Assembly: GCF_028290435.1 (NCBI RefSeq)
Contig: NZ_JAQGJV010000082.1
Span: 1 to 64,000, forward strand
From: Devosia sp.
GTDB lineage: Bacteria; Pseudomonadota; Alphaproteobacteria; Rhizobiales; Devosiaceae
Direction of reading: 5' to 3'
Length of the DNA stretch: 64,000 bases
Each line of letters begins with the position of its first letter. Within the stretch, counting starts at the first letter, position 1. The position numbers and the translations under genes were made by a program. The notes under the pieces were generated by a model, which saw only the letters and a list, made by a program, of their open reading frames with translations, did not search any database and was not told the origin of the DNA. Positions 1 through 64,000 of the stretch are shown in pieces.

Positions 1-657
1 AGTCGTTTCTGGCGAACCATACATCACGCCGATCTTCATGCGGATCTGGTTGATGAAGATCACCAGGCACTTCGACTTGGAAATCGAGCCGGTCAGCTTG
101 CGCATCGCCTGGCTCATCAACCGCGCCTGCAGGCCGGGCTGCACGTCGCCCATCTCGCCTTCGATTTCCGCCCGCGGCGTCAGCGCCGCCACCGAATCGA
201 TGACCAGCACGTCGATAGCGCCGCTTCGAACCAGCGTATCGGTGATTTCCAGCGCCTGCTCGCCGGCATCGGGCTGCGAGATCAGCAGGTCATCGATGTT
301 GACGCCCAGCTTGCGAGCATAAATCGGGTCCAAGGCATGCTCGGCGTCGACAAAGGCGCAGATGCCGCCAGCGCGCTGCGCCTCGGCGATCACATGCAAT
401 GCCAGTGTGGTCTTGCCCGAGCTTTCCGGCCCGAAAATCTCGACGATACGGCCCTTTGGCAACCCGCCAATGCCCAGCGCAATGTCGAGGCCCAGCGAAC
501 CTGTGGAGATCGATTCCACCTCGATCGCGGCGCTTTCGCCAAGGCGCATGATCGAGCCCTTGCCGAAATTGCGCTCGATCTGGCTGAGAGCCGCCGCGAG
601 CGCCTTATCCTTATCCATCGATCCACCTTCAACAACGCGAAGCGGCGAGCTAGCCAT
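1..657 (-). CDS. recA: Recombinase RecA (3' part truncated by window edge)
   Basis: My minus-strand translation from ATG at 657: [94 protein letters not shown]; Walker [10 protein letters not shown]. Not in the ORF track because it runs off the window. Confidence 0.97.
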
Positions 658-739
658 GATTCTCTCCTTATTTCACGCTCTTGGGGGCCTGGCAACGCGC
701 TGACGCCGTAAGTAGCTGTGCATTGAATGTGCCCTATTT

Positions 740-754
740 GTTCTCATTTTGTTT
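740..754. promoter_or_regulatory. Putative alphaproteobacterial LexA/SOS box upstream of recA
   Basis: GTTCTCATTTTGTTT = GTTC-N7-GTTT, one mismatch to the alphaproteobacterial SOS box GTTC-N7-GTTC, 83 nt upstream of the recA start. Confidence 0.5.
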
Positions 755-924
755 CCGGACTGTCAATGGGGAATTTTGCTTTCCGCGCAAACCTCGCCGA
801 CACCGCCAGAATCTGCCCGCCCCATCGATCCCACGCCACTTTCCGCTTGCCCCTGACTAACATGTTGCGTTTTATGCCGGCCAATCAGCCCGAACCGGGC
901 CAGCCACGGCAGGAGCCCCACGCG

Positions 925-1914
925 ATGAATCTCATTCAATATTTCGACCTCAATGGCGAACGCGCCGTGGGCCAGGTCGACGGTGACCTCACCCGGCAGG
1001 TCAATGACGCCACCAGCGTCTACGATCTGGCCATCGCCGCGCTCGCCCGCAATATCGGCATCGGCGCGCTGATCGCCGAAAAGGGCGTCGGCGCCACCGT
1101 CGACAAGGCGGCAATTCTGGCTGAGGGGCGCATGCTCGCGCCGATCAACCATCCCGATCCGGCCCATCTCTATGTCACCGGCACCGGCCTCACCCATCTG
1201 GGTTCGGCCTCGACGCGCGACGCCATGCACAATTCCAACAAGCCGGCCGGCGAGCTGACCGACTCAATGAAGATGTTCCAGATGGGCCTGGAAAATGGCA
1301 AGCCGACCGACGGTACCAAGGGCGTACAGCCGGAATGGTTCTACAAGGGCAATGGCTACACCGTGGTCAATCCCGGCCACCCGATCCCCTCCCCGTCCTT
1401 CGCCCGCGACGCCGGGGAAGAGCCAGAGATCGCCGGCATTTATGTCATCGACCAGAACGGCCAGCCGCGCCGGCTCGGCTTTGCGCTGGCCAATGAATTT
1501 TCCGATCACGTCACCGAGCGCGTCAACTACCTCTACCTCGCTCATTCCAAGCTGCGGGCCTGCGCCTTCGGCCCCGAGGTGCGCGTCGGTGACCTGCCGT
1601 CCCACATCGAGGGCATGTCGCGCATCAAGCGCGATGGCCAGGTGATCTGGGAAAAGCCGTTCCTCAGCGGTGAGAACAATATGAGCCACACCATCGCCAA
1701 CCTCGAATATCACCACTTCAAGTACGAGCTGTTCCGCAATCCGGGTGACATTCACGTCCACATGTTCGGCACCGCCACGCTGAGCTTTGCCGATGGCGTC
1801 GTCACCCAGCCCAACGACGTATTCGAGATCGAGGAAGCCCAGTTCGGCGCGGCTTTGCGCAATCCGATCCGCATCGAGGCCGAACACCCCGTCATCGTTG
1901 GCAACGTCTACTAA
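925..1914 (+). CDS. GguC/AraD1-family (fumarylacetoacetate hydrolase-like) protein
   Basis: MNLIQYFDLNGERAVGQVDG... with GTGLTHLGSASTRDAMH; start trimmed from the longer ORF at 727 to the ATG at 925. Confidence 0.8.
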   Translation: MNLIQYFDLNGERAVGQVDGDLTRQVNDATSVYDLAIAALARNIGIGALIAEKGVGATVDKAAILAEGRMLAPINHPDPAHLYVTGTGLTHLGSASTRDAMHNSNKPAGELTDSMKMFQMGLENGKPTDGTKGVQPEWFYKGNGYTVVNPGHPIPSPSFARDAGEEPEIAGIYVIDQNGQPRRLGFALANEFSDHVTERVNYLYLAHSKLRACAFGPEVRVGDLPSHIEGMSRIKRDGQVIWEKPFLSGENNMSHTIANLEYHHFKYELFRNPGDIHVHMFGTATLSFADGVVTQPNDVFEIEEAQFGAALRNPIRIEAEHPVIVGNVY

Positions 1915-1990
1915 GGTTTAACTTTGCGTTGGCCCGGCTTTACGCCGCGCCCCTAACATGTCAGTTGTCCCTCAATCTTGAGGGACAACC

Positions 1991-3010
1991 ATGACCAAGC
2001 TCAGTTTTGAAAAACGCCGCGTCGGCAAGACCGCGCTCGAGGTGACCACCCTGGGCCTGGGCGGCGCATCGCTTGCCGGCATTTTCAGCGCCGTACCGGC
2101 CGAACAGGCCCGCGCCACGGTGGCCCACGCGCTCGATGTCGGCATCAATTATGTCGATACCGCCCCCCAATATGGCCTCGGCCGCTCCGAACATTTGGTT
2201 GGCGACGCGATCCGCGAGCGCCGTGGCGACGCGATCCTGTCCAGCAAGGTCGGCCGCCTGCTCAAGCCCGTCAAAGCGGCCGAACAGGACAAGGGTGCCT
2301 GGGTCGATCCCCTGCCCTTCAACCAAGCCTATGACTATTCCTATGACGGCGTCATGCGCTCGTTCGAGGATAGCCTGCAGCGCCTCGGCCTCAATGCGAT
2401 AGACATCGTCTATGTCCACGATATCGGCGTCTCCACCCACGGCGCCGAGGCCAACAAACCGCTCTGGGCGCAGCTCGCCGGCGGCGGCTACAAGGCCCTG
2501 CGCGAACTGCGCGATAGCGGCGTCATTTCGGCCTTCGGCCTTGGCGTCAACGAGTGGGAAGTGCTGATGGACGCCTTCGCGCTCGGCGATTGGGACGTCT
2601 TCCTGCTGGCCGGCCGCTATACGCTGCTGGAGCAGACCTCCTTGCATCCCTTCATGTCCACCTGCATCGAGCGCGGCGCGTCAGTCGTGGTCGGCGGTCC
2701 GTTCAATTCCGGCATTCTGGTCGGCGGCGACAAGTTCAACTATGCCAAGGCGCCCGACGATATCGTCGCCAAGGTCAGGGCCATCGAGGCAGTGTGCAAG
2801 GATTTCAACGTGCCTCTGCCCGCCGCTGCGCTGCAGTTCCCCCTCACGCATCCGGCCGTCTGCAACGTGTTGCCCGGCCCGCGTTCGCCCGCCGAACTCG
2901 ATGGCATTCTCGATTGGTGGCAGGTCAAGATTCCTGCTGAACTCTGGACGGCCTTGGCCGATAAGGGCCTCCTCGCCGAAGGCACGCCGGTCCCCCATAC
3001 CGCCGCCTGA
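1991..3010 (+). CDS. Aldo/keto reductase (D-threo-aldose 1-dehydrogenase-like)
   Basis: GLGGASLAGIFSAV...GINYVDTAPQYGLGRSEHLVGDAIRERRGDAILSSKVGRLLKP; AKR catalytic motifs. Confidence 0.88.
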   Translation: MTKLSFEKRRVGKTALEVTTLGLGGASLAGIFSAVPAEQARATVAHALDVGINYVDTAPQYGLGRSEHLVGDAIRERRGDAILSSKVGRLLKPVKAAEQDKGAWVDPLPFNQAYDYSYDGVMRSFEDSLQRLGLNAIDIVYVHDIGVSTHGAEANKPLWAQLAGGGYKALRELRDSGVISAFGLGVNEWEVLMDAFALGDWDVFLLAGRYTLLEQTSLHPFMSTCIERGASVVVGGPFNSGILVGGDKFNYAKAPDDIVAKVRAIEAVCKDFNVPLPAAALQFPLTHPAVCNVLPGPRSPAELDGILDWWQVKIPAELWTALADKGLLAEGTPVPHTAA

Positions 3011-3079
3011 TCTGCTTGACGTTACGCCGCGCCCAGCACTAATATAACCACATAGTTTTAGAACTCCTGGGTTATAGAA

Positions 3080-3433
3080 ATGCTGGACGCGGCGCGCCTC
3101 GACGCTACCTTTTCCGCCCTCGCCGATCCCACGCGGCGGGCCATTCTGGCGCGGCTGGCGCAGGGCGATGCCTCAGTCACCGAACTGGCCGAACCATTTG
3201 CCATGAGCCAGCCGGCGATTTCCAAGCATCTCAAGGTGCTGGAAGGCGCCGGCCTGATTTCGCGCGGCCGCGACGCCCAGCGCCGCCCGTGCAAGCTGGA
3301 GGCTGAGCCACTGGCCGAAGCCACTGGCTGGCTGATCGAATATCGCCAATACTGGGAAACCAGCTTCGAGCGCCTCGATGACCTGCTGGACGAATTGAAG
3401 CGGCTCGAAAAACTGGCTGGCAATCGCAACTGA
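3080..3433 (+). CDS. ArsR-family HTH transcriptional regulator
   Basis: FSALADPTRRAILARLAQGDASVTELAEPFAMSQPAISKHLKVLEGAGLISRGRDAQRRP; followed by an SRPBCC gene. Confidence 0.92.
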   Translation: MLDAARLDATFSALADPTRRAILARLAQGDASVTELAEPFAMSQPAISKHLKVLEGAGLISRGRDAQRRPCKLEAEPLAEATGWLIEYRQYWETSFERLDDLLDELKRLEKLAGNRN

Positions 3434-3443
3434 GGAGGACCGC

Positions 3444-3956
3444 ATGGGCTTTGCCGGGCCATTGATCGTTACGACGCCGAGCGACCGCGAAATCGTCATC
3501 ACCCGCCAGTTCGACGCCCCCCGCCATCTGGTATTCGCCTGCTACACTCAGCCGTCATTGATCCGGCGCTGGCTCAAGGGCCCACCGGGCTGGACCATGC
3601 CATTCTGCGAGTTCGAGCCTAGGGTCGGCGGCAAATACCGCTACGAATGGAAAAGCCCCGATGGCTATGTCATGGCCATGGGCGGGGTAATCCGCGAATT
3701 CGAGCCGGTCGAGCGCATCGTCAGCGCCGAAGTCTTCGATGAGGATTGGACCGGCGGCGAGACCGTTTCCACCATTGTGCTCGACGAAGCCAATGCCCGA
3801 ACCACGCTGGTCAACACCATCGTCTATAGCTCCAAGGAAGCCCGCGACGGCGCCTTGGCGACACCGATGGCCGAGGGCATGGAAATGAGCTTCTCCAACC
3901 TCGATCTGTTGCTAGAACAGGCCCAGATCATTCAAACGCATGACGCTCCGGCTTGA
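3444..3956 (+). CDS. SRPBCC/AHSA1-domain protein
   Basis: ITRQFDAPRHLVFACYTQPSLIRRWLKGPPGWTMPFCEFEPRVGGKYRYEW; common ArsR-SRPBCC pair. Confidence 0.9.
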   Translation: MGFAGPLIVTTPSDREIVITRQFDAPRHLVFACYTQPSLIRRWLKGPPGWTMPFCEFEPRVGGKYRYEWKSPDGYVMAMGGVIREFEPVERIVSAEVFDEDWTGGETVSTIVLDEANARTTLVNTIVYSSKEARDGALATPMAEGMEMSFSNLDLLLEQAQIIQTHDAPA

Positions 3957-3960
3957 ATCG

Positions 3961-4356
3961 TCAATTCAGGTCGCGTGCATAAGCCCTTAGCGTCTCAAGC
4001 GGAATCAGGTCCAGCACGACCTGGTTGGTGGCGCGCAGATAGACGCGCGGCGCCATACCAGCTTCGTGCGCTTGCTGCCAGCGCATCGCCACCAGGCACC
4101 AACGGTCGCCCGCCTTGAGGCCGGCAAACGCAAAGGCCGGCATCGGCGTGCTGAGATCGTTCCCCACCGAACTGGAATAGGCCAGAAATTCGTCGGTCGC
4201 CTCGATGCAGACCAGATGCTGAGCCGCCCCGTCGGGGCCGGCGGCGCAATAGCCAGTGCGGAAGAACCCGGTCAACGGATCGGTCGAGCAGGGCTGCAAC
4301 TCCTCGCCCAACACGTTGAACTGCTCCGGCCACCGGAAGTGCCCGCCGACGGTCAC
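3961..4356 (-). CDS. DUF2237-family protein
   Basis: NVLGEELQPCSTDPLTGFFRTGYC...SSSVGNDLSTPMPAFAFAGLKAGDRWCLVAMRW. Confidence 0.85.
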   Translation of the reverse strand: MTVGGHFRWPEQFNVLGEELQPCSTDPLTGFFRTGYCAAGPDGAAQHLVCIEATDEFLAYSSSVGNDLSTPMPAFAFAGLKAGDRWCLVAMRWQQAHEAGMAPRVYLRATNQVVLDLIPLETLRAYARDLN

Positions 4357-6920
4357 GCCTCGTCGCCCCTGCCGATTTTCTGCAGCACTTCCTTGACCTT
4401 GGTATTGATCTGGTCGAGCGAATAGGGTTTTGGCAGGAATTCGACGCTCTGGTCGTCCTCGATATCGCGCCGCACACTTTCCTCGGCATAGCCGGACACG
4501 AAGATGACCTTGAGATTGGGCATGGTCTCGCGCACATGCTTGAGCAGCGTCGGCCCGTCCATTTCCGGCATCGCAACGTCGGAAATCATCAGGTCGATCT
4601 TGAAGTCTTGATCTTCCAACACTTCAAGCGCCTCTTCGCCGCCATCGGCTTCGAATACCTCATAGCCGGTAGCGCGCAGCGCCTGGGCCGAAAAGGCGCG
4701 GACGCTTTCCTCGTCATCGACGAGCAGAATGCGCTCGTGCCCGGTTAGGTCGCGCACCGGCGCCGCCACTGCGGCCTTGACCGCCTCGGCTTCCACCGGA
4801 ATATGCCGCGGCAGGTAAATCTTGAAGGTCGTGCCGACCCCGACCACAGAGACCGGGTAAATGAAGCCCTCGGTCTGCTTGACGATGCCATAGACGGTCG
4901 ACAGGCCTAGTCCGGTGCCCTTGCCCAATTCCTTGGTGGTGAAGAACGGCTCGAAAATCTTCTCGATGATTTCCGCGCTCATGCCGGTGCCGGTATCCTG
5001 CACTTCGATCAGCACATAATCGGCTGGCACCATGCCCTTGAATGTCAGCTTTTCGGCTTCGTCATGCGTCACATTGCCGGTCCGCAGCGTAATTGACCCG
5101 CCGTCCGGCATCGCATCGCGGGCGTTGACCACGAGGTTGATGATCACCTGCTCCAGTTGCACCACGTCGGCACGAACCGGCCAGACATTGCGGCCATGCT
5201 CAACCTGCAGCGTATTCTTCTCGCCGATCATGCGCTTGAGCAGCACCGTCAGGTCGTCGACGATCAGCGGCAGTTCCAGCACCTGCGGCCGCAGCGTCTG
5301 CCGGCGCGAAAACGCCAGCAATTGCCGCGTCAAACCGGCAGCGCGATTGGCGTTCTGCTTGATCTGCATCAGTTCGCTGAACGAGGGATCCCCCGGCTTG
5401 TGCTTGAGCAGCAGCAGGTCGGAAAAGCCGATAATGGCCGTCAGGAGGTTGTTGAAGTCATGCGCCACGCCGCCCGCCAACTGGCCGACAGCCTGCATCT
5501 TCTGGCTCTGCGCGAACTGCGCCTCCAACTTGCGCTGGTCGGTCATGTCGAGCGCATAGACATTGACCTGCTCCGGCGAGCCGGCGCTCATTTCCGAGCC
5601 GGACACATAGAGCCGCACCGCATGATCGCCCTCGGCTGTCAGCAATGCATCGACCGGATCGATTTCGGACTGATGTGCGGCCGCATCCTCGATCGCCTTG
5701 GCGAATTTCTCGCGGCTCCCTTCGCCGATCAGCTCGGCCAACGGTTGCAGTTCGAGGCTCTTCTCCTCGCCCGACCATTTGAAGATGCGCCCAAACGGCG
5801 CATTGGTACGGATGATCCGGCCAGCGCCATCCAGCGTCGCGATGGCAAACGGCGTGTCGTTGAAGAAGCGCGAGAACCGCACTTCGGCCGCGCGCAATTC
5901 CTCTTCATTGTCCGGCGCGCTCGAACGGTCCAGCACCAGCGTGCGCGTCTCGCCCAGCTCGCCATCGGCCATCCGGGCCGCGCGATGCAGCAGCCGCACA
6001 GGGAAGCTAGTTCCGTTGCGCCGCACCAGGTCGATATCGATGATTTCGGTGCGGATTTCGCCATCGCTACGCCCGCGCATCAGCAGGGTCGCGCCGTCGC
6101 CACGCACGATATCGGCCATGCTCAAATGGCCTGAATTAAACTCGGCCAAGTCATAGCCCAACCAATCGGTCAGCGTCGAGTTGAGATACTGGATCGCCCC
6201 ATGCGCGTCGGCCGAGAAAAACCCGGCCGGCGAATGGTCGAGATAATCGATAGCCCGCTGCAGATCGCGGAAAGCGCTCTCATTATTGTCGCGGTCGCGG
6301 GTGATGTCCTCCACCGACCACATGATCAGCGGCTTGCGGACCTCATCGGTCTCCGGCAGCGGCCGCACGGCCACGCGATACCAGAATGCGCGATTGCTCT
6401 CGGCCTGCGAACCGCCGAGCCCGCCGACCAGCCGAATGTCCTCGACCGCGCCACGCCCATCCTTGGCCGCCCGCGACAGGCGGTAGATCGCCTCGCTGGC
6501 TTCCGATTGCCCGGCAAACAGGCGTGGCACCCCCAGCGGCACGCCATTGCTCACCCCACCGGCGAAGGAACCATAATGCCCGTTCACATAGGAAATCTTG
6601 CCGTCCCGGTCGGCCACCACAGCGCCATAGGGCAGGCTATCGACCACAGCCCGCGAAACCGTCCGCCGTTCCTCGGTACTGCCGAAGCGGAACAGGCCCG
6701 CCGCCAGTCCGAACAGGCAGAACACACCGACAACCGCCAGCACGCCGACAAAGGCGATAACCCAGTCGCCCGGAATCTGCTCCCCGAACACCGAGAACAC
6801 CACTGCCGCGACGACGAGCACCAGCCCCAGCGCGGCCACACGCCACACGCCGGCATTGCTGCGGGACGATGCCAGCAGCGGCTCCGGATAATTGCCATCG
6901 CCCAGCGGCGTCGATGTCAT
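4353..6920 (-). CDS. cckA: Cell-cycle hybrid histidine kinase CckA
   Basis: Two N-terminal TM segments, PAS domains, His[24 protein letters not shown], HATPase [16 protein letters not shown]-terminal REC domain [13 protein letters not shown]; next to flhB. Confidence 0.93.
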
Positions 6921-7076
6921 GGATGTCGCACTCCGATGCCGAATCAGTGGCTGCCCCTAGCTCTAGCAAATGGCCCGCCCGTGCGGGAGGTGCATGCGGG
7001 TTATCAACATGGTGCACCCGCCCGATAGCGGCATAATGACCGCACTACCCTGGCCACAACGCCTATTTGCCGGGAT

Positions 7077-8162
7077 TTACTTAGCCGCCTTCCAGCCGGT
7101 CCGGCTCTTGAGCCGCATCACGAAGCCGATGACCTCGGCGACGGCCTTGAAGTGATCGCCAGGGATGACGTCATTGACCTCGACGCTGGAGAACAACGCC
7201 CGCGCCAGCGGCGGGTTCTCAACGATAGGCACATTATTCTCGGTCGCCACCGTACGGATGCGCAAAGCCACCGCATCGGCGCCCTTGGCCACGCAGATCG
7301 GCGCGCGCATGGCCTTGTCATAGCGCAAAGCCACGGCGAAGTGGGTCGGGTTGGTGATGACCACGGTCGCGTTCGGCACCGCCGCCATCATGCGCGAGCG
7401 GGAACGCTCCTGCCGCAATTGGCGAAGGCGGCCCTTGATCTTGGGATCGCCCTCCATCGACTTGTATTCTTCGCGGGTTTCCTGAACCGTCATCATCTGC
7501 CGCTTCCACCATTTCTGGCGCTGGTAGATGAAATCGGCCATGGCGATGATGGTCATCACCGCCAGCACCGCCGTAAAAATCTTCACCCCGATTTCCTGGA
7601 AATCCGTCAGGATCATCCGCGGGTCCACGGTCATCATCGTGTCGAGGCGGTCGCGTTCGGGCCAGATCGTGAAAAACAGTACCGCGCTGACGATGCCGAT
7701 CTTGGCCAGGCCCTTGCCGAAATTGACCAGTGCCTCGGCCGAAAACAGCCGTTTGAACCCAGCGAGCGGGGACACCTTCGAGAATTTCGGCGTGATCGGC
7801 TCGGTCGACAGCAGCGGCCGATGCTGCACCAGGTTGGAGGCAATGGCGCAGGCCGACAGGATCGCCAGCGGCGGCAGCACAATGCCCAGCAGCGACAGCG
7901 CCAACCCGTTGAAGAAACTACCGAACGCCGCGCCACCCAGCTCAAACTGGTCCGAATTGGCCACCAGGACGCGCAGCGACTCCATCAGGCTGGCGCTGGC
8001 CGATGGCGCGAACATCGCGAATACTGCCGCCGAGCCGAGCAGCATGAACCAGGTCGTCACCTCCTGGCTTTTGGCCACGTCGCCTTTTTTGTGGGCGTCC
8101 TCGAGCTTCTTTTGTGAGGGGTCCTCACTTTTACTGGATTCTTCTGGGGCTTCGTCTGACAT
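7077..8162 (-). CDS. flhB: Flagellar export protein FlhB
   Basis: MSDEAPEESSKSEDPSQKKLEDAHKKGDVAKSQEV and autocleavage site VVITNPTHFAVALRYD. Confidence 0.97.
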   Translation of the reverse strand: MSDEAPEESSKSEDPSQKKLEDAHKKGDVAKSQEVTTWFMLLGSAAVFAMFAPSASASLMESLRVLVANSDQFELGGAAFGSFFNGLALSLLGIVLPPLAILSACAIASNLVQHRPLLSTEPITPKFSKVSPLAGFKRLFSAEALVNFGKGLAKIGIVSAVLFFTIWPERDRLDTMMTVDPRMILTDFQEIGVKIFTAVLAVMTIIAMADFIYQRQKWWKRQMMTVQETREEYKSMEGDPKIKGRLRQLRQERSRSRMMAAVPNATVVITNPTHFAVALRYDKAMRAPICVAKGADAVALRIRTVATENNVPIVENPPLARALFSSVEVNDVIPGDHFKAVAEVIGFVMRLKSRTGWKAAK

Positions 8163-8168
8163 GACCGC

Positions 8169-8936
8169 CTATCCTCGCCACATGGCGAGGTGCTCTTCGA
8201 ACGCCGACAGATACCAGCCCATCATCATGGTCAGCAGCAGCGCGAAAAGGATCAGCCCGCCAATAATATTGGCGGGCATCAGCACGAAGAACACCTGCAT
8301 TTGCGGCATCAGCCGCGCCAGGATGCCGGCGCCCAGGTTGAACACCAGCCCGAACACGATGAACGGCGCGGACATCTGCACGCCAATGATGAAGGCATGC
8401 GACACGGTCTTGATCATCAACTGCGCCGCGTCATCGAACATCAGCGGGCTTTCGACAGTGAACACCATATAGCTGTCGTAGATCGCCGCCAGCGCCACGT
8501 GGTGCAAATTGGTGGCAAAGATCAGCGTCACCCCCACAAACGACAGGAAGCTGCCGAACACCGCGCCCTGAATGCCAGCCTGCGTCGGATCGGCGGACTG
8601 CGCCGTGCTCAAACCCGATTGAAATGCCACGATGGCGCCCGCCACCTGCGTGGCCATCACTGTCACCCGCACGATGGCGCCAAGCATCAACCCGATCGCC
8701 AGCTCGTGAAACACCAAGCCGATAACGGCCATCGAGTCGCCGGGCAAGGCGGGCATGCTGGGCGACAGCAGGGGAAAAAGCACCAGCGTGAAGGCCAGGG
8801 CGAAACTCAGCCGCATCCGGGCCGGGATCATCTGCTCGCCCAAGGCGGGCATCAGCATCAGAATGGCGCCAATGCGCGCAAACAGCAGGATATAGATAAA
8901 AGCGGTCTGGGGCAGCCAGTTGAGCCCGATGGTCAA
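8169..8936 (-). CDS. fliR: Flagellar export protein FliR
   Basis: ARIGAILMLMPALGEQMIPARMRLSFALAFTLVLFPLL; multi-TM; synteny. Confidence 0.95.
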   Translation of the reverse strand: MTIGLNWLPQTAFIYILLFARIGAILMLMPALGEQMIPARMRLSFALAFTLVLFPLLSPSMPALPGDSMAVIGLVFHELAIGLMLGAIVRVTVMATQVAGAIVAFQSGLSTAQSADPTQAGIQGAVFGSFLSFVGVTLIFATNLHHVALAAIYDSYMVFTVESPLMFDDAAQLMIKTVSHAFIIGVQMSAPFIVFGLVFNLGAGILARLMPQMQVFFVLMPANIIGGLILFALLLTMMMGWYLSAFEEHLAMWRG

Positions 8937-8939
8937 GGC

Positions 8940-9206
8940 CTATCCGCCCACGATGATCATATCGATCACCCGATTCATGTAGCCGCCCATGGTGGCGCCG
9001 AGAAACGGCAGCGTTATCAGCATGGTCAGGAAGATGGCGATAATTTTGGGCACGAACACCAGGGTCTGTTCCTGGATCTGCGTCAGCGCCTGGAACAGCG
9101 AAATCACCACGCCGACCAGCAGTCCAACCAGCATCATCGGCGCCGACACGATAATCAGTGTCCAGATGCCATCGGTGGCAATATCGAGAACTTCAGCACC
9201 GTTCAT
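8940..9206 (-). CDS. fliQ: Flagellar export protein FliQ
   Basis: MNGAEVLDIATDGIWTLIIVSAPMMLVGLLVGVVISLFQALTQIQEQTL; start trimmed from 9248. Confidence 0.95.
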   Translation of the reverse strand: MNGAEVLDIATDGIWTLIIVSAPMMLVGLLVGVVISLFQALTQIQEQTLVFVPKIIAIFLTMLITLPFLGATMGGYMNRVIDMIIVGG

Positions 9207-9249
9207 CGTAGCTTCCTGTGACGTCTCGCCGGCGAATCGTCGCCCCACT

Positions 9250-9346
9250 CTACTCCCGTCGTATCATTCCGGCACAAGCCAGAATCCAGTATTCTGCGCT
9301 CCGGCGATCACTTCCAGCTTGGGCTGGGATACCCGACCGGCTGACG
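9250..9346. repeat. Possible degenerate intergenic repeat between fliQ and fliE
   Basis: Non-coding gap TATCATTCCGGCACAAGCCAGAATCCAGTATTCTG...GGGCTGGGATACCCG with a small CAGAAT/ATTCTG dyad; resembles rhizobial intergenic repeats. Confidence 0.35.
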
Positions 9347-9682
9347 TCAGATCGGCATCCGCATGATTTCTTCGTAGGCCGAGATCACGCGATCGCGCAC
9401 GGTGACCATGCTCTCGATGGCGATTTCGGTCTGCGACAGCGCGGTGACCATGTCGACCACGTCAGCCTTGCCGTTGACCATGTTCATGGCCATGGCATCG
9501 GAGGTCTTGCCGGTATCGACGACGCCCTGGACAGCTTGTGAGAGCATGTTGGCGAAGTCAGGCTGCAGCGCATGCTGCGCCAGCAGATCGCTGCCCGGTG
9601 TCGAAGGCTGGGACACCTGGGATATGAGTTGGGAGGCATTGTTATAGGCCGCAGTGGCCGCATTAAAAGGTACGGTCGTCAT
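9347..9682 (-). CDS. fliE: Flagellar hook-basal body protein FliE
   Basis: NMVNGKADVVDMVTALSQTEIAIESMVTVRDRVISAYEEIMRMPI. Confidence 0.94.
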   Translation of the reverse strand: MTTVPFNAATAAYNNASQLISQVSQPSTPGSDLLAQHALQPDFANMLSQAVQGVVDTGKTSDAMAMNMVNGKADVVDMVTALSQTEIAIESMVTVRDRVISAYEEIMRMPI

Positions 9683-9693
9683 GATCTGGTCCC

Positions 9694-10107
9694 TTAACCA
9701 CGCAGGATGTCGAGTGTCCGGCCCAGCATCTGCCGGGTGACGGTCACTACATTGAGGTTGGCTTCATAGGTTCGCTGGGCCTCGCGCATATCCATGGCTT
9801 CGATCAGCGGATCGACGTTTGGATATTGTACATAGCCCTTGGCGTCGGCGGCCGGATGGCCCGGCTCATAGCGGCTCTGGAAGTCACTCATGTCATAGGC
9901 CAGCTTGCCGACCTCGACGACCTTGCCACCCACATCGGCGTCGAACTTGGTGTCGAATGTAGGCACCCGCCGGCGATAAGGGTCTTCCCCTGGCGTCTTG
10001 CCGGTCGAGTCGGCATTGGCCAGGTTTTCGGCGATCACCCGCATCCGCGCGGTCTGCGCGTGCAGGCCCGTGGCCGCAATTCGTAGCGAAGCATTGAAAT
10101 CTGCCAT
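9694..10107 (-). CDS. flgC: Flagellar basal-body rod protein FlgC
   Basis: LRIAATGLHAQTARMRVIAENLANADSTGKTPGEDPYRRR...MREAQRTYEANLNVV. Confidence 0.97.
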   Translation of the reverse strand: MADFNASLRIAATGLHAQTARMRVIAENLANADSTGKTPGEDPYRRRVPTFDTKFDADVGGKVVEVGKLAYDMSDFQSRYEPGHPAADAKGYVQYPNVDPLIEAMDMREAQRTYEANLNVVTVTRQMLGRTLDILRG

Positions 10108-10118
10108 GCTCTAAACTC

Positions 10119-10526
10119 CTAGGCCTGCCGGCCCATTGCGGTGCGCAGGATCTTGATCGACTTCTGGTACAGCGAGGTTGCCGCCTGGTAGTCCATCGAG
10201 TTGGTGGAAACCTTCATCATCTCGTCTTCCAGCGACACGCCGTTGCCTTCTGGCGTAATCTCGAAATTGGCCATCGGCTGGCCGCTCAAGGCGCCCTGCC
10301 CATCATTGCCCACGGAAAAGTGTTTGGGCTGCGTGGCAGTGGTCGTCACGGTCGCCGAGGAGAATGGCCCCACCTGATCGGCGAAATTGAACTCTTTCAG
10401 GTCCCGCCCGCGAAACCCGGGCGTTTCCGCATTGGCCACATTTTCGGCCAGCAGCCCTTGACGCGCCTGATGCCAGTGCATTTTGTCGGTCAGTGCAGTA
10501 AAGACTGGCATGTCCAGCAGGCCCAT
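10119..10526 (-). CDS. flgB: Flagellar basal-body rod protein FlgB
   Basis: MPVFTALTDKMHWHQARQGLLAENVANAETPGFRGRDL. Confidence 0.96.
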   Translation of the reverse strand: MGLLDMPVFTALTDKMHWHQARQGLLAENVANAETPGFRGRDLKEFNFADQVGPFSSATVTTTATQPKHFSVGNDGQGALSGQPMANFEITPEGNGVSLEDEMMKVSTNSMDYQAATSLYQKSIKILRTAMGRQA

Positions 10527-10579
10527 AGATCAAACTCCCCACGACTCTGGCGTGATGGGCAATTCTTGCCGCCTGATGG

Positions 10580-10594
10580 TTAACCAAGTGTTAA
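10580..10594. promoter_or_regulatory. Perfect CtrA-type site TTAACCAAGTGTTAA
   Basis: TTAA-N7-TTAA between divergent flgB (-) and fliO (+); the reverse strand also reads TTAACCAT. Confidence 0.7.
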
Positions 10595-10696
10595 CGCAGG
10601 GCGGCTACACCCCCTAGCAGCCTCGCAATTTGCGAATTTGCGGGTTAAATCGGCAAAATATGCCGCCTCAGGGTCGGCGCGTCTCGGAGATACACA

Positions 10697-11359
10697 GTGA
10701 ATTTCATCACTAGCCTTTTTGGTGGCGAGGGCAGCTCCCTCTTCACCGCCCTGTTCGCGCTCGGCGTTGTCATCGTCTTGATCGTGCTGGCCGTTTGGCT
10801 ACTCAAGGTAGTGTTCAACGCCTCGGGCAATATCGCGCGCGGCCGCAATCGGCGCCTGTCGGTGGTCGATAGCCTGGCGCTCGATCCCAAGCGGCAATTG
10901 CTGATTATCCGCCGCGACAATGTGGAGCACCTGATTTTGACCGGTGGCCCGGCGGATGTCGTGATCGAGGCGGGAATTGCCATCGAGGAAGCAGCAGTCC
11001 AGCCTAGCCGGCGCCCGCTGCCAGTCGCGCCGCGCCGCCCGGTGCCGATTCGTCCCGCTGCGCCTGCCGTTGTCGGCACTGTCCCCGTCACCGCGCCGAC
11101 TGTCGATTCCGAGCCTTCGGCCGCTCCTGCCCGCGCCATCGAAAAGCTGCGCAATCCCAAGCTTCGCTCGCTGCGTCATACCGGGCTGATGCGCCCCGTC
11201 CCGCCGGTTGAACCGGCTGTTAACCTCTCCGAGAATTCAGATCAGCTCGATCACGACTCAGCTAAAGAGGTTGAGGGCTACTCCAGCACTGGAATCACAG
11301 AGTTTGACGAACAGGACGGCGATATCCGGCGAGATGAACGAAAAGCCGACGGCGTCTAG
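10697..11359 (+). CDS. fliO: Flagellar biosynthesis protein FliO-like (GTG start)
   Basis: N-terminal TM segment, then VDSLALDPKRQLLIIRRDNVEHLILTGGPADVVIE; immediately upstream of fliP. Confidence 0.85.
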   Translation: MNFITSLFGGEGSSLFTALFALGVVIVLIVLAVWLLKVVFNASGNIARGRNRRLSVVDSLALDPKRQLLIIRRDNVEHLILTGGPADVVIEAGIAIEEAAVQPSRRPLPVAPRRPVPIRPAAPAVVGTVPVTAPTVDSEPSAAPARAIEKLRNPKLRSLRHTGLMRPVPPVEPAVNLSENSDQLDHDSAKEVEGYSSTGITEFDEQDGDIRRDERKADGV

Positions 11360-12119
11360 GCGCCGCCGCTACCTGCCATGGTTGGGGCTGGCCGCCGCAT
11401 TGGCGCTGACCTTCGCCCCCAGCCTGGCCTTTGGCCAGGAACTGTCCATCGATTTCGGCAACGAGACGACGCTGACGCAGCGGGCCATCCAGCTTATCGG
11501 GCTGATCACCCTGCTGTCGCTGGCGCCGTCGATCCTGATCATGGTCACCAGCTTCACTCGCATCGTGGTGGTGCTGTCGCTGCTGCGCACCGCCATCGGC
11601 CTGCAGACCGCGCCGCCTAACTCGGTGATGGTGTCGCTGGCCATGTTCCTGACGCTGTTCGTCATGGCGCCCACCCTGCAGCAGACCTATGACCAGGCCA
11701 TCGCGCCCCTCATGGCCGGCCAGATCGAGGCCACCGAGGCGTTTGAGTTGGGCAGCAAGCCGATCCACGAATTCATGCGCGCCAATGTGCGTGAGAAGGA
11801 CCTGCAGCTCTTCTACGAGCTCACCGATGCGCAGCCCCCGACCGATCCCGCAGCCATTCCGCTGCAACTGCTGATCCCGGCCTTCATGATCTCGGAACTG
11901 CGCCGCGCCTTCGAAATCGGCTTCCTGCTGTTCCTGCCCTTTGTGGTCATCGACATGGTGGTGGCATCGGTGCTGATGTCGATGGGCATGATGATGCTGC
12001 CGCCCATCGTGATCTCGCTACCGTTCAAGCTGATTTTCTTCGTGCTCGTCGACGGCTGGTATCTGGTGGCCGGCTCGCTCGTCCGCAGCTTCGTCACCGG
12101 CACTACCGGGGCCGGTTAA
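11334..12119 (+). CDS. fliP: Flagellar export protein FliP
   Basis: TQRAIQLIGLITLLSLAPSILIMVTSFTRIVVVLSLLRTAIGLQTAPPN; start trimmed from 11208; overlaps the fliO 3' end. Confidence 0.97.
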   Translation: MNEKPTASRRRRYLPWLGLAAALALTFAPSLAFGQELSIDFGNETTLTQRAIQLIGLITLLSLAPSILIMVTSFTRIVVVLSLLRTAIGLQTAPPNSVMVSLAMFLTLFVMAPTLQQTYDQAIAPLMAGQIEATEAFELGSKPIHEFMRANVREKDLQLFYELTDAQPPTDPAAIPLQLLIPAFMISELRRAFEIGFLLFLPFVVIDMVVASVLMSMGMMMLPPIVISLPFKLIFFVLVDGWYLVAGSLVRSFVTGTTGAG

Positions 12120-12212
12120 GAGCCTCGGGAGACCCGCTAGACGGGTTTCCTCGAAACGCTCTACGCGGGCACGCGGCCTCCCCACCACCGCATCACCGGG
12201 CTCTTGGTGCCT

Positions 12213-12250
12213 CCAAGAGAGCTGGATTGCCGGGACAAGCCCGGCAATGA
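12213..12250. repeat. Short palindromic intergenic repeat (REP-like)
   Basis: ATTGCCGGGACAAGCCCGGCAATGACA between convergent fliP and the TPR gene. Confidence 0.5.
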
Positions 12251-12299
12251 CAGTCCAAGTGAGCCCTGTTGGCGCCCACCGCCCCGTTCACCCAGCGCG

Positions 12300-15200
12300 C
12301 TATTGCGCGCTAGCCAGCGCCGGCTGGCCATTGGTGGCGAATGGCGGCGCCAGAGCCCCGGTGCTGCCATAGGTCTGGCGATAGGAGTCAAGGAAGGCGT
12401 TGAGCCCGTCGAGCCCCGACACGTCGCGGGCGACCTTCTTGAACTCCAGGCTGTTCGTGGTGATCTGGCCGGTGACATAGTCGAACATCGGCCATTCCGG
12501 CGTCGTCACCATGCGATCGGAGAATTTGGAGCGCAGCCGCGCCGAGCCGAAATCGTCGCCGCTCAGCACATAGCCGACCGCCGCCTTGATCACGTTCATG
12601 CGCGTCGATGGCCCCAGCGGTTGCGCCGGATCTTGCCCCAGCACCATAGCCTCGATCATCTCGCTGGCCTGCGAATACCGCCCCGCCTTCCAGTGCGCAT
12701 CGATGCGCAGCAGGTCGGCGTCCTGCCCATCCATGTCTTTCAGGACATCCAGCGCCAGTTGATCGCGCCCGCCATCGATCAGCGCCCGCGCCTCCAGCAC
12801 GCGCCGCTGCCGTGCCAATGATGGCGGAATGCTGGGCAGCCGGCTGCCGTTGAGCACGCGCAAGGCGTCCTGAGGTTTGCGGTCGGCCAGATAGATTACC
12901 GCGAGGTCCGCTGCGATCTGCGTGCGCGCCACGCCGTGCAGACGGTTCTCCAACTGATAGTTCAGCAACTGCGCCGCCTGTGCCAGCAAGTCCACCTTCA
13001 CGAGCCGCCGCGCCAGGTTGCGGATCATCTCGTCGCCCCTGGCGCCAGCCGGCGTCAATTGGCGGAAATCGTAATACAGCCCCAGCGCATCGACCGGCCC
13101 CAGCGAGTCCGCCAGGCCATCGAGATAGAGGTCGCTGAAAATCTTCTGCGCATCGTCGCGCAGTTCGTTGACCGGCGTGCTTTCCGGATAATTGGCCACT
13201 GCCTGCTTGACGGTCTCGAAACCTTCCCGGTAGTCCCCCTCGCGGAAATAGAACCCGGCCAGCATGCGCTGCATGTCCGACTCCAGAGGATTGCCCCGCC
13301 AGAGCAGCGCCTCGGCCGCCAGGGTGTCGGTGGCCTTCTTCAGGTCGAGATTGCCCTGCTTGTCGAGCAGGCCAAGCGTGCGATAGATCGCCTCCGCCCG
13401 TGTGGGCCGGAAGTCGGCAGTGATGACCTGGCCATAGGTGTCGATGGCCTCCGCCGCCCGCCCCGCAGCCTCGTCGATACGACCGGACAGCAGGTGATAG
13501 AGGCTGACTTCCTCAAGGTCGAGGCTACCGAAATCAATCTCGTTCAGCATCCGCTCGGCCATGGGTGTGTCGTCGCTCTCGACGGCGGAACGCACGGCGG
13601 CGAAGTAGAACCGCTTGCGCGCCCACAACGGATAGCTGCCCACAATCCCCTGGGCCTCCAGCGCATCGCTGCGCGCGCCCTTGAATTCGTAATTGTCAGT
13701 CCGGGCGATCGTACGCCAGAGCAGGGCGTCGACTTCCTCGGCCAGCGAGTCCGAATTGAGAATTGCCAGCGCATCCTTGGGCCGCACGGCCATGGTATCG
13801 GCAATCGCCAGCGACATGCGGACCTTGCGCGTCAGGTTCTTGTCCTTGAGCTCGTTCTCAAGCACATGCAGCACCCCGATCGCCTCATGGGCGAACTGGT
13901 TGGCCAGGTAATAATCGGCCAGGTTCAGGCGGGCGATATCGCGCTCGCGGCCATCGGTCTGCGAAGCGGTCGCCGTCAGGTCTTCGCGCGTCTTCACAAA
14001 CGCCGCTGGATCACGCTCTTCCAGGCGCGTCAGGTCGATGAAGCTCGACCGCGTCGATTCCGCCGCGCCATTGCCCAGCTCGCGCGGATGATCGAGCGCC
14101 GAAACGGTCAGTCCGTCCTGGGTCGAGATCACCGCTATGTCGTTCTCGACGGCCACTTTGACATCGAGATTGGCCGGCTTCACCACTAGGCCATGCACAC
14201 TGCGCAGGGCGGAAAAATCGACATAATCCAGCGTCCGCGTCAGCCCGCGCGCCGGTGGATAGGCAGTCACCACCTCCAGCACGTCACCCACCGATGGGTC
14301 GCGGAATTCGTGCACCCGCGCTGGCCGCGCCAGGTCGGCCGTCATTTCGAACAGCCCCTCCAGATCGCGGCGACGCGTCAGCGTCACCGGCTCAGTCGGG
14401 GTCAGCATAATATCGCCCAGCGACAACACCCACGCCATGCCTTCCGAACCCAGCGTCGCCAGGCGGTCCTGCGACAGGTCGATCCGCACCACCTGGGTGT
14501 CGCCCGATGAGATCACCGAGAAGTTGCTGGCCAGCGCGTTGAGCGCCTCGTTATCGGCCGGGGGCGTGATGCCGGCGACGGTGTCGAACAGCATCCACAC
14601 CGTATCGCCGCGCCGGAACACCGCAGCGGGGGTATCCTGCTCGAACGGAAACACCACCCGGACGGTCGAACCCAGCACGCTGACAAACGGCGTTACCGTA
14701 TGGGCCGCCTGCGGATAGAGCGCATTGATTGGATTGGGGGCGTCGGGATGCGCACTGGCCCCCTGTGCTGCCGCATCGGCGGCTGCAGCGTCCTTGGCGA
14801 GGTCCGGCGCCGTCAGCTCCGGCAGCTTGGCGCCCGCCAGATCGACGTCGATCACATATTGACGCGGCGAGGTCTCATAGAAGCGCGGCGTCACGCCCTT
14901 GGCGAACGCCATGGTCACGGTTGCGCCGTCGGGAGTATTGGCGCTGTTGACCGACAGGATTTCGGCCGGCAGGTCGGTTGCCAGCGCCAGCATGTTCACA
15001 TCCACCGGCCATTCGAAGGTCACTTCGCCGGTCTGATCGTTCTGCTCGAATTTTGCCGTGGTATCGACGCTCCAGTCGAACTGCACGCGCATGAATGTCG
15101 GATTGCGGCCGATCCGCACCGTCGCTGCCGGCTTCAGCTCAAGGGCGCCGGCCGCCTTGCGCTCCTGCTCCGCCTTGATGGCGGCAAGGCGCGCGCGCTC

Positions 15201-15719
15201 CGCCAGCTCGTCGATGACATCCTGCGGCAATGCTGGCGGCATGCCCTGCCAGCTCAGCGGCAGCAGATCGACGAACAGCTTCTCGCCGGCATCGATCTTA
15301 TTGAAATTGAAACCCGACTTCAGCGCCAGCCGCAGGCCCTTGCCATCGGGATCGACCCGGGCAATCGATACATAATTCGGCAGGATCGTGCCAACGTCGG
15401 GAAGCTGGATATTGACCGGCTGCTCAAACTGGATGGACAGTACCCCATTGTCCGCCTTGATCGTATAGGCGGGCAGACTGTCGCGGTCGGGAAAGCTGAG
15501 AATGAGCCGCGCATAGCCGCCGGCTTCCTCGGTAACGAAAAGCTGGCCCTGGTCGAGCGCATAGGCCGGCGCCATCGCCCCCCCAAGCACCGCCAGCACG
15601 ATGGATAGCAGCAGGCCGCGCACGGCCTTCTGCCAGTTTAGTTTGAACGCAGTCTCCACCGGCTGCCCTGCCCGACGCAATTTGCGTTTCGGGCGAAGTC
15701 CAAGACTTCGGATTCCCAA
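12300..15719 (-). CDS. Large TPR-containing exported protein in flagellar cluster, function unknown
   Basis: 1139 aa; N-terminal hydrophobic export/anchor signal GLLLSIVLAVLGGAMAPAYA; long helical TPR-like C-terminal half; between fliP and the MotE-like gene. Confidence 0.8.
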   Translation of the reverse strand: MGIRSLGLRPKRKLRRAGQPVETAFKLNWQKAVRGLLLSIVLAVLGGAMAPAYALDQGQLFVTEEAGGYARLILSFPDRDSLPAYTIKADNGVLSIQFEQPVNIQLPDVGTILPNYVSIARVDPDGKGLRLALKSGFNFNKIDAGEKLFVDLLPLSWQGMPPALPQDVIDELAERARLAAIKAEQERKAAGALELKPAATVRIGRNPTFMRVQFDWSVDTTAKFEQNDQTGEVTFEWPVDVNMLALATDLPAEILSVNSANTPDGATVTMAFAKGVTPRFYETSPRQYVIDVDLAGAKLPELTAPDLAKDAAAADAAAQGASAHPDAPNPINALYPQAAHTVTPFVSVLGSTVRVVFPFEQDTPAAVFRRGDTVWMLFDTVAGITPPADNEALNALASNFSVISSGDTQVVRIDLSQDRLATLGSEGMAWVLSLGDIMLTPTEPVTLTRRRDLEGLFEMTADLARPARVHEFRDPSVGDVLEVVTAYPPARGLTRTLDYVDFSALRSVHGLVVKPANLDVKVAVENDIAVISTQDGLTVSALDHPRELGNGAAESTRSSFIDLTRLEERDPAAFVKTREDLTATASQTDGRERDIARLNLADYYLANQFAHEAIGVLHVLENELKDKNLTRKVRMSLAIADTMAVRPKDALAILNSDSLAEEVDALLWRTIARTDNYEFKGARSDALEAQGIVGSYPLWARKRFYFAAVRSAVESDDTPMAERMLNEIDFGSLDLEEVSLYHLLSGRIDEAAGRAAEAIDTYGQVITADFRPTRAEAIYRTLGLLDKQGNLDLKKATDTLAAEALLWRGNPLESDMQRMLAGFYFREGDYREGFETVKQAVANYPESTPVNELRDDAQKIFSDLYLDGLADSLGPVDALGLYYDFRQLTPAGARGDEMIRNLARRLVKVDLLAQAAQLLNYQLENRLHGVARTQIAADLAVIYLADRKPQDALRVLNGSRLPSIPPSLARQRRVLEARALIDGGRDQLALDVLKDMDGQDADLLRIDAHWKAGRYSQASEMIEAMVLGQDPAQPLGPSTRMNVIKAAVGYVLSGDDFGSARLRSKFSDRMVTTPEWPMFDYVTGQITTNSLEFKKVARDVSGLDGLNAFLDSYRQTYGSTGALAPPFATNGQPALASAQ

Positions 15720-15812
15720 AAACGCGGGTTACAACTCTACTGGAGCTGACCATAGCGCGCCGGACTTAACGTCGCCTTACGCAGACCGAGAAGGCATTGC
15801 TACTCTTCGATA

Positions 15813-16925
15813 TTATTGGCCGACGATTTGCGGCAGGGCGGCCAGCGCGTCGGGCGTCATCTGCTCGGGTGGCTGGTCGGACAGAGCCGCCATCCGCACC
15901 GTCAATTCCTGCGCTCGCGCAGGGTCCATCGCTGCCATGATCGGCGACATCTTGCGGGGATTCATCAGCTTGGCGACCTTTAGCAGCACTTCGATGTCGA
16001 GCGTGTTGAAGATCGTCGCCGCGTCCTTGGGCTTCATGTTCTGATACAGCGTCACGATGCCCGCGAACTGTCCGGCTTCCATCTGCGTGCGCTGGTCCAC
16101 GAGTGCTGAAATCTGGTCTTCAAGCGCCTGCAAGGTTGCCTGGCGTTCCGCGACCTTCTTTTCGGCCGCATCGACCAGCGACGAGCGCAGCACCAGTTCC
16201 TGCTCGTAATTCTGCAGTTCGGCACGACGCTTGCCCAGGCTTTCCAGCACAGCGGCTTCGCTCAGGGTCTGGCCATCCTCGCCAACCAGCGGGATCGGCT
16301 GTCCATCGGCGCCCAGCCGCGTCGGCAAGGCATCGGTCAGCGGCACGCAACCGGCACTAACCGTCGGCGCGGCAGGAGCTCCATGATCGCCAGCCGCAGG
16401 CGCAGCCGCCGTAGGGTCCAGTGCCGCCGGACTGGTCGCCCCTTCGCCCAGGACAGGGGTGGCGGCACCGCTTGGCGGGCAAACCACGTCGAGGCCGGCG
16501 GGAAGACCACCCTCCGCGCCGTGTTCGCTCGGTGCGCCATGCTCGCCTTCACCCGCGGGCGCGGCGTCGTGTCCCGTCTCGGCTTGCGCAACCTCGGTGG
16601 GCGCTGGCGCACCGTGATCGCCCGTCGCTGCGGCTGGCGCAGCGCCGTGTTCGCCTGCCGCCACCGCAGGCTGCCCCAGCGTCGGGGCGCCATCGGACAG
16701 CGTCGGGCTGCTATCGGCCATGGTGGGCTCGACCGGCAGCGTCATCGTGCCATCCGCGCCAACTTGGGCAGCCGCAGGGGCACCGTGGCCCCCACCCTCT
16801 TCCGCCTGCACCGTCGTTACGCCGCCGAGCACGTAGCTGCCGGTAATCACAAGGCCCATGGTCTTGAGAACCAGCAGCGCGCTGACGGCCAGAATAACGA
16901 CAGGCAGCAGACGGATCGATTTCAC
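15813..16925 (-). CDS. MotE-like periplasmic flagellar protein with His/Ala/Pro-rich linker
   Basis: N-terminal TM, repeated GDHGAPA/GEHGAP tracts, coiled coil, C-terminal MgtE-N-like domain AGIVTLYQNMKPKDAATIFNTLDIEVLLKVAKLMNPRKMSPIMAAMDPARAQELT. Confidence 0.8.
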   Translation of the reverse strand: MKSIRLLPVVILAVSALLVLKTMGLVITGSYVLGGVTTVQAEEGGGHGAPAAAQVGADGTMTLPVEPTMADSSPTLSDGAPTLGQPAVAAGEHGAAPAAATGDHGAPAPTEVAQAETGHDAAPAGEGEHGAPSEHGAEGGLPAGLDVVCPPSGAATPVLGEGATSPAALDPTAAAPAAGDHGAPAAPTVSAGCVPLTDALPTRLGADGQPIPLVGEDGQTLSEAAVLESLGKRRAELQNYEQELVLRSSLVDAAEKKVAERQATLQALEDQISALVDQRTQMEAGQFAGIVTLYQNMKPKDAATIFNTLDIEVLLKVAKLMNPRKMSPIMAAMDPARAQELTVRMAALSDQPPEQMTPDALAALPQIVGQ

Positions 16926-17359
16926 GCCGCGTTCTCCCGGGCCCGAGCGCGCGCATTCAACTGCTGCAGCGCCGATTGCACCTTGTTGGTCTCTTCGAGC
17001 GCCGGCTCGACGGCAACCGGATGGCTGCGCGCGATGCTGGTGATCTTGGCGATGCGTTCCATCAGCATCGAGCCGGCGCTGACGTGGTTGGCCAGTTCGA
17101 TCCCGAAGCGCTCGGCCTCTTCCAGCCGCGCCGTCAGCGCCAGGTCGGCGTCCATGGCGGTGGTCTTGAGTTCCTTGATCGCCTGGTTGGCGAGATTAGT
17201 GGCGCCCACCAGGTCCGCCACCATCTGCTGCAACACCGAGCGGTCGGCATGCAGCCGCTTGAGGCGGCTGTTGAGCACGACGCAATATCCAATCGTCAGC
17301 GCCATCAGCACGGCGACTGCCGATTCCACGAAAAACCCCAAAGGCAAACCGAACATCAT
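16922..17359 (-). CDS. DUF6468-type flagellar-cluster protein
   Basis: MMFGLPLGFFVESAVAVLMALTIGYCVVLNSRLKRLHADRSVLQQMVADL; start trimmed; overlaps fliM 3' end by 4 nt. Confidence 0.75.
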   Translation of the reverse strand: MMFGLPLGFFVESAVAVLMALTIGYCVVLNSRLKRLHADRSVLQQMVADLVGATNLANQAIKELKTTAMDADLALTARLEEAERFGIELANHVSAGSMLMERIAKITSIARSHPVAVEPALEETNKVQSALQQLNARARARENAA

Positions 17360-18519
17360 CGTCCTTCCATTTTCTCGTCGATCGCCTCGAATGCCGCCAT
17401 GGTGACCTTGGGCGAATTGAGCGGACGAATCGCCCGCACCGAAACATGATTGCCAATATGGCCCATAATGGCCTCTGTGAGATCGACATCGCCACAACGC
17501 AGGCGCACCGGATCGTTGGGCGAACGTTCGAACATGATGGTATCGCCGGGCTTGAGGCTCAGCACGCGCGATAGCGACAGGTCCTGCTCATGCAGCACCG
17601 CTTCAACCTCGACATCGGCCGCGTAAATCTCGGTGGCCAGATGGCCTTCCCAAGTCGCGTCGCGGCCGAATTTTTCGCCCATGAACATCTGCAACAGCTG
17701 TTCGCGGATCGGCTCGATGGTGGCGTAGGGCAAGAGGATTTCGACCTTACCGCCGCGATCGTCCATTTCGATGCGCAGCTCGATCAGGATCGCCGCATTG
17801 GCCGGGCGCGTGATCGCCGCAAATCGCGGATTCGTCTCGATGCGCTCCAGCTTGAAATGCACCTGCGTTACCGGCTCGAAGGCGCGGTGGGTGTCTTCAA
17901 GAATGATGTCGATCATCTTGCGCGCCAGCGCCATCTCGATGGTCGTATAGGGCCGCCCCTCGACGCGCACATTGCCGCCGGTGCGCCGTCCGCCCAGCAA
18001 CACGTCGATCATCGAATAGATCAGGTTGGAGTCGACCGTCAGCAGCCCGTAATTCTCCCATTCCTCGGCCTTGATCACCGACAGGATGGCGGGCAGCGGG
18101 ATGGAATTGAGATAGTCGCCAAACCGCACCGACGAGATCGAGTCCATCGTCACTTCGACGTTGTCCGACGTAAAATTGCGCAGCGACACTGTCGCCAGCC
18201 GCACCAGCCGGTCGAACACGATTTCCAGCATCGGCAAGCGTTCGTAGCTCACCAGCGCCGAATTGATCAGCGCCTGTACGCCGGTCAGTTCCACATTGCT
18301 GGCGGCGCTCGAGTCAAAGCCCAGCAGGTTGTCGATTTCGTCCTGGTTGAGCACCCGGTCGACACCATCATTCACCGCGCCGGCCTGCGCGTCGATCATC
18401 GCCGCCCATTCGGCGGCCGCATCGGCGGCGCTGGTCTCGCCTGCGGGCTCGGAGCCGTTCTGGACATCGTCCAGGCCCCAGTCTTCCGCCAGTTTATCCT
18501 GATCGTTGGGACCAGCCAT
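17356..18519 (-). CDS. fliM: Flagellar motor switch protein FliM
   Basis: VLNQDEIDNLLGFD...SALVSYERLPMLEIVFDRLVRLATVSLRNFTSDNVEVTMDSISSVRFGDYLNSI. Confidence 0.96.
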   Translation of the reverse strand: MAGPNDQDKLAEDWGLDDVQNGSEPAGETSAADAAAEWAAMIDAQAGAVNDGVDRVLNQDEIDNLLGFDSSAASNVELTGVQALINSALVSYERLPMLEIVFDRLVRLATVSLRNFTSDNVEVTMDSISSVRFGDYLNSIPLPAILSVIKAEEWENYGLLTVDSNLIYSMIDVLLGGRRTGGNVRVEGRPYTTIEMALARKMIDIILEDTHRAFEPVTQVHFKLERIETNPRFAAITRPANAAILIELRIEMDDRGGKVEILLPYATIEPIREQLLQMFMGEKFGRDATWEGHLATEIYAADVEVEAVLHEQDLSLSRVLSLKPGDTIMFERSPNDPVRLRCGDVDLTEAIMGHIGNHVSVRAIRPLNSPKVTMAAFEAIDEKMEGR

Positions 18520-18998
18520 TATTGCACCAGGATTTCTTTGAACAGGATGCTCTCCACCTTCTCGGGATAGATCGCCACGTTCACGCGCCGCAGCAGTTCT
18601 TCCTTGAGCCGGTAAATGCCGGCCGAGCCTTCGAGATCGCTCTTGCGCAGCTCGCGCAGGTAGACCTGGAAGGCGTCAACGACCTTGGCCATGCTGGGCT
18701 GGATCTTGGTCATCATCTCTTCATTGGCGACTTCCAGCGCCACCGTCAGCTTCATGAAAGCCTCGCCGTCGGTCTCGTTGTTGAGATTGACGGTCATCGT
18801 CGGCAGGTTGAAGATGAAGGTCGGATGCGCGGCCAAAGCCGCGTCCGCGGCGGCGTCCGCAGTCTTGCCCGCGGACAGGAACAGGTAGAGCCCCGCCCCG
18901 GCCAGCAGCACGGCGACGACCGCGGCAGCGATGATGATCAGCTTGCCTTTGCCCTTCTTTGCAGCGGGGCCGCTTTCGACTTCAGCTTCGGCGGCCAT
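18519..18998 (-). CDS. fliL: Flagellar basal body-associated protein FliL
   Basis: KGKLIIIAAAVVAVLLAGAGLYLFL...LPTMTVNLNNETDGEAFMKLTVALEVANEE. Confidence 0.94.
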   Translation of the reverse strand: MAAEAEVESGPAAKKGKGKLIIIAAAVVAVLLAGAGLYLFLSAGKTADAAADAALAAHPTFIFNLPTMTVNLNNETDGEAFMKLTVALEVANEEMMTKIQPSMAKVVDAFQVYLRELRKSDLEGSAGIYRLKEELLRRVNVAIYPEKVESILFKEILVQ

Positions 18999-19065
18999 GC
19001 TAAACCTCGGAGAACAGGGGATTTTCGGACGATTCCGTCCCCGCCATCAGCTAAGCGATCGATGG

Positions 19066-19080
19066 TTAACGAATAGTTAC
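19066..19080. promoter_or_regulatory. CtrA-like site TTAACGAATAGTTAC
   Basis: TTAA-N7-TTAC (one mismatch); reverse strand reads TTAACCAT; between divergent fliL and flgF. Confidence 0.5.
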
Positions 19081-19279
19081 AAATCCCGGCCATGCGGCAA
19101 AAATTGCCGGGCAGCATTTGCCGCCCCGTCACGGCAATTCCTGCCAAAATTCACATCCCCATCGCACCAGATCGTTGAATTCATTCACCTTTCCGACCTG
19201 GCATGGTTTCTGCAAGGTTAACATCGAGCCTGCCAGCTTGGGGAAGCGGGACGGCTCGGGGATATTCGGGGACTGAACG

Positions 19280-20020
19280 ATGATTAAGAATGCGCAACTG
19301 ATTGGACTATCTCGCCAGATAGCCTTGGCGCGCCAGATGGACGTGGTGGCCAACAATATGGCCAACATCAATACCACCGGCTTCAAGGCGGAAGAATCGC
19401 TGTTTGAAGAATATGTGGGTCCCGTGGCCCGCGACCAGGACTTCATGGGCAAGGACCAGCCGCTCTCCTATGTGCAGGACTGGGCCACCATGCACGACCT
19501 GTCCGCCGGCGACATGGTGCAGACCGGCAACCCCCTCGATGTCGCCATCAACGGCGCCGGCTTCTTTGCCGTGCAGACCGCAGGCGGCGATCGCTGGACC
19601 AAGGCCGGCGCCTTCCAGATCAACGCCGGCGGCACGCTGGTCGACCTGAGCGGCAATCCGGTGCTCGGCGACGGCGGCCCGATCCAGTTCGGCCCCGAAG
19701 AAACCGACGTCAATATTTCCGAAGACGGTGCCGTCAGCAGCAGCGCCGGCGCCAAGGGCCGGCTGCGCATCGTCGAATTTGCCAATCCGCAGGCCATCCA
19801 TCATGAGGGCGGCAATCTGTTCTCCGGTGGCGCTCCGATCGCGCCGACCGATAGCCGCGTCATGCAGGGCTTCATCGAAAAATCCAACGTCTCGGGCGTC
19901 TCCAGCATGGCTGAAATGATCAAGGTGCAGCGCGCCTATGAATCCGCCGCCGCCCTGTCGCAACGCCAGGACGATATGCGCCGCAGTGCCATTCAGCGCC
20001 TCGGCGACCCTAACGCTTAA
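19280..20020 (+). CDS. flgF: Flagellar basal-body rod protein FlgF
   Basis: LARQMDVVANNMANINTTGFKAEESLFEEYV...FIEKSNVSGVSSMAEMIKVQRAYESAA. Confidence 0.95.
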   Translation: MIKNAQLIGLSRQIALARQMDVVANNMANINTTGFKAEESLFEEYVGPVARDQDFMGKDQPLSYVQDWATMHDLSAGDMVQTGNPLDVAINGAGFFAVQTAGGDRWTKAGAFQINAGGTLVDLSGNPVLGDGGPIQFGPEETDVNISEDGAVSSSAGAKGRLRIVEFANPQAIHHEGGNLFSGGAPIAPTDSRVMQGFIEKSNVSGVSSMAEMIKVQRAYESAAALSQRQDDMRRSAIQRLGDPNA

Positions 20021-20031
20021 AGGATCATGCC

Positions 20032-20817
20032 ATGAAAGCCCTTTATATCGCATCAACCGGCATGAGCGCTCAGGAGCGCAACGTCGAAGTCATCTCCAAC
20101 AATATCGCCAACATGCGCACCACTGGCTTCAAGCGCCAGCGCGCCGAATTCCAGGACCTGCTCTACCAGCAGATCACCCGCGCCGGCTCGCAAACCTCGG
20201 ACCAGGGCACCAACCTGCCGGCCGGTGTCGAAATCGGTTCGGGCGTGCGCACCGTCGCTACCCCGCGCATCATGAGCCAGGGCAGCGTCGAGCCCACCGA
20301 AAAAGAACTCGACGTCGCCATCCGCGGCGAAGGCTTCTTCATGATCAACATGCCCGATGGCCGCACCGCCTATACCCGTGACGGCTCGTTCGACCGCAGC
20401 GACCAGGGCACCATCGTCAACTCCAGCGGCTATGAGCTGCAGCCCGGCATCACCATCCCCGGCACCGCCAAGTCGGTCAGCATCTCGCCCGACGGCATGG
20501 TCGAAGCCGTGCTGGCCAATGACTCGGTGCCGACCCAGATGGGCCAGCTCCAGCTCGCCCGTTTCGTCAACAAGGCCGGCCTTGAATCCCTCGGCGATAA
20601 CCTGTTCGGCGAAACCGCCGCCAGCGGTGCCCCGCAGATTGGCACGCCCAATGCCGATGGCGTTGGCGACCTGCTTGAAGGCTATCTCGAAATGTCCAAC
20701 GTCAACTCCGTCACCGAAATCGCCGATCTGATCGCCGCCCAGCGCGCCTACGAGATGAATGCTCGTGTGATCAGCGGTGCCGACGAGATGATGCAGTCGA
20801 CCACGCAACTGCGTTGA
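20032..20817 (+). CDS. flgG: Flagellar basal-body rod protein FlgG
   Basis: MKALYIASTGMSAQERNVEVISNNIANMRTTGFKRQRAEFQDLLYQ...YLEMSNVNSVTEIADLIAAQRAYEMNARVI. Confidence 0.97.
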   Translation: MKALYIASTGMSAQERNVEVISNNIANMRTTGFKRQRAEFQDLLYQQITRAGSQTSDQGTNLPAGVEIGSGVRTVATPRIMSQGSVEPTEKELDVAIRGEGFFMINMPDGRTAYTRDGSFDRSDQGTIVNSSGYELQPGITIPGTAKSVSISPDGMVEAVLANDSVPTQMGQLQLARFVNKAGLESLGDNLFGETAASGAPQIGTPNADGVGDLLEGYLEMSNVNSVTEIADLIAAQRAYEMNARVISGADEMMQSTTQLR

Positions 20818-20831
20818 TAGGAGCTCCGTAA

Positions 20832-21776
20832 ATGATCAAGCGCTCCCTCATCGCCGCATTCACCACCGCCCTGCTGGCCGGCAGTGCTCTTGCCGCCCCG
20901 CAGCTCAAGGCCGAGGTCGTCGTCATCGGCGCCGTAGTCACCGTCGGCGACATGTTCGACGATGCGGGGCTCCAGGCTGAACTCCCGCTGTTCCGGGCGC
21001 CCAATCCCGGCACCAGCGGTTCGGTCCCCGTCGCCGCCATCACCGCCGCCGCCGCCCGTATCGGCATTGCCGCCTTCGAGGCCAATGGCCTGCACAGCGT
21101 CAACGTCATCCGCCGCGCCAGCGTGGTCGATGAGGCGGTCCTGACCGACCTGATCGCCCGTGACCTCGTGACCCGCGGCACTATCGGCGCCGCTGTCCAT
21201 GCCCAGGCCATGTTCGCCACGCCCGTCACCCCCATCAACGCCGAAGCCACCGACGCACCCGCCACCCTGCTCAGCCTGCGCTACCTGCCCGGCAACGGCG
21301 TCTTCATCGCCCGCTTCGCCGTCGCCGGCATGGCTAAGCCGCTCGATGTCTCCGGCACACTCGACCTGACCGTCGAAGCCCCCCATCTGGCGGCAAACCT
21401 GGCGGCTGGCACCGTCATCTCGGCCACCGATATCGAAATGCGCCCGGTCTCGCTTCGTAACGGCGACAGCACGGGTTTTGCCGACGCCGCGCAACTGATC
21501 GGCATGCAGCTCAATCGCCAGAGCCGCGAGGGCATGCTGCTCAGGCCAACCGATGTCTCGACCCCCACGATGATCGCCCGCAACGACCTCGTCACCATCT
21601 ACTTCCGCGAGGGTCCGATGACCCTGACGGTCAAGGGCCAGGCCATCACCAACGCCGTTGCCGGGGCTCCGGTCCAGGTGCTCAATCTTATGTCCAAGCG
21701 CGTCATCACCGCCAAGGCGCTCGCCGCCGGCGCCGTCGAAGTGAGCAAGGATCCGCTCGCTCTCGCCGGCCTCTGA
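20832..21776 (+). CDS. flgA: Flagellar P-ring assembly chaperone FlgA
   Basis: Signal peptide; RPVSLRNGDSTGFADAAQLIGMQLNRQSREGMLLRPTDVSTPTMIARNDLVTIYFREGPMTLTVKGQA. Confidence 0.95.
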   Translation: MIKRSLIAAFTTALLAGSALAAPQLKAEVVVIGAVVTVGDMFDDAGLQAELPLFRAPNPGTSGSVPVAAITAAAARIGIAAFEANGLHSVNVIRRASVVDEAVLTDLIARDLVTRGTIGAAVHAQAMFATPVTPINAEATDAPATLLSLRYLPGNGVFIARFAVAGMAKPLDVSGTLDLTVEAPHLAANLAAGTVISATDIEMRPVSLRNGDSTGFADAAQLIGMQLNRQSREGMLLRPTDVSTPTMIARNDLVTIYFREGPMTLTVKGQAITNAVAGAPVQVLNLMSKRVITAKALAAGAVEVSKDPLALAGL

Positions 21777-21797
21777 CCAGCTTTCAGGAGAATTCTC

Positions 21798-22535
21798 ATG
21801 ACCCTTTTTAAGATCACCGCAATCCTGGCCCTGACCGCTGCGCTGGCCGGCTGTAACACCATCGACCGCCTCGCCGATGTCGGCAACGCCCCGCGCCTCA
21901 CCGCCATCGAGGACCCCACGACGGTGGCGGGCTACGTACCGGTCCGCATGCCGATGCCCGAGGCAATCGAAGATACGTACCAGCCCAATTCGCTCTACCG
22001 TATGTCGGCCAAGGGCTTCTTCAAGGACGAGCGCGCCCATCGCGTCGGCGACATCCTGACTGTGATGGTCACCATCAACGATAACGCGCAGATCGACAAC
22101 GCCACCCAGCGCGCCCGCAGCTCGTCCAACTCGGCCGGTCTCGGCGGCATCCTGGGCTCCGCGGTCACTAATCTGAGCGCCGGCGCCATCGACCCCAGCG
22201 GCGCTGTCGACATCACCTCGGGCATGAAGGACGCAGGCAACGGCTCAGTCAACCGCTCGGAAAGCCTGCAGACTTCGGTCGCCGCCGTCATCACCCAGGT
22301 CCTGCCCAACGGTAATCTGGTGATCGAGGGCCGCCAGGAAGTGCGCGTCAACTTCGAAGTGCGCGACCTGATCGTCGCCGGCATTGTCCGCCCCTCCGAT
22401 ATCCAGGCCAACAACACCATCCCGTCGTCCAAGATTGCCGAAGCCCGTATCGCCTACGGCGGCCGCGGCCAGATCACGGACGTGCAGCAGCCGCGCTACG
22501 GCCAGCAGGTGATGGACGCCATCCTGCCCTTCTAA
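21798..22535 (+). CDS. flgH: Flagellar L-ring lipoprotein FlgH
   Basis: Lipobox LAGCNTI; SLYRMSAKGFFKDERAHRVGDILTVMVTINDNAQIDNAT...GRGQITDVQQPRYGQQVMDAILPF. Confidence 0.97.
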   Translation: MTLFKITAILALTAALAGCNTIDRLADVGNAPRLTAIEDPTTVAGYVPVRMPMPEAIEDTYQPNSLYRMSAKGFFKDERAHRVGDILTVMVTINDNAQIDNATQRARSSSNSAGLGGILGSAVTNLSAGAIDPSGAVDITSGMKDAGNGSVNRSESLQTSVAAVITQVLPNGNLVIEGRQEVRVNFEVRDLIVAGIVRPSDIQANNTIPSSKIAEARIAYGGRGQITDVQQPRYGQQVMDAILPF

Positions 22536-22648
22536 GGCAGAACTCCCCTTCCCGGCCGCGCAATCCCCCATTGGTGCGGCTGGCTCCTCGGCAAGGTCCA
22601 GAAGGAATTGCCACAAGGCTCGTCTCCAGAACAGAGGCGGCCACCAGA

Positions 22649-22685
22649 GAGGCGCAGTCCCCCGGCTGCGCCTCTTCCCCATTTT
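22649..22685 (+). terminator. Putative transcription terminator after flgFGAH
   Basis: 9-bp perfect stem GAGGCGCAG-N8-CTGCGCCTC followed by TTCCCCATTTT. Confidence 0.5.
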
Positions 22686-22752
22686 GGCCATGGCTCTTTC
22701 GTAAGCTTGCTCCGGTCCCCATGTGTGACACTCACAGACAAGGAGAACCAGA

Positions 22753-22917
22753 ATGACCAAGTCCCTGACCTCCGGCATCATCCTCGGGCTCGTCCTCGGC
22801 GTCGCGATTGGCTCCGTGATGGGCAATATCGCGATGGGAATCGGCATCGGCATTGCCCTCGGCATCGCCATAGGCGGTGTGTGGCAGGCGATAAATGGCA
22901 GCAGCCGGCCAAAATAA
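22753..22917 (+). CDS. Small (54 aa) glycine-zipper-like membrane protein
   Basis: My translation: MTKSLTSGIILGLVLGVAIGSVMGNIAMGIGIGIALGIAIGGVWQAINGSSRPK*; RBS AAGGAG upstream; not in ORF track. Confidence 0.7.
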   Translation: MTKSLTSGIILGLVLGVAIGSVMGNIAMGIGIGIALGIAIGGVWQAINGSSRPK

Positions 22918-23059
22918 ACCCTCCATCATATTGGCCGGAATTGCTTGATCCATTAAATTCCATCCAGCGCCCAATTAACGAAGCATTATCCATACCAATA
23001 TTTACCAGTGGAACTTCAAACTGTAACTTAGCGTTCTTTCGGGTTCAGGAGGACGCGCT

Positions 23060-23239
23060 ATGGCTTTTCTTCCGCTCGGCATTTCATTTGGATTGTGTCT
23101 CGGCCTCATCATTGGCCTCGCCACTGGAAACTTGATGTTAGGCATGGCGCTGGGTGTCGCCATCGGCGCTGGTGTCGCGGTGGTGCTGATGGCAATGACG
23201 CACGAAAAACCCCTGCACTGGCCTTTCATCTGGCGCTAG
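23060..23239 (+). CDS. Small (59 aa) glycine-zipper-like membrane protein, paralogue-like
   Basis: My translation: MAFLPLGISFGLCLGLIIGLATGNLMLGMALGVAIGAGVAVVLMAMTHEKPLHWPFIWR*; RBS AGGAGG; not in ORF track. Confidence 0.7.
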   Translation: MAFLPLGISFGLCLGLIIGLATGNLMLGMALGVAIGAGVAVVLMAMTHEKPLHWPFIWR

Positions 23240-23278
23240 GCTGTGGAACATCTCCGGCACTGATATCCGGAGCCTCCC

Positions 23279-24769
23279 ATGTCCTTTGCCAAACTCGACG
23301 ATCTCGGCTACAAGCTCGAAGCGCTCGAACATGCCCTCTCCATTCTCGGCGCCGACGAAGCCACCCACATGGCCGTCGGCGGCGGCGAGAAGCGCGCCGA
23401 GGCGATGTCGAACCTGGCCGGCATGTACCACGCGCAGGCCACCGCCCCCCAGATCGCCGACTGGATCGAGGCCGCCAAACCCGAATCCGAGGATCAGCGT
23501 CTGGCCCTCGCCGAATTCAAGCGCAGCTACATCAACGCCACCTGCCTACCCACCGAGTTCGTCGAACGCCGCACCGCCGCCACCATGCGGTCAGAACAAC
23601 TCTGGCGCGAACTGCGCGCCAAGAATGACTGGGACAGCTTCCTGCCCGCGCTCGAAGGCGTCGTCGCCCTGGTCTGCGAGGAAGCCCAATTGCGCGCCGA
23701 TGCCCTCAAGCTGGCGCCCTATGACGCCCTGATGGAACAATACGATCCCGGCAACCGCACCGCCGAACTCGATACCGTATTTTCCGATCTCAAGACCTTC
23801 CTCAAAGGCTTCGTCCCCGAGGCGCTCGACGCCCAGGCCGAACGCCTCGCCAAGCGCCCGCGCAAATCCCTCAACGGCCCCTACCCCATCGAAAAGCAGC
23901 GCGAACTCGGCCTCGCCGCCATGCGCGCCGTCGGTTTCGATTTCACCCACGGCTCGCTCGCCGTCTCGCACCACCCGTTCTGTGGCGGTGTGCCCACCGA
24001 CGTGCGCATGACCACGCGCTACCGCACCGACGAATTCCTCTCGTCCCTGATGGGCGTGCTGCACGAAACCGGCCACGCCCTTTACGAGCAGGGCCTGCCC
24101 AAAGCCTGGTCGCATTGGCCGCTCGGCAAGGCGCGTGGGATGGGCATCCATGAGAGCCAGTCGCTGTTCGTCGAGATGCAGCTTGCCCGCTCCCCCGAAT
24201 TCTGGGAATTCGCCCTGCCGCTGGTGCACCTGCACCTTGGCGCCGACGCCATCCCCGGCTGGGATATCGAGGATGTGCTGGCCGAGGTGAACTTCGTTGA
24301 ACGCGGCTATATCCGCGTCGATGCCGACGAGGTCACCTACCCGCTCCACGTCATCCTGCGCTACGAACTGGAACAGGACCTGGTCAACGGCAAGCTTGAG
24401 GCCAGCCAGATTCCCGAAGCCTGGGACGCCAAGATGACCGAATATCTCGGTCTGTCGACCCTCGCCGATCCCAAGGATGGCCCGATGCAGGACGTCCACT
24501 GGCCTGGCGGCGCATTCGGCTATTTCCCCAGCTACACCTTGGGCGCCATGATCGCCGCCCAGCAATGGGCCGCGCTGGAAAAGACCAATCCCAATGTCCG
24601 CTCCGACATCGCCAAGGGCGACTTCACCGGCGTCAATCAATGGCGCAGCGATAACATCTGGACTCAGGGCTCACGCTATTCCACCCCCGACCTCATCACC
24701 CGCGCCACCGGCGAGCCGCTCAACGCCGCGGTGTTCAAGTCACATCTGAAGCAGCGCTATCTCGGCTAG
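23279..24769 (+). CDS. Carboxypeptidase M32 (thermostable carboxypeptidase 1 family)
   Basis: MGVLHETGHALYEQGLP (HExxH-type HETGH), HPFCGGVPTDVRMTTRY, GMGIHESQSLFVE. Confidence 0.95.
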   Translation: MSFAKLDDLGYKLEALEHALSILGADEATHMAVGGGEKRAEAMSNLAGMYHAQATAPQIADWIEAAKPESEDQRLALAEFKRSYINATCLPTEFVERRTAATMRSEQLWRELRAKNDWDSFLPALEGVVALVCEEAQLRADALKLAPYDALMEQYDPGNRTAELDTVFSDLKTFLKGFVPEALDAQAERLAKRPRKSLNGPYPIEKQRELGLAAMRAVGFDFTHGSLAVSHHPFCGGVPTDVRMTTRYRTDEFLSSLMGVLHETGHALYEQGLPKAWSHWPLGKARGMGIHESQSLFVEMQLARSPEFWEFALPLVHLHLGADAIPGWDIEDVLAEVNFVERGYIRVDADEVTYPLHVILRYELEQDLVNGKLEASQIPEAWDAKMTEYLGLSTLADPKDGPMQDVHWPGGAFGYFPSYTLGAMIAAQQWAALEKTNPNVRSDIAKGDFTGVNQWRSDNIWTQGSRYSTPDLITRATGEPLNAAVFKSHLKQRYLG

Positions 24770-24819
24770 GAACGGCTCGGCGGCATCGGCGTTTTTCCTT
24801 CCCTGAAAGGAGAAACGCC

Positions 24820-24969
24820 ATGATCCGCAAGCTCAAATCGGGCGAATACCGGCTCTATTCCCGCAAGGTCGACCCGGAAACCCACAAGCGGCGCAACCTC
24901 GGCACCTTCGACAACCGCGCCGCCGCCGAAAAACACGAGCGCGAAGTCCAATACTTCAAGCGGCACTGA
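24820..24969 (+). CDS. Small basic conserved-looking protein, 49 aa
   Basis: My translation: MIRKLKSGEYRLYSRKVDPETHKRRNLGTFDNRAAAEKHEREVQYFKRH*; RBS AAAGGAG at short spacing. Confidence 0.65.
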   Translation: MIRKLKSGEYRLYSRKVDPETHKRRNLGTFDNRAAAEKHEREVQYFKRH

Positions 24970-24984
24970 CCGCCCAAAAGCAAG

Positions 24985-25011
24985 AGGCCGCCCCGAGGGG
25001 CGGCCTGTTTC
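24985..25011. terminator. Rho-independent terminator, possibly bidirectional
   Basis: Perfect 10-bp inverted repeat AGGCCGCCCC-GA-GGGGCGGCCT then GTTTC; between small ORF (+) and MCP (-). Confidence 0.7.
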
Positions 25012-25032
25012 GTTCATCAAATGCCGACAGAA

Positions 25033-27468
25033 CTAAAACTCGTTCCAGTCCTTATCCACCGCCGCATTACCGTGCGTCATATACGTGCGCGCGGCGGAAA
25101 CCACCTTCTTCTGCAACGCCTTGATGCCCATGCTCCGCGGCGCCGGCTCCCGTGCCGGAGCCCGCGATGGCGCCGCAACCCGATGCTCGTCCAGCGTGAA
25201 AATCCCCACTACGCGGTCGAGCTCGCTGGCCTGCGCCTCGGTCTGCTCGATCGCCGCATTGGTCTCTTCCACCAGCGCGGCATTGTGCTGGGTCATCTCG
25301 TCCATGGTGCGAACCGCCACGGTGACTTCCTCGATCGCCGAGGCCTGCTCGCGGCTTTGGCGGGCAATCCCATCCATCAGCTCATGGCTCTGGCGCGCCG
25401 CCACCAGCATGGCCTGCAACTTGCCAGCGGCTTCCGCCACCAGCTTGCTGCCGCCATTCACTTCGCTGGCGCTCTGCTCGATCAACAGCTTGACCTCGCT
25501 GGACGCCTGCGCCGCCGATTGCGCCAGTCGCCGCACTTCCACCGCAACCACCGCAAAGCCCTTGCCGGCCTCACCAGCCCGCGCCGCTTCCACCGACGCG
25601 TTCAGCGCCAAGAGGTTAGTCTGGAAGGCGATATCGTCGATCAGCCCGATAATGTTGGAGATCTTGGACGATGACGCCGTGATCCTGTCCATGGCGAGAT
25701 TGGCCTGGCTCATCACCTGCCCGCCCTCTTCGGCCGTCCGCGTCAGCGTACCGGCCGCCACGCTGGCATTATTGGCCCGCTCGGCGTTCTGCACCACCGT
25801 GACCGCCAACTGCTCCATCGCCGCCGAAGTCTCTTCGATCGTCGCCGCCTGCTTGGTGGTGCGTTCGCTCAGGTCATTGGCGCCGGACAGGATTTCGCTG
25901 GTGGCGGTCTTGAGCGCACCCGACGTCTCGCGCAACTGCCCGACGATATCGGTCAGCTTGTCCGCCACCGCATTGGTGTCGGCCTTGAGCTTGGCGAAGG
26001 CGCCGGAATATTCGCCCTCCATGCGCTTGGTCAGGTCGGTATCGGCCAGCGCAGCCAGCACGTCGCCGGTTTCGGAAAGCCCATGCTCGACGGTTTCCAC
26101 CAGACCATTGACGCTCGACGCCAGGCCATTGAGTTCCGGATCGGGAAATTCCACCTCGACCCGGCGGCTGAAGTCGCCCGCGATGGCGGCGTCGACCACC
26201 AGCCCGAAGGCGCTCTGCAACTCGCTCATCATGGCGGCGCGGTTAGCTTGGTCGGCGATGATCCGCGCGGCTTCCGCCTCGGTCATCTGCGCAACGCGCT
26301 GGCCGTTTTGGCGGAACACCTCGACGGCGTTCGACATCTGCCCGATTTCGTCCTTTCGGCCGGCATAGGGCACTTCGATATCGAACTCGCTATTGGCGAT
26401 CCGGCGCATCGTCGCTGTCATGCGCATCACCGGCTTGGCGATGGAATTACCCACCAGCCAGAACACCGCAATCGCCGCGAGCAGCACGCCGATGCCGCCG
26501 CCAATCATGATATTGCGCTGCTGGTCGGCCGCTGCGAGCAGGGTCGCCTCCGGCACCGCGGCAATGACCATCCATTTTTCGGTCGTGTTGGGAACGTCGA
26601 AATTTTTGACCGTCACGCGCCACGACGCGCCGCCGACGGTGTCGACATATTGATATACGTCCTTGTCCTTGAGCGCGTTGACGGCGTTGACCACCCAGGC
26701 GTCTTCCGCCTTGGTGCCCAGCACTTTGTCGTCGGCGTTGAGCAGCCAGACCTGCTGTTCGTCCAGAGCGCCGATAAAGCCGCTGCCCAGTGGCGCCTCG
26801 GCGCCGACCACGGCCTGGATCTGGCGCGAGTCGAAATCGATGCCCGAGACGCCAACCACCTTGCCGCTGGCGTCGTGGATCGTGTTGTAGAATGAGGTGT
26901 AGAGGATGCCGTCATAATTGATCGGACCCTGGATGGTCGGACCGTCGGCAGCCACGGGTGCATCCATCCAGCTAAAGGCCGCCGTCGCGATTGGGAACGG
27001 GACAATGCTGGCCTTGCCATTGGCATCGCGCTGGGCAAAGGCGGCAAAGTGGCCATCCGGCGTCATGAACGGTGAGGAGGCATAGAACTGATTGGCGGCA
27101 ACCCCGGCGTCGGGCGTCAGCACGATCGAAACGCTGCTCGCCTTGGGCAGGCTTTCCAACTGCTGCAGCACGATGGCGCCGTAGGCATCCGGCATCATGG
27201 TTTGCGTCGAGAGCAGGGCCGTCGCCGTCTCCGCATTTGCCGTACTCGCCGCGACGTAACGGCCCAGTTCGACATTGATGGCGGCCGCCTTGTTTTCGGC
27301 AATGCCGAGCACGACCCGGTCGGCGTCGCTGAGGTCGCCCTCGCGGATGGTACTGACCACGTAGAACAAGCTGCCCGCGATGGCGATTGTGAAAACCGCC
27401 GCAGCGGCGAGGATCAGCTTGCCGCGCATCTTCAGCGCCGGCAGCCGGAAATTAGAGGTTTTTGACAT
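25033..27468 (-). CDS. Methyl-accepting chemotaxis protein (dCache-type sensor, HAMP, MCP signalling domain)
   Basis: Signalling hairpin [45 protein letters not shown]; two TMs; C-terminus DWNEF; start trimmed to MSKTSNF. Confidence 0.96.
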
Positions 27469-27542
27469 TTGATTCTGCCCCGCAGCGTTCTGCTGCCCGT
27501 TTCGGCGCCTCATGCGCGTCTATGGGAATCTGCGGATTCGTC

Positions 27543-27557
27543 GTTAACGGAAGGTCA
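27543..27557. promoter_or_regulatory. Weak CtrA-like site TTAACGGAAGGTCAA
   Basis: TTAA-N7-TCAA, one mismatch, upstream of the MCP start. Confidence 0.3.
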
Positions 27558-27852
27558 ATTTCCGGCCTGCCCCGCAAAGATATCCATGGCACCGCCCGGC
27601 TAAAGTGTCGCAGCGCTGCCCCCTAAGCGTAAATCCCTACTGCTAAAGGATAATACACCGGGAATTGGCCGCTCGGATGGCCCACGACAAGCCCACCGCC
27701 CAGACGCTCACTGCCCCGGCAGGCCAAACCACACATTGGGCCGGAACGTTTGTGACGAGCGCCCGTTTCCAACCGTCGCCATTCCATCCATAAGCACCCG
27801 TGTACAAATTCAATCACGCCCGCTCGCCTGCCCGCGTTTCCGGTAGAGCCTC

Positions 27853-29754
27853 ATGACCGCACGCCGTTACCCAATTGGTGCCGAGGCCACGCCCGATGGC
27901 ACGCATTTCCGTGTCTGGGCTCTAGGTCACCGGGCCGTATCGCTCGTTCTCGAAGGTCATGTACCGCTGCCGATGCAGTCGGCCGAGGACGGCTATTTCA
28001 GCGTCTTCGTGCCTGATATCGGGCCGGACACGCGCTACCGGTTCCAGCTCGACGGCGGCGAGGCCCTGCCCGATCCCGCCACGCGCTGGCAGCCCGAAGG
28101 CCCCGAGGGTCCATCCGTCGTCACAGACAACATCTTCGCCTGGGGCGACGCCCACTGGCGCGGCGTCCCTCCCGACGGGCAGGTGCTGTACGAGGTCCAT
28201 ATCGGCACCTTCACCCCCGAAGGCACCTGGGACGCCGCCATCGAACGGTTGCAGACCCTGCGCGACCTCGGCATCACCGTCTTGCAGGTCATGCCGATCG
28301 GGGAATTCAATGGCACCTTCGGCTGGGGCTACGACACCGTCCTGCCCTACGCCCCCAGCCACCTCTACGGTCAGCCGGACGATCTGCGCCACTTCATCGA
28401 CCGGGCCCACGCGCTGGGGATCGGCGTCATTCTCGACGTGGTCTACAACCATGCCGGCCTCGGCGATCGCTTCAAGGATTTCAGCCCCCACTATTTCAGC
28501 ACCAAGCATCAGGGCGAATGGGGCGCCATCTTCAACTTCGACGACGACGGCGCGGCCGGTGTGCGCGAATTCATGGTGCAGAACGCCGTCTATTGGGTCC
28601 GCGAATTCCACTTCGACGGCCTGCGGCTGGACGCCACCCAGGCGCTGTTCGACGACAGCGACACCCACATCATCGCCGAAATCGCCGCCGCCGCCCGCGC
28701 CGCGGCGCCGGATCGCCAACTTTTCATCGTGGCGGAAAACCAGCCGCAGAACCGCCGCCTCGTCGACCGCCCCGAAGCCGGCGGCTATGGCATCGATGCT
28801 ATCGGCAATGACGACTTTCACCATGCTGCCCGCGTCGCGCTGACCGGCCATAACGACTTCTACTATCGCGACTACCACGGCACGCCGAGCGAACTGCTCG
28901 CCGCCGCCAAATACGGTTTCCTTTATCAGGGCCAGCGCTCCGACATGCGCGAACAGCCCTATGGCACCCCGTCGCTGAACCTCAAGCCCACCAACTTCGT
29001 GCATTTCCTCGAGAACCACGATCAAGTCGCCAATTCGGCGCGTGGCCTGCGGATGGATCGCCTCGGATCGCCCGGCGCCGTGCGGGCGATTACCGCGCTA
29101 TTCCTGCTCTCGCCGCAAACCCCTTGCCTGTTCCACGGCCAGGAATTCGGCGCCTCGACGCGCTTTCTCTATTTTGCCGGCTTCACCGGCGAAACCGCCG
29201 CCGCCATCGCCAAGGGTCGCGCGCAAAACCTGCGCCAGTTCGCCGGCGTTTCCGACCCGGCCATGGATGAGCGTCTTGCCGATCCGGCCGACCCGGCAAC
29301 CTTTGCCGCCAGCAAGCTCGATTGGGCCGAATACGACCAGCACGGCGAAATCGTCGCCCTGCACCGCGACCTGCTCCGCCTGCGCCGCAGCGAAACCGCC
29401 TTCACCCAACAGGGCAAGGGCGCGCACATCGATGGCGCCGTGCTGGGCGACCAGGCGTTTTTCCTGCGTTATCTGGCGGAAGACGGCGATGACCGCCTGC
29501 TGTTCATCAATCTCGGCCACGACCGGCACATGAACATCATTCCCGATCCCCTGGTGGCCCCACCGGCGGGCCGGCACTGGGAAGCGATCTGGTCGAGCGA
29601 GCATCCCGACTATGGCGGGTCCGGTCGCTACGCCTCGGATATGAGCAAATTCTGGATTTTGCCCGGCCGGAGCGCGCTATTGTTTGGCGCCATCGATATG
29701 AAGGCCCGCATCGCTGCGAGCCTCATAAGTTCGATCAGGCGCTCGGTGCAGTGA
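27853..29754 (+). CDS. treZ: Malto-oligosyltrehalose trehalohydrolase-like (GH13)
   Basis: YEVHIGTFTPEGTWDAAIERLQTLRDLGITVLQVMPIGEFNGTFGWGYD, DGLRLDATQALFDDS, FLENHDQVANSARG. Confidence 0.85.
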   Translation: MTARRYPIGAEATPDGTHFRVWALGHRAVSLVLEGHVPLPMQSAEDGYFSVFVPDIGPDTRYRFQLDGGEALPDPATRWQPEGPEGPSVVTDNIFAWGDAHWRGVPPDGQVLYEVHIGTFTPEGTWDAAIERLQTLRDLGITVLQVMPIGEFNGTFGWGYDTVLPYAPSHLYGQPDDLRHFIDRAHALGIGVILDVVYNHAGLGDRFKDFSPHYFSTKHQGEWGAIFNFDDDGAAGVREFMVQNAVYWVREFHFDGLRLDATQALFDDSDTHIIAEIAAAARAAAPDRQLFIVAENQPQNRRLVDRPEAGGYGIDAIGNDDFHHAARVALTGHNDFYYRDYHGTPSELLAAAKYGFLYQGQRSDMREQPYGTPSLNLKPTNFVHFLENHDQVANSARGLRMDRLGSPGAVRAITALFLLSPQTPCLFHGQEFGASTRFLYFAGFTGETAAAIAKGRAQNLRQFAGVSDPAMDERLADPADPATFAASKLDWAEYDQHGEIVALHRDLLRLRRSETAFTQQGKGAHIDGAVLGDQAFFLRYLAEDGDDRLLFINLGHDRHMNIIPDPLVAPPAGRHWEAIWSSEHPDYGGSGRYASDMSKFWILPGRSALLFGAIDMKARIAASLISSIRRSVQ

Positions 29755-29755
29755 C

Positions 29756-30175
29756 CTATTCGTCCCGATAGACCTTCTCGCGGCGCTCGTGCATTTCCTG
29801 GGCTTCCAGGCTGAGCGTGGCGATCGGGCGGGCGTCGAGCCGGGCGATCCCGATGGGTTCGCCGGTTTCTTCGCAATAACCATACGTGTTGTCGTCGATC
29901 CGCTTAAGCGCGGCGTCGATCTTGGAGATCAGCTTGCGCTGACGATCGCGGGTCCGCAGTTCCAGCGAACGATCGCTTTCCGAGCTGGCACGATCGGCCA
30001 TATCGGGATGGTTCTGGCTTTCTTCCTGCAGGTTTTCCAGGGTGCCGCGGCTTTCGCGAAGGATATCTTCCTTCCAGCCGTTCAGGCGGGCCCGAAAATA
30101 CTCCCGCTGCCGCGGGTTCATGAACGGCTCGTCGTCACTGGGCCGGTATTCAACTACGTCAACAACCGAAGACAT
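29756..30175 (-). CDS. dksA: RNA polymerase-binding transcription factor DksA
   Basis: FRARLNGWKEDILRESRGTLENLQEES...YGYCEETGEPIGIARLDARPIATLSLEAQEMHERREK. Confidence 0.94.
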   Translation of the reverse strand: MSSVVDVVEYRPSDDEPFMNPRQREYFRARLNGWKEDILRESRGTLENLQEESQNHPDMADRASSESDRSLELRTRDRQRKLISKIDAALKRIDDNTYGYCEETGEPIGIARLDARPIATLSLEAQEMHERREKVYRDE

Positions 30176-30374
30176 CAGCAGACTCAACTCCAATGCACCC
30201 CATAAGTGGGCCTCTATAGTCCAGCAGGCGAGGACCGGCAAGCGGCCAACGGCGCTGTGATTAACTTGTGAGACCCCTTTCGCATCAGGCGCATAGCGCC
30301 CGATCGATGACATTGTAACGACGCTGTCTCTCAAAGACCGTTTGGAAACTCGTTCCGGCAAGTCAGATGGCCGC

Positions 30375-30797
30375 TCAAAAGGCTGGAAACAGCCCGAGCT
30401 TGGCCAGCTCAACCCGCACCCGCAGGTCGATATCGTCGAGCAGACCATCGAGGCCCGGCTCGGACCGTTCGCGCGCCTGGGCCACCATGGCCATGAGATT
30501 GTTGAGCCGTTCGGGGCTGACCTGTCCGGCCAGCAGATCGGCTTTCACCTCTTCCAGCTCATCGAGCAGCGTGCGGGCAAGCATGATGACCTTTTTCTTG
30601 CGTCCATGCAGCGGGTCTTCGACACCCTGCAGCGCCAGCAGATAATCCAGCGACGCGGCGGCGGCGGCCGGTGCGGTGGTGGCGGCCCGGGCCGGCGCCT
30701 CGGCACCCGTCGGATTGAAGACAGCGCCGCCCTGATCGCGACCCGCCGGGCCGCGTCCATTGACGCCGTTGTTTCGCTGGACAGTGTCGATGCGCAA
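30375..30797 (-). CDS. fliX: Flagellar assembly regulator FliX
   Basis: MRIDTVQRNN...LDYLLALQGVEDPLHGRKKKVIMLARTLLDELEEVKADLLAGQVSPERLNNLMAMVAQARERSEPGLDGLLDDIDLRVRVELAKLG; divergent from flgI. Confidence 0.92.
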   Translation of the reverse strand: MRIDTVQRNNGVNGRGPAGRDQGGAVFNPTGAEAPARAATTAPAAAAASLDYLLALQGVEDPLHGRKKKVIMLARTLLDELEEVKADLLAGQVSPERLNNLMAMVAQARERSEPGLDGLLDDIDLRVRVELAKLGLFPAF

Positions 30798-30851
30798 GGA
30801 GGGGACTCAAATGAATTGGTGTCTATATCCGGCAAAATCTGCCGCAATCTC

Positions 30852-30866
30852 TTAACAAGACGTTAA
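30852..30866. promoter_or_regulatory. Perfect CtrA-type site TTAACAAGACGTTAA
   Basis: TTAA-N7-TTAA between divergent fliX (-) and flgI (+). Confidence 0.7.
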
Positions 30867-31058
30867 CAGGCCCGGCAAGAATTGCTTACCCCGCCCCTCG
30901 CCAAGGCCATCGCGGCGGCAGATGACAGCTTGGACATCACAAAACCCCATATTTATCAGCTCGTTAACCGCAGTGTATCTGCTTTGGCACGGTTTTCGCT
31001 AATGGGAGGGTGAAGCGGTGCCATGGGGATGGCGCTGCCCCATCGGGGACCCAAGACT

Positions 31059-32180
31059 ATGGCAAAGCTGTTACGGATTGTATTGGCGGGCTGGATCGCG
31101 GCAGCGACCTTGATCGCGCCGATGGCGCCCGCCCAGGCCGCCGCGGCGCGGATCAAGGACATCGTCGATGTCGAAGGCATCCGCGAAAACCAGCTCGTCG
31201 GCTACGGCCTTGTAGTCGGCCTCGACGGCACTGGCGACAGCCTCAACAATTCGCCATTCACCAAGCAATCGCTGCAATCCATGCTGGAGCGGCTCGGCGT
31301 CAACACCGCCGGCCAGAACGTGCGCACCGCCAACGTCGCCGCCGTGATGGTCACCGCCAACCTGCCGCCCTTCTCCACCCAGGGTTCGCGCATGGACGTG
31401 TCGGTCGCCTCCCTCGGCGACAGCAAGAGCCTGCAAGGCGGCACCCTATTGGTGACCCCCCTGCTCGGCGCCGATGGCGAAGTCTACGCCATCGCCCAGG
31501 GCCCGGTCTCCATCAACGGCTTCAAGGCCCAAGGCGACGCCGCCACGATCATCTCGGGCGTGCCGACCACCGGCCGCATTTCCTCCGGCGCCGTGATCGA
31601 ACGCGAAATCGACTTCAAGCTGGGCGCCCAGTCCACGCTCCGTCTTGCCCTCCGCAATCCCGACCTCACCACCTCGCGCCGCATTGCCCTGGCCATCAAC
31701 GATTTTATCGGCACCCCAACCGCGACCCCCGAAGACCCCTCCACCGTGCGGCTCACCCTGCCCCGCGGCTTCAACGGCAATATCGTCGACCTGGTGACCG
31801 ATATCGAACAACTGGTCATCGAAACCGACCAGACCGCCAAGATCGTCATCGACGAGAATTCCGGCATCATCGTCATCGGCAAGGATGTGCGGGTTTCCAG
31901 CGTCGCTGTGGCTCAGTCCAACCTGACCGTAACCATCGCCGAAAACCCCACCGTGGTGCAGCCCGCCCCGCTCAGCAACGGCGTGACGGCGGTGCAGCCG
32001 AGCACCAATATCAACGCCAACCTCTCCAATACCGCTCTAGCCGTCGTCAACGAGTCGGTGACACTGCAGCAACTGGTCGATGGCCTCAATGCGCTGGGCA
32101 TCGCCCCGCGCGACCTCATCGCTATCCTGCAGGCCATCAAGGCTACCGGTGCGCTGCAAGCCGAAATCGAGGTGCTGTAA
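31059..32180 (+). CDS. flgI: Flagellar P-ring protein FlgI
   Basis: ARIKDIVDVEGIRENQLVGYGLVVGLDGTGDSLNNSPFTKQSLQSMLERLGVN; signal peptide; start trimmed from 31023. Confidence 0.97.
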   Translation: MAKLLRIVLAGWIAAATLIAPMAPAQAAAARIKDIVDVEGIRENQLVGYGLVVGLDGTGDSLNNSPFTKQSLQSMLERLGVNTAGQNVRTANVAAVMVTANLPPFSTQGSRMDVSVASLGDSKSLQGGTLLVTPLLGADGEVYAIAQGPVSINGFKAQGDAATIISGVPTTGRISSGAVIEREIDFKLGAQSTLRLALRNPDLTTSRRIALAINDFIGTPTATPEDPSTVRLTLPRGFNGNIVDLVTDIEQLVIETDQTAKIVIDENSGIIVIGKDVRVSSVAVAQSNLTVTIAENPTVVQPAPLSNGVTAVQPSTNINANLSNTALAVVNESVTLQQLVDGLNALGIAPRDLIAILQAIKATGALQAEIEVL

Positions 32181-32512
32181 TGGAACTGCGTGGCGCCACG
32201 CCAACCCAGCCCACCAGCCTTGATCCAGCCGCCATGGGCCGCCTGCGCAAGCAGGCCGAAGAACTCGAAGGCGTGTTCCTCAACACGCTGACCAAGCAGA
32301 TGTTTTCCTCCCTCAAGACCGACCAGGCCTCGTTTGGCGGCGGCTTCGGGGAAGAAACCTGGCGCTCGATGCAGTCCGAACAGATCGCCAATTCCATGGC
32401 CCAGAACGGCGGGCTCGGCATTGCCGACCAGATGATGGGCGATTTGGTGAAGATGCAGGAAGCCGCCCAAAATCCTTACAATATGACCTCTAAGGGAGCA
32501 TCGACACGATGA
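32180..32512 (+). CDS. flgJ: Rod-binding protein (FlgJ N-domain only)
   Basis: LRKQAEELEGVFLNTLTKQMFSSLKTDQASFGGGFGEETWRSMQSEQIANSMAQNGGLGIADQMM; no muramidase domain. Confidence 0.85.
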   Translation: MELRGATPTQPTSLDPAAMGRLRKQAEELEGVFLNTLTKQMFSSLKTDQASFGGGFGEETWRSMQSEQIANSMAQNGGLGIADQMMGDLVKMQEAAQNPYNMTSKGASTR

Positions 32513-32976
32513 CCGCCGCAGCCCGCATTGAAGCTCTCGACACCATGCCATCGCCCGATCTGTGCAGCCAGGCGGAAATCGCGCTGACGGCTCTGGTCGA
32601 TGTGATGAACCAGGAGACCACCCTGCTGCGCGCCGGCCGTCACAACCAGGCCGTCGCCCTGACCGCCGAGAAGGCGCGTCTGGCCCAGGATTATGTGGTG
32701 CTGGCCCGCTCGGTGCAGCGCCAGGCGGCCCGGCTTCAGGCCGACGCACCCGAGCTGATCGATCGCCTGCGCAATGGCCACGAGCGCCTCGCCACCCAGA
32801 TGGCGGAGAATCTTCGCGTATTGGCAACGGCCCGCACGGTCACCGAAGACCTGCTGTCCGACGTCGCCGAAATGGTCGGACAACACGACAAGGCCCGCAT
32901 TTACGGCAAAAGCGGCGCCATTTCCGTCGATCCGGCTTCCTCGGCCCGCGGCATCGCGGTCAATCGCTCCCTTTGA
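32509..32976 (+). CDS. FlgN-like flagellar chaperone
   Basis: ALTALVDVMNQETTLLRAGRHNQAVALTAEKARLAQDY; helical; 4-nt overlap with flgJ. Confidence 0.7.
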   Translation: MTAAARIEALDTMPSPDLCSQAEIALTALVDVMNQETTLLRAGRHNQAVALTAEKARLAQDYVVLARSVQRQAARLQADAPELIDRLRNGHERLATQMAENLRVLATARTVTEDLLSDVAEMVGQHDKARIYGKSGAISVDPASSARGIAVNRSL

Positions 32977-33078
32977 TTTGTCTCCCATTTGATTAAAAAC
33001 CCTGGAGATCGGGCAAGACTGGCGTAAAGCCCATGCATCTATCCTGCGAACGGCATTGAAGCCGCAAAGGATAGTTTT

Positions 33079-33426
33079 ATGGTCGCCAGAATCGCGTCCG
33101 ATCCCATTTTGGTCAGCACCCACAGCCTGACCGATTTTCGTTCGCGCCAAGTGACCGGCGAGCGCTCGCTGTTGCAGGACGGCGTCCTCCCGACCCCCAA
33201 GAATTCCGACGCCGGCGGTCGCTTTCCTGATCCCGAGCAGCAGTCGCAACCCGAGCATAAAGAGCCCGTAGCGCCGTTGCTGCCTCCGGGCGCGATGTTC
33301 GCGGCAGCCGTTATTGCCGGCCGCCTGTCGCCGCGCCCCGAAACTCTGGAAGAAGTTTACGCACGCATCGGCAGCGCCTGGATTCCCCCCGAATCCGAAT
33401 TTCAGCTCCGCGACTTCGCGGTTTAG
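33079..33426 (+). CDS. Hypothetical protein in flagellar cluster (115 aa)
   Basis: Plausible start and position between flgN-like and flagellin genes; proline-rich centre, C-terminal LSPRPETLEEVYARIGSAWIPPESEFQLRDFAV. Confidence 0.6.
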   Translation: MVARIASDPILVSTHSLTDFRSRQVTGERSLLQDGVLPTPKNSDAGGRFPDPEQQSQPEHKEPVAPLLPPGAMFAAAVIAGRLSPRPETLEEVYARIGSAWIPPESEFQLRDFAV

Positions 33427-33695
33427 CGCCGACGTTCCCATTGCCGCTGAACAGCCGCCGCACCGGGCCACTCCCGTGTTGGCGGCGATTCTCGTTGGGG
33501 CGCCCTCCTCCGCCGGTACAGAAATGGCCCGGAGCCGGCGTCACGCGCTCGCGGCATTCGCAATGCACCTGCCAGCCACCCGGCAAACCTTGCCGAGCGC
33601 CGCGCTATCAGGCGTTTTCCGCCCGAACCCGCAGCTTCACACGCCGTTAACCGGCCGCTGAAATCGCACAGATAGTTGCTAATGCGATGGGCCAA

Positions 33696-33710
33696 TTAAC
33701 CAATTTTTAT
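33696..33710. promoter_or_regulatory. CtrA-like site TTAACCAATTTTTAT upstream of flagellin
   Basis: TTAA-N7-TTAT, one mismatch, about 80 nt upstream of the flagellin ATG. Confidence 0.45.
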
Positions 33711-33787
33711 ATCCTGTCGGGCAAGGATCAGGGCGTCTCAGGAAGAGGCGTTCGTAACTAATCGAATCCTAGAAAAGGACTACAAGA

Positions 33788-35215
33788 ATGGCAAATATCA
33801 ATTTGACGGCAGCCGTCCGTTCAAACCTGTCGGCTCTCCAGGGCACTGCGACCCTGATGGCCAAGACCCAGGACCGCCTTTCGACCGGCAACAAGGTCAA
33901 CTCCGCTCTCGACAACCCGACCAACTTCTTCACGGCCGCCTCGTTGAACAGCCGTTCCAACGACCTGAACAACCTGATGGATTCGATGGCCAATGGCGTC
34001 AAGACCATCGAAGCTGCCAATAACGGCCTGACCTCGATCACCAAGAACCTGGAATCGATGCAGTCCACTCTGCGTCAGGCTCGCCAGGACAAGTCGTTCC
34101 TGACCGCCTCCTACACTCTGGCTTCCCCTCCTCCGGCTGCAACCGTGTCCAGCTCGTTCACGCTTGCTGGCGGCTCGCTCGGCACTGCCACCGTTCTCAC
34201 CGGCAAGGCCGTCATGACTCAGGCGACTGCTATTGCTGCCGGCGGCATTGCCCTGGCTGACAATGGCAAGCAGCTCAAGATCAGCGATGGCGTCACCACC
34301 ACTTCCGACATCACCCTGGCCACTGGCGACACTGCCCAGATGATCGCCGACAAGATCAATGCTGCTGCCAGCTCCGCTGACGCCAAGGTTTCGGCTTCGG
34401 TTGACGCTGCCGGCAAGCTCGCGATCGCCAACACCACCAGCACGGGCACGCCCACTGCTGTGACGATCACTGAAGGTACCACCACTGGTGGTGCTGCTAC
34501 CATCGGCGCTTCGGTTGCATCCTTTGCCGCCAAGACCACCGATGAAATGGTCAACACGATCAACGACACCGTCGCCCTTCAGGGCAAGGTTCGTGCGTCG
34601 AACGACAACGGCAAGCTGCGTCTCGAGAACGACTCGACCCAGAAGCTGACCGTTACCGGCGGCACCTACATGACCGGTCAGGGCTCGATCGGTGGCAACA
34701 CCGTCCGCTCCGATCTGGCCACCCAGTTCAACCAGCTGCGTGACCAGCTCGACAAGCTGTCGGATGACGCTTCGTTCAACGGTATCAACCTGCTGCGTGG
34801 CGACAAGTTGAAGATCACCTTCAACGAAACCGGCACCTCCTCGATCGACATCAGCACCAAGGGCCAGAAGGCCGTCAACTCGTCCAACCTGAAGGTCACG
34901 ACGACGCTTGCTGCCAAGGATCTGGACAGCGACGATCAGATCGACGGCTACATCGCTCAGATCGGCACCGCGCTGACTTCGGTTCGTTCGCAGGCTTCGT
35001 CCTTCGGTTCGAACCTCTCGATCGTCCAGAACCGTCAGGACTTCACCAAGTCCATGACCAACACTCTGGAAACCGGCGCTGGCAACCTGACCCTGGCCGA
35101 CATGAACCAGGAAGCTGCCAACATGCTGGCTCTGCAGACCCGTCAGTCGCTGGCTCAGTCGACCCTGTCGATGGCCAACCAGGCCGACCAGGGCGTGCTC
35201 CAGCTGCTCCGTTAA
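33788..35215 (+). CDS. Flagellin
   Basis: MANINLTAAVRSNLSALQGTATLMAKTQDRLSTGNKVNSALDNPTNFFTAASLNSR...AANMLALQTRQSLAQSTLSMANQADQGVLQLLR. Confidence 0.97.
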   Translation: MANINLTAAVRSNLSALQGTATLMAKTQDRLSTGNKVNSALDNPTNFFTAASLNSRSNDLNNLMDSMANGVKTIEAANNGLTSITKNLESMQSTLRQARQDKSFLTASYTLASPPPAATVSSSFTLAGGSLGTATVLTGKAVMTQATAIAAGGIALADNGKQLKISDGVTTTSDITLATGDTAQMIADKINAAASSADAKVSASVDAAGKLAIANTTSTGTPTAVTITEGTTTGGAATIGASVASFAAKTTDEMVNTINDTVALQGKVRASNDNGKLRLENDSTQKLTVTGGTYMTGQGSIGGNTVRSDLATQFNQLRDQLDKLSDDASFNGINLLRGDKLKITFNETGTSSIDISTKGQKAVNSSNLKVTTTLAAKDLDSDDQIDGYIAQIGTALTSVRSQASSFGSNLSIVQNRQDFTKSMTNTLETGAGNLTLADMNQEAANMLALQTRQSLAQSTLSMANQADQGVLQLLR

Positions 35216-35238
35216 TCTCGGTTCGGCAAATATCGGAA

Positions 35239-35270
35239 AAGGCGGGCCTCGTGCCCGCCTTTTCTTTTTT
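35239..35270 (+). terminator. Strong rho-independent terminator of flagellin
   Basis: AAGGCGGGC-CTCGT-GCCCGCCTT followed by TTCTTTTTT. Confidence 0.92.
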
Positions 35271-35338
35271 CGCCTCCCCTATCGGCACGCCGAGATGGAT
35301 TAGGCTACAACGATCACGAATTGATTCAATTCGGAGGC

Positions 35339-35770
35339 ATGCAATTGGCGCTCAAGGTCGAACTGAAGCCGGGTGAGAAGCTGCTGGTGGGCAATTGCAT
35401 CATCACCAACTCCGACCAGCGCACGCGGCTGTTTATAGAGGGCCAGGCGCCTATTCTTCGCGAAAAAGATATACTGACGCCAACTACAGCCGATACGCCC
35501 GCAAAGCGCGTCTACTTGGCCGTCCAGATCATGTATATAGAGAATAATACTGATGTGCTGCGTCGAGAATACTTCTCCCTGATCAACGATATCGTCACGG
35601 CCGCCCCGTCCAGTATGGCCATTGTGGATCGAATTAGTAACGACATCTTAACGGGGGCATTGTACAAAGCTCTTAAGTCGGCGAAGCAACTTATTCAATT
35701 CGAACAGGATCTTATCGAAAATGCAGCATCACGGGGCGCAAGCTTATCAGCAGGTGACCAAGACCGTTGA
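35339..35770 (+). CDS. flbT: Flagellin post-transcriptional regulator FlbT
   Basis: MQLALKVELKPGEKLLVGNCIITNSDQRTRLFIEGQAPILREKDIL; start set at the internal ATG 35339 (ORF opens at 35321). Confidence 0.93.
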   Translation: MQLALKVELKPGEKLLVGNCIITNSDQRTRLFIEGQAPILREKDILTPTTADTPAKRVYLAVQIMYIENNTDVLRREYFSLINDIVTAAPSSMAIVDRISNDILTGALYKALKSAKQLIQFEQDLIENAASRGASLSAGDQDR

Positions 35771-36092
35771 GACCCCCCGCGAGCGTGAAGCGGCACTCCT
35801 GATCAAAGCCGCCGCTTCCCTGCAGAATATTCGCGATACTTGGCCGCAAGACTTCGACCAGCTGAGCAAGGCCCTGACATTCAACCGCAAGCTCTGGACC
35901 ATCTTCATGAGCTCCGCCGCCATGGAGAACAGCCCCCTCCCCCAGCAGGTCCGCCAGAACATCGTCAACCTCGGCCTGTTCATTCTGAACCAGACGCGCG
36001 AACTGACCATGGAACCACAGCCGCACAAACTCGACGGCATCATCAATATCAACCGCCAGATCGCCGCCGGCCTCCGCGCCATGCCAGCCTGA
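35721..36092 (+). CDS. flaF: Flagellar biosynthesis regulator FlaF
   Basis: GAQAYQQVTKTVETPREREAALLIKAAASLQNIRDTW...LWTIFMSSAAMENSPLPQQVRQNIVNLGLFILNQT; overlaps flbT 3' end. Confidence 0.93.
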   Translation: MQHHGAQAYQQVTKTVETPREREAALLIKAAASLQNIRDTWPQDFDQLSKALTFNRKLWTIFMSSAAMENSPLPQQVRQNIVNLGLFILNQTRELTMEPQPHKLDGIININRQIAAGLRAMPA

Positions 36093-36110
36093 TCGGCAGG
36101 ACAGAAAAAC

Positions 36111-36143
36111 AAAAAGCCCTCGACTTCGGTCGGGGGCTTTTTT
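36111..36143 (+). terminator. Rho-independent terminator after flaF
   Basis: AAAAAGCCCTCGAC-TTCG-GTCGGGGGCTTTTTT, one G-T wobble. Confidence 0.88.
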
Positions 36144-36194
36144 GTTCGTAGAGTTTTGAAAACCACGCCGCTCTGATCTCGGCCTCGCCGACAC

Positions 36195-36228
36195 ACAAAA
36201 AAGCCCCCGGCCAAGGCCAGGGGCTTCA
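36195..36228 (-). terminator. Rho-independent terminator after flgL (minus strand)
   Basis: Minus-strand GAAGCCCCTGGCCTTGGCCGGGGGCTTTTTTGTGT. Confidence 0.88.
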
Positions 36229-36245
36229 TCATCGCTGATCGCGAG

Positions 36246-37862
36246 TTACATATAGTTCGACAGGCTGAGCTTGCTCACCGCTGCCGTCACCTGGTAGCTC
36301 GCCTGCAACCGGGTCTGCAGCGCCAGGATCGCCATTGCGGTGTCGTTCTGACTGACCGTTTCGACATTGGTCAGCAGGTTTTCCAACTGGTTCTTGTAGT
36401 TGGTGTGGCGCTCCGTGGCGCTGTGGCTGGCCATGGTGGCCACCGACAGATCCATGGTGATGCGCTCGATCGAGCCGGCCTCGGAATTGTGGCCTTCCGA
36501 CATTGCCTTCTGCTGCCGGCTGGCCATGCCATCGAACAGTTCCCGCGATTGCCGGTAGCCGGCGCTGACCGCGGCTTCGTACTCTTCCAGCTTGGCCACG
36601 CGCGTGGCATCGTCCGGCAGCGCCATGGCGTCGAGCCTGATCTGCTCGATGCTCGGCTTGGCCCGTACATCGGCTTCCACCGGATACTGCGTCACCGCCA
36701 AGGCCGCCTGCGTCCGCACCAGCTTCAGCAACCCGCTTTCAGTGGCCTGGATGCCATACTTGGCCGTCGTCGCATCGTCGACCTTGGCAGCAACGCTGGC
36801 GCGAGGGTCGGCGCTGGTCTGGCCGGCATACCAGAACACCACGTCATTCGGATCGGCATCCACGAGGCTGGTGGCCGGAGGGCCGCCCGCGGGGCGCTTG
36901 GGCACGCCATTATCGTCGAAGAAATCGTTGGCGGCGGCGAAGGTCGATGCCGCCTGCAGTTCCCCGCCGCTCTTCTGCTTGAGGCTGGTCTCCAGCGCCG
37001 TGCGGAAATTGGCCGCCATCACGTCCGGATCGGCATCGATCGTGAACGCGCCGTCGCCCGGAATGGCATCGGTCGTGGCCGTCAGGGTAACCTGCGTCTC
37101 GCTGCCGTCCGGCAACGTCAGGCCGATGATGACATGCTGACCCGGCGTGGGCTCGGCAGAGAAGGTCACCGACAGGTCTTTCGGCGTACCGGCAGCCTGG
37201 GTCACCGCAATCGCCGGAGCGCCGTTGGTGGAGATCGTGGAGAGCTTGTAGCCAAACGGATGGGTGCCATCCTCGGCCAGGTGTACCGCGCCGCTGCCGG
37301 CGACGACTGCGGGCAGGCTCAGCCTTCCCATCTTGTCAGTACCCTGGTCGGCGGCCAGGCGCTCCGACAGGATCTGCCGATAGCCGAGCCGGCCGCCTTC
37401 ACCGTTCAGCAGCACGTCGGTGGTCTGCACCGGCGGCTTGTCGGTGACATTGCCGCCGAACAGATAGCGCCCGGCAACATCCTGGTTCAGCATGGTGACG
37501 ACTTCGTCGAGCCGGGCAAGCGACAGGCCCGGCAGCGTCGCCATGTTGATGTCGTTGGTGCCGTAGTCGCCGGTGGTCACCGCGGTGCGCGCTTCGCTCT
37601 CGATCCCGTCGAACCGGGTCATGGATTTGTCGAGAAAGCTCAGGCGCAGGTCGATGATGTCGATATTGCCCTTATAGCCCTCGATCTTGTCGAGCCGCGA
37701 GCGCACGCTGAGCGACATCGGCAGGTCGCGCCCCATGCCGGCCAGCGTTGATGCCTTCTGGCCGGTGCCGAGCTGCATCTGCATGTCCGATAGCTGCTGC
37801 TGCATCTGCGAGATCACGGAGAAACCGGTCTGCACCGGGAACATCGTTTTGTTGACGATCAT
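36246..37862 (-). CDS. flgL: Flagellar hook-associated protein FlgL (HAP3), enlarged
   Basis: QMQQQLSDMQMQLGTGQKASTLAGMGRDLPMSLSVRSRLDKIEGYKGNIDIIDLRLSFLD; C-terminal ALQTRLQASYQVTAAVSKLSLSNYM. Confidence 0.88.
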   Translation of the reverse strand: MIVNKTMFPVQTGFSVISQMQQQLSDMQMQLGTGQKASTLAGMGRDLPMSLSVRSRLDKIEGYKGNIDIIDLRLSFLDKSMTRFDGIESEARTAVTTGDYGTNDINMATLPGLSLARLDEVVTMLNQDVAGRYLFGGNVTDKPPVQTTDVLLNGEGGRLGYRQILSERLAADQGTDKMGRLSLPAVVAGSGAVHLAEDGTHPFGYKLSTISTNGAPAIAVTQAAGTPKDLSVTFSAEPTPGQHVIIGLTLPDGSETQVTLTATTDAIPGDGAFTIDADPDVMAANFRTALETSLKQKSGGELQAASTFAAANDFFDDNGVPKRPAGGPPATSLVDADPNDVVFWYAGQTSADPRASVAAKVDDATTAKYGIQATESGLLKLVRTQAALAVTQYPVEADVRAKPSIEQIRLDAMALPDDATRVAKLEEYEAAVSAGYRQSRELFDGMASRQQKAMSEGHNSEAGSIERITMDLSVATMASHSATERHTNYKNQLENLLTNVETVSQNDTAMAILALQTRLQASYQVTAAVSKLSLSNYM

Positions 37863-37873
37863 CTTGGTTCTCC

Positions 37874-39715
37874 TCAGACGGCGTTCAGCAGGGCGGTCAG
37901 CAGTTCCTTGACCACTCCCACCACTTGCGCATTGGCAGAATAGGAGTTCTGCAGGTCCATCAGGCGCGCCATTTCCTCATCGACATTGACCCCATATTCA
38001 ACGCCCATCTGTTGAACAATCGTGTCCAAAGCGAGCTGCCGGTCAGAACTTTGCGTCAACACCTTCTGCGTACTGGAGCCCTGGAAGCCGATCACCTGGC
38101 CGATGATATCGCCGAGCTTGCCGCTGAGCTGGAACTGCCCCTTGTCGGACGCCGGATTACCGCCGCCGACGAACTGCATGCTGTTGAGCTGGTCGATCAT
38201 CATGTTCGGCCGCGCCGCGTCGCCCAGGGTCTGGCCGGCCTGCGCCCGCACCATCAGGCTATTGTCGGCCAGCACCGCATTGTTGATGGAGATACGCGCC
38301 GCGAAGCCGAGCTTCTGCGGCGGGTTACCGTCCAGATCGTTGGTGAAGGCGCCGTTGTCGGAATCCACGAACAGGTTGAGGGCCAGGCCCTGCCCCTGCA
38401 GTCCCGTGGAGGTGCTGCGCTTGGTGAGGCCCGTCACCTGCGTAGTGCCGGCGCCCGTAAAGTCCAGTTGCCCGGCATTGGCGGTGACGGTTACGCCCAG
38501 CGAGGGCCCATTGGCGGTGCTGGCAAACGCTGCGGTCAGTTGGCTGACCACGGCCGCATCGCCCGACGCCATGTCGACGCCGATGACACGGTTCCCCGAG
38601 GCATCGCGGTAATCCACGTTAGGCTGCTTGGTATTGACGATCTTGACCGTCTGCTCGACGCCGCCGACCTTGACCTTCAGCATCAGATCGTTGCCAGGGG
38701 CCACATTCGTCGTGTTCGACGAATAGCCATTGGGGATCGCCGTGCCGGGCGTCTGGACGGTCGAAAACGCCTGGGCCAGGTTGCCGGCGATTTCGTCGAG
38801 CTGCGACTGCGCCTCGACCAGCGTCTTGTCGCGCAACGTCAGCAGTCCACCCAGCTCGCCGCCCTGGATCACGCTATGCTCGACCAGGTCAACCTTGAGG
38901 CCCGAGGGCGTCGTCAGCGTCAGCTTGCCGGTCTTGGTCTTGCTCGGATCGGTGTCGAACTGCGAGGTGGCCGCCAGACTCCCGGCGCTGTCGAAACTGA
39001 ACACCGACACGGCGCCGTCGATAATACCGACGCCTGAGCGGGTCATCAGCGCCACGGTACCATTGGGCCGATAGTCGGCCTGCACGTCGATCAGCTCGGA
39101 CACCGAGGACACCAGCCGGTCGCGCTGATCCGCCAGCGCGGCACGCGACGCGTCGCCAGTGCCCAGGTCGAGCATGCGCGAATTGACGTCCTGCAGCGAC
39201 GACAACAAGCCGTTGAGGCTCTCGACGTCGACGGCGATTTGACCCTCGGTCTCGCGGCGCAGGTCCTGCACGGAGTTGGAGAGCCTATTGAGGTTGCTGG
39301 CCATGTCCTGGGCCGTCTGCACGGCCTGCCCGCGCGCCGTATAGTCGTCGGGGCTGGTCGCCAGGGTCTGCAACGAGTTCTGGAGCTTGCCGAACAGCGT
39401 ATCGAGCGAACCCGCCGAGCCCGGCTTGCCCATCACACCCTGTAAGCGATCCAGGTAGTTCGCCTGCACGCTGGACGTCGCTGTGTCGGAAACCTGCCGC
39501 GTATAATAGGTCTGCAGGCTGGTGTTGAACGCCCGGTTGATACCCGCCGTTCGGCCATAGGTCGAATTGGCCGAGTTGTAGTCGATGATGTTCAGCGACT
39601 GCTTGTGGTAGCCCGGTGTCCCCGCATTGGAGATATTGCGGCTCAGTACCGCCAGCGCGTCCTGATTGACGTGCAAGCCGGAAACCGCGTTATTCAGCGA
39701 CGTTGTAAGACCCAT
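37874..39715 (-). CDS. flgK: Flagellar hook-associated protein FlgK
   Basis: MGLTTSLNNAVSGLHVNQDALAVLSRNISNAGTPGYHKQSLNIID. Confidence 0.96.
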   Translation of the reverse strand: MGLTTSLNNAVSGLHVNQDALAVLSRNISNAGTPGYHKQSLNIIDYNSANSTYGRTAGINRAFNTSLQTYYTRQVSDTATSSVQANYLDRLQGVMGKPGSAGSLDTLFGKLQNSLQTLATSPDDYTARGQAVQTAQDMASNLNRLSNSVQDLRRETEGQIAVDVESLNGLLSSLQDVNSRMLDLGTGDASRAALADQRDRLVSSVSELIDVQADYRPNGTVALMTRSGVGIIDGAVSVFSFDSAGSLAATSQFDTDPSKTKTGKLTLTTPSGLKVDLVEHSVIQGGELGGLLTLRDKTLVEAQSQLDEIAGNLAQAFSTVQTPGTAIPNGYSSNTTNVAPGNDLMLKVKVGGVEQTVKIVNTKQPNVDYRDASGNRVIGVDMASGDAAVVSQLTAAFASTANGPSLGVTVTANAGQLDFTGAGTTQVTGLTKRSTSTGLQGQGLALNLFVDSDNGAFTNDLDGNPPQKLGFAARISINNAVLADNSLMVRAQAGQTLGDAARPNMMIDQLNSMQFVGGGNPASDKGQFQLSGKLGDIIGQVIGFQGSSTQKVLTQSSDRQLALDTIVQQMGVEYGVNVDEEMARLMDLQNSYSANAQVVGVVKELLTALLNAV

Positions 39716-39787
39716 TCTTGAGTTCCTCACAAAGGGTTTGGGCCCGGATCAAAATTGACCGGGCCCGGAGTTGATCCAAATTCTGGA

Positions 39788-41557
39788 TCAGCGGATCATG
39801 CTTAGAGCCTGCTGCAACATGTCGTTCGCCGTGCTGACGATCTTGGTGCCGGCGGCATAGGCCTGCTGGGTGATGATGAGCTTGGTGAACTCGTCCGAGA
39901 TGTCCGAGTTGGACGCTTCCAGCGAGCCACCCAGGATGCCCGTGCCATTGGTATCCAGCATGGGCTCACCCGACTCCTTGGTCGCCGTGAACACGCCACC
40001 ATCCATACGCTTGAGCTGGTTGACGGCGTTGAACTGCGCCGTCACCACCTGGGCCATGTCGATGCGCTCGCCGTTAGAATAGGTCGCCACGACACGGCCG
40101 TTATCGCTGATGCCCACGGACACGAATTCGCCGGCGCCATAGCCGTTCTGGTTCAACGTCGAGGTACTTACCTTGCCGTTGACGTCGGCCTGCTGGGACA
40201 TGCCGCCAGCGCCATGCTGCAGCTCGACATTGCCCACACTGACGCCATTGACCGTGAGGCCGGTAATGGTGGTGGAGGTCACCGGCGGGTTCATCGAACC
40301 ATCGGGACCAAAGACATATTCCTGGTCGACGCGCGTCCACATGGGGGCAGTGCCGGTCGCGGTGCTGTCCGACATGTAATAGAGGTTCCACGTATCGGCG
40401 TGACCGACACCCGAAGCCGCGCTGTCCACCTTGGCCCACTGCATGACCACGACGGCCGGCGCGCCGTTCTTGGCGTAGGTGGTGAGCGAGCCACCAGCCA
40501 CGGAGTCGGCCAGGAACTGCGAATTGCTGCTGGCCGGGATCGTGGAGAGACGCGCCAGAACCGGAGCCGGGATGGAATCGGGGCTACCCGTCGCTGGCAG
40601 GCCCAAAACGCCACCGGCGGCCGTCGCGCTCAACGTCGCCGTCTTGTTGCTGCCCAGGGAAACCGAGATCTGTCCACCGCTCAGCCCCACGGTCGCGCTT
40701 TCGGCGCCCGCACCACCAAGGGTGCGGAACTTGGTCTGCATGTCGGCCAGCGCGGCATCGATGCTGACCGGCGGGACCGTACGAATGTCGACACCCACAT
40801 TGGCGCCCGCATAGGCACCGGCGGCGCCATCGAAGAATTCAAAATTCACTGCCGTGCCGGTGCTCGCCTTGAAGGTGACGATGTCGCCGGCGTTCACAAT
40901 GCTGTCCATGGTGGCAGCGCCGCTCAGCCCGCCCATACCGGTCGTTGTCGCCGGGGCGGCGTAATCGACCGTATTCAGCAGCTCGCTGCCCCTAACGGTG
41001 GCGTCATAGCTGGCATTCTTGGGCAACTGAGGCAGGTTGGCCTGATAGTTGATGCGCGTCGTCTGCTGCGCCGGCAGGAAGGCATTGGAAAGCTTGATCA
41101 CGCCAGGGACTGCGCCGGAGACGTTGCCGGTCTTGATATCGACCGGCAGGCCTTTGAGATAATATCCGGCGCCGTTGACCAGCAGGCCATCCTTGTCGAT
41201 CTCGAAGTCGCCGCGACGAGTATAGAAATCAGCGCCCGAAAAGGTTGGCGAACCATCCGACATGCCGCTCTTGGGCTCGACCACGAAGAAGCCATTGGAA
41301 TTGAGCGCGATAAAGGTCTCGTTGGTGACGGACTTGATATCGCCCTTCTCGCCATTGGTGCCACGCGATTGCGCCGAGACCGCACCAGCCACCTGCTGCT
41401 TGACCGGGGCATCGGCAATCATATCGGAGAACGAGGTTTCGATGCGCTTGTAACCCACGGTCTGCGAGTTCGCGATGTTGCCCGAAATGTTCTCCAGCGC
41501 ATGGGACTGAGCCCGCAAACCGCTGACCGCAGTGGAAAGAGCCCCGTAAATGCCCAT
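39788..41557 (-). CDS. flgE: Flagellar hook protein FlgE
   Basis: MGIYGALSTAVSGLRAQSHALENISGNIANSQTVGYKRIETSFSDMI...EASNSDISDEFTKLIITQQAYAAGTKIVSTANDMLQQALSMIR. Confidence 0.95.
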   Translation of the reverse strand: MGIYGALSTAVSGLRAQSHALENISGNIANSQTVGYKRIETSFSDMIADAPVKQQVAGAVSAQSRGTNGEKGDIKSVTNETFIALNSNGFFVVEPKSGMSDGSPTFSGADFYTRRGDFEIDKDGLLVNGAGYYLKGLPVDIKTGNVSGAVPGVIKLSNAFLPAQQTTRINYQANLPQLPKNASYDATVRGSELLNTVDYAAPATTTGMGGLSGAATMDSIVNAGDIVTFKASTGTAVNFEFFDGAAGAYAGANVGVDIRTVPPVSIDAALADMQTKFRTLGGAGAESATVGLSGGQISVSLGSNKTATLSATAAGGVLGLPATGSPDSIPAPVLARLSTIPASSNSQFLADSVAGGSLTTYAKNGAPAVVVMQWAKVDSAASGVGHADTWNLYYMSDSTATGTAPMWTRVDQEYVFGPDGSMNPPVTSTTITGLTVNGVSVGNVELQHGAGGMSQQADVNGKVSTSTLNQNGYGAGEFVSVGISDNGRVVATYSNGERIDMAQVVTAQFNAVNQLKRMDGGVFTATKESGEPMLDTNGTGILGGSLEASNSDISDEFTKLIITQQAYAAGTKIVSTANDMLQQALSMIR

Positions 41558-41628
41558 CAAAAAACTCCGTGGAATCCATTGGCGCCAGGCGACGCCTTCG
41601 CCCATAGCAATGCAATTGCGGTGCCAAC

Positions 41629-41660
41629 TTGGTTAATCGTTGATTTCGTTGGTTAATTAA
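41629..41660. promoter_or_regulatory. Direct repeat TTGGTTAAT x2, 20 bp period, upstream of flgE
   Basis: TTGGTTAAT at 41629-41637 and 41649-41657; minus strand reads ATTAACCAA twice (CtrA half-site-like). Confidence 0.5.
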
Positions 41661-41830
41661 CGTGGCGCCCGGCCACACAACCGCCCAAACCGGCAACTCC
41701 GTCCGGGCCGATGGTAGAAATTGCCGCCTGCTTGTGAAGTTGCCGCCATTCGATTAAACGCAAAGCCAGTTGCTCCCCCGGCGTCATTCCCCCTTTGCAA
41801 GGCGTGGCGTGGTGGGATGGAAGGGCCGCG

Positions 41831-42697
41831 ATGCTGTTCAAGAATGCCGATGAGTTCGTCAAATCCACCCATCGCGCGGTGACCGTGTTCGGCATGGCCG
41901 GCGTCGGCAAGACGCGGCTGAGCGCCATGCTGCGCAGCTCGAACTGGTTCCACTATTCGGCCGATTACCGCATCGGCACGCGCTATATGGGCGAGCACAT
42001 CGTCGACAACTTCAAGCGCGAAGCCATGAAGAACCCCTTTCTGGCCGAACTGCTGCGCTCGGACTCGATCTACATCTCGTCCAACATCACCTTCGCCAAT
42101 CTCGACCCGCTGTCGACCTATCTGGGCACGCCCGGCAATCCCGACAAAGGCGGCCTGCCGCTCGAGGAATACCAGCGCCGGCAGGAGCAGCACCGCGTCT
42201 CCGAAATCGCCGCCCTGCGCGACGTGCCCCATTTCATCGAGCGCGCCAGGGCGCTCTATGGCTACGACGATTTCATCGCCGATACCGGCGGCTCGTTGAT
42301 CGAGGTCGTCGACCCTACCGATCCGCATGATCCGGTCATCGAGACGCTGACCGCCAGCACCGCCCTGCTCTACATCCGCGGCACCGAAAAGGACGCCGCC
42401 CAACTTGTCGCCCGCTTCAAGGCCAGCCCCAAGCCGATGTATTACACCCCGGCTTTCCTCGTTCGGAAATGGGCCGAATACAAAGCGCTGAACAAGATCG
42501 CCGAGGATTGCGACGTCGATCCAGCCGGTTTTGGCGCCTGGGGCTTCGAGGCACTGCTCCACGACCGGCTGCCGCGCTACCAGACGCTGGCCGACAATTT
42601 CGGCTATGTGGTGGAGGCCTCCGACCTCGCCATTGTGCGCGACGGCGACGAATTCGTCGACCTGATGGCTGCCGCGATCGAGCAGCGAATGCGCTAG
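41831..42697 (+). CDS. P-loop ATPase of unknown function
   Basis: VTVFGMAGVGKTRLSAMLR Walker A; start trimmed from 41795. Confidence 0.75.
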   Translation: MLFKNADEFVKSTHRAVTVFGMAGVGKTRLSAMLRSSNWFHYSADYRIGTRYMGEHIVDNFKREAMKNPFLAELLRSDSIYISSNITFANLDPLSTYLGTPGNPDKGGLPLEEYQRRQEQHRVSEIAALRDVPHFIERARALYGYDDFIADTGGSLIEVVDPTDPHDPVIETLTASTALLYIRGTEKDAAQLVARFKASPKPMYYTPAFLVRKWAEYKALNKIAEDCDVDPAGFGAWGFEALLHDRLPRYQTLADNFGYVVEASDLAIVRDGDEFVDLMAAAIEQRMR

Positions 42698-42719
42698 CGC
42701 GCCTCCATTGGAGACGCGC
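42697..42719. other. Stem-loop between P-loop ATPase and metA
   Basis: GCGCGCCTCCATTGGAGACGCGC: 9 paired bases with one C:A mismatch, loop ATT, no U-tract. Confidence 0.5.
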
Positions 42720-42768
42720 CTGCCTGCATCGCCATCTGTCGCCAATTACGAACCCGAAAGAGGGTCAC

Positions 42769-43680
42769 ATGCCTATTCGCATTCCCGATGATCTGCCCGC
42801 CCGCAAGACGCTTGAGGCCGAGGGCGTCAACGTCATGGATTCCACCCGCGCCGCGCGCCAGGACATCCGCCCGCTCCATGTCGGCCTGCTCAACCTGATG
42901 CCCAACAAGGAACGCACCGAAACCCAGTTCGCCCGGCTGATCGGCTCGACGCCGCTGCAGATCGAGTTGACGCTCGTCCGCGTCTCCGATCACCAGTCCA
43001 AGAACACCCCCGAGGACTACCTCAAGACCTTCTACAAAACCTGGGAAGAGGTGCGGACACAAAAGTTCGACGGCTTCATCGTCACCGGTGCGCCTGTGGC
43101 CAACATGCCCTTCGAAGAGGTCCGCTACTGGCCCGAAATGCTCGAGATCATGGACTGGACCGCCACCAACGTGCACCAGACCATGTTCATCTGCTGGGGC
43201 GCGCAGGCCGCCCTGCACCATTTCCACGGCGCCCATCGTTATCGCATGCCCGAAAAGGCCTTCGGCGTGTTCCGCCATCAGGTGACGAACCCGCTCTCGC
43301 CCTTCCTCCGCGGCTTTTCCGACAGCCCGATGATCCCGGTGTCACGCTATAACGACATCGACAAATCGACACTGGGCGCCAACCTGGAAGTCCTCATCGA
43401 CAACGCCGAAATCGGCGTCTGCATGCTGGGCGACCTGCAGCGCCGCGCGATCTATTTCCTCAACCACCTGGAATACGACAACCGCTCGCTCGCCGACGAA
43501 TACGAACGCGACGTCAAGGTCGGCCTCGCGCCCAAGCAGCCCACGAACCTGTTCCCCAATGGCGATGTCACCGCCATCCCCGAGAACCGCTGGCGCAGCC
43601 ACGCCCATCTCCTGTTCCAGAACTGGATCAACGAGATGTACCAGACGACGCCATACGAGATGGCCGAGATCGGGAAATAG
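42769..43680 (+). CDS. metA: Homoserine O-acyltransferase MetA
   Basis: MPIRIPDDLPARKTLEAEGVNVMDSTRAARQDIRPLHVGLLNLMPNKERTETQFARLIGSTPLQIE; FICWGAQAALHHFHG. Confidence 0.97.
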   Translation: MPIRIPDDLPARKTLEAEGVNVMDSTRAARQDIRPLHVGLLNLMPNKERTETQFARLIGSTPLQIELTLVRVSDHQSKNTPEDYLKTFYKTWEEVRTQKFDGFIVTGAPVANMPFEEVRYWPEMLEIMDWTATNVHQTMFICWGAQAALHHFHGAHRYRMPEKAFGVFRHQVTNPLSPFLRGFSDSPMIPVSRYNDIDKSTLGANLEVLIDNAEIGVCMLGDLQRRAIYFLNHLEYDNRSLADEYERDVKVGLAPKQPTNLFPNGDVTAIPENRWRSHAHLLFQNWINEMYQTTPYEMAEIGK

Positions 43681-43701
43681 AATGGGGGCGCTTCGGCGCC
43701 C

Positions 43702-44142
43702 TCAGCGCTTCTCCACGCTCTCCTTCAGCCCATCCAGCATCATCTTCCAGTTCTTGGTGTATTCCGCCTTGGTCTTGGCATCGAGATCCGGCTTGTCGTC
43801 CATATTGATCTGGCTCAGCCGCACCCGCGTCTTGCCCCCGCTGGGCTCCAGCACATAACGCACCACGTGATAATTCTCAGGCCGATCCGGCTCCCCGCTC
43901 ATCGCGCTCCAATGGGTGAAGCTGAGCTCCTTGCCCTCCTCGAACCGCTGAATCTCTCCGTGGTCCTCGAACTTCTTCCCCTTCCAGTCGCCCGAAAAGG
44001 TGATCTCGTGGCCCACTTTCCAATCGGTCTTCACGTCGGTGCCGGCGAACAGCGCCGACTTCCCCTTGGCCGTCATGGCTGACCACACCGTCTTGGGATC
44101 GGCCGCGATAACGGTATCGACTTCGACAACAGGTTTTTGCAT
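43702..44142 (-). CDS. SRPBCC-domain protein
   Basis: MQKPVVEVDTVIAADPKTVWSAMTAKGKSALFAGTDVKTDWKVGHEITFSGDWKGKKFEDHGEI; start trimmed. Confidence 0.87.
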   Translation of the reverse strand: MQKPVVEVDTVIAADPKTVWSAMTAKGKSALFAGTDVKTDWKVGHEITFSGDWKGKKFEDHGEIQRFEEGKELSFTHWSAMSGEPDRPENYHVVRYVLEPSGGKTRVRLSQINMDDKPDLDAKTKAEYTKNWKMMLDGLKESVEKR

Positions 44143-44190
44143 GGCACGTCTCCTTTGAGAGGAAAACGCCTGGGCCATGCACCCGTTCCG

Positions 44191-44214
44191 CCCTTGCATT
44201 GCCCCACCAACACC
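44191..44214 (+). promoter_or_regulatory. 24-bp repeat copy 1 CCCTTGCATTGCCCCACCAACACC (putative promoter element)
   Basis: Identical to 44749-44772; followed by CTACCC; 90 nt upstream of ATG 44304. Confidence 0.6.
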
Positions 44215-44303
44215 TACCCATCCCGGACCTGGCCGCTGGCCTGCCTTGCCGCTCCAGCCGGACTATCCTAGGGTAAGTCCTCGCCGCTTTCCGGCGGAGC
44301 CTC

Positions 44304-44720
44304 ATGCGGTTGGCTTCGCCTTATCGTGCAATTTCGGACTGGCGCCAGCGCCGCGACAATCGCCAGCGGCTGGTCTCGATCGATACATTCCACGACGGCA
44401 AGCTGCGCTGGTATCTGGGCCTTTACGAAAGTGGCGATTATAACCAGCTCGTATCGCTGCGCGACACCTGGAAGGGGCTGATCGACCGCAAGGGCGAGCT
44501 GCGCGAGAAAGGCCTGCGCATCGAGGACTATGCCGCCTACAATGAAGGCGGTGAACTGCTGCTCTGCGCCATCTGGAATAGCCAGCCCAAAGACGGCGGC
44601 CAGGACTGGATCATGCAGGAAGACAGCTTTTCCAACCTCGATAGCCGCATCGATTTCAACTGGTCGCTCGGCCGCCACATCCAGGGGCTGGATTCCTGGG
44701 CCAAGGACGATCCCGAATAG
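44304..44720 (+). CDS. Hypothetical protein (138 aa)
   Basis: MRLASPYRAISDWRQRRDNRQRLVSIDTFHDGKLRWYLGLYESGDYNQLVSLRDTWKGLIDRKGELREKGLRIEDY; RBS-like GGAG; soluble. Confidence 0.65.
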   Translation: MRLASPYRAISDWRQRRDNRQRLVSIDTFHDGKLRWYLGLYESGDYNQLVSLRDTWKGLIDRKGELREKGLRIEDYAAYNEGGELLLCAIWNSQPKDGGQDWIMQEDSFSNLDSRIDFNWSLGRHIQGLDSWAKDDPE

Positions 44721-44748
44721 ACCGGCACGCGCAGGGGCTGCCTCCAGC

Positions 44749-44772
44749 CCCTTGCATTGCCCCACCAACACC
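44749..44772 (+). promoter_or_regulatory. 24-bp repeat copy 2 CCCTTGCATTGCCCCACCAACACC (putative promoter element upstream of ycjX)
   Basis: Identical to 44191-44214; followed by CTACTTT; 32 nt upstream of TTG start 44805. Confidence 0.6.
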
Positions 44773-44804
44773 CTACTTTCTGCCGGCACACCGAGGATGA
44801 TCGC

Positions 44805-46256
44805 TTGGCACAATCTCCGACGACCATCGTCGACGAACTGGGCATTGCCCTCACCAATCTCGCCGATGCCGCCACCGGCAATTTCACCCCAACCCTGCGC
44901 CTTGGCGTCACCGGCCTCAGCCGCGCCGGCAAGACCATCTTTATCACCGCGCTGATCCATAACCTGCTGACCGGCGGCCGCCTGCCCGGCTTTGCGCCGC
45001 TGGCTGAGGGCCGCTTCATCGGCGCTCGCCTCGCAGAATATCCCGAAGCCACCATTCCCCGCTTCGCCTACGAGCAGCACCTCGAAGCCCTGACCGGCAA
45101 AACCCCGACCTGGCCCGAAAGCACCCGGCGTATCTCGCAATTGCGCATCGTGCTCAAATACCAGTCCACCGCCTGGTTCTCGGGCATGCGCGGCCCCTCC
45201 ACGCTCAACCTCGACATCGTCGACTACCCCGGCGAATGGCTCCTTGACCTCCCCTTGCTGACCATGAGCTTCGCCGACTGGAGCCGCGACGCCCTGGAGC
45301 GCGCCCAGCGCCCCGGCTCCGGCAAGGAGGCCGGCCCCTTCCTCGACATCCTGGCCAGCATCGACACCAAGAAGGACGCCAACGACCCCGACGCCGAAAA
45401 GCTTGCCGCCGCCTTCACCGATTATCTCCGCCGCAGTCGCGAACATGGCGCCCTCTCCACCCTGCCCCCCGGCCGCTTCCTGCTGCCCGGCGATCTGGAG
45501 GGCTCGCCAGCCCTCACCTTCGCCCCGCTGCCGCCACCCACCCAGCCGCAGCGCAATTCCAGCCTCTACGCCATGCTGGAGCACCGCTACGAGGCCTACA
45601 AAGACCAGGTGGTTCGCCCCTTCTTCAAGGACCACTTCGCCCGTCTCGATCGCCAGATCGTCTTGGTCGATACCCTGCGCGCCCTCAATGCCGGCCCCGC
45701 CGCCGTTGCCGATCTGGAAACCGCGCTGACTTCAGTGCTCTCCTGCTTCCGCCAGGGCGACGCCAACCTGCTGCTGCGCCCCTTCGTGCGCAAGATCGAC
45801 CGCATCCTGTTTGCCGCCACCAAGGCCGATCACGTCCACCACACCAGCCACGACCGGCTGGAAAGCATCCTCAACCGCCTCGTTGCCGATGCCAGCAAGC
45901 GCGCCCGCTTCGTCGGCGCCGAAACCCGCTCCATCGCCCTGGCTGCCATTCGCGCCACCCGCGAGGGCACCATCAGTGAAGCCGGCGAAACCCTGCCCAC
46001 CATCATCGGCACCCCCATGGCCGGCGAAGTGCTCGATGGCACCAAATATGACGGCAAAACCGAAATCGCTCTATTTCCCGGTGACTTGCCCGAACGCCCG
46101 GATTCACTCTTCGAAGACGGCACGCCGGTCTCGCTGAATTTCCTGCGCTTCGTGCCCCCGCAAAAGCTCGACCGCAACGCCGCGGGCGATCCCATCCTGC
46201 CGCACATTCGCTTCGACCGGGCGCTGGATTTCCTCATTGGAGACTGGCTCAAATGA
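44805..46256 (+). CDS. ycjX: YcjX-family GTPase/ATPase-like stress protein (TTG start proposed)
   Basis: RLGVTGLSRAGKTIFITALIHNLLTGGRLPGF...STLNLDIVDYPGEWLLDLPLL; GAGGA RBS upstream of TTG 44805. Confidence 0.92.
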   Translation: MAQSPTTIVDELGIALTNLADAATGNFTPTLRLGVTGLSRAGKTIFITALIHNLLTGGRLPGFAPLAEGRFIGARLAEYPEATIPRFAYEQHLEALTGKTPTWPESTRRISQLRIVLKYQSTAWFSGMRGPSTLNLDIVDYPGEWLLDLPLLTMSFADWSRDALERAQRPGSGKEAGPFLDILASIDTKKDANDPDAEKLAAAFTDYLRRSREHGALSTLPPGRFLLPGDLEGSPALTFAPLPPPTQPQRNSSLYAMLEHRYEAYKDQVVRPFFKDHFARLDRQIVLVDTLRALNAGPAAVADLETALTSVLSCFRQGDANLLLRPFVRKIDRILFAATKADHVHHTSHDRLESILNRLVADASKRARFVGAETRSIALAAIRATREGTISEAGETLPTIIGTPMAGEVLDGTKYDGKTEIALFPGDLPERPDSLFEDGTPVSLNFLRFVPPQKLDRNAAGDPILPHIRFDRALDFLIGDWLK

Positions 46257-47260
46257 AGCGCCCCATCGCCCGCCCCACCGACACCACTGCCGAGCCCGAC
46301 GACAGCATCCGCCTGCCCCGCGCCTTCCTGCCCGCCAAGGTCGAAATCACCGAAACCGATTTCGATCCCGCAACCGACGAAGCCCTCGTCGCCCCCGCCC
46401 CCAAACCAATTGGCTGGGCCGCCCGCGCCGCCTGGACCGCTGGCAACATTCTGGTCTCGACCGGTATCGGGCTAGCCGCCGACCGTCTGATCCGCGACCT
46501 CTTCGCCGCCAATGCATGGCTCGGCTGGGCCGGCATCGGCGTGCTGGCCATCTTCGTTCTCGCCGTCATCGTCCTCGCCGCCCGCGAAATCTTCGCCTTG
46601 CGCCGCCTCAAGGTCCTGGACAGCCTCAAGCGCGACGCCGCACTCGCAACCGCCAACAATGACCAACATGCCGCCCAGCACGTCGTCAGCCGCCTCGAGG
46701 GTATCTACTCCGGCCGCGCCGACCTCGCCCGCGCGCGCCAGTCCGTCGCCGACAATGTCCCCCACCTGTTCGACGGCCATGAAATCGTCGCGCTCGCCGA
46801 ACGCAGCCTGATGGCGCCCCTCGATGCCCGCGCCAAGGCCCTGACCGCCGCCTCCGCCCGCCGCGTGGCCTTAGTAACCGCCGTATCGCCGCGCGCCCTC
46901 GTGGACATTGCCTTCGTCATCTACGAAAGCATCCGCCTCGCCGGCGCCATTGCCGCCCTCTACGGCGCCCGCCCCGGCTTCTTTGGCTTCTGGCGGCTCA
47001 CAGGGGCCATCCTCGCCCATCTCGCCGTCACCGGCGGCCTCGTGCTCACCGATGGCATTGTCGAGCAACTGGTCGGCCAGGGCATTGCCGCCAAGCTCTC
47101 CGCGCGACTCGGTGAGGGCGTCGTTAACGGCCTGATGACGGTTCGCGTCGGCATCGCCGCAATGCGCGTCGTCCGCCCGCTGCCCTTCGAAACGCAAAAA
47201 CAGCCCATGGTCCGCGACTTTATTCCGGAACTGACCAAAGTCGCCCAACCTGCAACCTAG
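46253..47260 (+). CDS. ycjF: YcjF/TIGR01620-family membrane protein
   Basis: Two TM segments, C-terminal DUF697-like region; overlaps ycjX by 4 nt. Confidence 0.88.
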   Translation: MKRPIARPTDTTAEPDDSIRLPRAFLPAKVEITETDFDPATDEALVAPAPKPIGWAARAAWTAGNILVSTGIGLAADRLIRDLFAANAWLGWAGIGVLAIFVLAVIVLAAREIFALRRLKVLDSLKRDAALATANNDQHAAQHVVSRLEGIYSGRADLARARQSVADNVPHLFDGHEIVALAERSLMAPLDARAKALTAASARRVALVTAVSPRALVDIAFVIYESIRLAGAIAALYGARPGFFGFWRLTGAILAHLAVTGGLVLTDGIVEQLVGQGIAAKLSARLGEGVVNGLMTVRVGIAAMRVVRPLPFETQKQPMVRDFIPELTKVAQPAT

Positions 47261-47412
47261 ACGCATGGCTGGAATGATATTGCTGCATATCACCTAAATA
47301 TGGGCAGTTTCTTCTAAGATACTTTTGGATATTCCGGGCGCCTGCCAATGCGGACCTACAACATCTATGCGGGAAGCCGCCCATCGACACCAAAAGCATG
47401 ACGATCTGATGA

Positions 47413-47441
47413 CTTGAAACCGATCGTAAGTGTGCTTACCT
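47413..47441 (+). promoter_or_regulatory. Putative promoter, copy A: CTTGAAA-N15-CTTACCT
   Basis: CTTGAAA and CTTA elements retained at the same spacing in both copies. Confidence 0.4.
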
Positions 47442-47559
47442 TCACCGTACGCGATTGATAACGCTAAAAAATCAAACGCTACCGCAGTTATATCTAGCGG
47501 ACCTCAGCATAGCTGGGGGCCGAGAGAATAACTGTGTCCGTAAATAAAGGAAAAGTAAA

Positions 47560-47856
47560 ATGAACACCTATTTGAAATCTTCTTTCGCTGCTGCAGTTGT
47601 TGGCCTTGGCCTGTTCGCGAGTGCCGGTTCTGCGTTTGCCGCCGGTTGCCTGACCCCCGACCAGACTGCACAGTCGCTGATGGGCCACGATGACGCGGAC
47701 TTTGATGCCACCGCCGCAGCCAACGTTAAGGGCTTCCGTTGCGATGTCGTGGGTTCCGAATATTCGGTTCAGCAGCCCGCCGCCAAAGTGACCCCGAAGG
47801 TCTACTTCCAGGCCGCTCCTGAGCAGGAAACGGCCCAGAGCATCATGGGCGACTAA
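47560..47856 (+). CDS. Small secreted protein A (98 aa, signal peptide)
   Basis: MNTYLKSSFAAAVVGLGLFASAGSAFA|AGCLTPDQTAQSLMGHDDADFDATAAANVKGFRCDVV...SIMGD; RBS AAAGGAAAAG. Confidence 0.8.
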   Translation: MNTYLKSSFAAAVVGLGLFASAGSAFAAGCLTPDQTAQSLMGHDDADFDATAAANVKGFRCDVVGSEYSVQQPAAKVTPKVYFQAAPEQETAQSIMGD

Positions 47857-48300
47857 TCTATCACGATGCCAGGGCGCCCAGAGGCGCCAGGCAATCTCTC
47901 GCAAACGAATGTATACCCCGACCCGGAATTGCAGGGGCTCCGGGCCGGAGTAGGCGAGACGCCCTCCGACCACCTGATCCACAAAAAATCTGAATGACGG
48001 TCACCGCTTGCCCTCACGGGGTTGGCGGCGCGCTGTTTTGTGCCCTGTCGCTTATACCGCCAAAATTCAGGCGCGGCCCGCGGTCGCTCGAAACTCAGAA
48101 GTTGCCATGCCGCGCTATCGGTTCCCAACCAAGCCAAGCCAGCACATAGACGCATAGCTGAAATGATCTGGCCGCATATTGCTAAACGCCGGGCAGTTTC
48201 TTGGGAGATACTTTTGGCAGTTCCGGGCATCTGCGCCCGGCCGACCGCCACATCTGCGCCGGTGCTGGCCATAGATGGCCAAAGCATGACCATCTCTTAA

Positions 48301-48329
48301 CTTGAAAGCCGCCCCGACGCTGCTTAAAT
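48301..48329 (+). promoter_or_regulatory. Putative promoter, copy B: CTTGAAA-N15-CTTAAAT
   Basis: Same element and spacing as copy A. Confidence 0.4.
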
Positions 48330-48447
48330 TTCACCTAGACGACTGAAAACAAACGAAAATCAGCCGCCATCACCACCCTACCCAATGGCTTTCAGCGCAG
48401 CTGGATCGCCCGCTGCCGGGTATGGCCTGAAGTAAAGGAGAAGTAAC

Positions 48448-48753
48448 ATGAACACCTATGTGAAATCGGGTTTTGCTGCTGCTGTTGTTGGCCTGGGAAT
48501 TTTGGCGACTGGCGGCTCCGCCTATGCCGCTCCCGGCTGCCTTGCCCCTGACCAGTCCAGCCAGTCGCTGGTCGAACACAGCGATGCCATGCAGGATGCT
48601 GTCACCGCAGCCGATGCTAAGGGCTTCCGCTGCGATGTCGTAGCGTCCGAGGTTTCGGTCCGCCAGCCCGGCGCCAAGGCGATCAAGGTGGCCCCGAAGG
48701 CCCCCGTGGCAGCGCCCAAATACGATATGCCGCTGAGCATCATGGGCGACTAA
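48448..48753 (+). CDS. Small secreted protein B (101 aa), paralogue of A
   Basis: MNTYVKSGFAAAVVGLGILATGGSAYA|APGCLAPDQSSQSLVEHSDAMQDAVTAADAKGFRCDVV...SIMGD. Confidence 0.8.
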   Translation: MNTYVKSGFAAAVVGLGILATGGSAYAAPGCLAPDQSSQSLVEHSDAMQDAVTAADAKGFRCDVVASEVSVRQPGAKAIKVAPKAPVAAPKYDMPLSIMGD

Positions 48754-48923
48754 TTCGCTACGATGCCAGGGCGCCCACGGGCGCCGGGCAATCACTCGCT
48801 GATGATTGTATACCCCGACCCGGAATTGCCGGAGCTCCGGGCCGGAGTGGGCGAGACGCCATCCGACCACCCGCCCCCTGGACGCGACTTGCCGACACCG
48901 CTGCCCAGCAGGCGCTGCTTCGG

Positions 48924-49340
48924 CTATTCCGCCGCCTGCTTGAACTCCGCCACCCGGCCCATCCGGGCTGGCATGGCATCGGGATGCTCGGCAAAATACT
49001 GCCGGCGGGCATCGAGCACCTTCGGTCGGTTCTGTGTCGCCCATTGGCCGATTGCCTTGAGCGGCACCTGCAGGTCACGCCCCAGATCGGTCAATTCATA
49101 ATCCACCCGCGGCGGAATCGATGGGGTCACCGTGCGGGTCACGAAGCCATCCATCTCCAGATCGCGCAACGTCGCTGTCAGAACCTTCTGGCTGATGCCG
49201 CCGATGGTGCGCTTGATCTCGCCGAATCGCATTGGCCCGCCCGCCAATTGGGTGATGATCAGCACGGTCCATTTGCCCCCGATCTGGTGCAAAATTTCGC
49301 CGACTGGACGGCAATCGTGGTGGGGATCAATTGGTTTCAT
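48924..49340 (-). CDS. HxlR-family transcriptional regulator
   Basis: MKPIDPHHDCRPVGEILHQIGGKWTVLIITQLAGGPMRFGEIKRTIGGISQKVLTATLRDLEMDGFVTRTV. Confidence 0.94.
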   Translation of the reverse strand: MKPIDPHHDCRPVGEILHQIGGKWTVLIITQLAGGPMRFGEIKRTIGGISQKVLTATLRDLEMDGFVTRTVTPSIPPRVDYELTDLGRDLQVPLKAIGQWATQNRPKVLDARRQYFAEHPDAMPARMGRVAEFKQAAE

Positions 49341-49435
49341 TTTGGTGCCTGACGTATCGAAAAAGTGCCGTCTTGCGGCGAATTTCACAGTCACTCATAT
49401 AGCGTCAGTCACCAACGGATACCAGTGAGATTATC

Positions 49436-50011
49436 GTGAAAACTGTCGCAGTCATGGTCGGAAGCCTGACCAAGAATTCCATCAACGCCACTTTTGCCAA
49501 GGCCTTGGAAAAGCTGGCTGCGGGCCAGCTCAAGTTCGACTATCTCGATATCGGCAGCCTGCCCCATTACAACAACGACCTGTGGGATAACCCGCCCGAG
49601 GCTGTCACCAAGCTCAAGGCTCAGATCACCGCCGCCGATGCCGTGCTGATCGTTATGCCGGAGATCAATCGCTCGTTCCCCGGTGTGATCAAGAACGCCC
49701 TCGATTGGGGTTCGCGCCCTTGGGGCCAGAGCGCCTGGCTGGGCAAGCCCGTCTCGCTCGTTGGCACCACGCCAGGCGCCGTCGGCACCGCCGTTGGCCA
49801 AAGCCACCTGCGCACCATCCTGCCGCTGTTCGACCTGGTCGTCATGGGCCAGCCCGAAGTCTATTTCCAGACCAAGCCCGGCCTGATCGACGAGCATTTC
49901 GAGGTCACCGACGACACCACTCGCGGCTTCCTCACTGGCTACCTCGACAAGTTCACCCGCTTCATCGACCACCACGGTCCTCGTGAAGTCCGCGCCATCG
50001 CGGCCGAGTAG
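49436..50011 (+). CDS. NADPH-dependent FMN reductase family protein
   Basis: MVGSLTKNSINATFAKALEKLAAGQLKFDYLDIGSLPHYNNDL...VMPEINRSFPGVIKNALDWGSRP; divergent from the HxlR gene. Confidence 0.93.
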   Translation: MKTVAVMVGSLTKNSINATFAKALEKLAAGQLKFDYLDIGSLPHYNNDLWDNPPEAVTKLKAQITAADAVLIVMPEINRSFPGVIKNALDWGSRPWGQSAWLGKPVSLVGTTPGAVGTAVGQSHLRTILPLFDLVVMGQPEVYFQTKPGLIDEHFEVTDDTTRGFLTGYLDKFTRFIDHHGPREVRAIAAE

Positions 50012-50027
50012 GCTGACTGGGCACCTC

Positions 50028-50158
50028 TTCACCTCTCCCTAGGGGGAGAGGTCGACCCTCTTGGGTCGGGTGAGGGGGCCTTTACCGGGTGCGATGCCTG
50101 GGAAAGGCCCCCTCACCCGTCGCTACGCGCCGACCTCTCCCCCAAAGGGAGAGGTGAA
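50028..50158. repeat. Long intergenic palindromic repeat
   Basis: TTCACCTCTCCC...GGGTGAGGGGGCCTTTACC / GGGAAAGGCCCCCTCACCC...GGGAGAGGTGAA; nested inverted repeats. Confidence 0.85.
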
Positions 50159-50188
50159 GGAAGGCAAGCCTCGCCTCCGGATATGTGT

Positions 50189-50520
50189 CTAGGCCGCTAC
50201 GTCATCCTTGGCGGCGCTGGCCGCCAAGGTGACCTTCAGCCCATCCAGCGCATCGCTCATCAAAATCTGGCAGCTCAGCCGCGAGTTCGACCGCACATCC
50301 CCGACCGTATCGAGCATGTCCTCTTCCTCGTCGCTCGGCGCCCCCACCTTATCGAGCCAATCGGCATCCACATAGACGTGGCACGTCGCGCAGGCCATCG
50401 CCCCGCCGCACTCGGCCTTGATGTTGAGGCCCCAGTCGCGGATCACTTCCATCACGCGCCAGCCCTCGAGAGCTTCCAGCTCGTGGTCTACCCCCGCCTG
50501 ATCCGTGACGTTGACGATCA

Positions 50521-50521
<1 letters not shown>
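50189..50521 (-). CDS. 2Fe-2S ferredoxin (adrenodoxin-type)
   Basis: AECGGAMACATCHVYVDADWLDKV...SRLSCQI. Confidence 0.93.
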
Positions 50522-51585
<1,064 letters not shown>

Positions 51586-51644
51586 TCAATGGTCATGGAA
51601 TTGGCGCGTTCTGCCAATCTTCGCGCGAGAGGGCAAGCCCGCCT

Positions 51645-52916
51645 TTAGTGCGCCCGGCGCAGGTAAGGCCGCGTGCCGACCGGCACTTCGGTGATCCCGA
51701 CCGGCTGGTAGAAGATCGCCACTTCCGGCAACCGGTTCTCTTCCAGCGCCTCGCGCGTCGGCTGGTGCGTCACAACGAACGCATTGACACCACAGCGGCG
51801 CATCAGTGGGATCTGGTCCTGTAACACGTCACCAACGGCGCGAATTTCGCCCTCATAGCCATAGCGCTCCGCCAGCAACCGCGCCGTCGAATAGCCCCGC
51901 CCATCGGTAAACGCCGGGAACTTGATCGCGATCGAGGAGAACCGGCCCAGATCGCCCTGCACCGTCTCGACATTGTCGCCCGGCGACACCAGCAAACCGA
52001 GCGGCGCCTGGTTATCCAGAAACGCCTCGCGATTGGCCAGGAACACCAGCAGCGGCACGTGCTTGTAGCGCGCGGACGCAGCCTCGTCGCTGTCCTCCCA
52101 GGCATGGAAGGGATCGGCGATAAAGGCGCCATCCTTGAAAAGCGTGAACTTGGCAGCGTTCATCGGCGAGGCAATCGCTCCGTTGAAATCGAAGTGGATG
52201 CCGCACTCTTTCTTGTTGAGGCCGCGCCACCGTCCGGCGCGCGGATCTTCCCCCTCGGCAACCACCGAGGTGCAAGGCGCGCAGCCGATTGATTTATAGC
52301 CCATAGAGAACAGCGGATGCTCGGGCAAGCCGTGATCGATCTTGTACTGGTTGACATCGGCATCGCTGAAATAGGCCAACGGATTGACCTTGATCCGATC
52401 GTCGCTGGTCAATTCGAAATGCGGCAGCACGCCGCGCTCCTTGGTCTGGAAGCGCTTGCGTCCGGTCACCCAGCCGCCGAACTGCTCGGTAATCGGCTCC
52501 AGCGGCTCCGTCTTGCGAATATGGCAGCAGCTATCGGGATCGGTTTCCCACAGCTCGCCCGTCGGATCGAAGCGCTTGATGTCCGTCGGATCGGGATGGA
52601 TGGCGATCACATTCATCAGCCCGAGCTGCTTCTTGAGCGTCTCCACATAAGCCAGCGTCTCGGGAAAATGCTTGCCGGTTTCGAGGAAATACACCGGCAG
52701 GCTCGGATCGACCTGCGCCACCAGGTGCAGCAACACCGCCGAGTCGGCCCCAAACGACGACACGATCGCCAGATCCCCCGGCAGGATTTCATGGGCCGCC
52801 TGCCGCAGCACGGCAACCGCGTCCATCTCATCGAACATGCCGTTGAGCGCCAGAATGCCCAGCGAGCGCAGCTTGTCGGGTTTGCGTTCTGAATGGAGCA
52901 TATTAAGCGTTGCCAT
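51645..52916 (-). CDS. cysH: APS/PAPS reductase (CysH) fused to C-terminal DUF934 domain
   Basis: CysH: IVSSFGADSAVLLHLV, PDSCCHIRKTEPL, IGCAPCTSVV, ECGIHF; DUF934: FTLFKDGAFI...FPAFTDGRGYSTARLLAERYGYEGEIRAVGDVLQDQ; one continuous frame. Confidence 0.93.
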   Translation of the reverse strand: MATLNMLHSERKPDKLRSLGILALNGMFDEMDAVAVLRQAAHEILPGDLAIVSSFGADSAVLLHLVAQVDPSLPVYFLETGKHFPETLAYVETLKKQLGLMNVIAIHPDPTDIKRFDPTGELWETDPDSCCHIRKTEPLEPITEQFGGWVTGRKRFQTKERGVLPHFELTSDDRIKVNPLAYFSDADVNQYKIDHGLPEHPLFSMGYKSIGCAPCTSVVAEGEDPRAGRWRGLNKKECGIHFDFNGAIASPMNAAKFTLFKDGAFIADPFHAWEDSDEAASARYKHVPLLVFLANREAFLDNQAPLGLLVSPGDNVETVQGDLGRFSSIAIKFPAFTDGRGYSTARLLAERYGYEGEIRAVGDVLQDQIPLMRRCGVNAFVVTHQPTREALEENRLPEVAIFYQPVGITEVPVGTRPYLRRAH

Positions 52917-54561
52917 AGAGGGCCTCCTTGAACGGCGCCTCACCCAGCCGCCGATAGGCGGCGATGAAGCTCTCGTCGGCGCTCATGCGGCGCGCAATAT
53001 AAGTATCCACCAGTGTCTCGATGGCGTCAGGCACCTGCTCGGCTTCAAAGCCGGGGCCGATGATTTTGCCGATCGAAGCGTTCTCGGTGGCGTCGCCGCC
53101 CAGAGTGATCTGGTACAGCTCGCCGCCCTTCTTCTCGACACCCAGAATGCCAATATGGGCCACATGGTGGTGGCCGCAGGCATTGATGCAGCCGGAAATC
53201 TTGATCTTGAGATCGCCGATGTCCTTCTGCCGCTCTGGCGCAGCGAATTTGCGCCCGATTTCCTGCGCGATAGGGATCGAGCGCGCCGTCGCCAGCGCAC
53301 AAAAATCCATCCCGGGGCAGCAGATGATATCGGTGATCAGCCCGGCATTGCCTTCGGCCAGCCCAGCAGCCACCAGCCCATCATAAACCACGCGCAGATC
53401 GCTGATCGCCACATGCGGCAGCACCAGGTTCTGCTCATGGCTGACGCGCAGTTCGTCAAACGCATAACGCTCGGCGATATCGGCCACGGCGTCCATTTGC
53501 GCATCCGTAGCGTCGCCCGGCGCGCCGCCAATCGGCTTCAGCGAAATCGTCACCGAGGCATAGCCCGGCTGGCGATGCGAATTGATGTTGTTGTCGAGCC
53601 AGCGCCCATAGGCCGGATCGATGATCGACTCATACGCCACGTCGATCTTGGTCGCCGTCCCGGTCTTGAATTCCGGCGGCGCGAAATAGGCGGTGATGCG
53701 ATCCACTTCGTCCTGCGGCAGCGTCAACACGCCCCCGCGCACTTCGGCGAACTCCGCCTCCACCTGGCCCTTGATGGTCTCCAGGCCCTCTTCATGCACC
53801 AGGATCTTGATGCGCGCCTTGTACTTATTGTCCCGGCGGCCATAGCGGTTGTACACGCGCATGATGCTTTCGAGATAAGCCAGCAGGTGCTCATTGGGCA
53901 CAAAACTGTTGATCAGCTTGGCAATCATCGGCGTGCGGCCGAGACCACCGCCAACCCAGACTTCCCAGCCGATTTCGCCGGCCCCATTGGTGGCCGCCTG
54001 CAAGCCGATATCGTGGAAACGAATAGCCGCCCGGTCGTTCGGCGCGCCCGTCATGGCAATCTTGAACTTGCGCGGCAGATAGGTGAATTCGGGATGCAGG
54101 CTCGACCACTGCCGGATGATCTCGGCGATAGGGCGTGGATCGATGATCTCGTCGGCAGCGGCTCCGGCAAACTGATCCGCCGTCGTATTGCGAATGCAAT
54201 TGCCCGAGGTCTGGATGGCGTGCATTTCAACCGAGGCGAGTTCGCTCAGGATCGCCGGCACGTCGCGCAGCTTGGGCCAGTTGAACTGGATGTTCTGGCG
54301 CGTGGTAAAGTGGCCATAGCCGCGATCATAGGTCCGCGCGATATGGGCAAACTTGCGCATCTGCCGGCCATTGAGCGTGCCATAGGGCACCGCGATGCGC
54401 AGCATATAGGCGTGCAATTGCAGATAGAGCCCGTTCATCAGCCGCAGCGGCCGGAACTGGTCTTCGCTCAATTCGCCCGACAGACGGCGCGCCACCTGAT
54501 CGGCAAACTGCGCCGTGCGGCCTTCTACGAAAGCCGCGTCGAATTCGTCATATCGATACAT
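52903..54561 (-). CDS. cysI: Nitrite/sulfite reductase (CysI-type hemoprotein)
   Basis: FTTRQNIQFNWPKLRDVPAILSEL...SGNCIRNTTADQFAG...ISGCINACGHHHVAHIGILG. Confidence 0.94.
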   Translation of the reverse strand: MYRYDEFDAAFVEGRTAQFADQVARRLSGELSEDQFRPLRLMNGLYLQLHAYMLRIAVPYGTLNGRQMRKFAHIARTYDRGYGHFTTRQNIQFNWPKLRDVPAILSELASVEMHAIQTSGNCIRNTTADQFAGAAADEIIDPRPIAEIIRQWSSLHPEFTYLPRKFKIAMTGAPNDRAAIRFHDIGLQAATNGAGEIGWEVWVGGGLGRTPMIAKLINSFVPNEHLLAYLESIMRVYNRYGRRDNKYKARIKILVHEEGLETIKGQVEAEFAEVRGGVLTLPQDEVDRITAYFAPPEFKTGTATKIDVAYESIIDPAYGRWLDNNINSHRQPGYASVTISLKPIGGAPGDATDAQMDAVADIAERYAFDELRVSHEQNLVLPHVAISDLRVVYDGLVAAGLAEGNAGLITDIICCPGMDFCALATARSIPIAQEIGRKFAAPERQKDIGDLKIKISGCINACGHHHVAHIGILGVEKKGGELYQITLGGDATENASIGKIIGPGFEAEQVPDAIETLVDTYIARRMSADESFIAAYRRLGEAPFKEALYGNA

Positions 54562-54874
54562 GACCGTCCTCATCCAGATGCTGGCGGCCGAAAGTCTCGC
54601 CGTTCCATGCGATTGTCGTTGGCCCGGCGGCCCGGATGCGCTCGCGCATGCGCTTGGGAATCAAGTGCCCGTTGAGGTCCTCGACCTCTTCGATTTCTAC
54701 CCCGACGATACGCCCGGTCGCCTTGGAGGCAGCAATTGCTGCGTCCCGCGCCTCGGTCTCGTCCTTGCCGAACAGTCGCGCCGCCTGCAGGCTGTCCTGC
54801 CACTCGCCGTGTTTGTCGAGATATACCGCCGCGCCCGAAGTCAGCTCATTGGCTGCTAGTATTTCCATGCTCAT
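54548..54874 (-). CDS. DUF2849-domain protein
   Basis: ILAANELTSGAAVYLDKHGEWQDSLQAARLFGKDETEARDAAIAASKATGRIVGVEIEEVE; between cysI and cysG. Confidence 0.88.
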   Translation of the reverse strand: MSMEILAANELTSGAAVYLDKHGEWQDSLQAARLFGKDETEARDAAIAASKATGRIVGVEIEEVEDLNGHLIPKRMRERIRAAGPTTIAWNGETFGRQHLDEDGHVSI

Positions 54875-56265
54875 GCCACCTTGAAGCCCTGCGCTGCGAT
54901 CGCGGCATTGTCTGCCCAATCGCCAGCCGCAACGGCTTCGCCTACGAAAATGATTGCCGGCCCCTCGGCCAGCTCCAGCGCGCCGGCCGACAGTGCGCCC
55001 AGCGTGCTGCGATAGAATGACTTATTGGCGCGCCCGGCATTCACCACCACGCCTACCGGCAGGCCTGCCGAAGCGCCCTGCCCGATCAGCCGGCCCGCCA
55101 CTTCAGGCGCAATCGACTTGCCCATGTAGAGCGCCAGCGTCAGGCCAGACTGCGCTAGAGAGGCCCAATGGGCCAGGTCGCTGTCATCGGCGCCATGCGC
55201 CGTCGCCATCACGAACCCGCTCGAAACCTTGCGCAGCGTCACCGGTGTCGCCGTATCGGCCGCCGCCGCCAAAGCCGCGCTCACGCCCGGCACGATCTGG
55301 TAGCCGATACCGGCCTTGCGCAGCGCCGCGATTTCCTCGCCCGCGCGCCCAAAGATCATCGGATCGCCCGACTTCAGCCGCGCCACCTTCTTGCCCTCAC
55401 GCGCCAGCCGCACGATCAGCGTATTGATCTGCGCCTGGCTAAACGAATGATGCCCCTTGGCCTTGCCGACATCGATCTGCTCGGCATCCCGACGACCCAT
55501 CTGGACCACCGCCGACGGCACCAACTGATCGTGCACGATCACATCGGCTTCCTGCAGCAGCCGCTGCGCCCGCAGCGTCAGCAAATCCTCGGAACCCGGA
55601 CCAGCCCCGATCAGCCAAACCACGCCCTGCCCGGTCTGGCCTGCAGCATGCCGCTCCAGCAAAGCTGAAGCCGCAGCCTCGCCGCCGCCATGCAGTTCCG
55701 CCGCCTCGATTTCGGGCGAAGTCACCAACGCTTCGTAGAACCGCCGGCGCGCCGCACCTTCATGAATCAGGCTCTCGACTTTTTGACGTAACCCACCGGC
55801 GAGCCTGGCGATTTCGCCGATCCTTGGCGACAGCATCGCCTCGATCCGCGCCCGCACCAGCCGCGCCAGCACCGGCGCATCGCCTTCGGTCGAAATCGCC
55901 ACCGTCAGCGGCGCCCGATCGATAATGGATGGCGTATAGAAATCGCATTCGGCCGGCACATCGACCACATTGAGCGGAATGTTCCGCGCCCGCGCAGCGA
56001 CCTTGGCGGCCTCCGCATCGGCGCTGTCCTCGGCCACGAAAACCAGCGCCGCATTATCGAGATCTGACGCAACAAACCCGCGCTGCAAAACCTCGACCAC
56101 GAACGCCGAAAAATCGATCTCAATGTGCTGGGAAATAATCACGACCTTAGCGGTCGTCTTAGTCACCAATCGGACTTTGTTGAGGGCCTCTTCACCACCG
56201 CCGATGATGACGATGCGTTTGCCCTGAACTTTGTAGCTCAACGGAAATGTGTTGAGGTCGCCCAT
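54871..56265 (-). CDS. cysG: Siroheme synthase CysG
   Basis: N-terminal GGGEEALNKVRLVTK; VWLIGAGPGSEDLLTLRAQRLLQEADVIVHDQLV. Confidence 0.95.
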   Translation of the reverse strand: MGDLNTFPLSYKVQGKRIVIIGGGEEALNKVRLVTKTTAKVVIISQHIEIDFSAFVVEVLQRGFVASDLDNAALVFVAEDSADAEAAKVAARARNIPLNVVDVPAECDFYTPSIIDRAPLTVAISTEGDAPVLARLVRARIEAMLSPRIGEIARLAGGLRQKVESLIHEGAARRRFYEALVTSPEIEAAELHGGGEAAASALLERHAAGQTGQGVVWLIGAGPGSEDLLTLRAQRLLQEADVIVHDQLVPSAVVQMGRRDAEQIDVGKAKGHHSFSQAQINTLIVRLAREGKKVARLKSGDPMIFGRAGEEIAALRKAGIGYQIVPGVSAALAAAADTATPVTLRKVSSGFVMATAHGADDSDLAHWASLAQSGLTLALYMGKSIAPEVAGRLIGQGASAGLPVGVVVNAGRANKSFYRSTLGALSAGALELAEGPAIIFVGEAVAAGDWADNAAIAAQGFKVA

Positions 56266-56469
56266 TGGATTCCTGTCAGTGAGAGCCGGAAACTACAGCA
56301 AATGCGGACTTCACAGCAAGGCATTGAAATTCAATCGCTTTTATATTTCCCGCTGAGGCGCGCCCGTAGAACGCCGCGCGGGACTTGTTGGCAAACCCGC
56401 TAAAAGAATCTTTGCCGGGCCGGAGAGAAGAAAATTCTACTTCGCTTAAGGAGCAAATCCCTCAGTCGA

Positions 56470-56576
56470 CACCCTCCCCCTTTGCGGGGAGGGATCAAGG
56501 GTGGGGGGATGTTTGGCCCGGTCCCAACATCGTGGCTCCGAACACCCCCACCCAACCTCCCCGTCGAGGGGGAGGA
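56470..56576. repeat. Intergenic palindromic repeat
   Basis: ACCCTCCCCC...GGGTGGGGGGATGTTT / AACACCCCCACCC...GGGGGAGG. Confidence 0.75.
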
Positions 56577-56615
56577 GCCGCATCGAGTTTATGAAGCGCT
56601 CAGCGCTTCATCATA

Positions 56616-56936
56616 TTAGCCCTGCCGCGTCGGCACATGCAGCACCAACCCATCAAGCACATCCTTGATCTTGATCTGGCACCCCAGCCGACTCGTCGGC
56701 TTCACATCAAACGCAAAATCCAACATGTCTTCTTCCATGTTCGACGGCGGCCCGACGACTTCGGTCCAGGCATCATCCACGTAAACATGGCACGTCGCGC
56801 AGGTACACGCCCCGCCGCATTCCCCGATAATGCCGGGCACGCCATTGATCACCGCGGTCTCCATCACGGTCGAACCGTTCTGCGCCTCGGTCTCGATGCG
56901 CTCGCCATCGGGCTCGACGAAAGTCACTTTAGCCAT
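56616..56936 (-). CDS. 2Fe-2S ferredoxin (adrenodoxin-type), second copy
   Basis: IGECGGACTCATCHVYVDDAWTEVVGPPSNMEEDMLDFAFDVKPTSRLGCQI. Confidence 0.94.
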   Translation of the reverse strand: MAKVTFVEPDGERIETEAQNGSTVMETAVINGVPGIIGECGGACTCATCHVYVDDAWTEVVGPPSNMEEDMLDFAFDVKPTSRLGCQIKIKDVLDGLVLHVPTRQG

Positions 56937-56957
56937 GTCAAAATCCTATAGAGGCGC

Positions 56958-58136
56958 TCAAGCGTCGAGCAGCCGTTCGAGATGGTGATAGTCGATTCCG
57001 AAGAACGCTTTTGTGGCGGCAATCTTGTCGGCGACGGTTTTCGCGTCGGCGGGCTTGTTCTGCTTCTCCGCAACGATCAGCACATTCTTGGGCGTATGCG
57101 CATCGGAGATGAATTCGAAGACTTTGGTCTTGTAGCCATGCTGTTCCAGCAGCATCGCACGCAGCCCATCCGTTACCATTTCCGCCTGCCGCTCCATGAA
57201 CGTGCCATGGCGCAACAAGAAATCCAGCATGCTGGCTGGTTGCGGGTGCGATTCCATCTGGCGGCGGATCTGTTTGTGGCAGCAAGGGGCAACTGTGATG
57301 AGAGACGCCCCTGAACTTATCCCCTTGAAGATGGCGTCGTCAGTGGCCGTGTCGCAGGCGTGCAATGCAATGACCGCATCGGCGCCGCTGGCGTCATAGT
57401 CGATGATCGAACCCTGCTCGAAACGAAGCCCATCGAATCCCGATTGGCGAGCGATGTCGTTGCACAGCTCGACCAGTTCTGCCCGATACTCGACACCCAC
57501 CATTTCAACCGGCCGTTTGGCCACGTTGACCAGGTAGTCATAGAGCGCAAACGTCAGATATCCCTTGCCCGCGCCCATATCGACGATCCTGGGAACATCC
57601 CCCGGGATGGCCTGAATCAGCGGCGCAAAGATTTCGACCATCTTGTTGATCTGTCGGAACTTATCCTGGCTGCCATTGAGCACGTTGCCATCGGCACCTG
57701 TGATCTTGAGCGCATGCAGATACGGCTTCTTGCCCGCGTCGATCATGCGGTTCTTGGCCCGGTCATGGTCGCCCGACGGCGCTTCGCGTCCCGCCACGTC
57801 CGTGCGCTTCAGCCGAACCTTATCCCCGTTCCGCTCGAAGCTCATATCGAACCCCGTCGTCGCCAATTGCGCACTGCGGAACTCCGCTGTCAGCGCCGTC
57901 CGCAAAGCCCCGATCGCCTCCGGCTGGATCAGGTTCTTGATGATATCGCGCGTCTTGTAGTGGAAGGTGAAGCTGAACTTATCCCCGCCCTTGACCACGA
58001 TCTTCTTGACGTCGATCGACTTCAAATCGACCTCGCCCCCGTGGTAACCAGCAAGCTTCAACTTCACTAACGCATTGTTAGCAAAGGAGTTTTTGACTTC
58101 GCCCAGAAATTCTTCGGTGCGTTCGGAGGAACTCAA
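56958..58136 (-). CDS. Class I SAM-dependent methyltransferase
   Basis: PRIVDMGAGKGYLTFALYDYL...DAVIALHACDTATDDAIFKGI...VAPCCHKQIRRQM. Confidence 0.9.
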   Translation of the reverse strand: MSSSERTEEFLGEVKNSFANNALVKLKLAGYHGGEVDLKSIDVKKIVVKGGDKFSFTFHYKTRDIIKNLIQPEAIGALRTALTAEFRSAQLATTGFDMSFERNGDKVRLKRTDVAGREAPSGDHDRAKNRMIDAGKKPYLHALKITGADGNVLNGSQDKFRQINKMVEIFAPLIQAIPGDVPRIVDMGAGKGYLTFALYDYLVNVAKRPVEMVGVEYRAELVELCNDIARQSGFDGLRFEQGSIIDYDASGADAVIALHACDTATDDAIFKGISSGASLITVAPCCHKQIRRQMESHPQPASMLDFLLRHGTFMERQAEMVTDGLRAMLLEQHGYKTKVFEFISDAHTPKNVLIVAEKQNKPADAKTVADKIAATKAFFGIDYHHLERLLDA

Positions 58137-59734
58137 TGCCGTTCCTTGGTGGTCATAAACCGCAATTTTGGAAAGTCCTGCTTAGCCCGATCGGCCCACC
58201 AAGCGTTCTGCGCCAGGAACACCGGAGCCCCAGTACGGTCCTCGGCTATGTTCGTTTTCTGCACAGCGATAAACTTCTTCAGCTCTTCCGGATCGTCACT
58301 CTCGATCCAGCGCGCCACCTCGAAATTGAGGCTCTCGAAGGTGATCGGCACGCCATATTCCTTGGCGATGCGGGCGCCCAGCACTTCAAGCTGCAACGGC
58401 CCCACGACACCCACGATCCAGTCCGATCCCAGCACGCGGCGGAACACCTGCGCCACGCCCTCTTCCGCGAGGTCACTCAAGGCCTTAGCCATCTGCTTGG
58501 TCTTCATATGATCGGTCAGGCGCACACGGCGGATGATTTCCGGCGCGAAGTTCGGAATGCCCGTCACATTGATATTGGCGCCCTCGGTCAGCGTATCGCC
58601 AACGCTCAGCGTGCCATGGTTCGGAATGCCGACGATATCGCCCGCCACCGCCTGCTCCGCCAGCTCACGATCATGCCCAAAAAAGAACATAGGATTGGAC
58701 ACGGCCATGTCCTTGCCCGACCGCACATTCTTCAGCCGCATCCCGCGCACGAACGTGCCCGAACATAGCCGCACGAACGCAATCCGGTCCCGGTGATTGG
58801 CGTCCATATTCGCCTGCACCTTGAACACAAACCCGCTGACCTTGCTGTCATCTGGTTGAATCGGCTCAGGAATTGCCGGCTGTGGGCGCGGCTCCGGCCC
58901 CCACTCACCCAGCGTCCGCAACAGTTCCGCCACGCCAATCCCCTTAAGCGCCGACCCAAACAGCACCGGGCTCAAATGCCCTTCGTGAAAGGTTTTCAGG
59001 TCGAACGCCGGCAGCATCGCCGTCGCCATTTCCAGCGTCTCAATCGCCGTCATGAATACGGCATTATCGACCAAGCTCTCATTATCGAGCAGGTCTTCGA
59101 TGGCATTGTACTCCGCAATCGGCTTCCCCTGCGGGCTGACGACGCGCTTTTCTTGCAGGTCCAAATAGCCGCCGAAATCGACGCCCTGCCCGATCGGCCA
59201 CAGCACCGGCGTCAGGTCGAGCGCCAGCTTGCTCTGGATTTCGTCGATCAGGTCGAGCGGCGCCAAGCCCTCGCGGTCCACCTTGTTGATGAAGGTGATG
59301 ATCGGAATGTCGCGCAGGCGGCAAACCTCAAACAGCTTAAGTGTCTGGGATTCAATGCCCTTTGCCGCGTCGATCACCATGATGGCGGCGTCTACTGCAG
59401 TCAGCGTGCGATAGGTGTCCTCGGAAAAGTCCGAGTGGCCTGGCGTATCGAGCAGGTTCATGGTGAGCCCGTCGAACTCGAACGTCATCACCGACGAAGT
59501 GATGGAAATCCCGCGCTGCTGCTCGATTTCCATCCAGTCCGAACGGGTCGAACGCGCCCCGGCCTTGCCGCGCACCGCGCCGGCCTGCTGGATCGCCCCG
59601 GCAGCCGACAGCAGCCGTTCCGTCAGCGTGGTCTTGCCGGCGTCCGGGTGCGAAATGATGGCGAAGGTCCGGCGCGTGCGGAACGCTTCGACGATGGGCC
59701 GGGCTTTGACCTCGGCGGCGGTTGACATGGTCAT
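58133..59734 (-). CDS. prfC: Peptide chain release factor 3
   Basis: RRTFAIISHPDAGKTTLTERLL...MEIEQQRGISITSSVMTF...LLDTPGHSDFSEDTYRTLTAVDAAIMVIDAAKGIE. Confidence 0.97.
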   Translation of the reverse strand: MTMSTAAEVKARPIVEAFRTRRTFAIISHPDAGKTTLTERLLSAAGAIQQAGAVRGKAGARSTRSDWMEIEQQRGISITSSVMTFEFDGLTMNLLDTPGHSDFSEDTYRTLTAVDAAIMVIDAAKGIESQTLKLFEVCRLRDIPIITFINKVDREGLAPLDLIDEIQSKLALDLTPVLWPIGQGVDFGGYLDLQEKRVVSPQGKPIAEYNAIEDLLDNESLVDNAVFMTAIETLEMATAMLPAFDLKTFHEGHLSPVLFGSALKGIGVAELLRTLGEWGPEPRPQPAIPEPIQPDDSKVSGFVFKVQANMDANHRDRIAFVRLCSGTFVRGMRLKNVRSGKDMAVSNPMFFFGHDRELAEQAVAGDIVGIPNHGTLSVGDTLTEGANINVTGIPNFAPEIIRRVRLTDHMKTKQMAKALSDLAEEGVAQVFRRVLGSDWIVGVVGPLQLEVLGARIAKEYGVPITFESLNFEVARWIESDDPEELKKFIAVQKTNIAEDRTGAPVFLAQNAWWADRAKQDFPKLRFMTTKERH

Positions 59735-59829
59735 GGGTACTGCTGAACTGTTGCGGCCGCAGCATTGGCGGCAAGTTGCGCGCTATATAGGCGCTGGCGC
59801 GGACAGGGTCAAATTGCAGGAGCAGCTCA

Positions 59830-60189
59830 TTGAGCGAAACGCACCGCGCCACGGCGATCATCCCGACCAGCGACCTTGATGCCAGTCAGGCCTTCTACGA
59901 GCTTCTCGGGTTTACGTTGGCCAGCGACTACGGCGACTATCGAATCCTGACCGATGGGCGAGGTTGGGATCTTCACCTACGGCAACAGGCCAACTGGCCG
60001 CCCACGCCTGAGGACAATCCGTTCGGCCTCTATCTATATGTGGACGATGTCGACGCTGTCGCGGCCAGGGTGCGCGATCGCATCATCGAGAAAGGCGCGC
60101 CACACCTCAAGCCTTGGGGAACCTACGAGTTCGCCGTCAGTGATCCCAGCGGGACGCTGGTCCGGGTCGGTCGCGCGGCGAAGAGCTAG
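59830..60189 (+). CDS. VOC/glyoxalase-family protein
   Basis: ATAIIPTSDLDASQAFYELLGFTLASDYGDYRILTDGRGWDLHL...WGTYEFAVSDPSGTLVRVG. Confidence 0.9.
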   Translation: MSETHRATAIIPTSDLDASQAFYELLGFTLASDYGDYRILTDGRGWDLHLRQQANWPPTPEDNPFGLYLYVDDVDAVAARVRDRIIEKGAPHLKPWGTYEFAVSDPSGTLVRVGRAAKS

Positions 60190-60578
60190 ATCGGCTCGTT
60201 GCTCAGCATTTCCGCAACGAACGCGCTAACCTCTTCCACCGCTACGCCAATGTCATCAATCTGCTCGGGGCTGAGCGGCCGACCGGCTTTGAGCTCGGTC
60301 TCGGCGGCGCGGGCCAATTCGGCGATGGACCAGGCGCCAACGCCGCTGGCGGCGCCTTTGAGCGAGTGCAGGTTCAACGCCAGATCATCGAAGGTGCTCG
60401 ATTGCTGCAGCCGCGCAAAATACGTCTTGGCAGTGGTGTCGAACAGCCGCAGGATTTCATGCTCGAGACCGGCATCACCCAGGCATTGGCGCGCCAGATG
60501 AACCAGGTCGATCGGGCGCGCTGGACGTCGGGAAATGTCGGCGCCCGGATTTTCGGCGGAGACTGCGTTCTGGGCCAT
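60186..60578 (-). CDS. Stand-alone Hpt (histidine phosphotransfer) domain protein
   Basis: LNLHSLKGAASGVGAWSIAELARAAETELKAG, the Hpt phospho-accepting H-x-LKG motif. Confidence 0.87.
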   Translation of the reverse strand: MAQNAVSAENPGADISRRPARPIDLVHLARQCLGDAGLEHEILRLFDTTAKTYFARLQQSSTFDDLALNLHSLKGAASGVGAWSIAELARAAETELKAGRPLSPEQIDDIGVAVEEVSAFVAEMLSNEPI

Positions 60579-60724
60579 CCAGCATCACCTCGTTCACGCG
60601 GCCAGCTTCCGGCTGTGGAAAATTCCGCATGCCACAACCCTAGAAGAGGCGGGTGAACAGGTCATTAAGCCACACGTTCGCCTTTGTTAGCCCGTTTGGT
60701 GCGCCGAGTTTCCCACTCAAAAAA

Positions 60725-60739
60725 TTAACCTTTGGGTAA
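60725..60739. promoter_or_regulatory. CtrA-like site TTAACCTTTGGGTAA
   Basis: TTAA-N7-GTAA (one mismatch) between divergent Hpt gene and giant hendecad gene. Confidence 0.4.
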
Positions 60740-60939
60740 GAAAGCATTCGGTTTGGTTCAAATTGAATGTATTACTGGCAATTAACCAGCGCGCGGCGGC
60801 GGAGGGTTGGGGAGACGGTTGGATGCCTTTGCATCAAATTGTCTCCAAATGGCGAGCGGTCCGAAAAGGGCTGTGGCGTCATTACAACTCATCATAGCTG
60901 CACAGTCGCTGCCGAGCCGACGCGAGAGTTGTAAAGAGT

Positions 60940-63900
60940 ATGGCGAATAACCCCACCCCAGCAAACGATCCCGCCGCCTTGGCATTCTCAGCGGTTGAGG
61001 ATGCCCTCAAGGAATCGGTTTTCGGTCTGGATGCACCGGCGCCCAAGGAAACTGCTTCCGAACGACGCCTGAGCGATTCGTCATCGACCTCAACGACCGC
61101 TGCGCCGTCACCCGGCCGCTCTGAACGCCTGCGCGCTGCCGATAAGATCGCCAGTCAGGCCGGCAATATCGCCAATGACGACCGCTTCCCGACGTCCAAA
61201 ATTCTCTATGGCCTGCAGAGCAAGTCGTCCAACGCGCCGACCGTGATCGCGCTGGTGCTGTCGATCATCTGGCTGGTGGCCACCGGGGCCGCCGCCTATA
61301 TCCGCTATGGCACCCAGCTGAACAATTTGGGCAGCTTTGTCGGCACCCTCGATTTCATCAGCATGGTCGCCATTCTGGTGCTGCCAGTTCTCGGCTTTTT
61401 CGCCGTCGCAACCCTGTTCCGCCGTGCCGCCGACCTGCGCAATGCCGCCTCATCGATCACTCAGGCGGCGATCCGGCTGGCCGAGCCCGAAGTCACCGCT
61501 GCCGACAAGGTCGCCTCGGTGGGCCAGGCCGTTCGCCGCGAGGTCAACGCGCTGGGCGACGGGCTGGAACGCGCCCTGTCGCGTGCCGGCGAGCTCGAAG
61601 TGATGATCCACAACGAGGTCACCGCGCTCGAACGCACCTATTCCGACAACGAATCACGCATGCGCGCCCTGATCTCCGAACTGGCCAGCCAGCGCGAAAG
61701 CGTTTTGACTAATACCGAGCGGGTCCGCGAAGCCATCACTGAAAGCCATACCGGCCTGGTGTTCGACCTCGACATGATCAGCCAGCGCATTGCCGGCACC
61801 ATCGTGGAAAGCGGCGGCAACCTCACCAAGGCGCTGGAAACCGCCGGCAACACGCTGACCAATGCCTTCGGCGATCGCACCGAAGGCTTCGTCACGCTGG
61901 TGGATAACCGCACCGGTGAATTCCTGTCGGCCATCGACGATAGCGCCGGCCGCCTGGCGCTGACCTTCGAAGACCATTCCTCCACCATGTCGCGTGACTT
62001 TGAAACGCGCACCATCGAATTGTCCTCGACCATCGACAACCGCATGACGGCGCTTACCGATGCGCTCGATAGCCGGTCCACCACCCTCTCGGGCGCCATC
62101 GAAGAGCGCACCAATGCGCTGTCGAGCGTGCTGACCGAAGGCGGCTCGACGCTGCTAGAACAGCTCCGCGACCGCGGCGAGCAGGTGAGCACCGCGCTCG
62201 ATCTGGTCGGCTCGCGCATTGCCGAGAATATCGGCCTGCGTTCGAACGAAGCCGAGTCGATGCTGACCTCGCTGACGCGCCAGCTCGATGAGAGCGTCTC
62301 CATCCAGCTCAACTCGCTCGATAGCCGCCTGCAATCGGCGCTGATCGAAATCAACGGCGCGTTGGACGATACGTCCGAGCGCGCCCGCATCACCCTCAGC
62401 TCGGCCGGTGCCGACTCGTTGGGCCAGTTCGACGCCCGGCTGACTGAAATCGCAGGCATTCTCGACTCGCGCCTGCAGACGCTGGATGGCGTTATCGGCG
62501 ACAAGGGCGACAACCTGATCGAGCGTCTCGACGCGCAGGGCTCAAGCTTTGCCGCCCGCGCCAATGTGCTGGAAATGGCGCTGGACGAACAATCGGGTCG
62601 CTTCAACGACCTCATCACCCAGCACACGGCTGGGATTGCCGCAACGATGGAAAGCGGCAGCCGAACCGTCAACAATGCGTTGGACAGCCGCACCAAAGCT
62701 CTCGACGACACCCTGGAAAGCCGCACCCAGATTCTCAGCGAAACCCTGGAAGGCCGCACGGCAGCGCTCAGCGCAGCCCTCGAGGGTCGCACGGCCACCT
62801 TCGGCGATACGCTGGAAGGCCGTACCGCTACCCTCAGCGAAGCGCTGGAAAGCCGCACCAGGCAGCTCAACGACGCACTGGAAGGCCGCACCAAGGCCAT
62901 CCATGACACGCTTGAGGGCCATTCGCGCGAAATCACCGACTCGCTGCTCGGCCATGCCGACCTCATCACCGAGGCCATGGACGGCCGCACGCAGCGACTC
63001 GACGAGTTGTTGACAACGCGCGCTGGCGAAATCAATTCCGCGCTCGACACCCGCACGCAGGAACTGAACGAGACCCTGTCTGGCCGCAGCCAGGAGATGA
63101 GCGAAGCCATCCGGCTGCGCTCGCAGGAGCTGGGCGAAACCCTCGCGGGTAGCACGTCGGCATTCGACCAGGCCATTTCGGGTCGTACGCAGCGTCTGGC
63201 CGACACCTTGGCCGAGCGCACCACTGAACTCTCGACGCAGATCGACGAGCGCGCCGGCCTGCTCACCAGCCAGTTGGATGAACGCGGCGCAGCCCTGACC
63301 AGCGCGCTGGACGGCGGCACGCAAAAGCTAGCCAGCGCGGTGGGCACTCGCACCCAGCAGCTTGCAGACGCCTTGGGCGCCCGCACCCAGCAGCTGTCCG
63401 ATACCCTGGCGACCCACACCACCTCGATCGGCGAGACCATCGGCCTGCGCACCAGCGAGCTGGCCGACACCCTCATTCACCAGAGCGAAGACGCCCGCGC
63501 CAAGATCGACGGCTCGATGCGCACCGCAACCGACACCATGACCGATCGCGTCTCGTCCATGTCGGAGATGATCGCCCTCAAGGTTGCCGAAGTGAACGAC
63601 AATCTGGGCCAGGGCATCGACACAGCGGTCAAGCGCATTTCCGATGCCGAAGCCGGCGTCACCGCCCGCATCGACCATGCCAGCCAGACCGTCAGCAATA
63701 GCGCCCGCAAGGCCGCCGACCTGATCGAAAGCAACGTCAACTCGGCCCGCAAGACCATTACCGATCTGGTCGATCAGCGCCTGGGCACCCTGCCCGAGGC
63801 CATCACCGCCCGCGCCGATATCACCGCTGAGCGCCTCTCGGCCCTCAATGCCTCGATCAATACCTCGATCACCCAGTCGATGGCCGATCTCGAAGCCGGC

Positions 63901-64000
63901 GCCGACCGGATCGAGGAAACCATCTCCACCCGCATCACGCTGGCGACAGAGGCCATCTCCAACGACGTCACCAGCACTGCCAACCGCATGGACCTGGCTG
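60940..64000 (+). CDS. Giant membrane-anchored hendecad-repeat protein, GPR (Growth Pole Ring)-like; 3' end outside window
   Basis: My translation: MANNPTPANDPAALAFSAVEDALKESVFGLD...TVIALVLSIIWLVATGAAAYI...FISMVAILVLPVLGFFAVATLF then >800 residues of helical repeats; open to the window end. Not in ORF track. Confidence 0.85.
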   Translation, partial: MANNPTPANDPAALAFSAVEDALKESVFGLDAPAPKETASERRLSDSSSTSTTAAPSPGRSERLRAADKIASQAGNIANDDRFPTSKILYGLQSKSSNAPTVIALVLSIIWLVATGAAAYIRYGTQLNNLGSFVGTLDFISMVAILVLPVLGFFAVATLFRRAADLRNAASSITQAAIRLAEPEVTAADKVASVGQAVRREVNALGDGLERALSRAGELEVMIHNEVTALERTYSDNESRMRALISELASQRESVLTNTERVREAITESHTGLVFDLDMISQRIAGTIVESGGNLTKALETAGNTLTNAFGDRTEGFVTLVDNRTGEFLSAIDDSAGRLALTFEDHSSTMSRDFETRTIELSSTIDNRMTALTDALDSRSTTLSGAIEERTNALSSVLTEGGSTLLEQLRDRGEQVSTALDLVGSRIAENIGLRSNEAESMLTSLTRQLDESVSIQLNSLDSRLQSALIEINGALDDTSERARITLSSAGADSLGQFDARLTEIAGILDSRLQTLDGVIGDKGDNLIERLDAQGSSFAARANVLEMALDEQSGRFNDLITQHTAGIAATMESGSRTVNNALDSRTKALDDTLESRTQILSETLEGRTAALSAALEGRTATFGDTLEGRTATLSEALESRTRQLNDALEGRTKAIHDTLEGHSREITDSLLGHADLITEAMDGRTQRLDELLTTRAGEINSALDTRTQELNETLSGRSQEMSEAIRLRSQELGETLAGSTSAFDQAISGRTQRLADTLAERTTELSTQIDERAGLLTSQLDERGAALTSALDGGTQKLASAVGTRTQQLADALGARTQQLSDTLATHTTSIGETIGLRTSELADTLIHQSEDARAKIDGSMRTATDTMTDRVSSMSEMIALKVAEVNDNLGQGIDTAVKRISDAEAGVTARIDHASQTVSNSARKAADLIESNVNSARKTITDLVDQRLGTLPEAITARADITAERLSALNASINTSITQSMADLEAGADRIEETISTRITLATEAISNDVTSTANRMDLA
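62683..63474 (+). repeat. 24 in-register 33-bp (11-residue) repeats within the giant gene
   Basis: DSRTKALDDTL|ESRTQILSETL|EGRTAALSAAL|EGRTATFGDTL|EGRTATLSEAL|ESRTRQLNDAL|EGRTKAIHDTL|...|GTRTQQLADAL|GARTQQLSDTL|ATHTTSIGETI|GLRTSELADTL; exactly 24 x 33 nt without indels. Confidence 0.93.

Follow-up and report, generated by a model that had tools for sequence, protein, structure and literature searches.

How Rhizobiales build the cell pole without MreB, whose absence has been described for the order (PMC8546619), is an open question, and the growth pole ring protein GPR is a leading candidate organizer. The rod of GPR has so far been described mainly as apolipoprotein-like. We analyzed 64,000 nucleotides of a Devosia sp. 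contig (NZ_JAQGJV010000082.1, positions 1 to 64,000; hereafter, the window), at the far end of which an original prediction, made from the letters of the sequence, had placed a giant hendecad-repeat membrane protein of the GPR type. The locus raises the question of whether this protein is the GPR of its lineage and, if so, what kind of structure its rod forms.

Gene and domain architecture

The gpr/rgsE-type gene lies on the forward strand and fills the last part of the window (60940 to 64000, codons 1 to 1,020 of 1,839). Its ATG-initiated frame leaves the window at the end, and the remainder, which the original prediction had called for, was recovered from the contig, where the frame closes (60940 to 66459) and encodes a protein of 1,839 amino acids. 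The two N-terminal transmembrane (TM) segments noticed at the outset correspond to hydrophobic stretches at residues 101 to 119 (61240 to 61296, forward strand; Kyte-Doolittle value of 2.26 in a 19-residue window) and 139 to 157 (61354 to 61410, forward strand; 2.64). Alignment defined a conserved juxtamembrane helix starting with DLRNAA (residues 165 to 237; 61432 to 61650, forward strand) that has a period of ~3.6. An AlphaFold2 model of residues 75 to 294 (mean pLDDT of 83.7), a monomer model and as such silent on coiled-coil formation, predicted that the second TM helix passes unbroken into the start of the rod.

The two TM segments are followed by a helical rod of ~1,390 residues, a Pro- and Gln-rich linker at about residues 1,600 to 1,700, and a conserved C-terminal domain of 137 residues. 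The Rhizobiaceae version of this last domain is all-helical by prediction (pTM of 0.71). Searches of solved structures and folds returned no convincing structural match for the C-terminal domain and nothing usable for the N-terminal region.

Homology, copy number, and genomic neighborhood

Both nonrepetitive ends of the protein are homologous to a GPR-length protein from the Agrobacterium group (L103). Residues 78 to 260, which comprise the TM hairpin and juxtamembrane helix, were 45% identical (E value of 1.7e-48), and the C-terminal domain was 41% identical (E value of 3.5e-35). These matches lie outside the rod, so the likeness to GPR extends beyond that of a generic coiled coil. The TM hairpin, Pro-rich linker, and C-terminal domain come in the same order here and in the GPR-length Agrobacterium-group proteins, two of which (L103 and L107) are exactly 2,115 residues long, equal to the published length of Agrobacterium GPR (PMC8262873). 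The rod itself matched PF01442, the Pfam family of GPR, in eight stretches along its length (197 bits, cut-off of 90). Because PF01442 is unspecific (weak matches in 7 of 14 control genomes, none over the cut-off genome-wide), the C-terminal domain was used to find homologs. It gave a single match per genome in all 61 genomes of the genus and in 146 of the 150 sampled from the order; in the order sample, the match usually closed a frame of about 900 to 2,900 amino acids. Two of the four genomes of the order with no match came from one family, whose other members match weakly.

The genes around gpr are shared as well. Its upstream neighbor, a divergent Hpt-domain gene (60186 to 60578, reverse strand; PF01627), is found at the equivalent position in 46 of 76 Rhizobiaceae loci and in 21 of the 23 from its own genus. 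Farther upstream lies a ferredoxin-type gene (56616 to 56936, reverse strand), named from its sequence and not by family search; 74 of the 76 Rhizobiaceae loci have such a gene upstream, encoded on the opposite strand. With these common neighbors, the homologous ends, and the PF01442 match, the GPR-type identity originally proposed is supported: by sequence and synteny, the window protein is an ortholog of GPR/RgsE. It adds a member to a known family, homologs of GPR having already been reported in all Rhizobiales families (PMC7327166). Directly downstream of gpr, the genome of the window and only one close relative carry an LtrA-family gene (contig positions 66804 to 68012) at a site occupied by an MFS gene in other members of the genus; it looks like a recent insertion.

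GPR of Agrobacterium tumefaciens (Atu1348) resembles the window protein in its two N-terminal TM segments, PF01442 rod, Pro-rich region, conserved C-terminal domain, and hendecad period of 3.66, and the Hpt and ferredoxin neighbors recur in Agrobacterium-group loci. It differs in length (2,115 versus 1,839 amino acids, with fewer hendecads here), and some Agrobacterium-group species have 22-mer units, unlike the 11-mer units seen here. In A. tumefaciens, GPR forms a ring at the growing pole, and cells become round upon its loss (PMC8262873). RgsE of Sinorhizobium meliloti (SMc00190; 2,089 amino acids versus 1,839 here) and the Brucella abortus homolog are assigned to the same family from the literature and not from a sequence comparison of ours; both are membrane-anchored, cytoplasmic, and localized at the growing pole (PMC7327166, PMC9938171). 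S. meliloti Rm2011 lacking rgsE is viable, slow, and misshapen (PMC7327166).

An in-register hendecad rod

The most regular part of the rod is an array of 24 ungapped hendecads (residues 582 to 845; 62683 to 63474, forward strand). The prediction of 24 contiguous 11-residue repeats with no indel was borne out by the identity at lag 11, which was 0.395, compared with 0.099 ± 0.018 in 1,000 shuffles (maximum of 0.158). Within the repeat, position 1 is E/D, position 2 is G/S/T, position 3 is R (19 of 24 hendecads), position 4 is T (17/24), position 7 is L/I (21/24), position 9 is D/E (17/24), position 10 is A/T (20/24), and position 11 is L/I (22/24), with positions 5, 6, and 8 variable. Hydrophobic residues at positions 7 and 11 persist over a longest run of 28 hendecads, against at most 4 in shuffles. 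At the DNA level the 33-bp units are degenerate, and TRF detected just 2.4 and 5.7 copies, at a 71 to 80% match.

The array is the sharpest part of a longer structure. Phase analysis placed it within a single in-register stripe that begins near residue 238 and ends near residue 1,160, in which the 11/3 hydrophobic phase is continuous with a period of 3.66; the part in the window (61651 to 64000, forward strand) reaches residue 1020, and the feature as a whole extends to about residue 1162. The stripe breaks at about residues 1,160 to 1,210 and is followed by a second in-register stretch at about residues 1,206 to 1,558. Across the whole rod, the hydrophobic period was 3.66, with a power of 99 versus no more than 11 in 200 shuffles, and the periodicity analysis of hydrophobic residues along the rod gave no heptad signal. 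The first stripe, examined in nine proteins of the order, begins at around residues 190 to 280 and varies in length from 836 to 2,024 residues.

The C-terminal domain is not confined to the order: it was found in 111 of the 289 genomes of a class-wide sample, which includes a few members of the order. The rods of these other-order proteins have sharp periods of either ~3.57 (25/7, with lags of 25 and 50) or 3.62 (29/8, with lags of 29 and 58), with peak powers of 24 to 110 versus ~4 in shuffles. Such periods combine 7 and 11 in the manner of coiled coils. For several of these proteins, the N-terminal region matched a Rhizobiales profile (E values of about 1e-5 to 1e-22), and for the remainder it gave a weak match or none, so that full-length homology is established for some of them, though not for all. 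In several of the genera concerned, rod length is almost constant at 45 to 70% identity.

Such a stripe could face another helix or a membrane. An apolipoprotein-like, lipid-related rod has been proposed for GPR (PMC8262873), and membrane-associated 11-mer helices are well known; the rod could accordingly be an amphipathic 11/3 helix that lies on the membrane surface, in the style of apolipoproteins or alpha-synuclein, and binds growth-pole lipids without forming any coiled coil. The PF01442 match is in keeping with this reading, as are matches of the array to human apolipoprotein A-IV in the PDB (E values of 1.4e-5 and 1.2e-4). Apolipoprotein A-IV, itself a PF01442 protein, shares the 11/22-residue helical periodicity and a local sequence match with the window rod, but it is small, secreted, and lipid-binding, whereas the rod is far longer, acidic, poor in aromatic residues, and anchored by TM segments. 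The rod has a net charge of -80, 1.6% aromatics, and a hydrophobic moment of 0.33 versus 0.64 for the class A peptide 18A, and on its surface a narrow Leu/Leu/Thr stripe is bordered by Arg on one side and by acidic residues on the opposite side. On account of this stripe and flank pattern, the charge, the scarcity of aromatics, and the halved moment, we favor a coiled coil. The rods of homologs with the same C-terminal domain, whose 25/7 and 29/8 periods are typical of coiled coils, point in the same direction, and we consider a surface-lying helix unlikely. Lipid binding by the rod is possible, to judge from the PF01442 and apolipoprotein A-IV matches. Our literature search found no paper joining hendecad with apolipoprotein.

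Rod length changes in whole hendecads

The original prediction had guessed that the repeats may expand or contract between strains. Between species they do so in exact 11-residue steps: among nearest relatives, 54 of 58 rod indels within the genus and 66 of 75 within Rhizobiaceae, or 120 of 133 together, were a multiple of 11 residues long. Most of the exceptions left a remainder of 7 or 4 after division by 11, which corresponds to heptad-type steps. When gap costs were loosened, multiples of 11 made up 123 of 154 indels in rods versus 2 of 246 elsewhere in the same proteins, where the N-terminal part was counted together with the tail (the Pro-rich linker and the C-terminal domain); Fisher p values for these counts are descriptive only, since pairs share lineages. 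Indels of 6 residues or fewer occurred at 0.07 per 1,000 amino acids compared in rods versus 10.2 in the other parts, a ~140-fold deficit of short in-frame indels in rods. The continuous 11/3 hydrophobic stripe and the in-register indels are together what a hendecad coiled coil would be expected to show.

Because an aligner could favor period-11 gaps in repeats, raw rod lengths were also measured, as the alignment-free distance between two conserved anchors. Fifteen of the 21 rod lengths from the genus fell in one class modulo 11, despite spanning 1,270 to 1,794 residues with 18 distinct values, and 43 of 48 from Rhizobiaceae fell in two classes. No such clustering of rod lengths was seen for moduli 7, 9, 10, 12, or 13. 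Longer rods and units of 22 residues (66 bp) characterize part of the Agrobacterium group, and eight records close to A. tumefaciens have rods of identical length (1,686 residues).

Steps of this kind could in principle arise neutrally, as by-products of slippage and recombination among 33-bp repeats, without any selection for register. Some indels do lie in segments with near-identical adjoining 33-mers (at three loci), and some Agrobacterium-group arrays are made of similar 22-mers. Slippage contributes to rod length change, and recombination between 33-bp units could account for part of the indel pattern. However, many of the 11n indels occur where tandem DNA identity is as low as 0.45 to 0.7, for which slippage alone is insufficient, and register is maintained in rod stretches without visible DNA repeats. 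A wholly neutral origin thus seems quite improbable. The 11n indels at low DNA identity and the missing short in-frame indels make selection on phase the better explanation of the pattern, we infer.

This register rule, seen across many species, amounts to a concrete structural constraint, the rod being one phase-locked element over hundreds of residues. We found no description of whole-hendecad length changes or of lineage-specific pitch in the literature covered, which did not include the original 2019 GPR paper, and the words "repeat," "heptad," and "hendecad" do not appear in the main GPR paper (PMC8262873). As far as this literature shows, the original 2019 paper aside, the rule is new. 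It may bear on the interpretation of a published 21-residue coiled-coil deletion (PMC8262873): by our calculation, loss of 21 residues displaces the stripe by roughly a quarter turn, and loss of 22 would not.

Proposed organization of the protein at the growth pole

Taken as a whole, the evidence makes it likely that the window protein is the GPR/RgsE of its lineage, a TM-anchored hendecad coiled-coil rod that acts as a growth-pole organizer and whose stripe phase is kept by selection. Most likely it is a near-straight scaffold that tethers the growth-pole machinery. The two TM helices would anchor the protein in the inner membrane, and the second would extend into a cytoplasmic rod of ~1,390 residues. 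As one continuous, fully extended helix with a rise of 0.15 nm per residue, it would reach a length of ~200 nm here and ~250 nm in Agrobacterium. An 11/3 stripe over hundreds of residues would need a partner surface, presumably that of further strands in a near-straight, slightly right-handed, multistranded coiled coil. By analogy with Agrobacterium, Sinorhizobium, and Brucella, the protein would localize at the growing pole and organize envelope synthesis there. With the stripe phase maintained by selection, whole hendecads would be gained or lost, and length would change while the surface pattern stayed constant.

Rod pitch and MreB across Alphaproteobacteria

MreB was searched at an E value of no more than 1e-40 in the samples of the order and the class, and the genome of the window has no MreB over the cut-off. 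Among 99 sampled genomes, 37 of the 45 without MreB and 4 of the 54 with MreB had a rod period of 3.645 or more, in a comparison that entered every other-order protein as MreB-positive and left phylogeny uncontrolled. Within the order, the median frame length was 1,106 in MreB-positive genomes (n = 16) versus 1,844 in the others (n = 122), some of the short frames ending at contig edges. Because the association, though strong, is confounded by phylogeny, we do not use MreB absence as proof of anything about rod length or pitch. The MreB-positive families of the order have shorter GPR-type proteins, mostly with a period of ~3.62; three families have ~3.66.

More tentatively, GPR-family rods might be phase-locked rulers in which the number of hendecads sets a growth-pole distance and whose pitch changed by discrete steps (25/7, 29/8, 11/3) as lineages lost MreB and turned to polar growth; we regard this as a doubtful conjecture. 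The published GPR ring is 200 nm wide and lies ~100 nm from the tip, and the match of a ~200-nm rod to a 200-nm ring is suggestive only.

Many alphaproteobacteria that contain MreB encode relatives with this C-terminal domain, and a similarity of GPR to TipN, a polar organizer and polarity factor of Caulobacter, has been noted in the literature (PMC8546619), from which, and not from a sequence comparison of ours, we take it. The protein might then be a general polarity scaffold like TipN and not the organizer of a growth ring. Against this, sequence and synteny together make it a clear ortholog of Agrobacterium GPR, and the combination of a hendecad rod with MreB absence groups it with polar growers; we judge a TipN-like role to be very unlikely. 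That the protein is an unrelated giant coiled-coil or ZorA-like protein, with a purely compositional likeness to GPR, is almost certainly wrong: the NCBIfam ZorA (Zorya defense) matches fall in the coiled-coil part and were rejected as coiled-coil resemblance (40.3 bits versus a cut-off of 190), and the homologous nonrepetitive ends and the neighborhood in common with GPR contradict such a reading.

Two long antisense frames were also seen, one of 612 codons overlying the repeats (61638 to 63476, reverse strand) and another of 709 codons further on, and were dismissed as probable by-products of repeat composition and codon bias.
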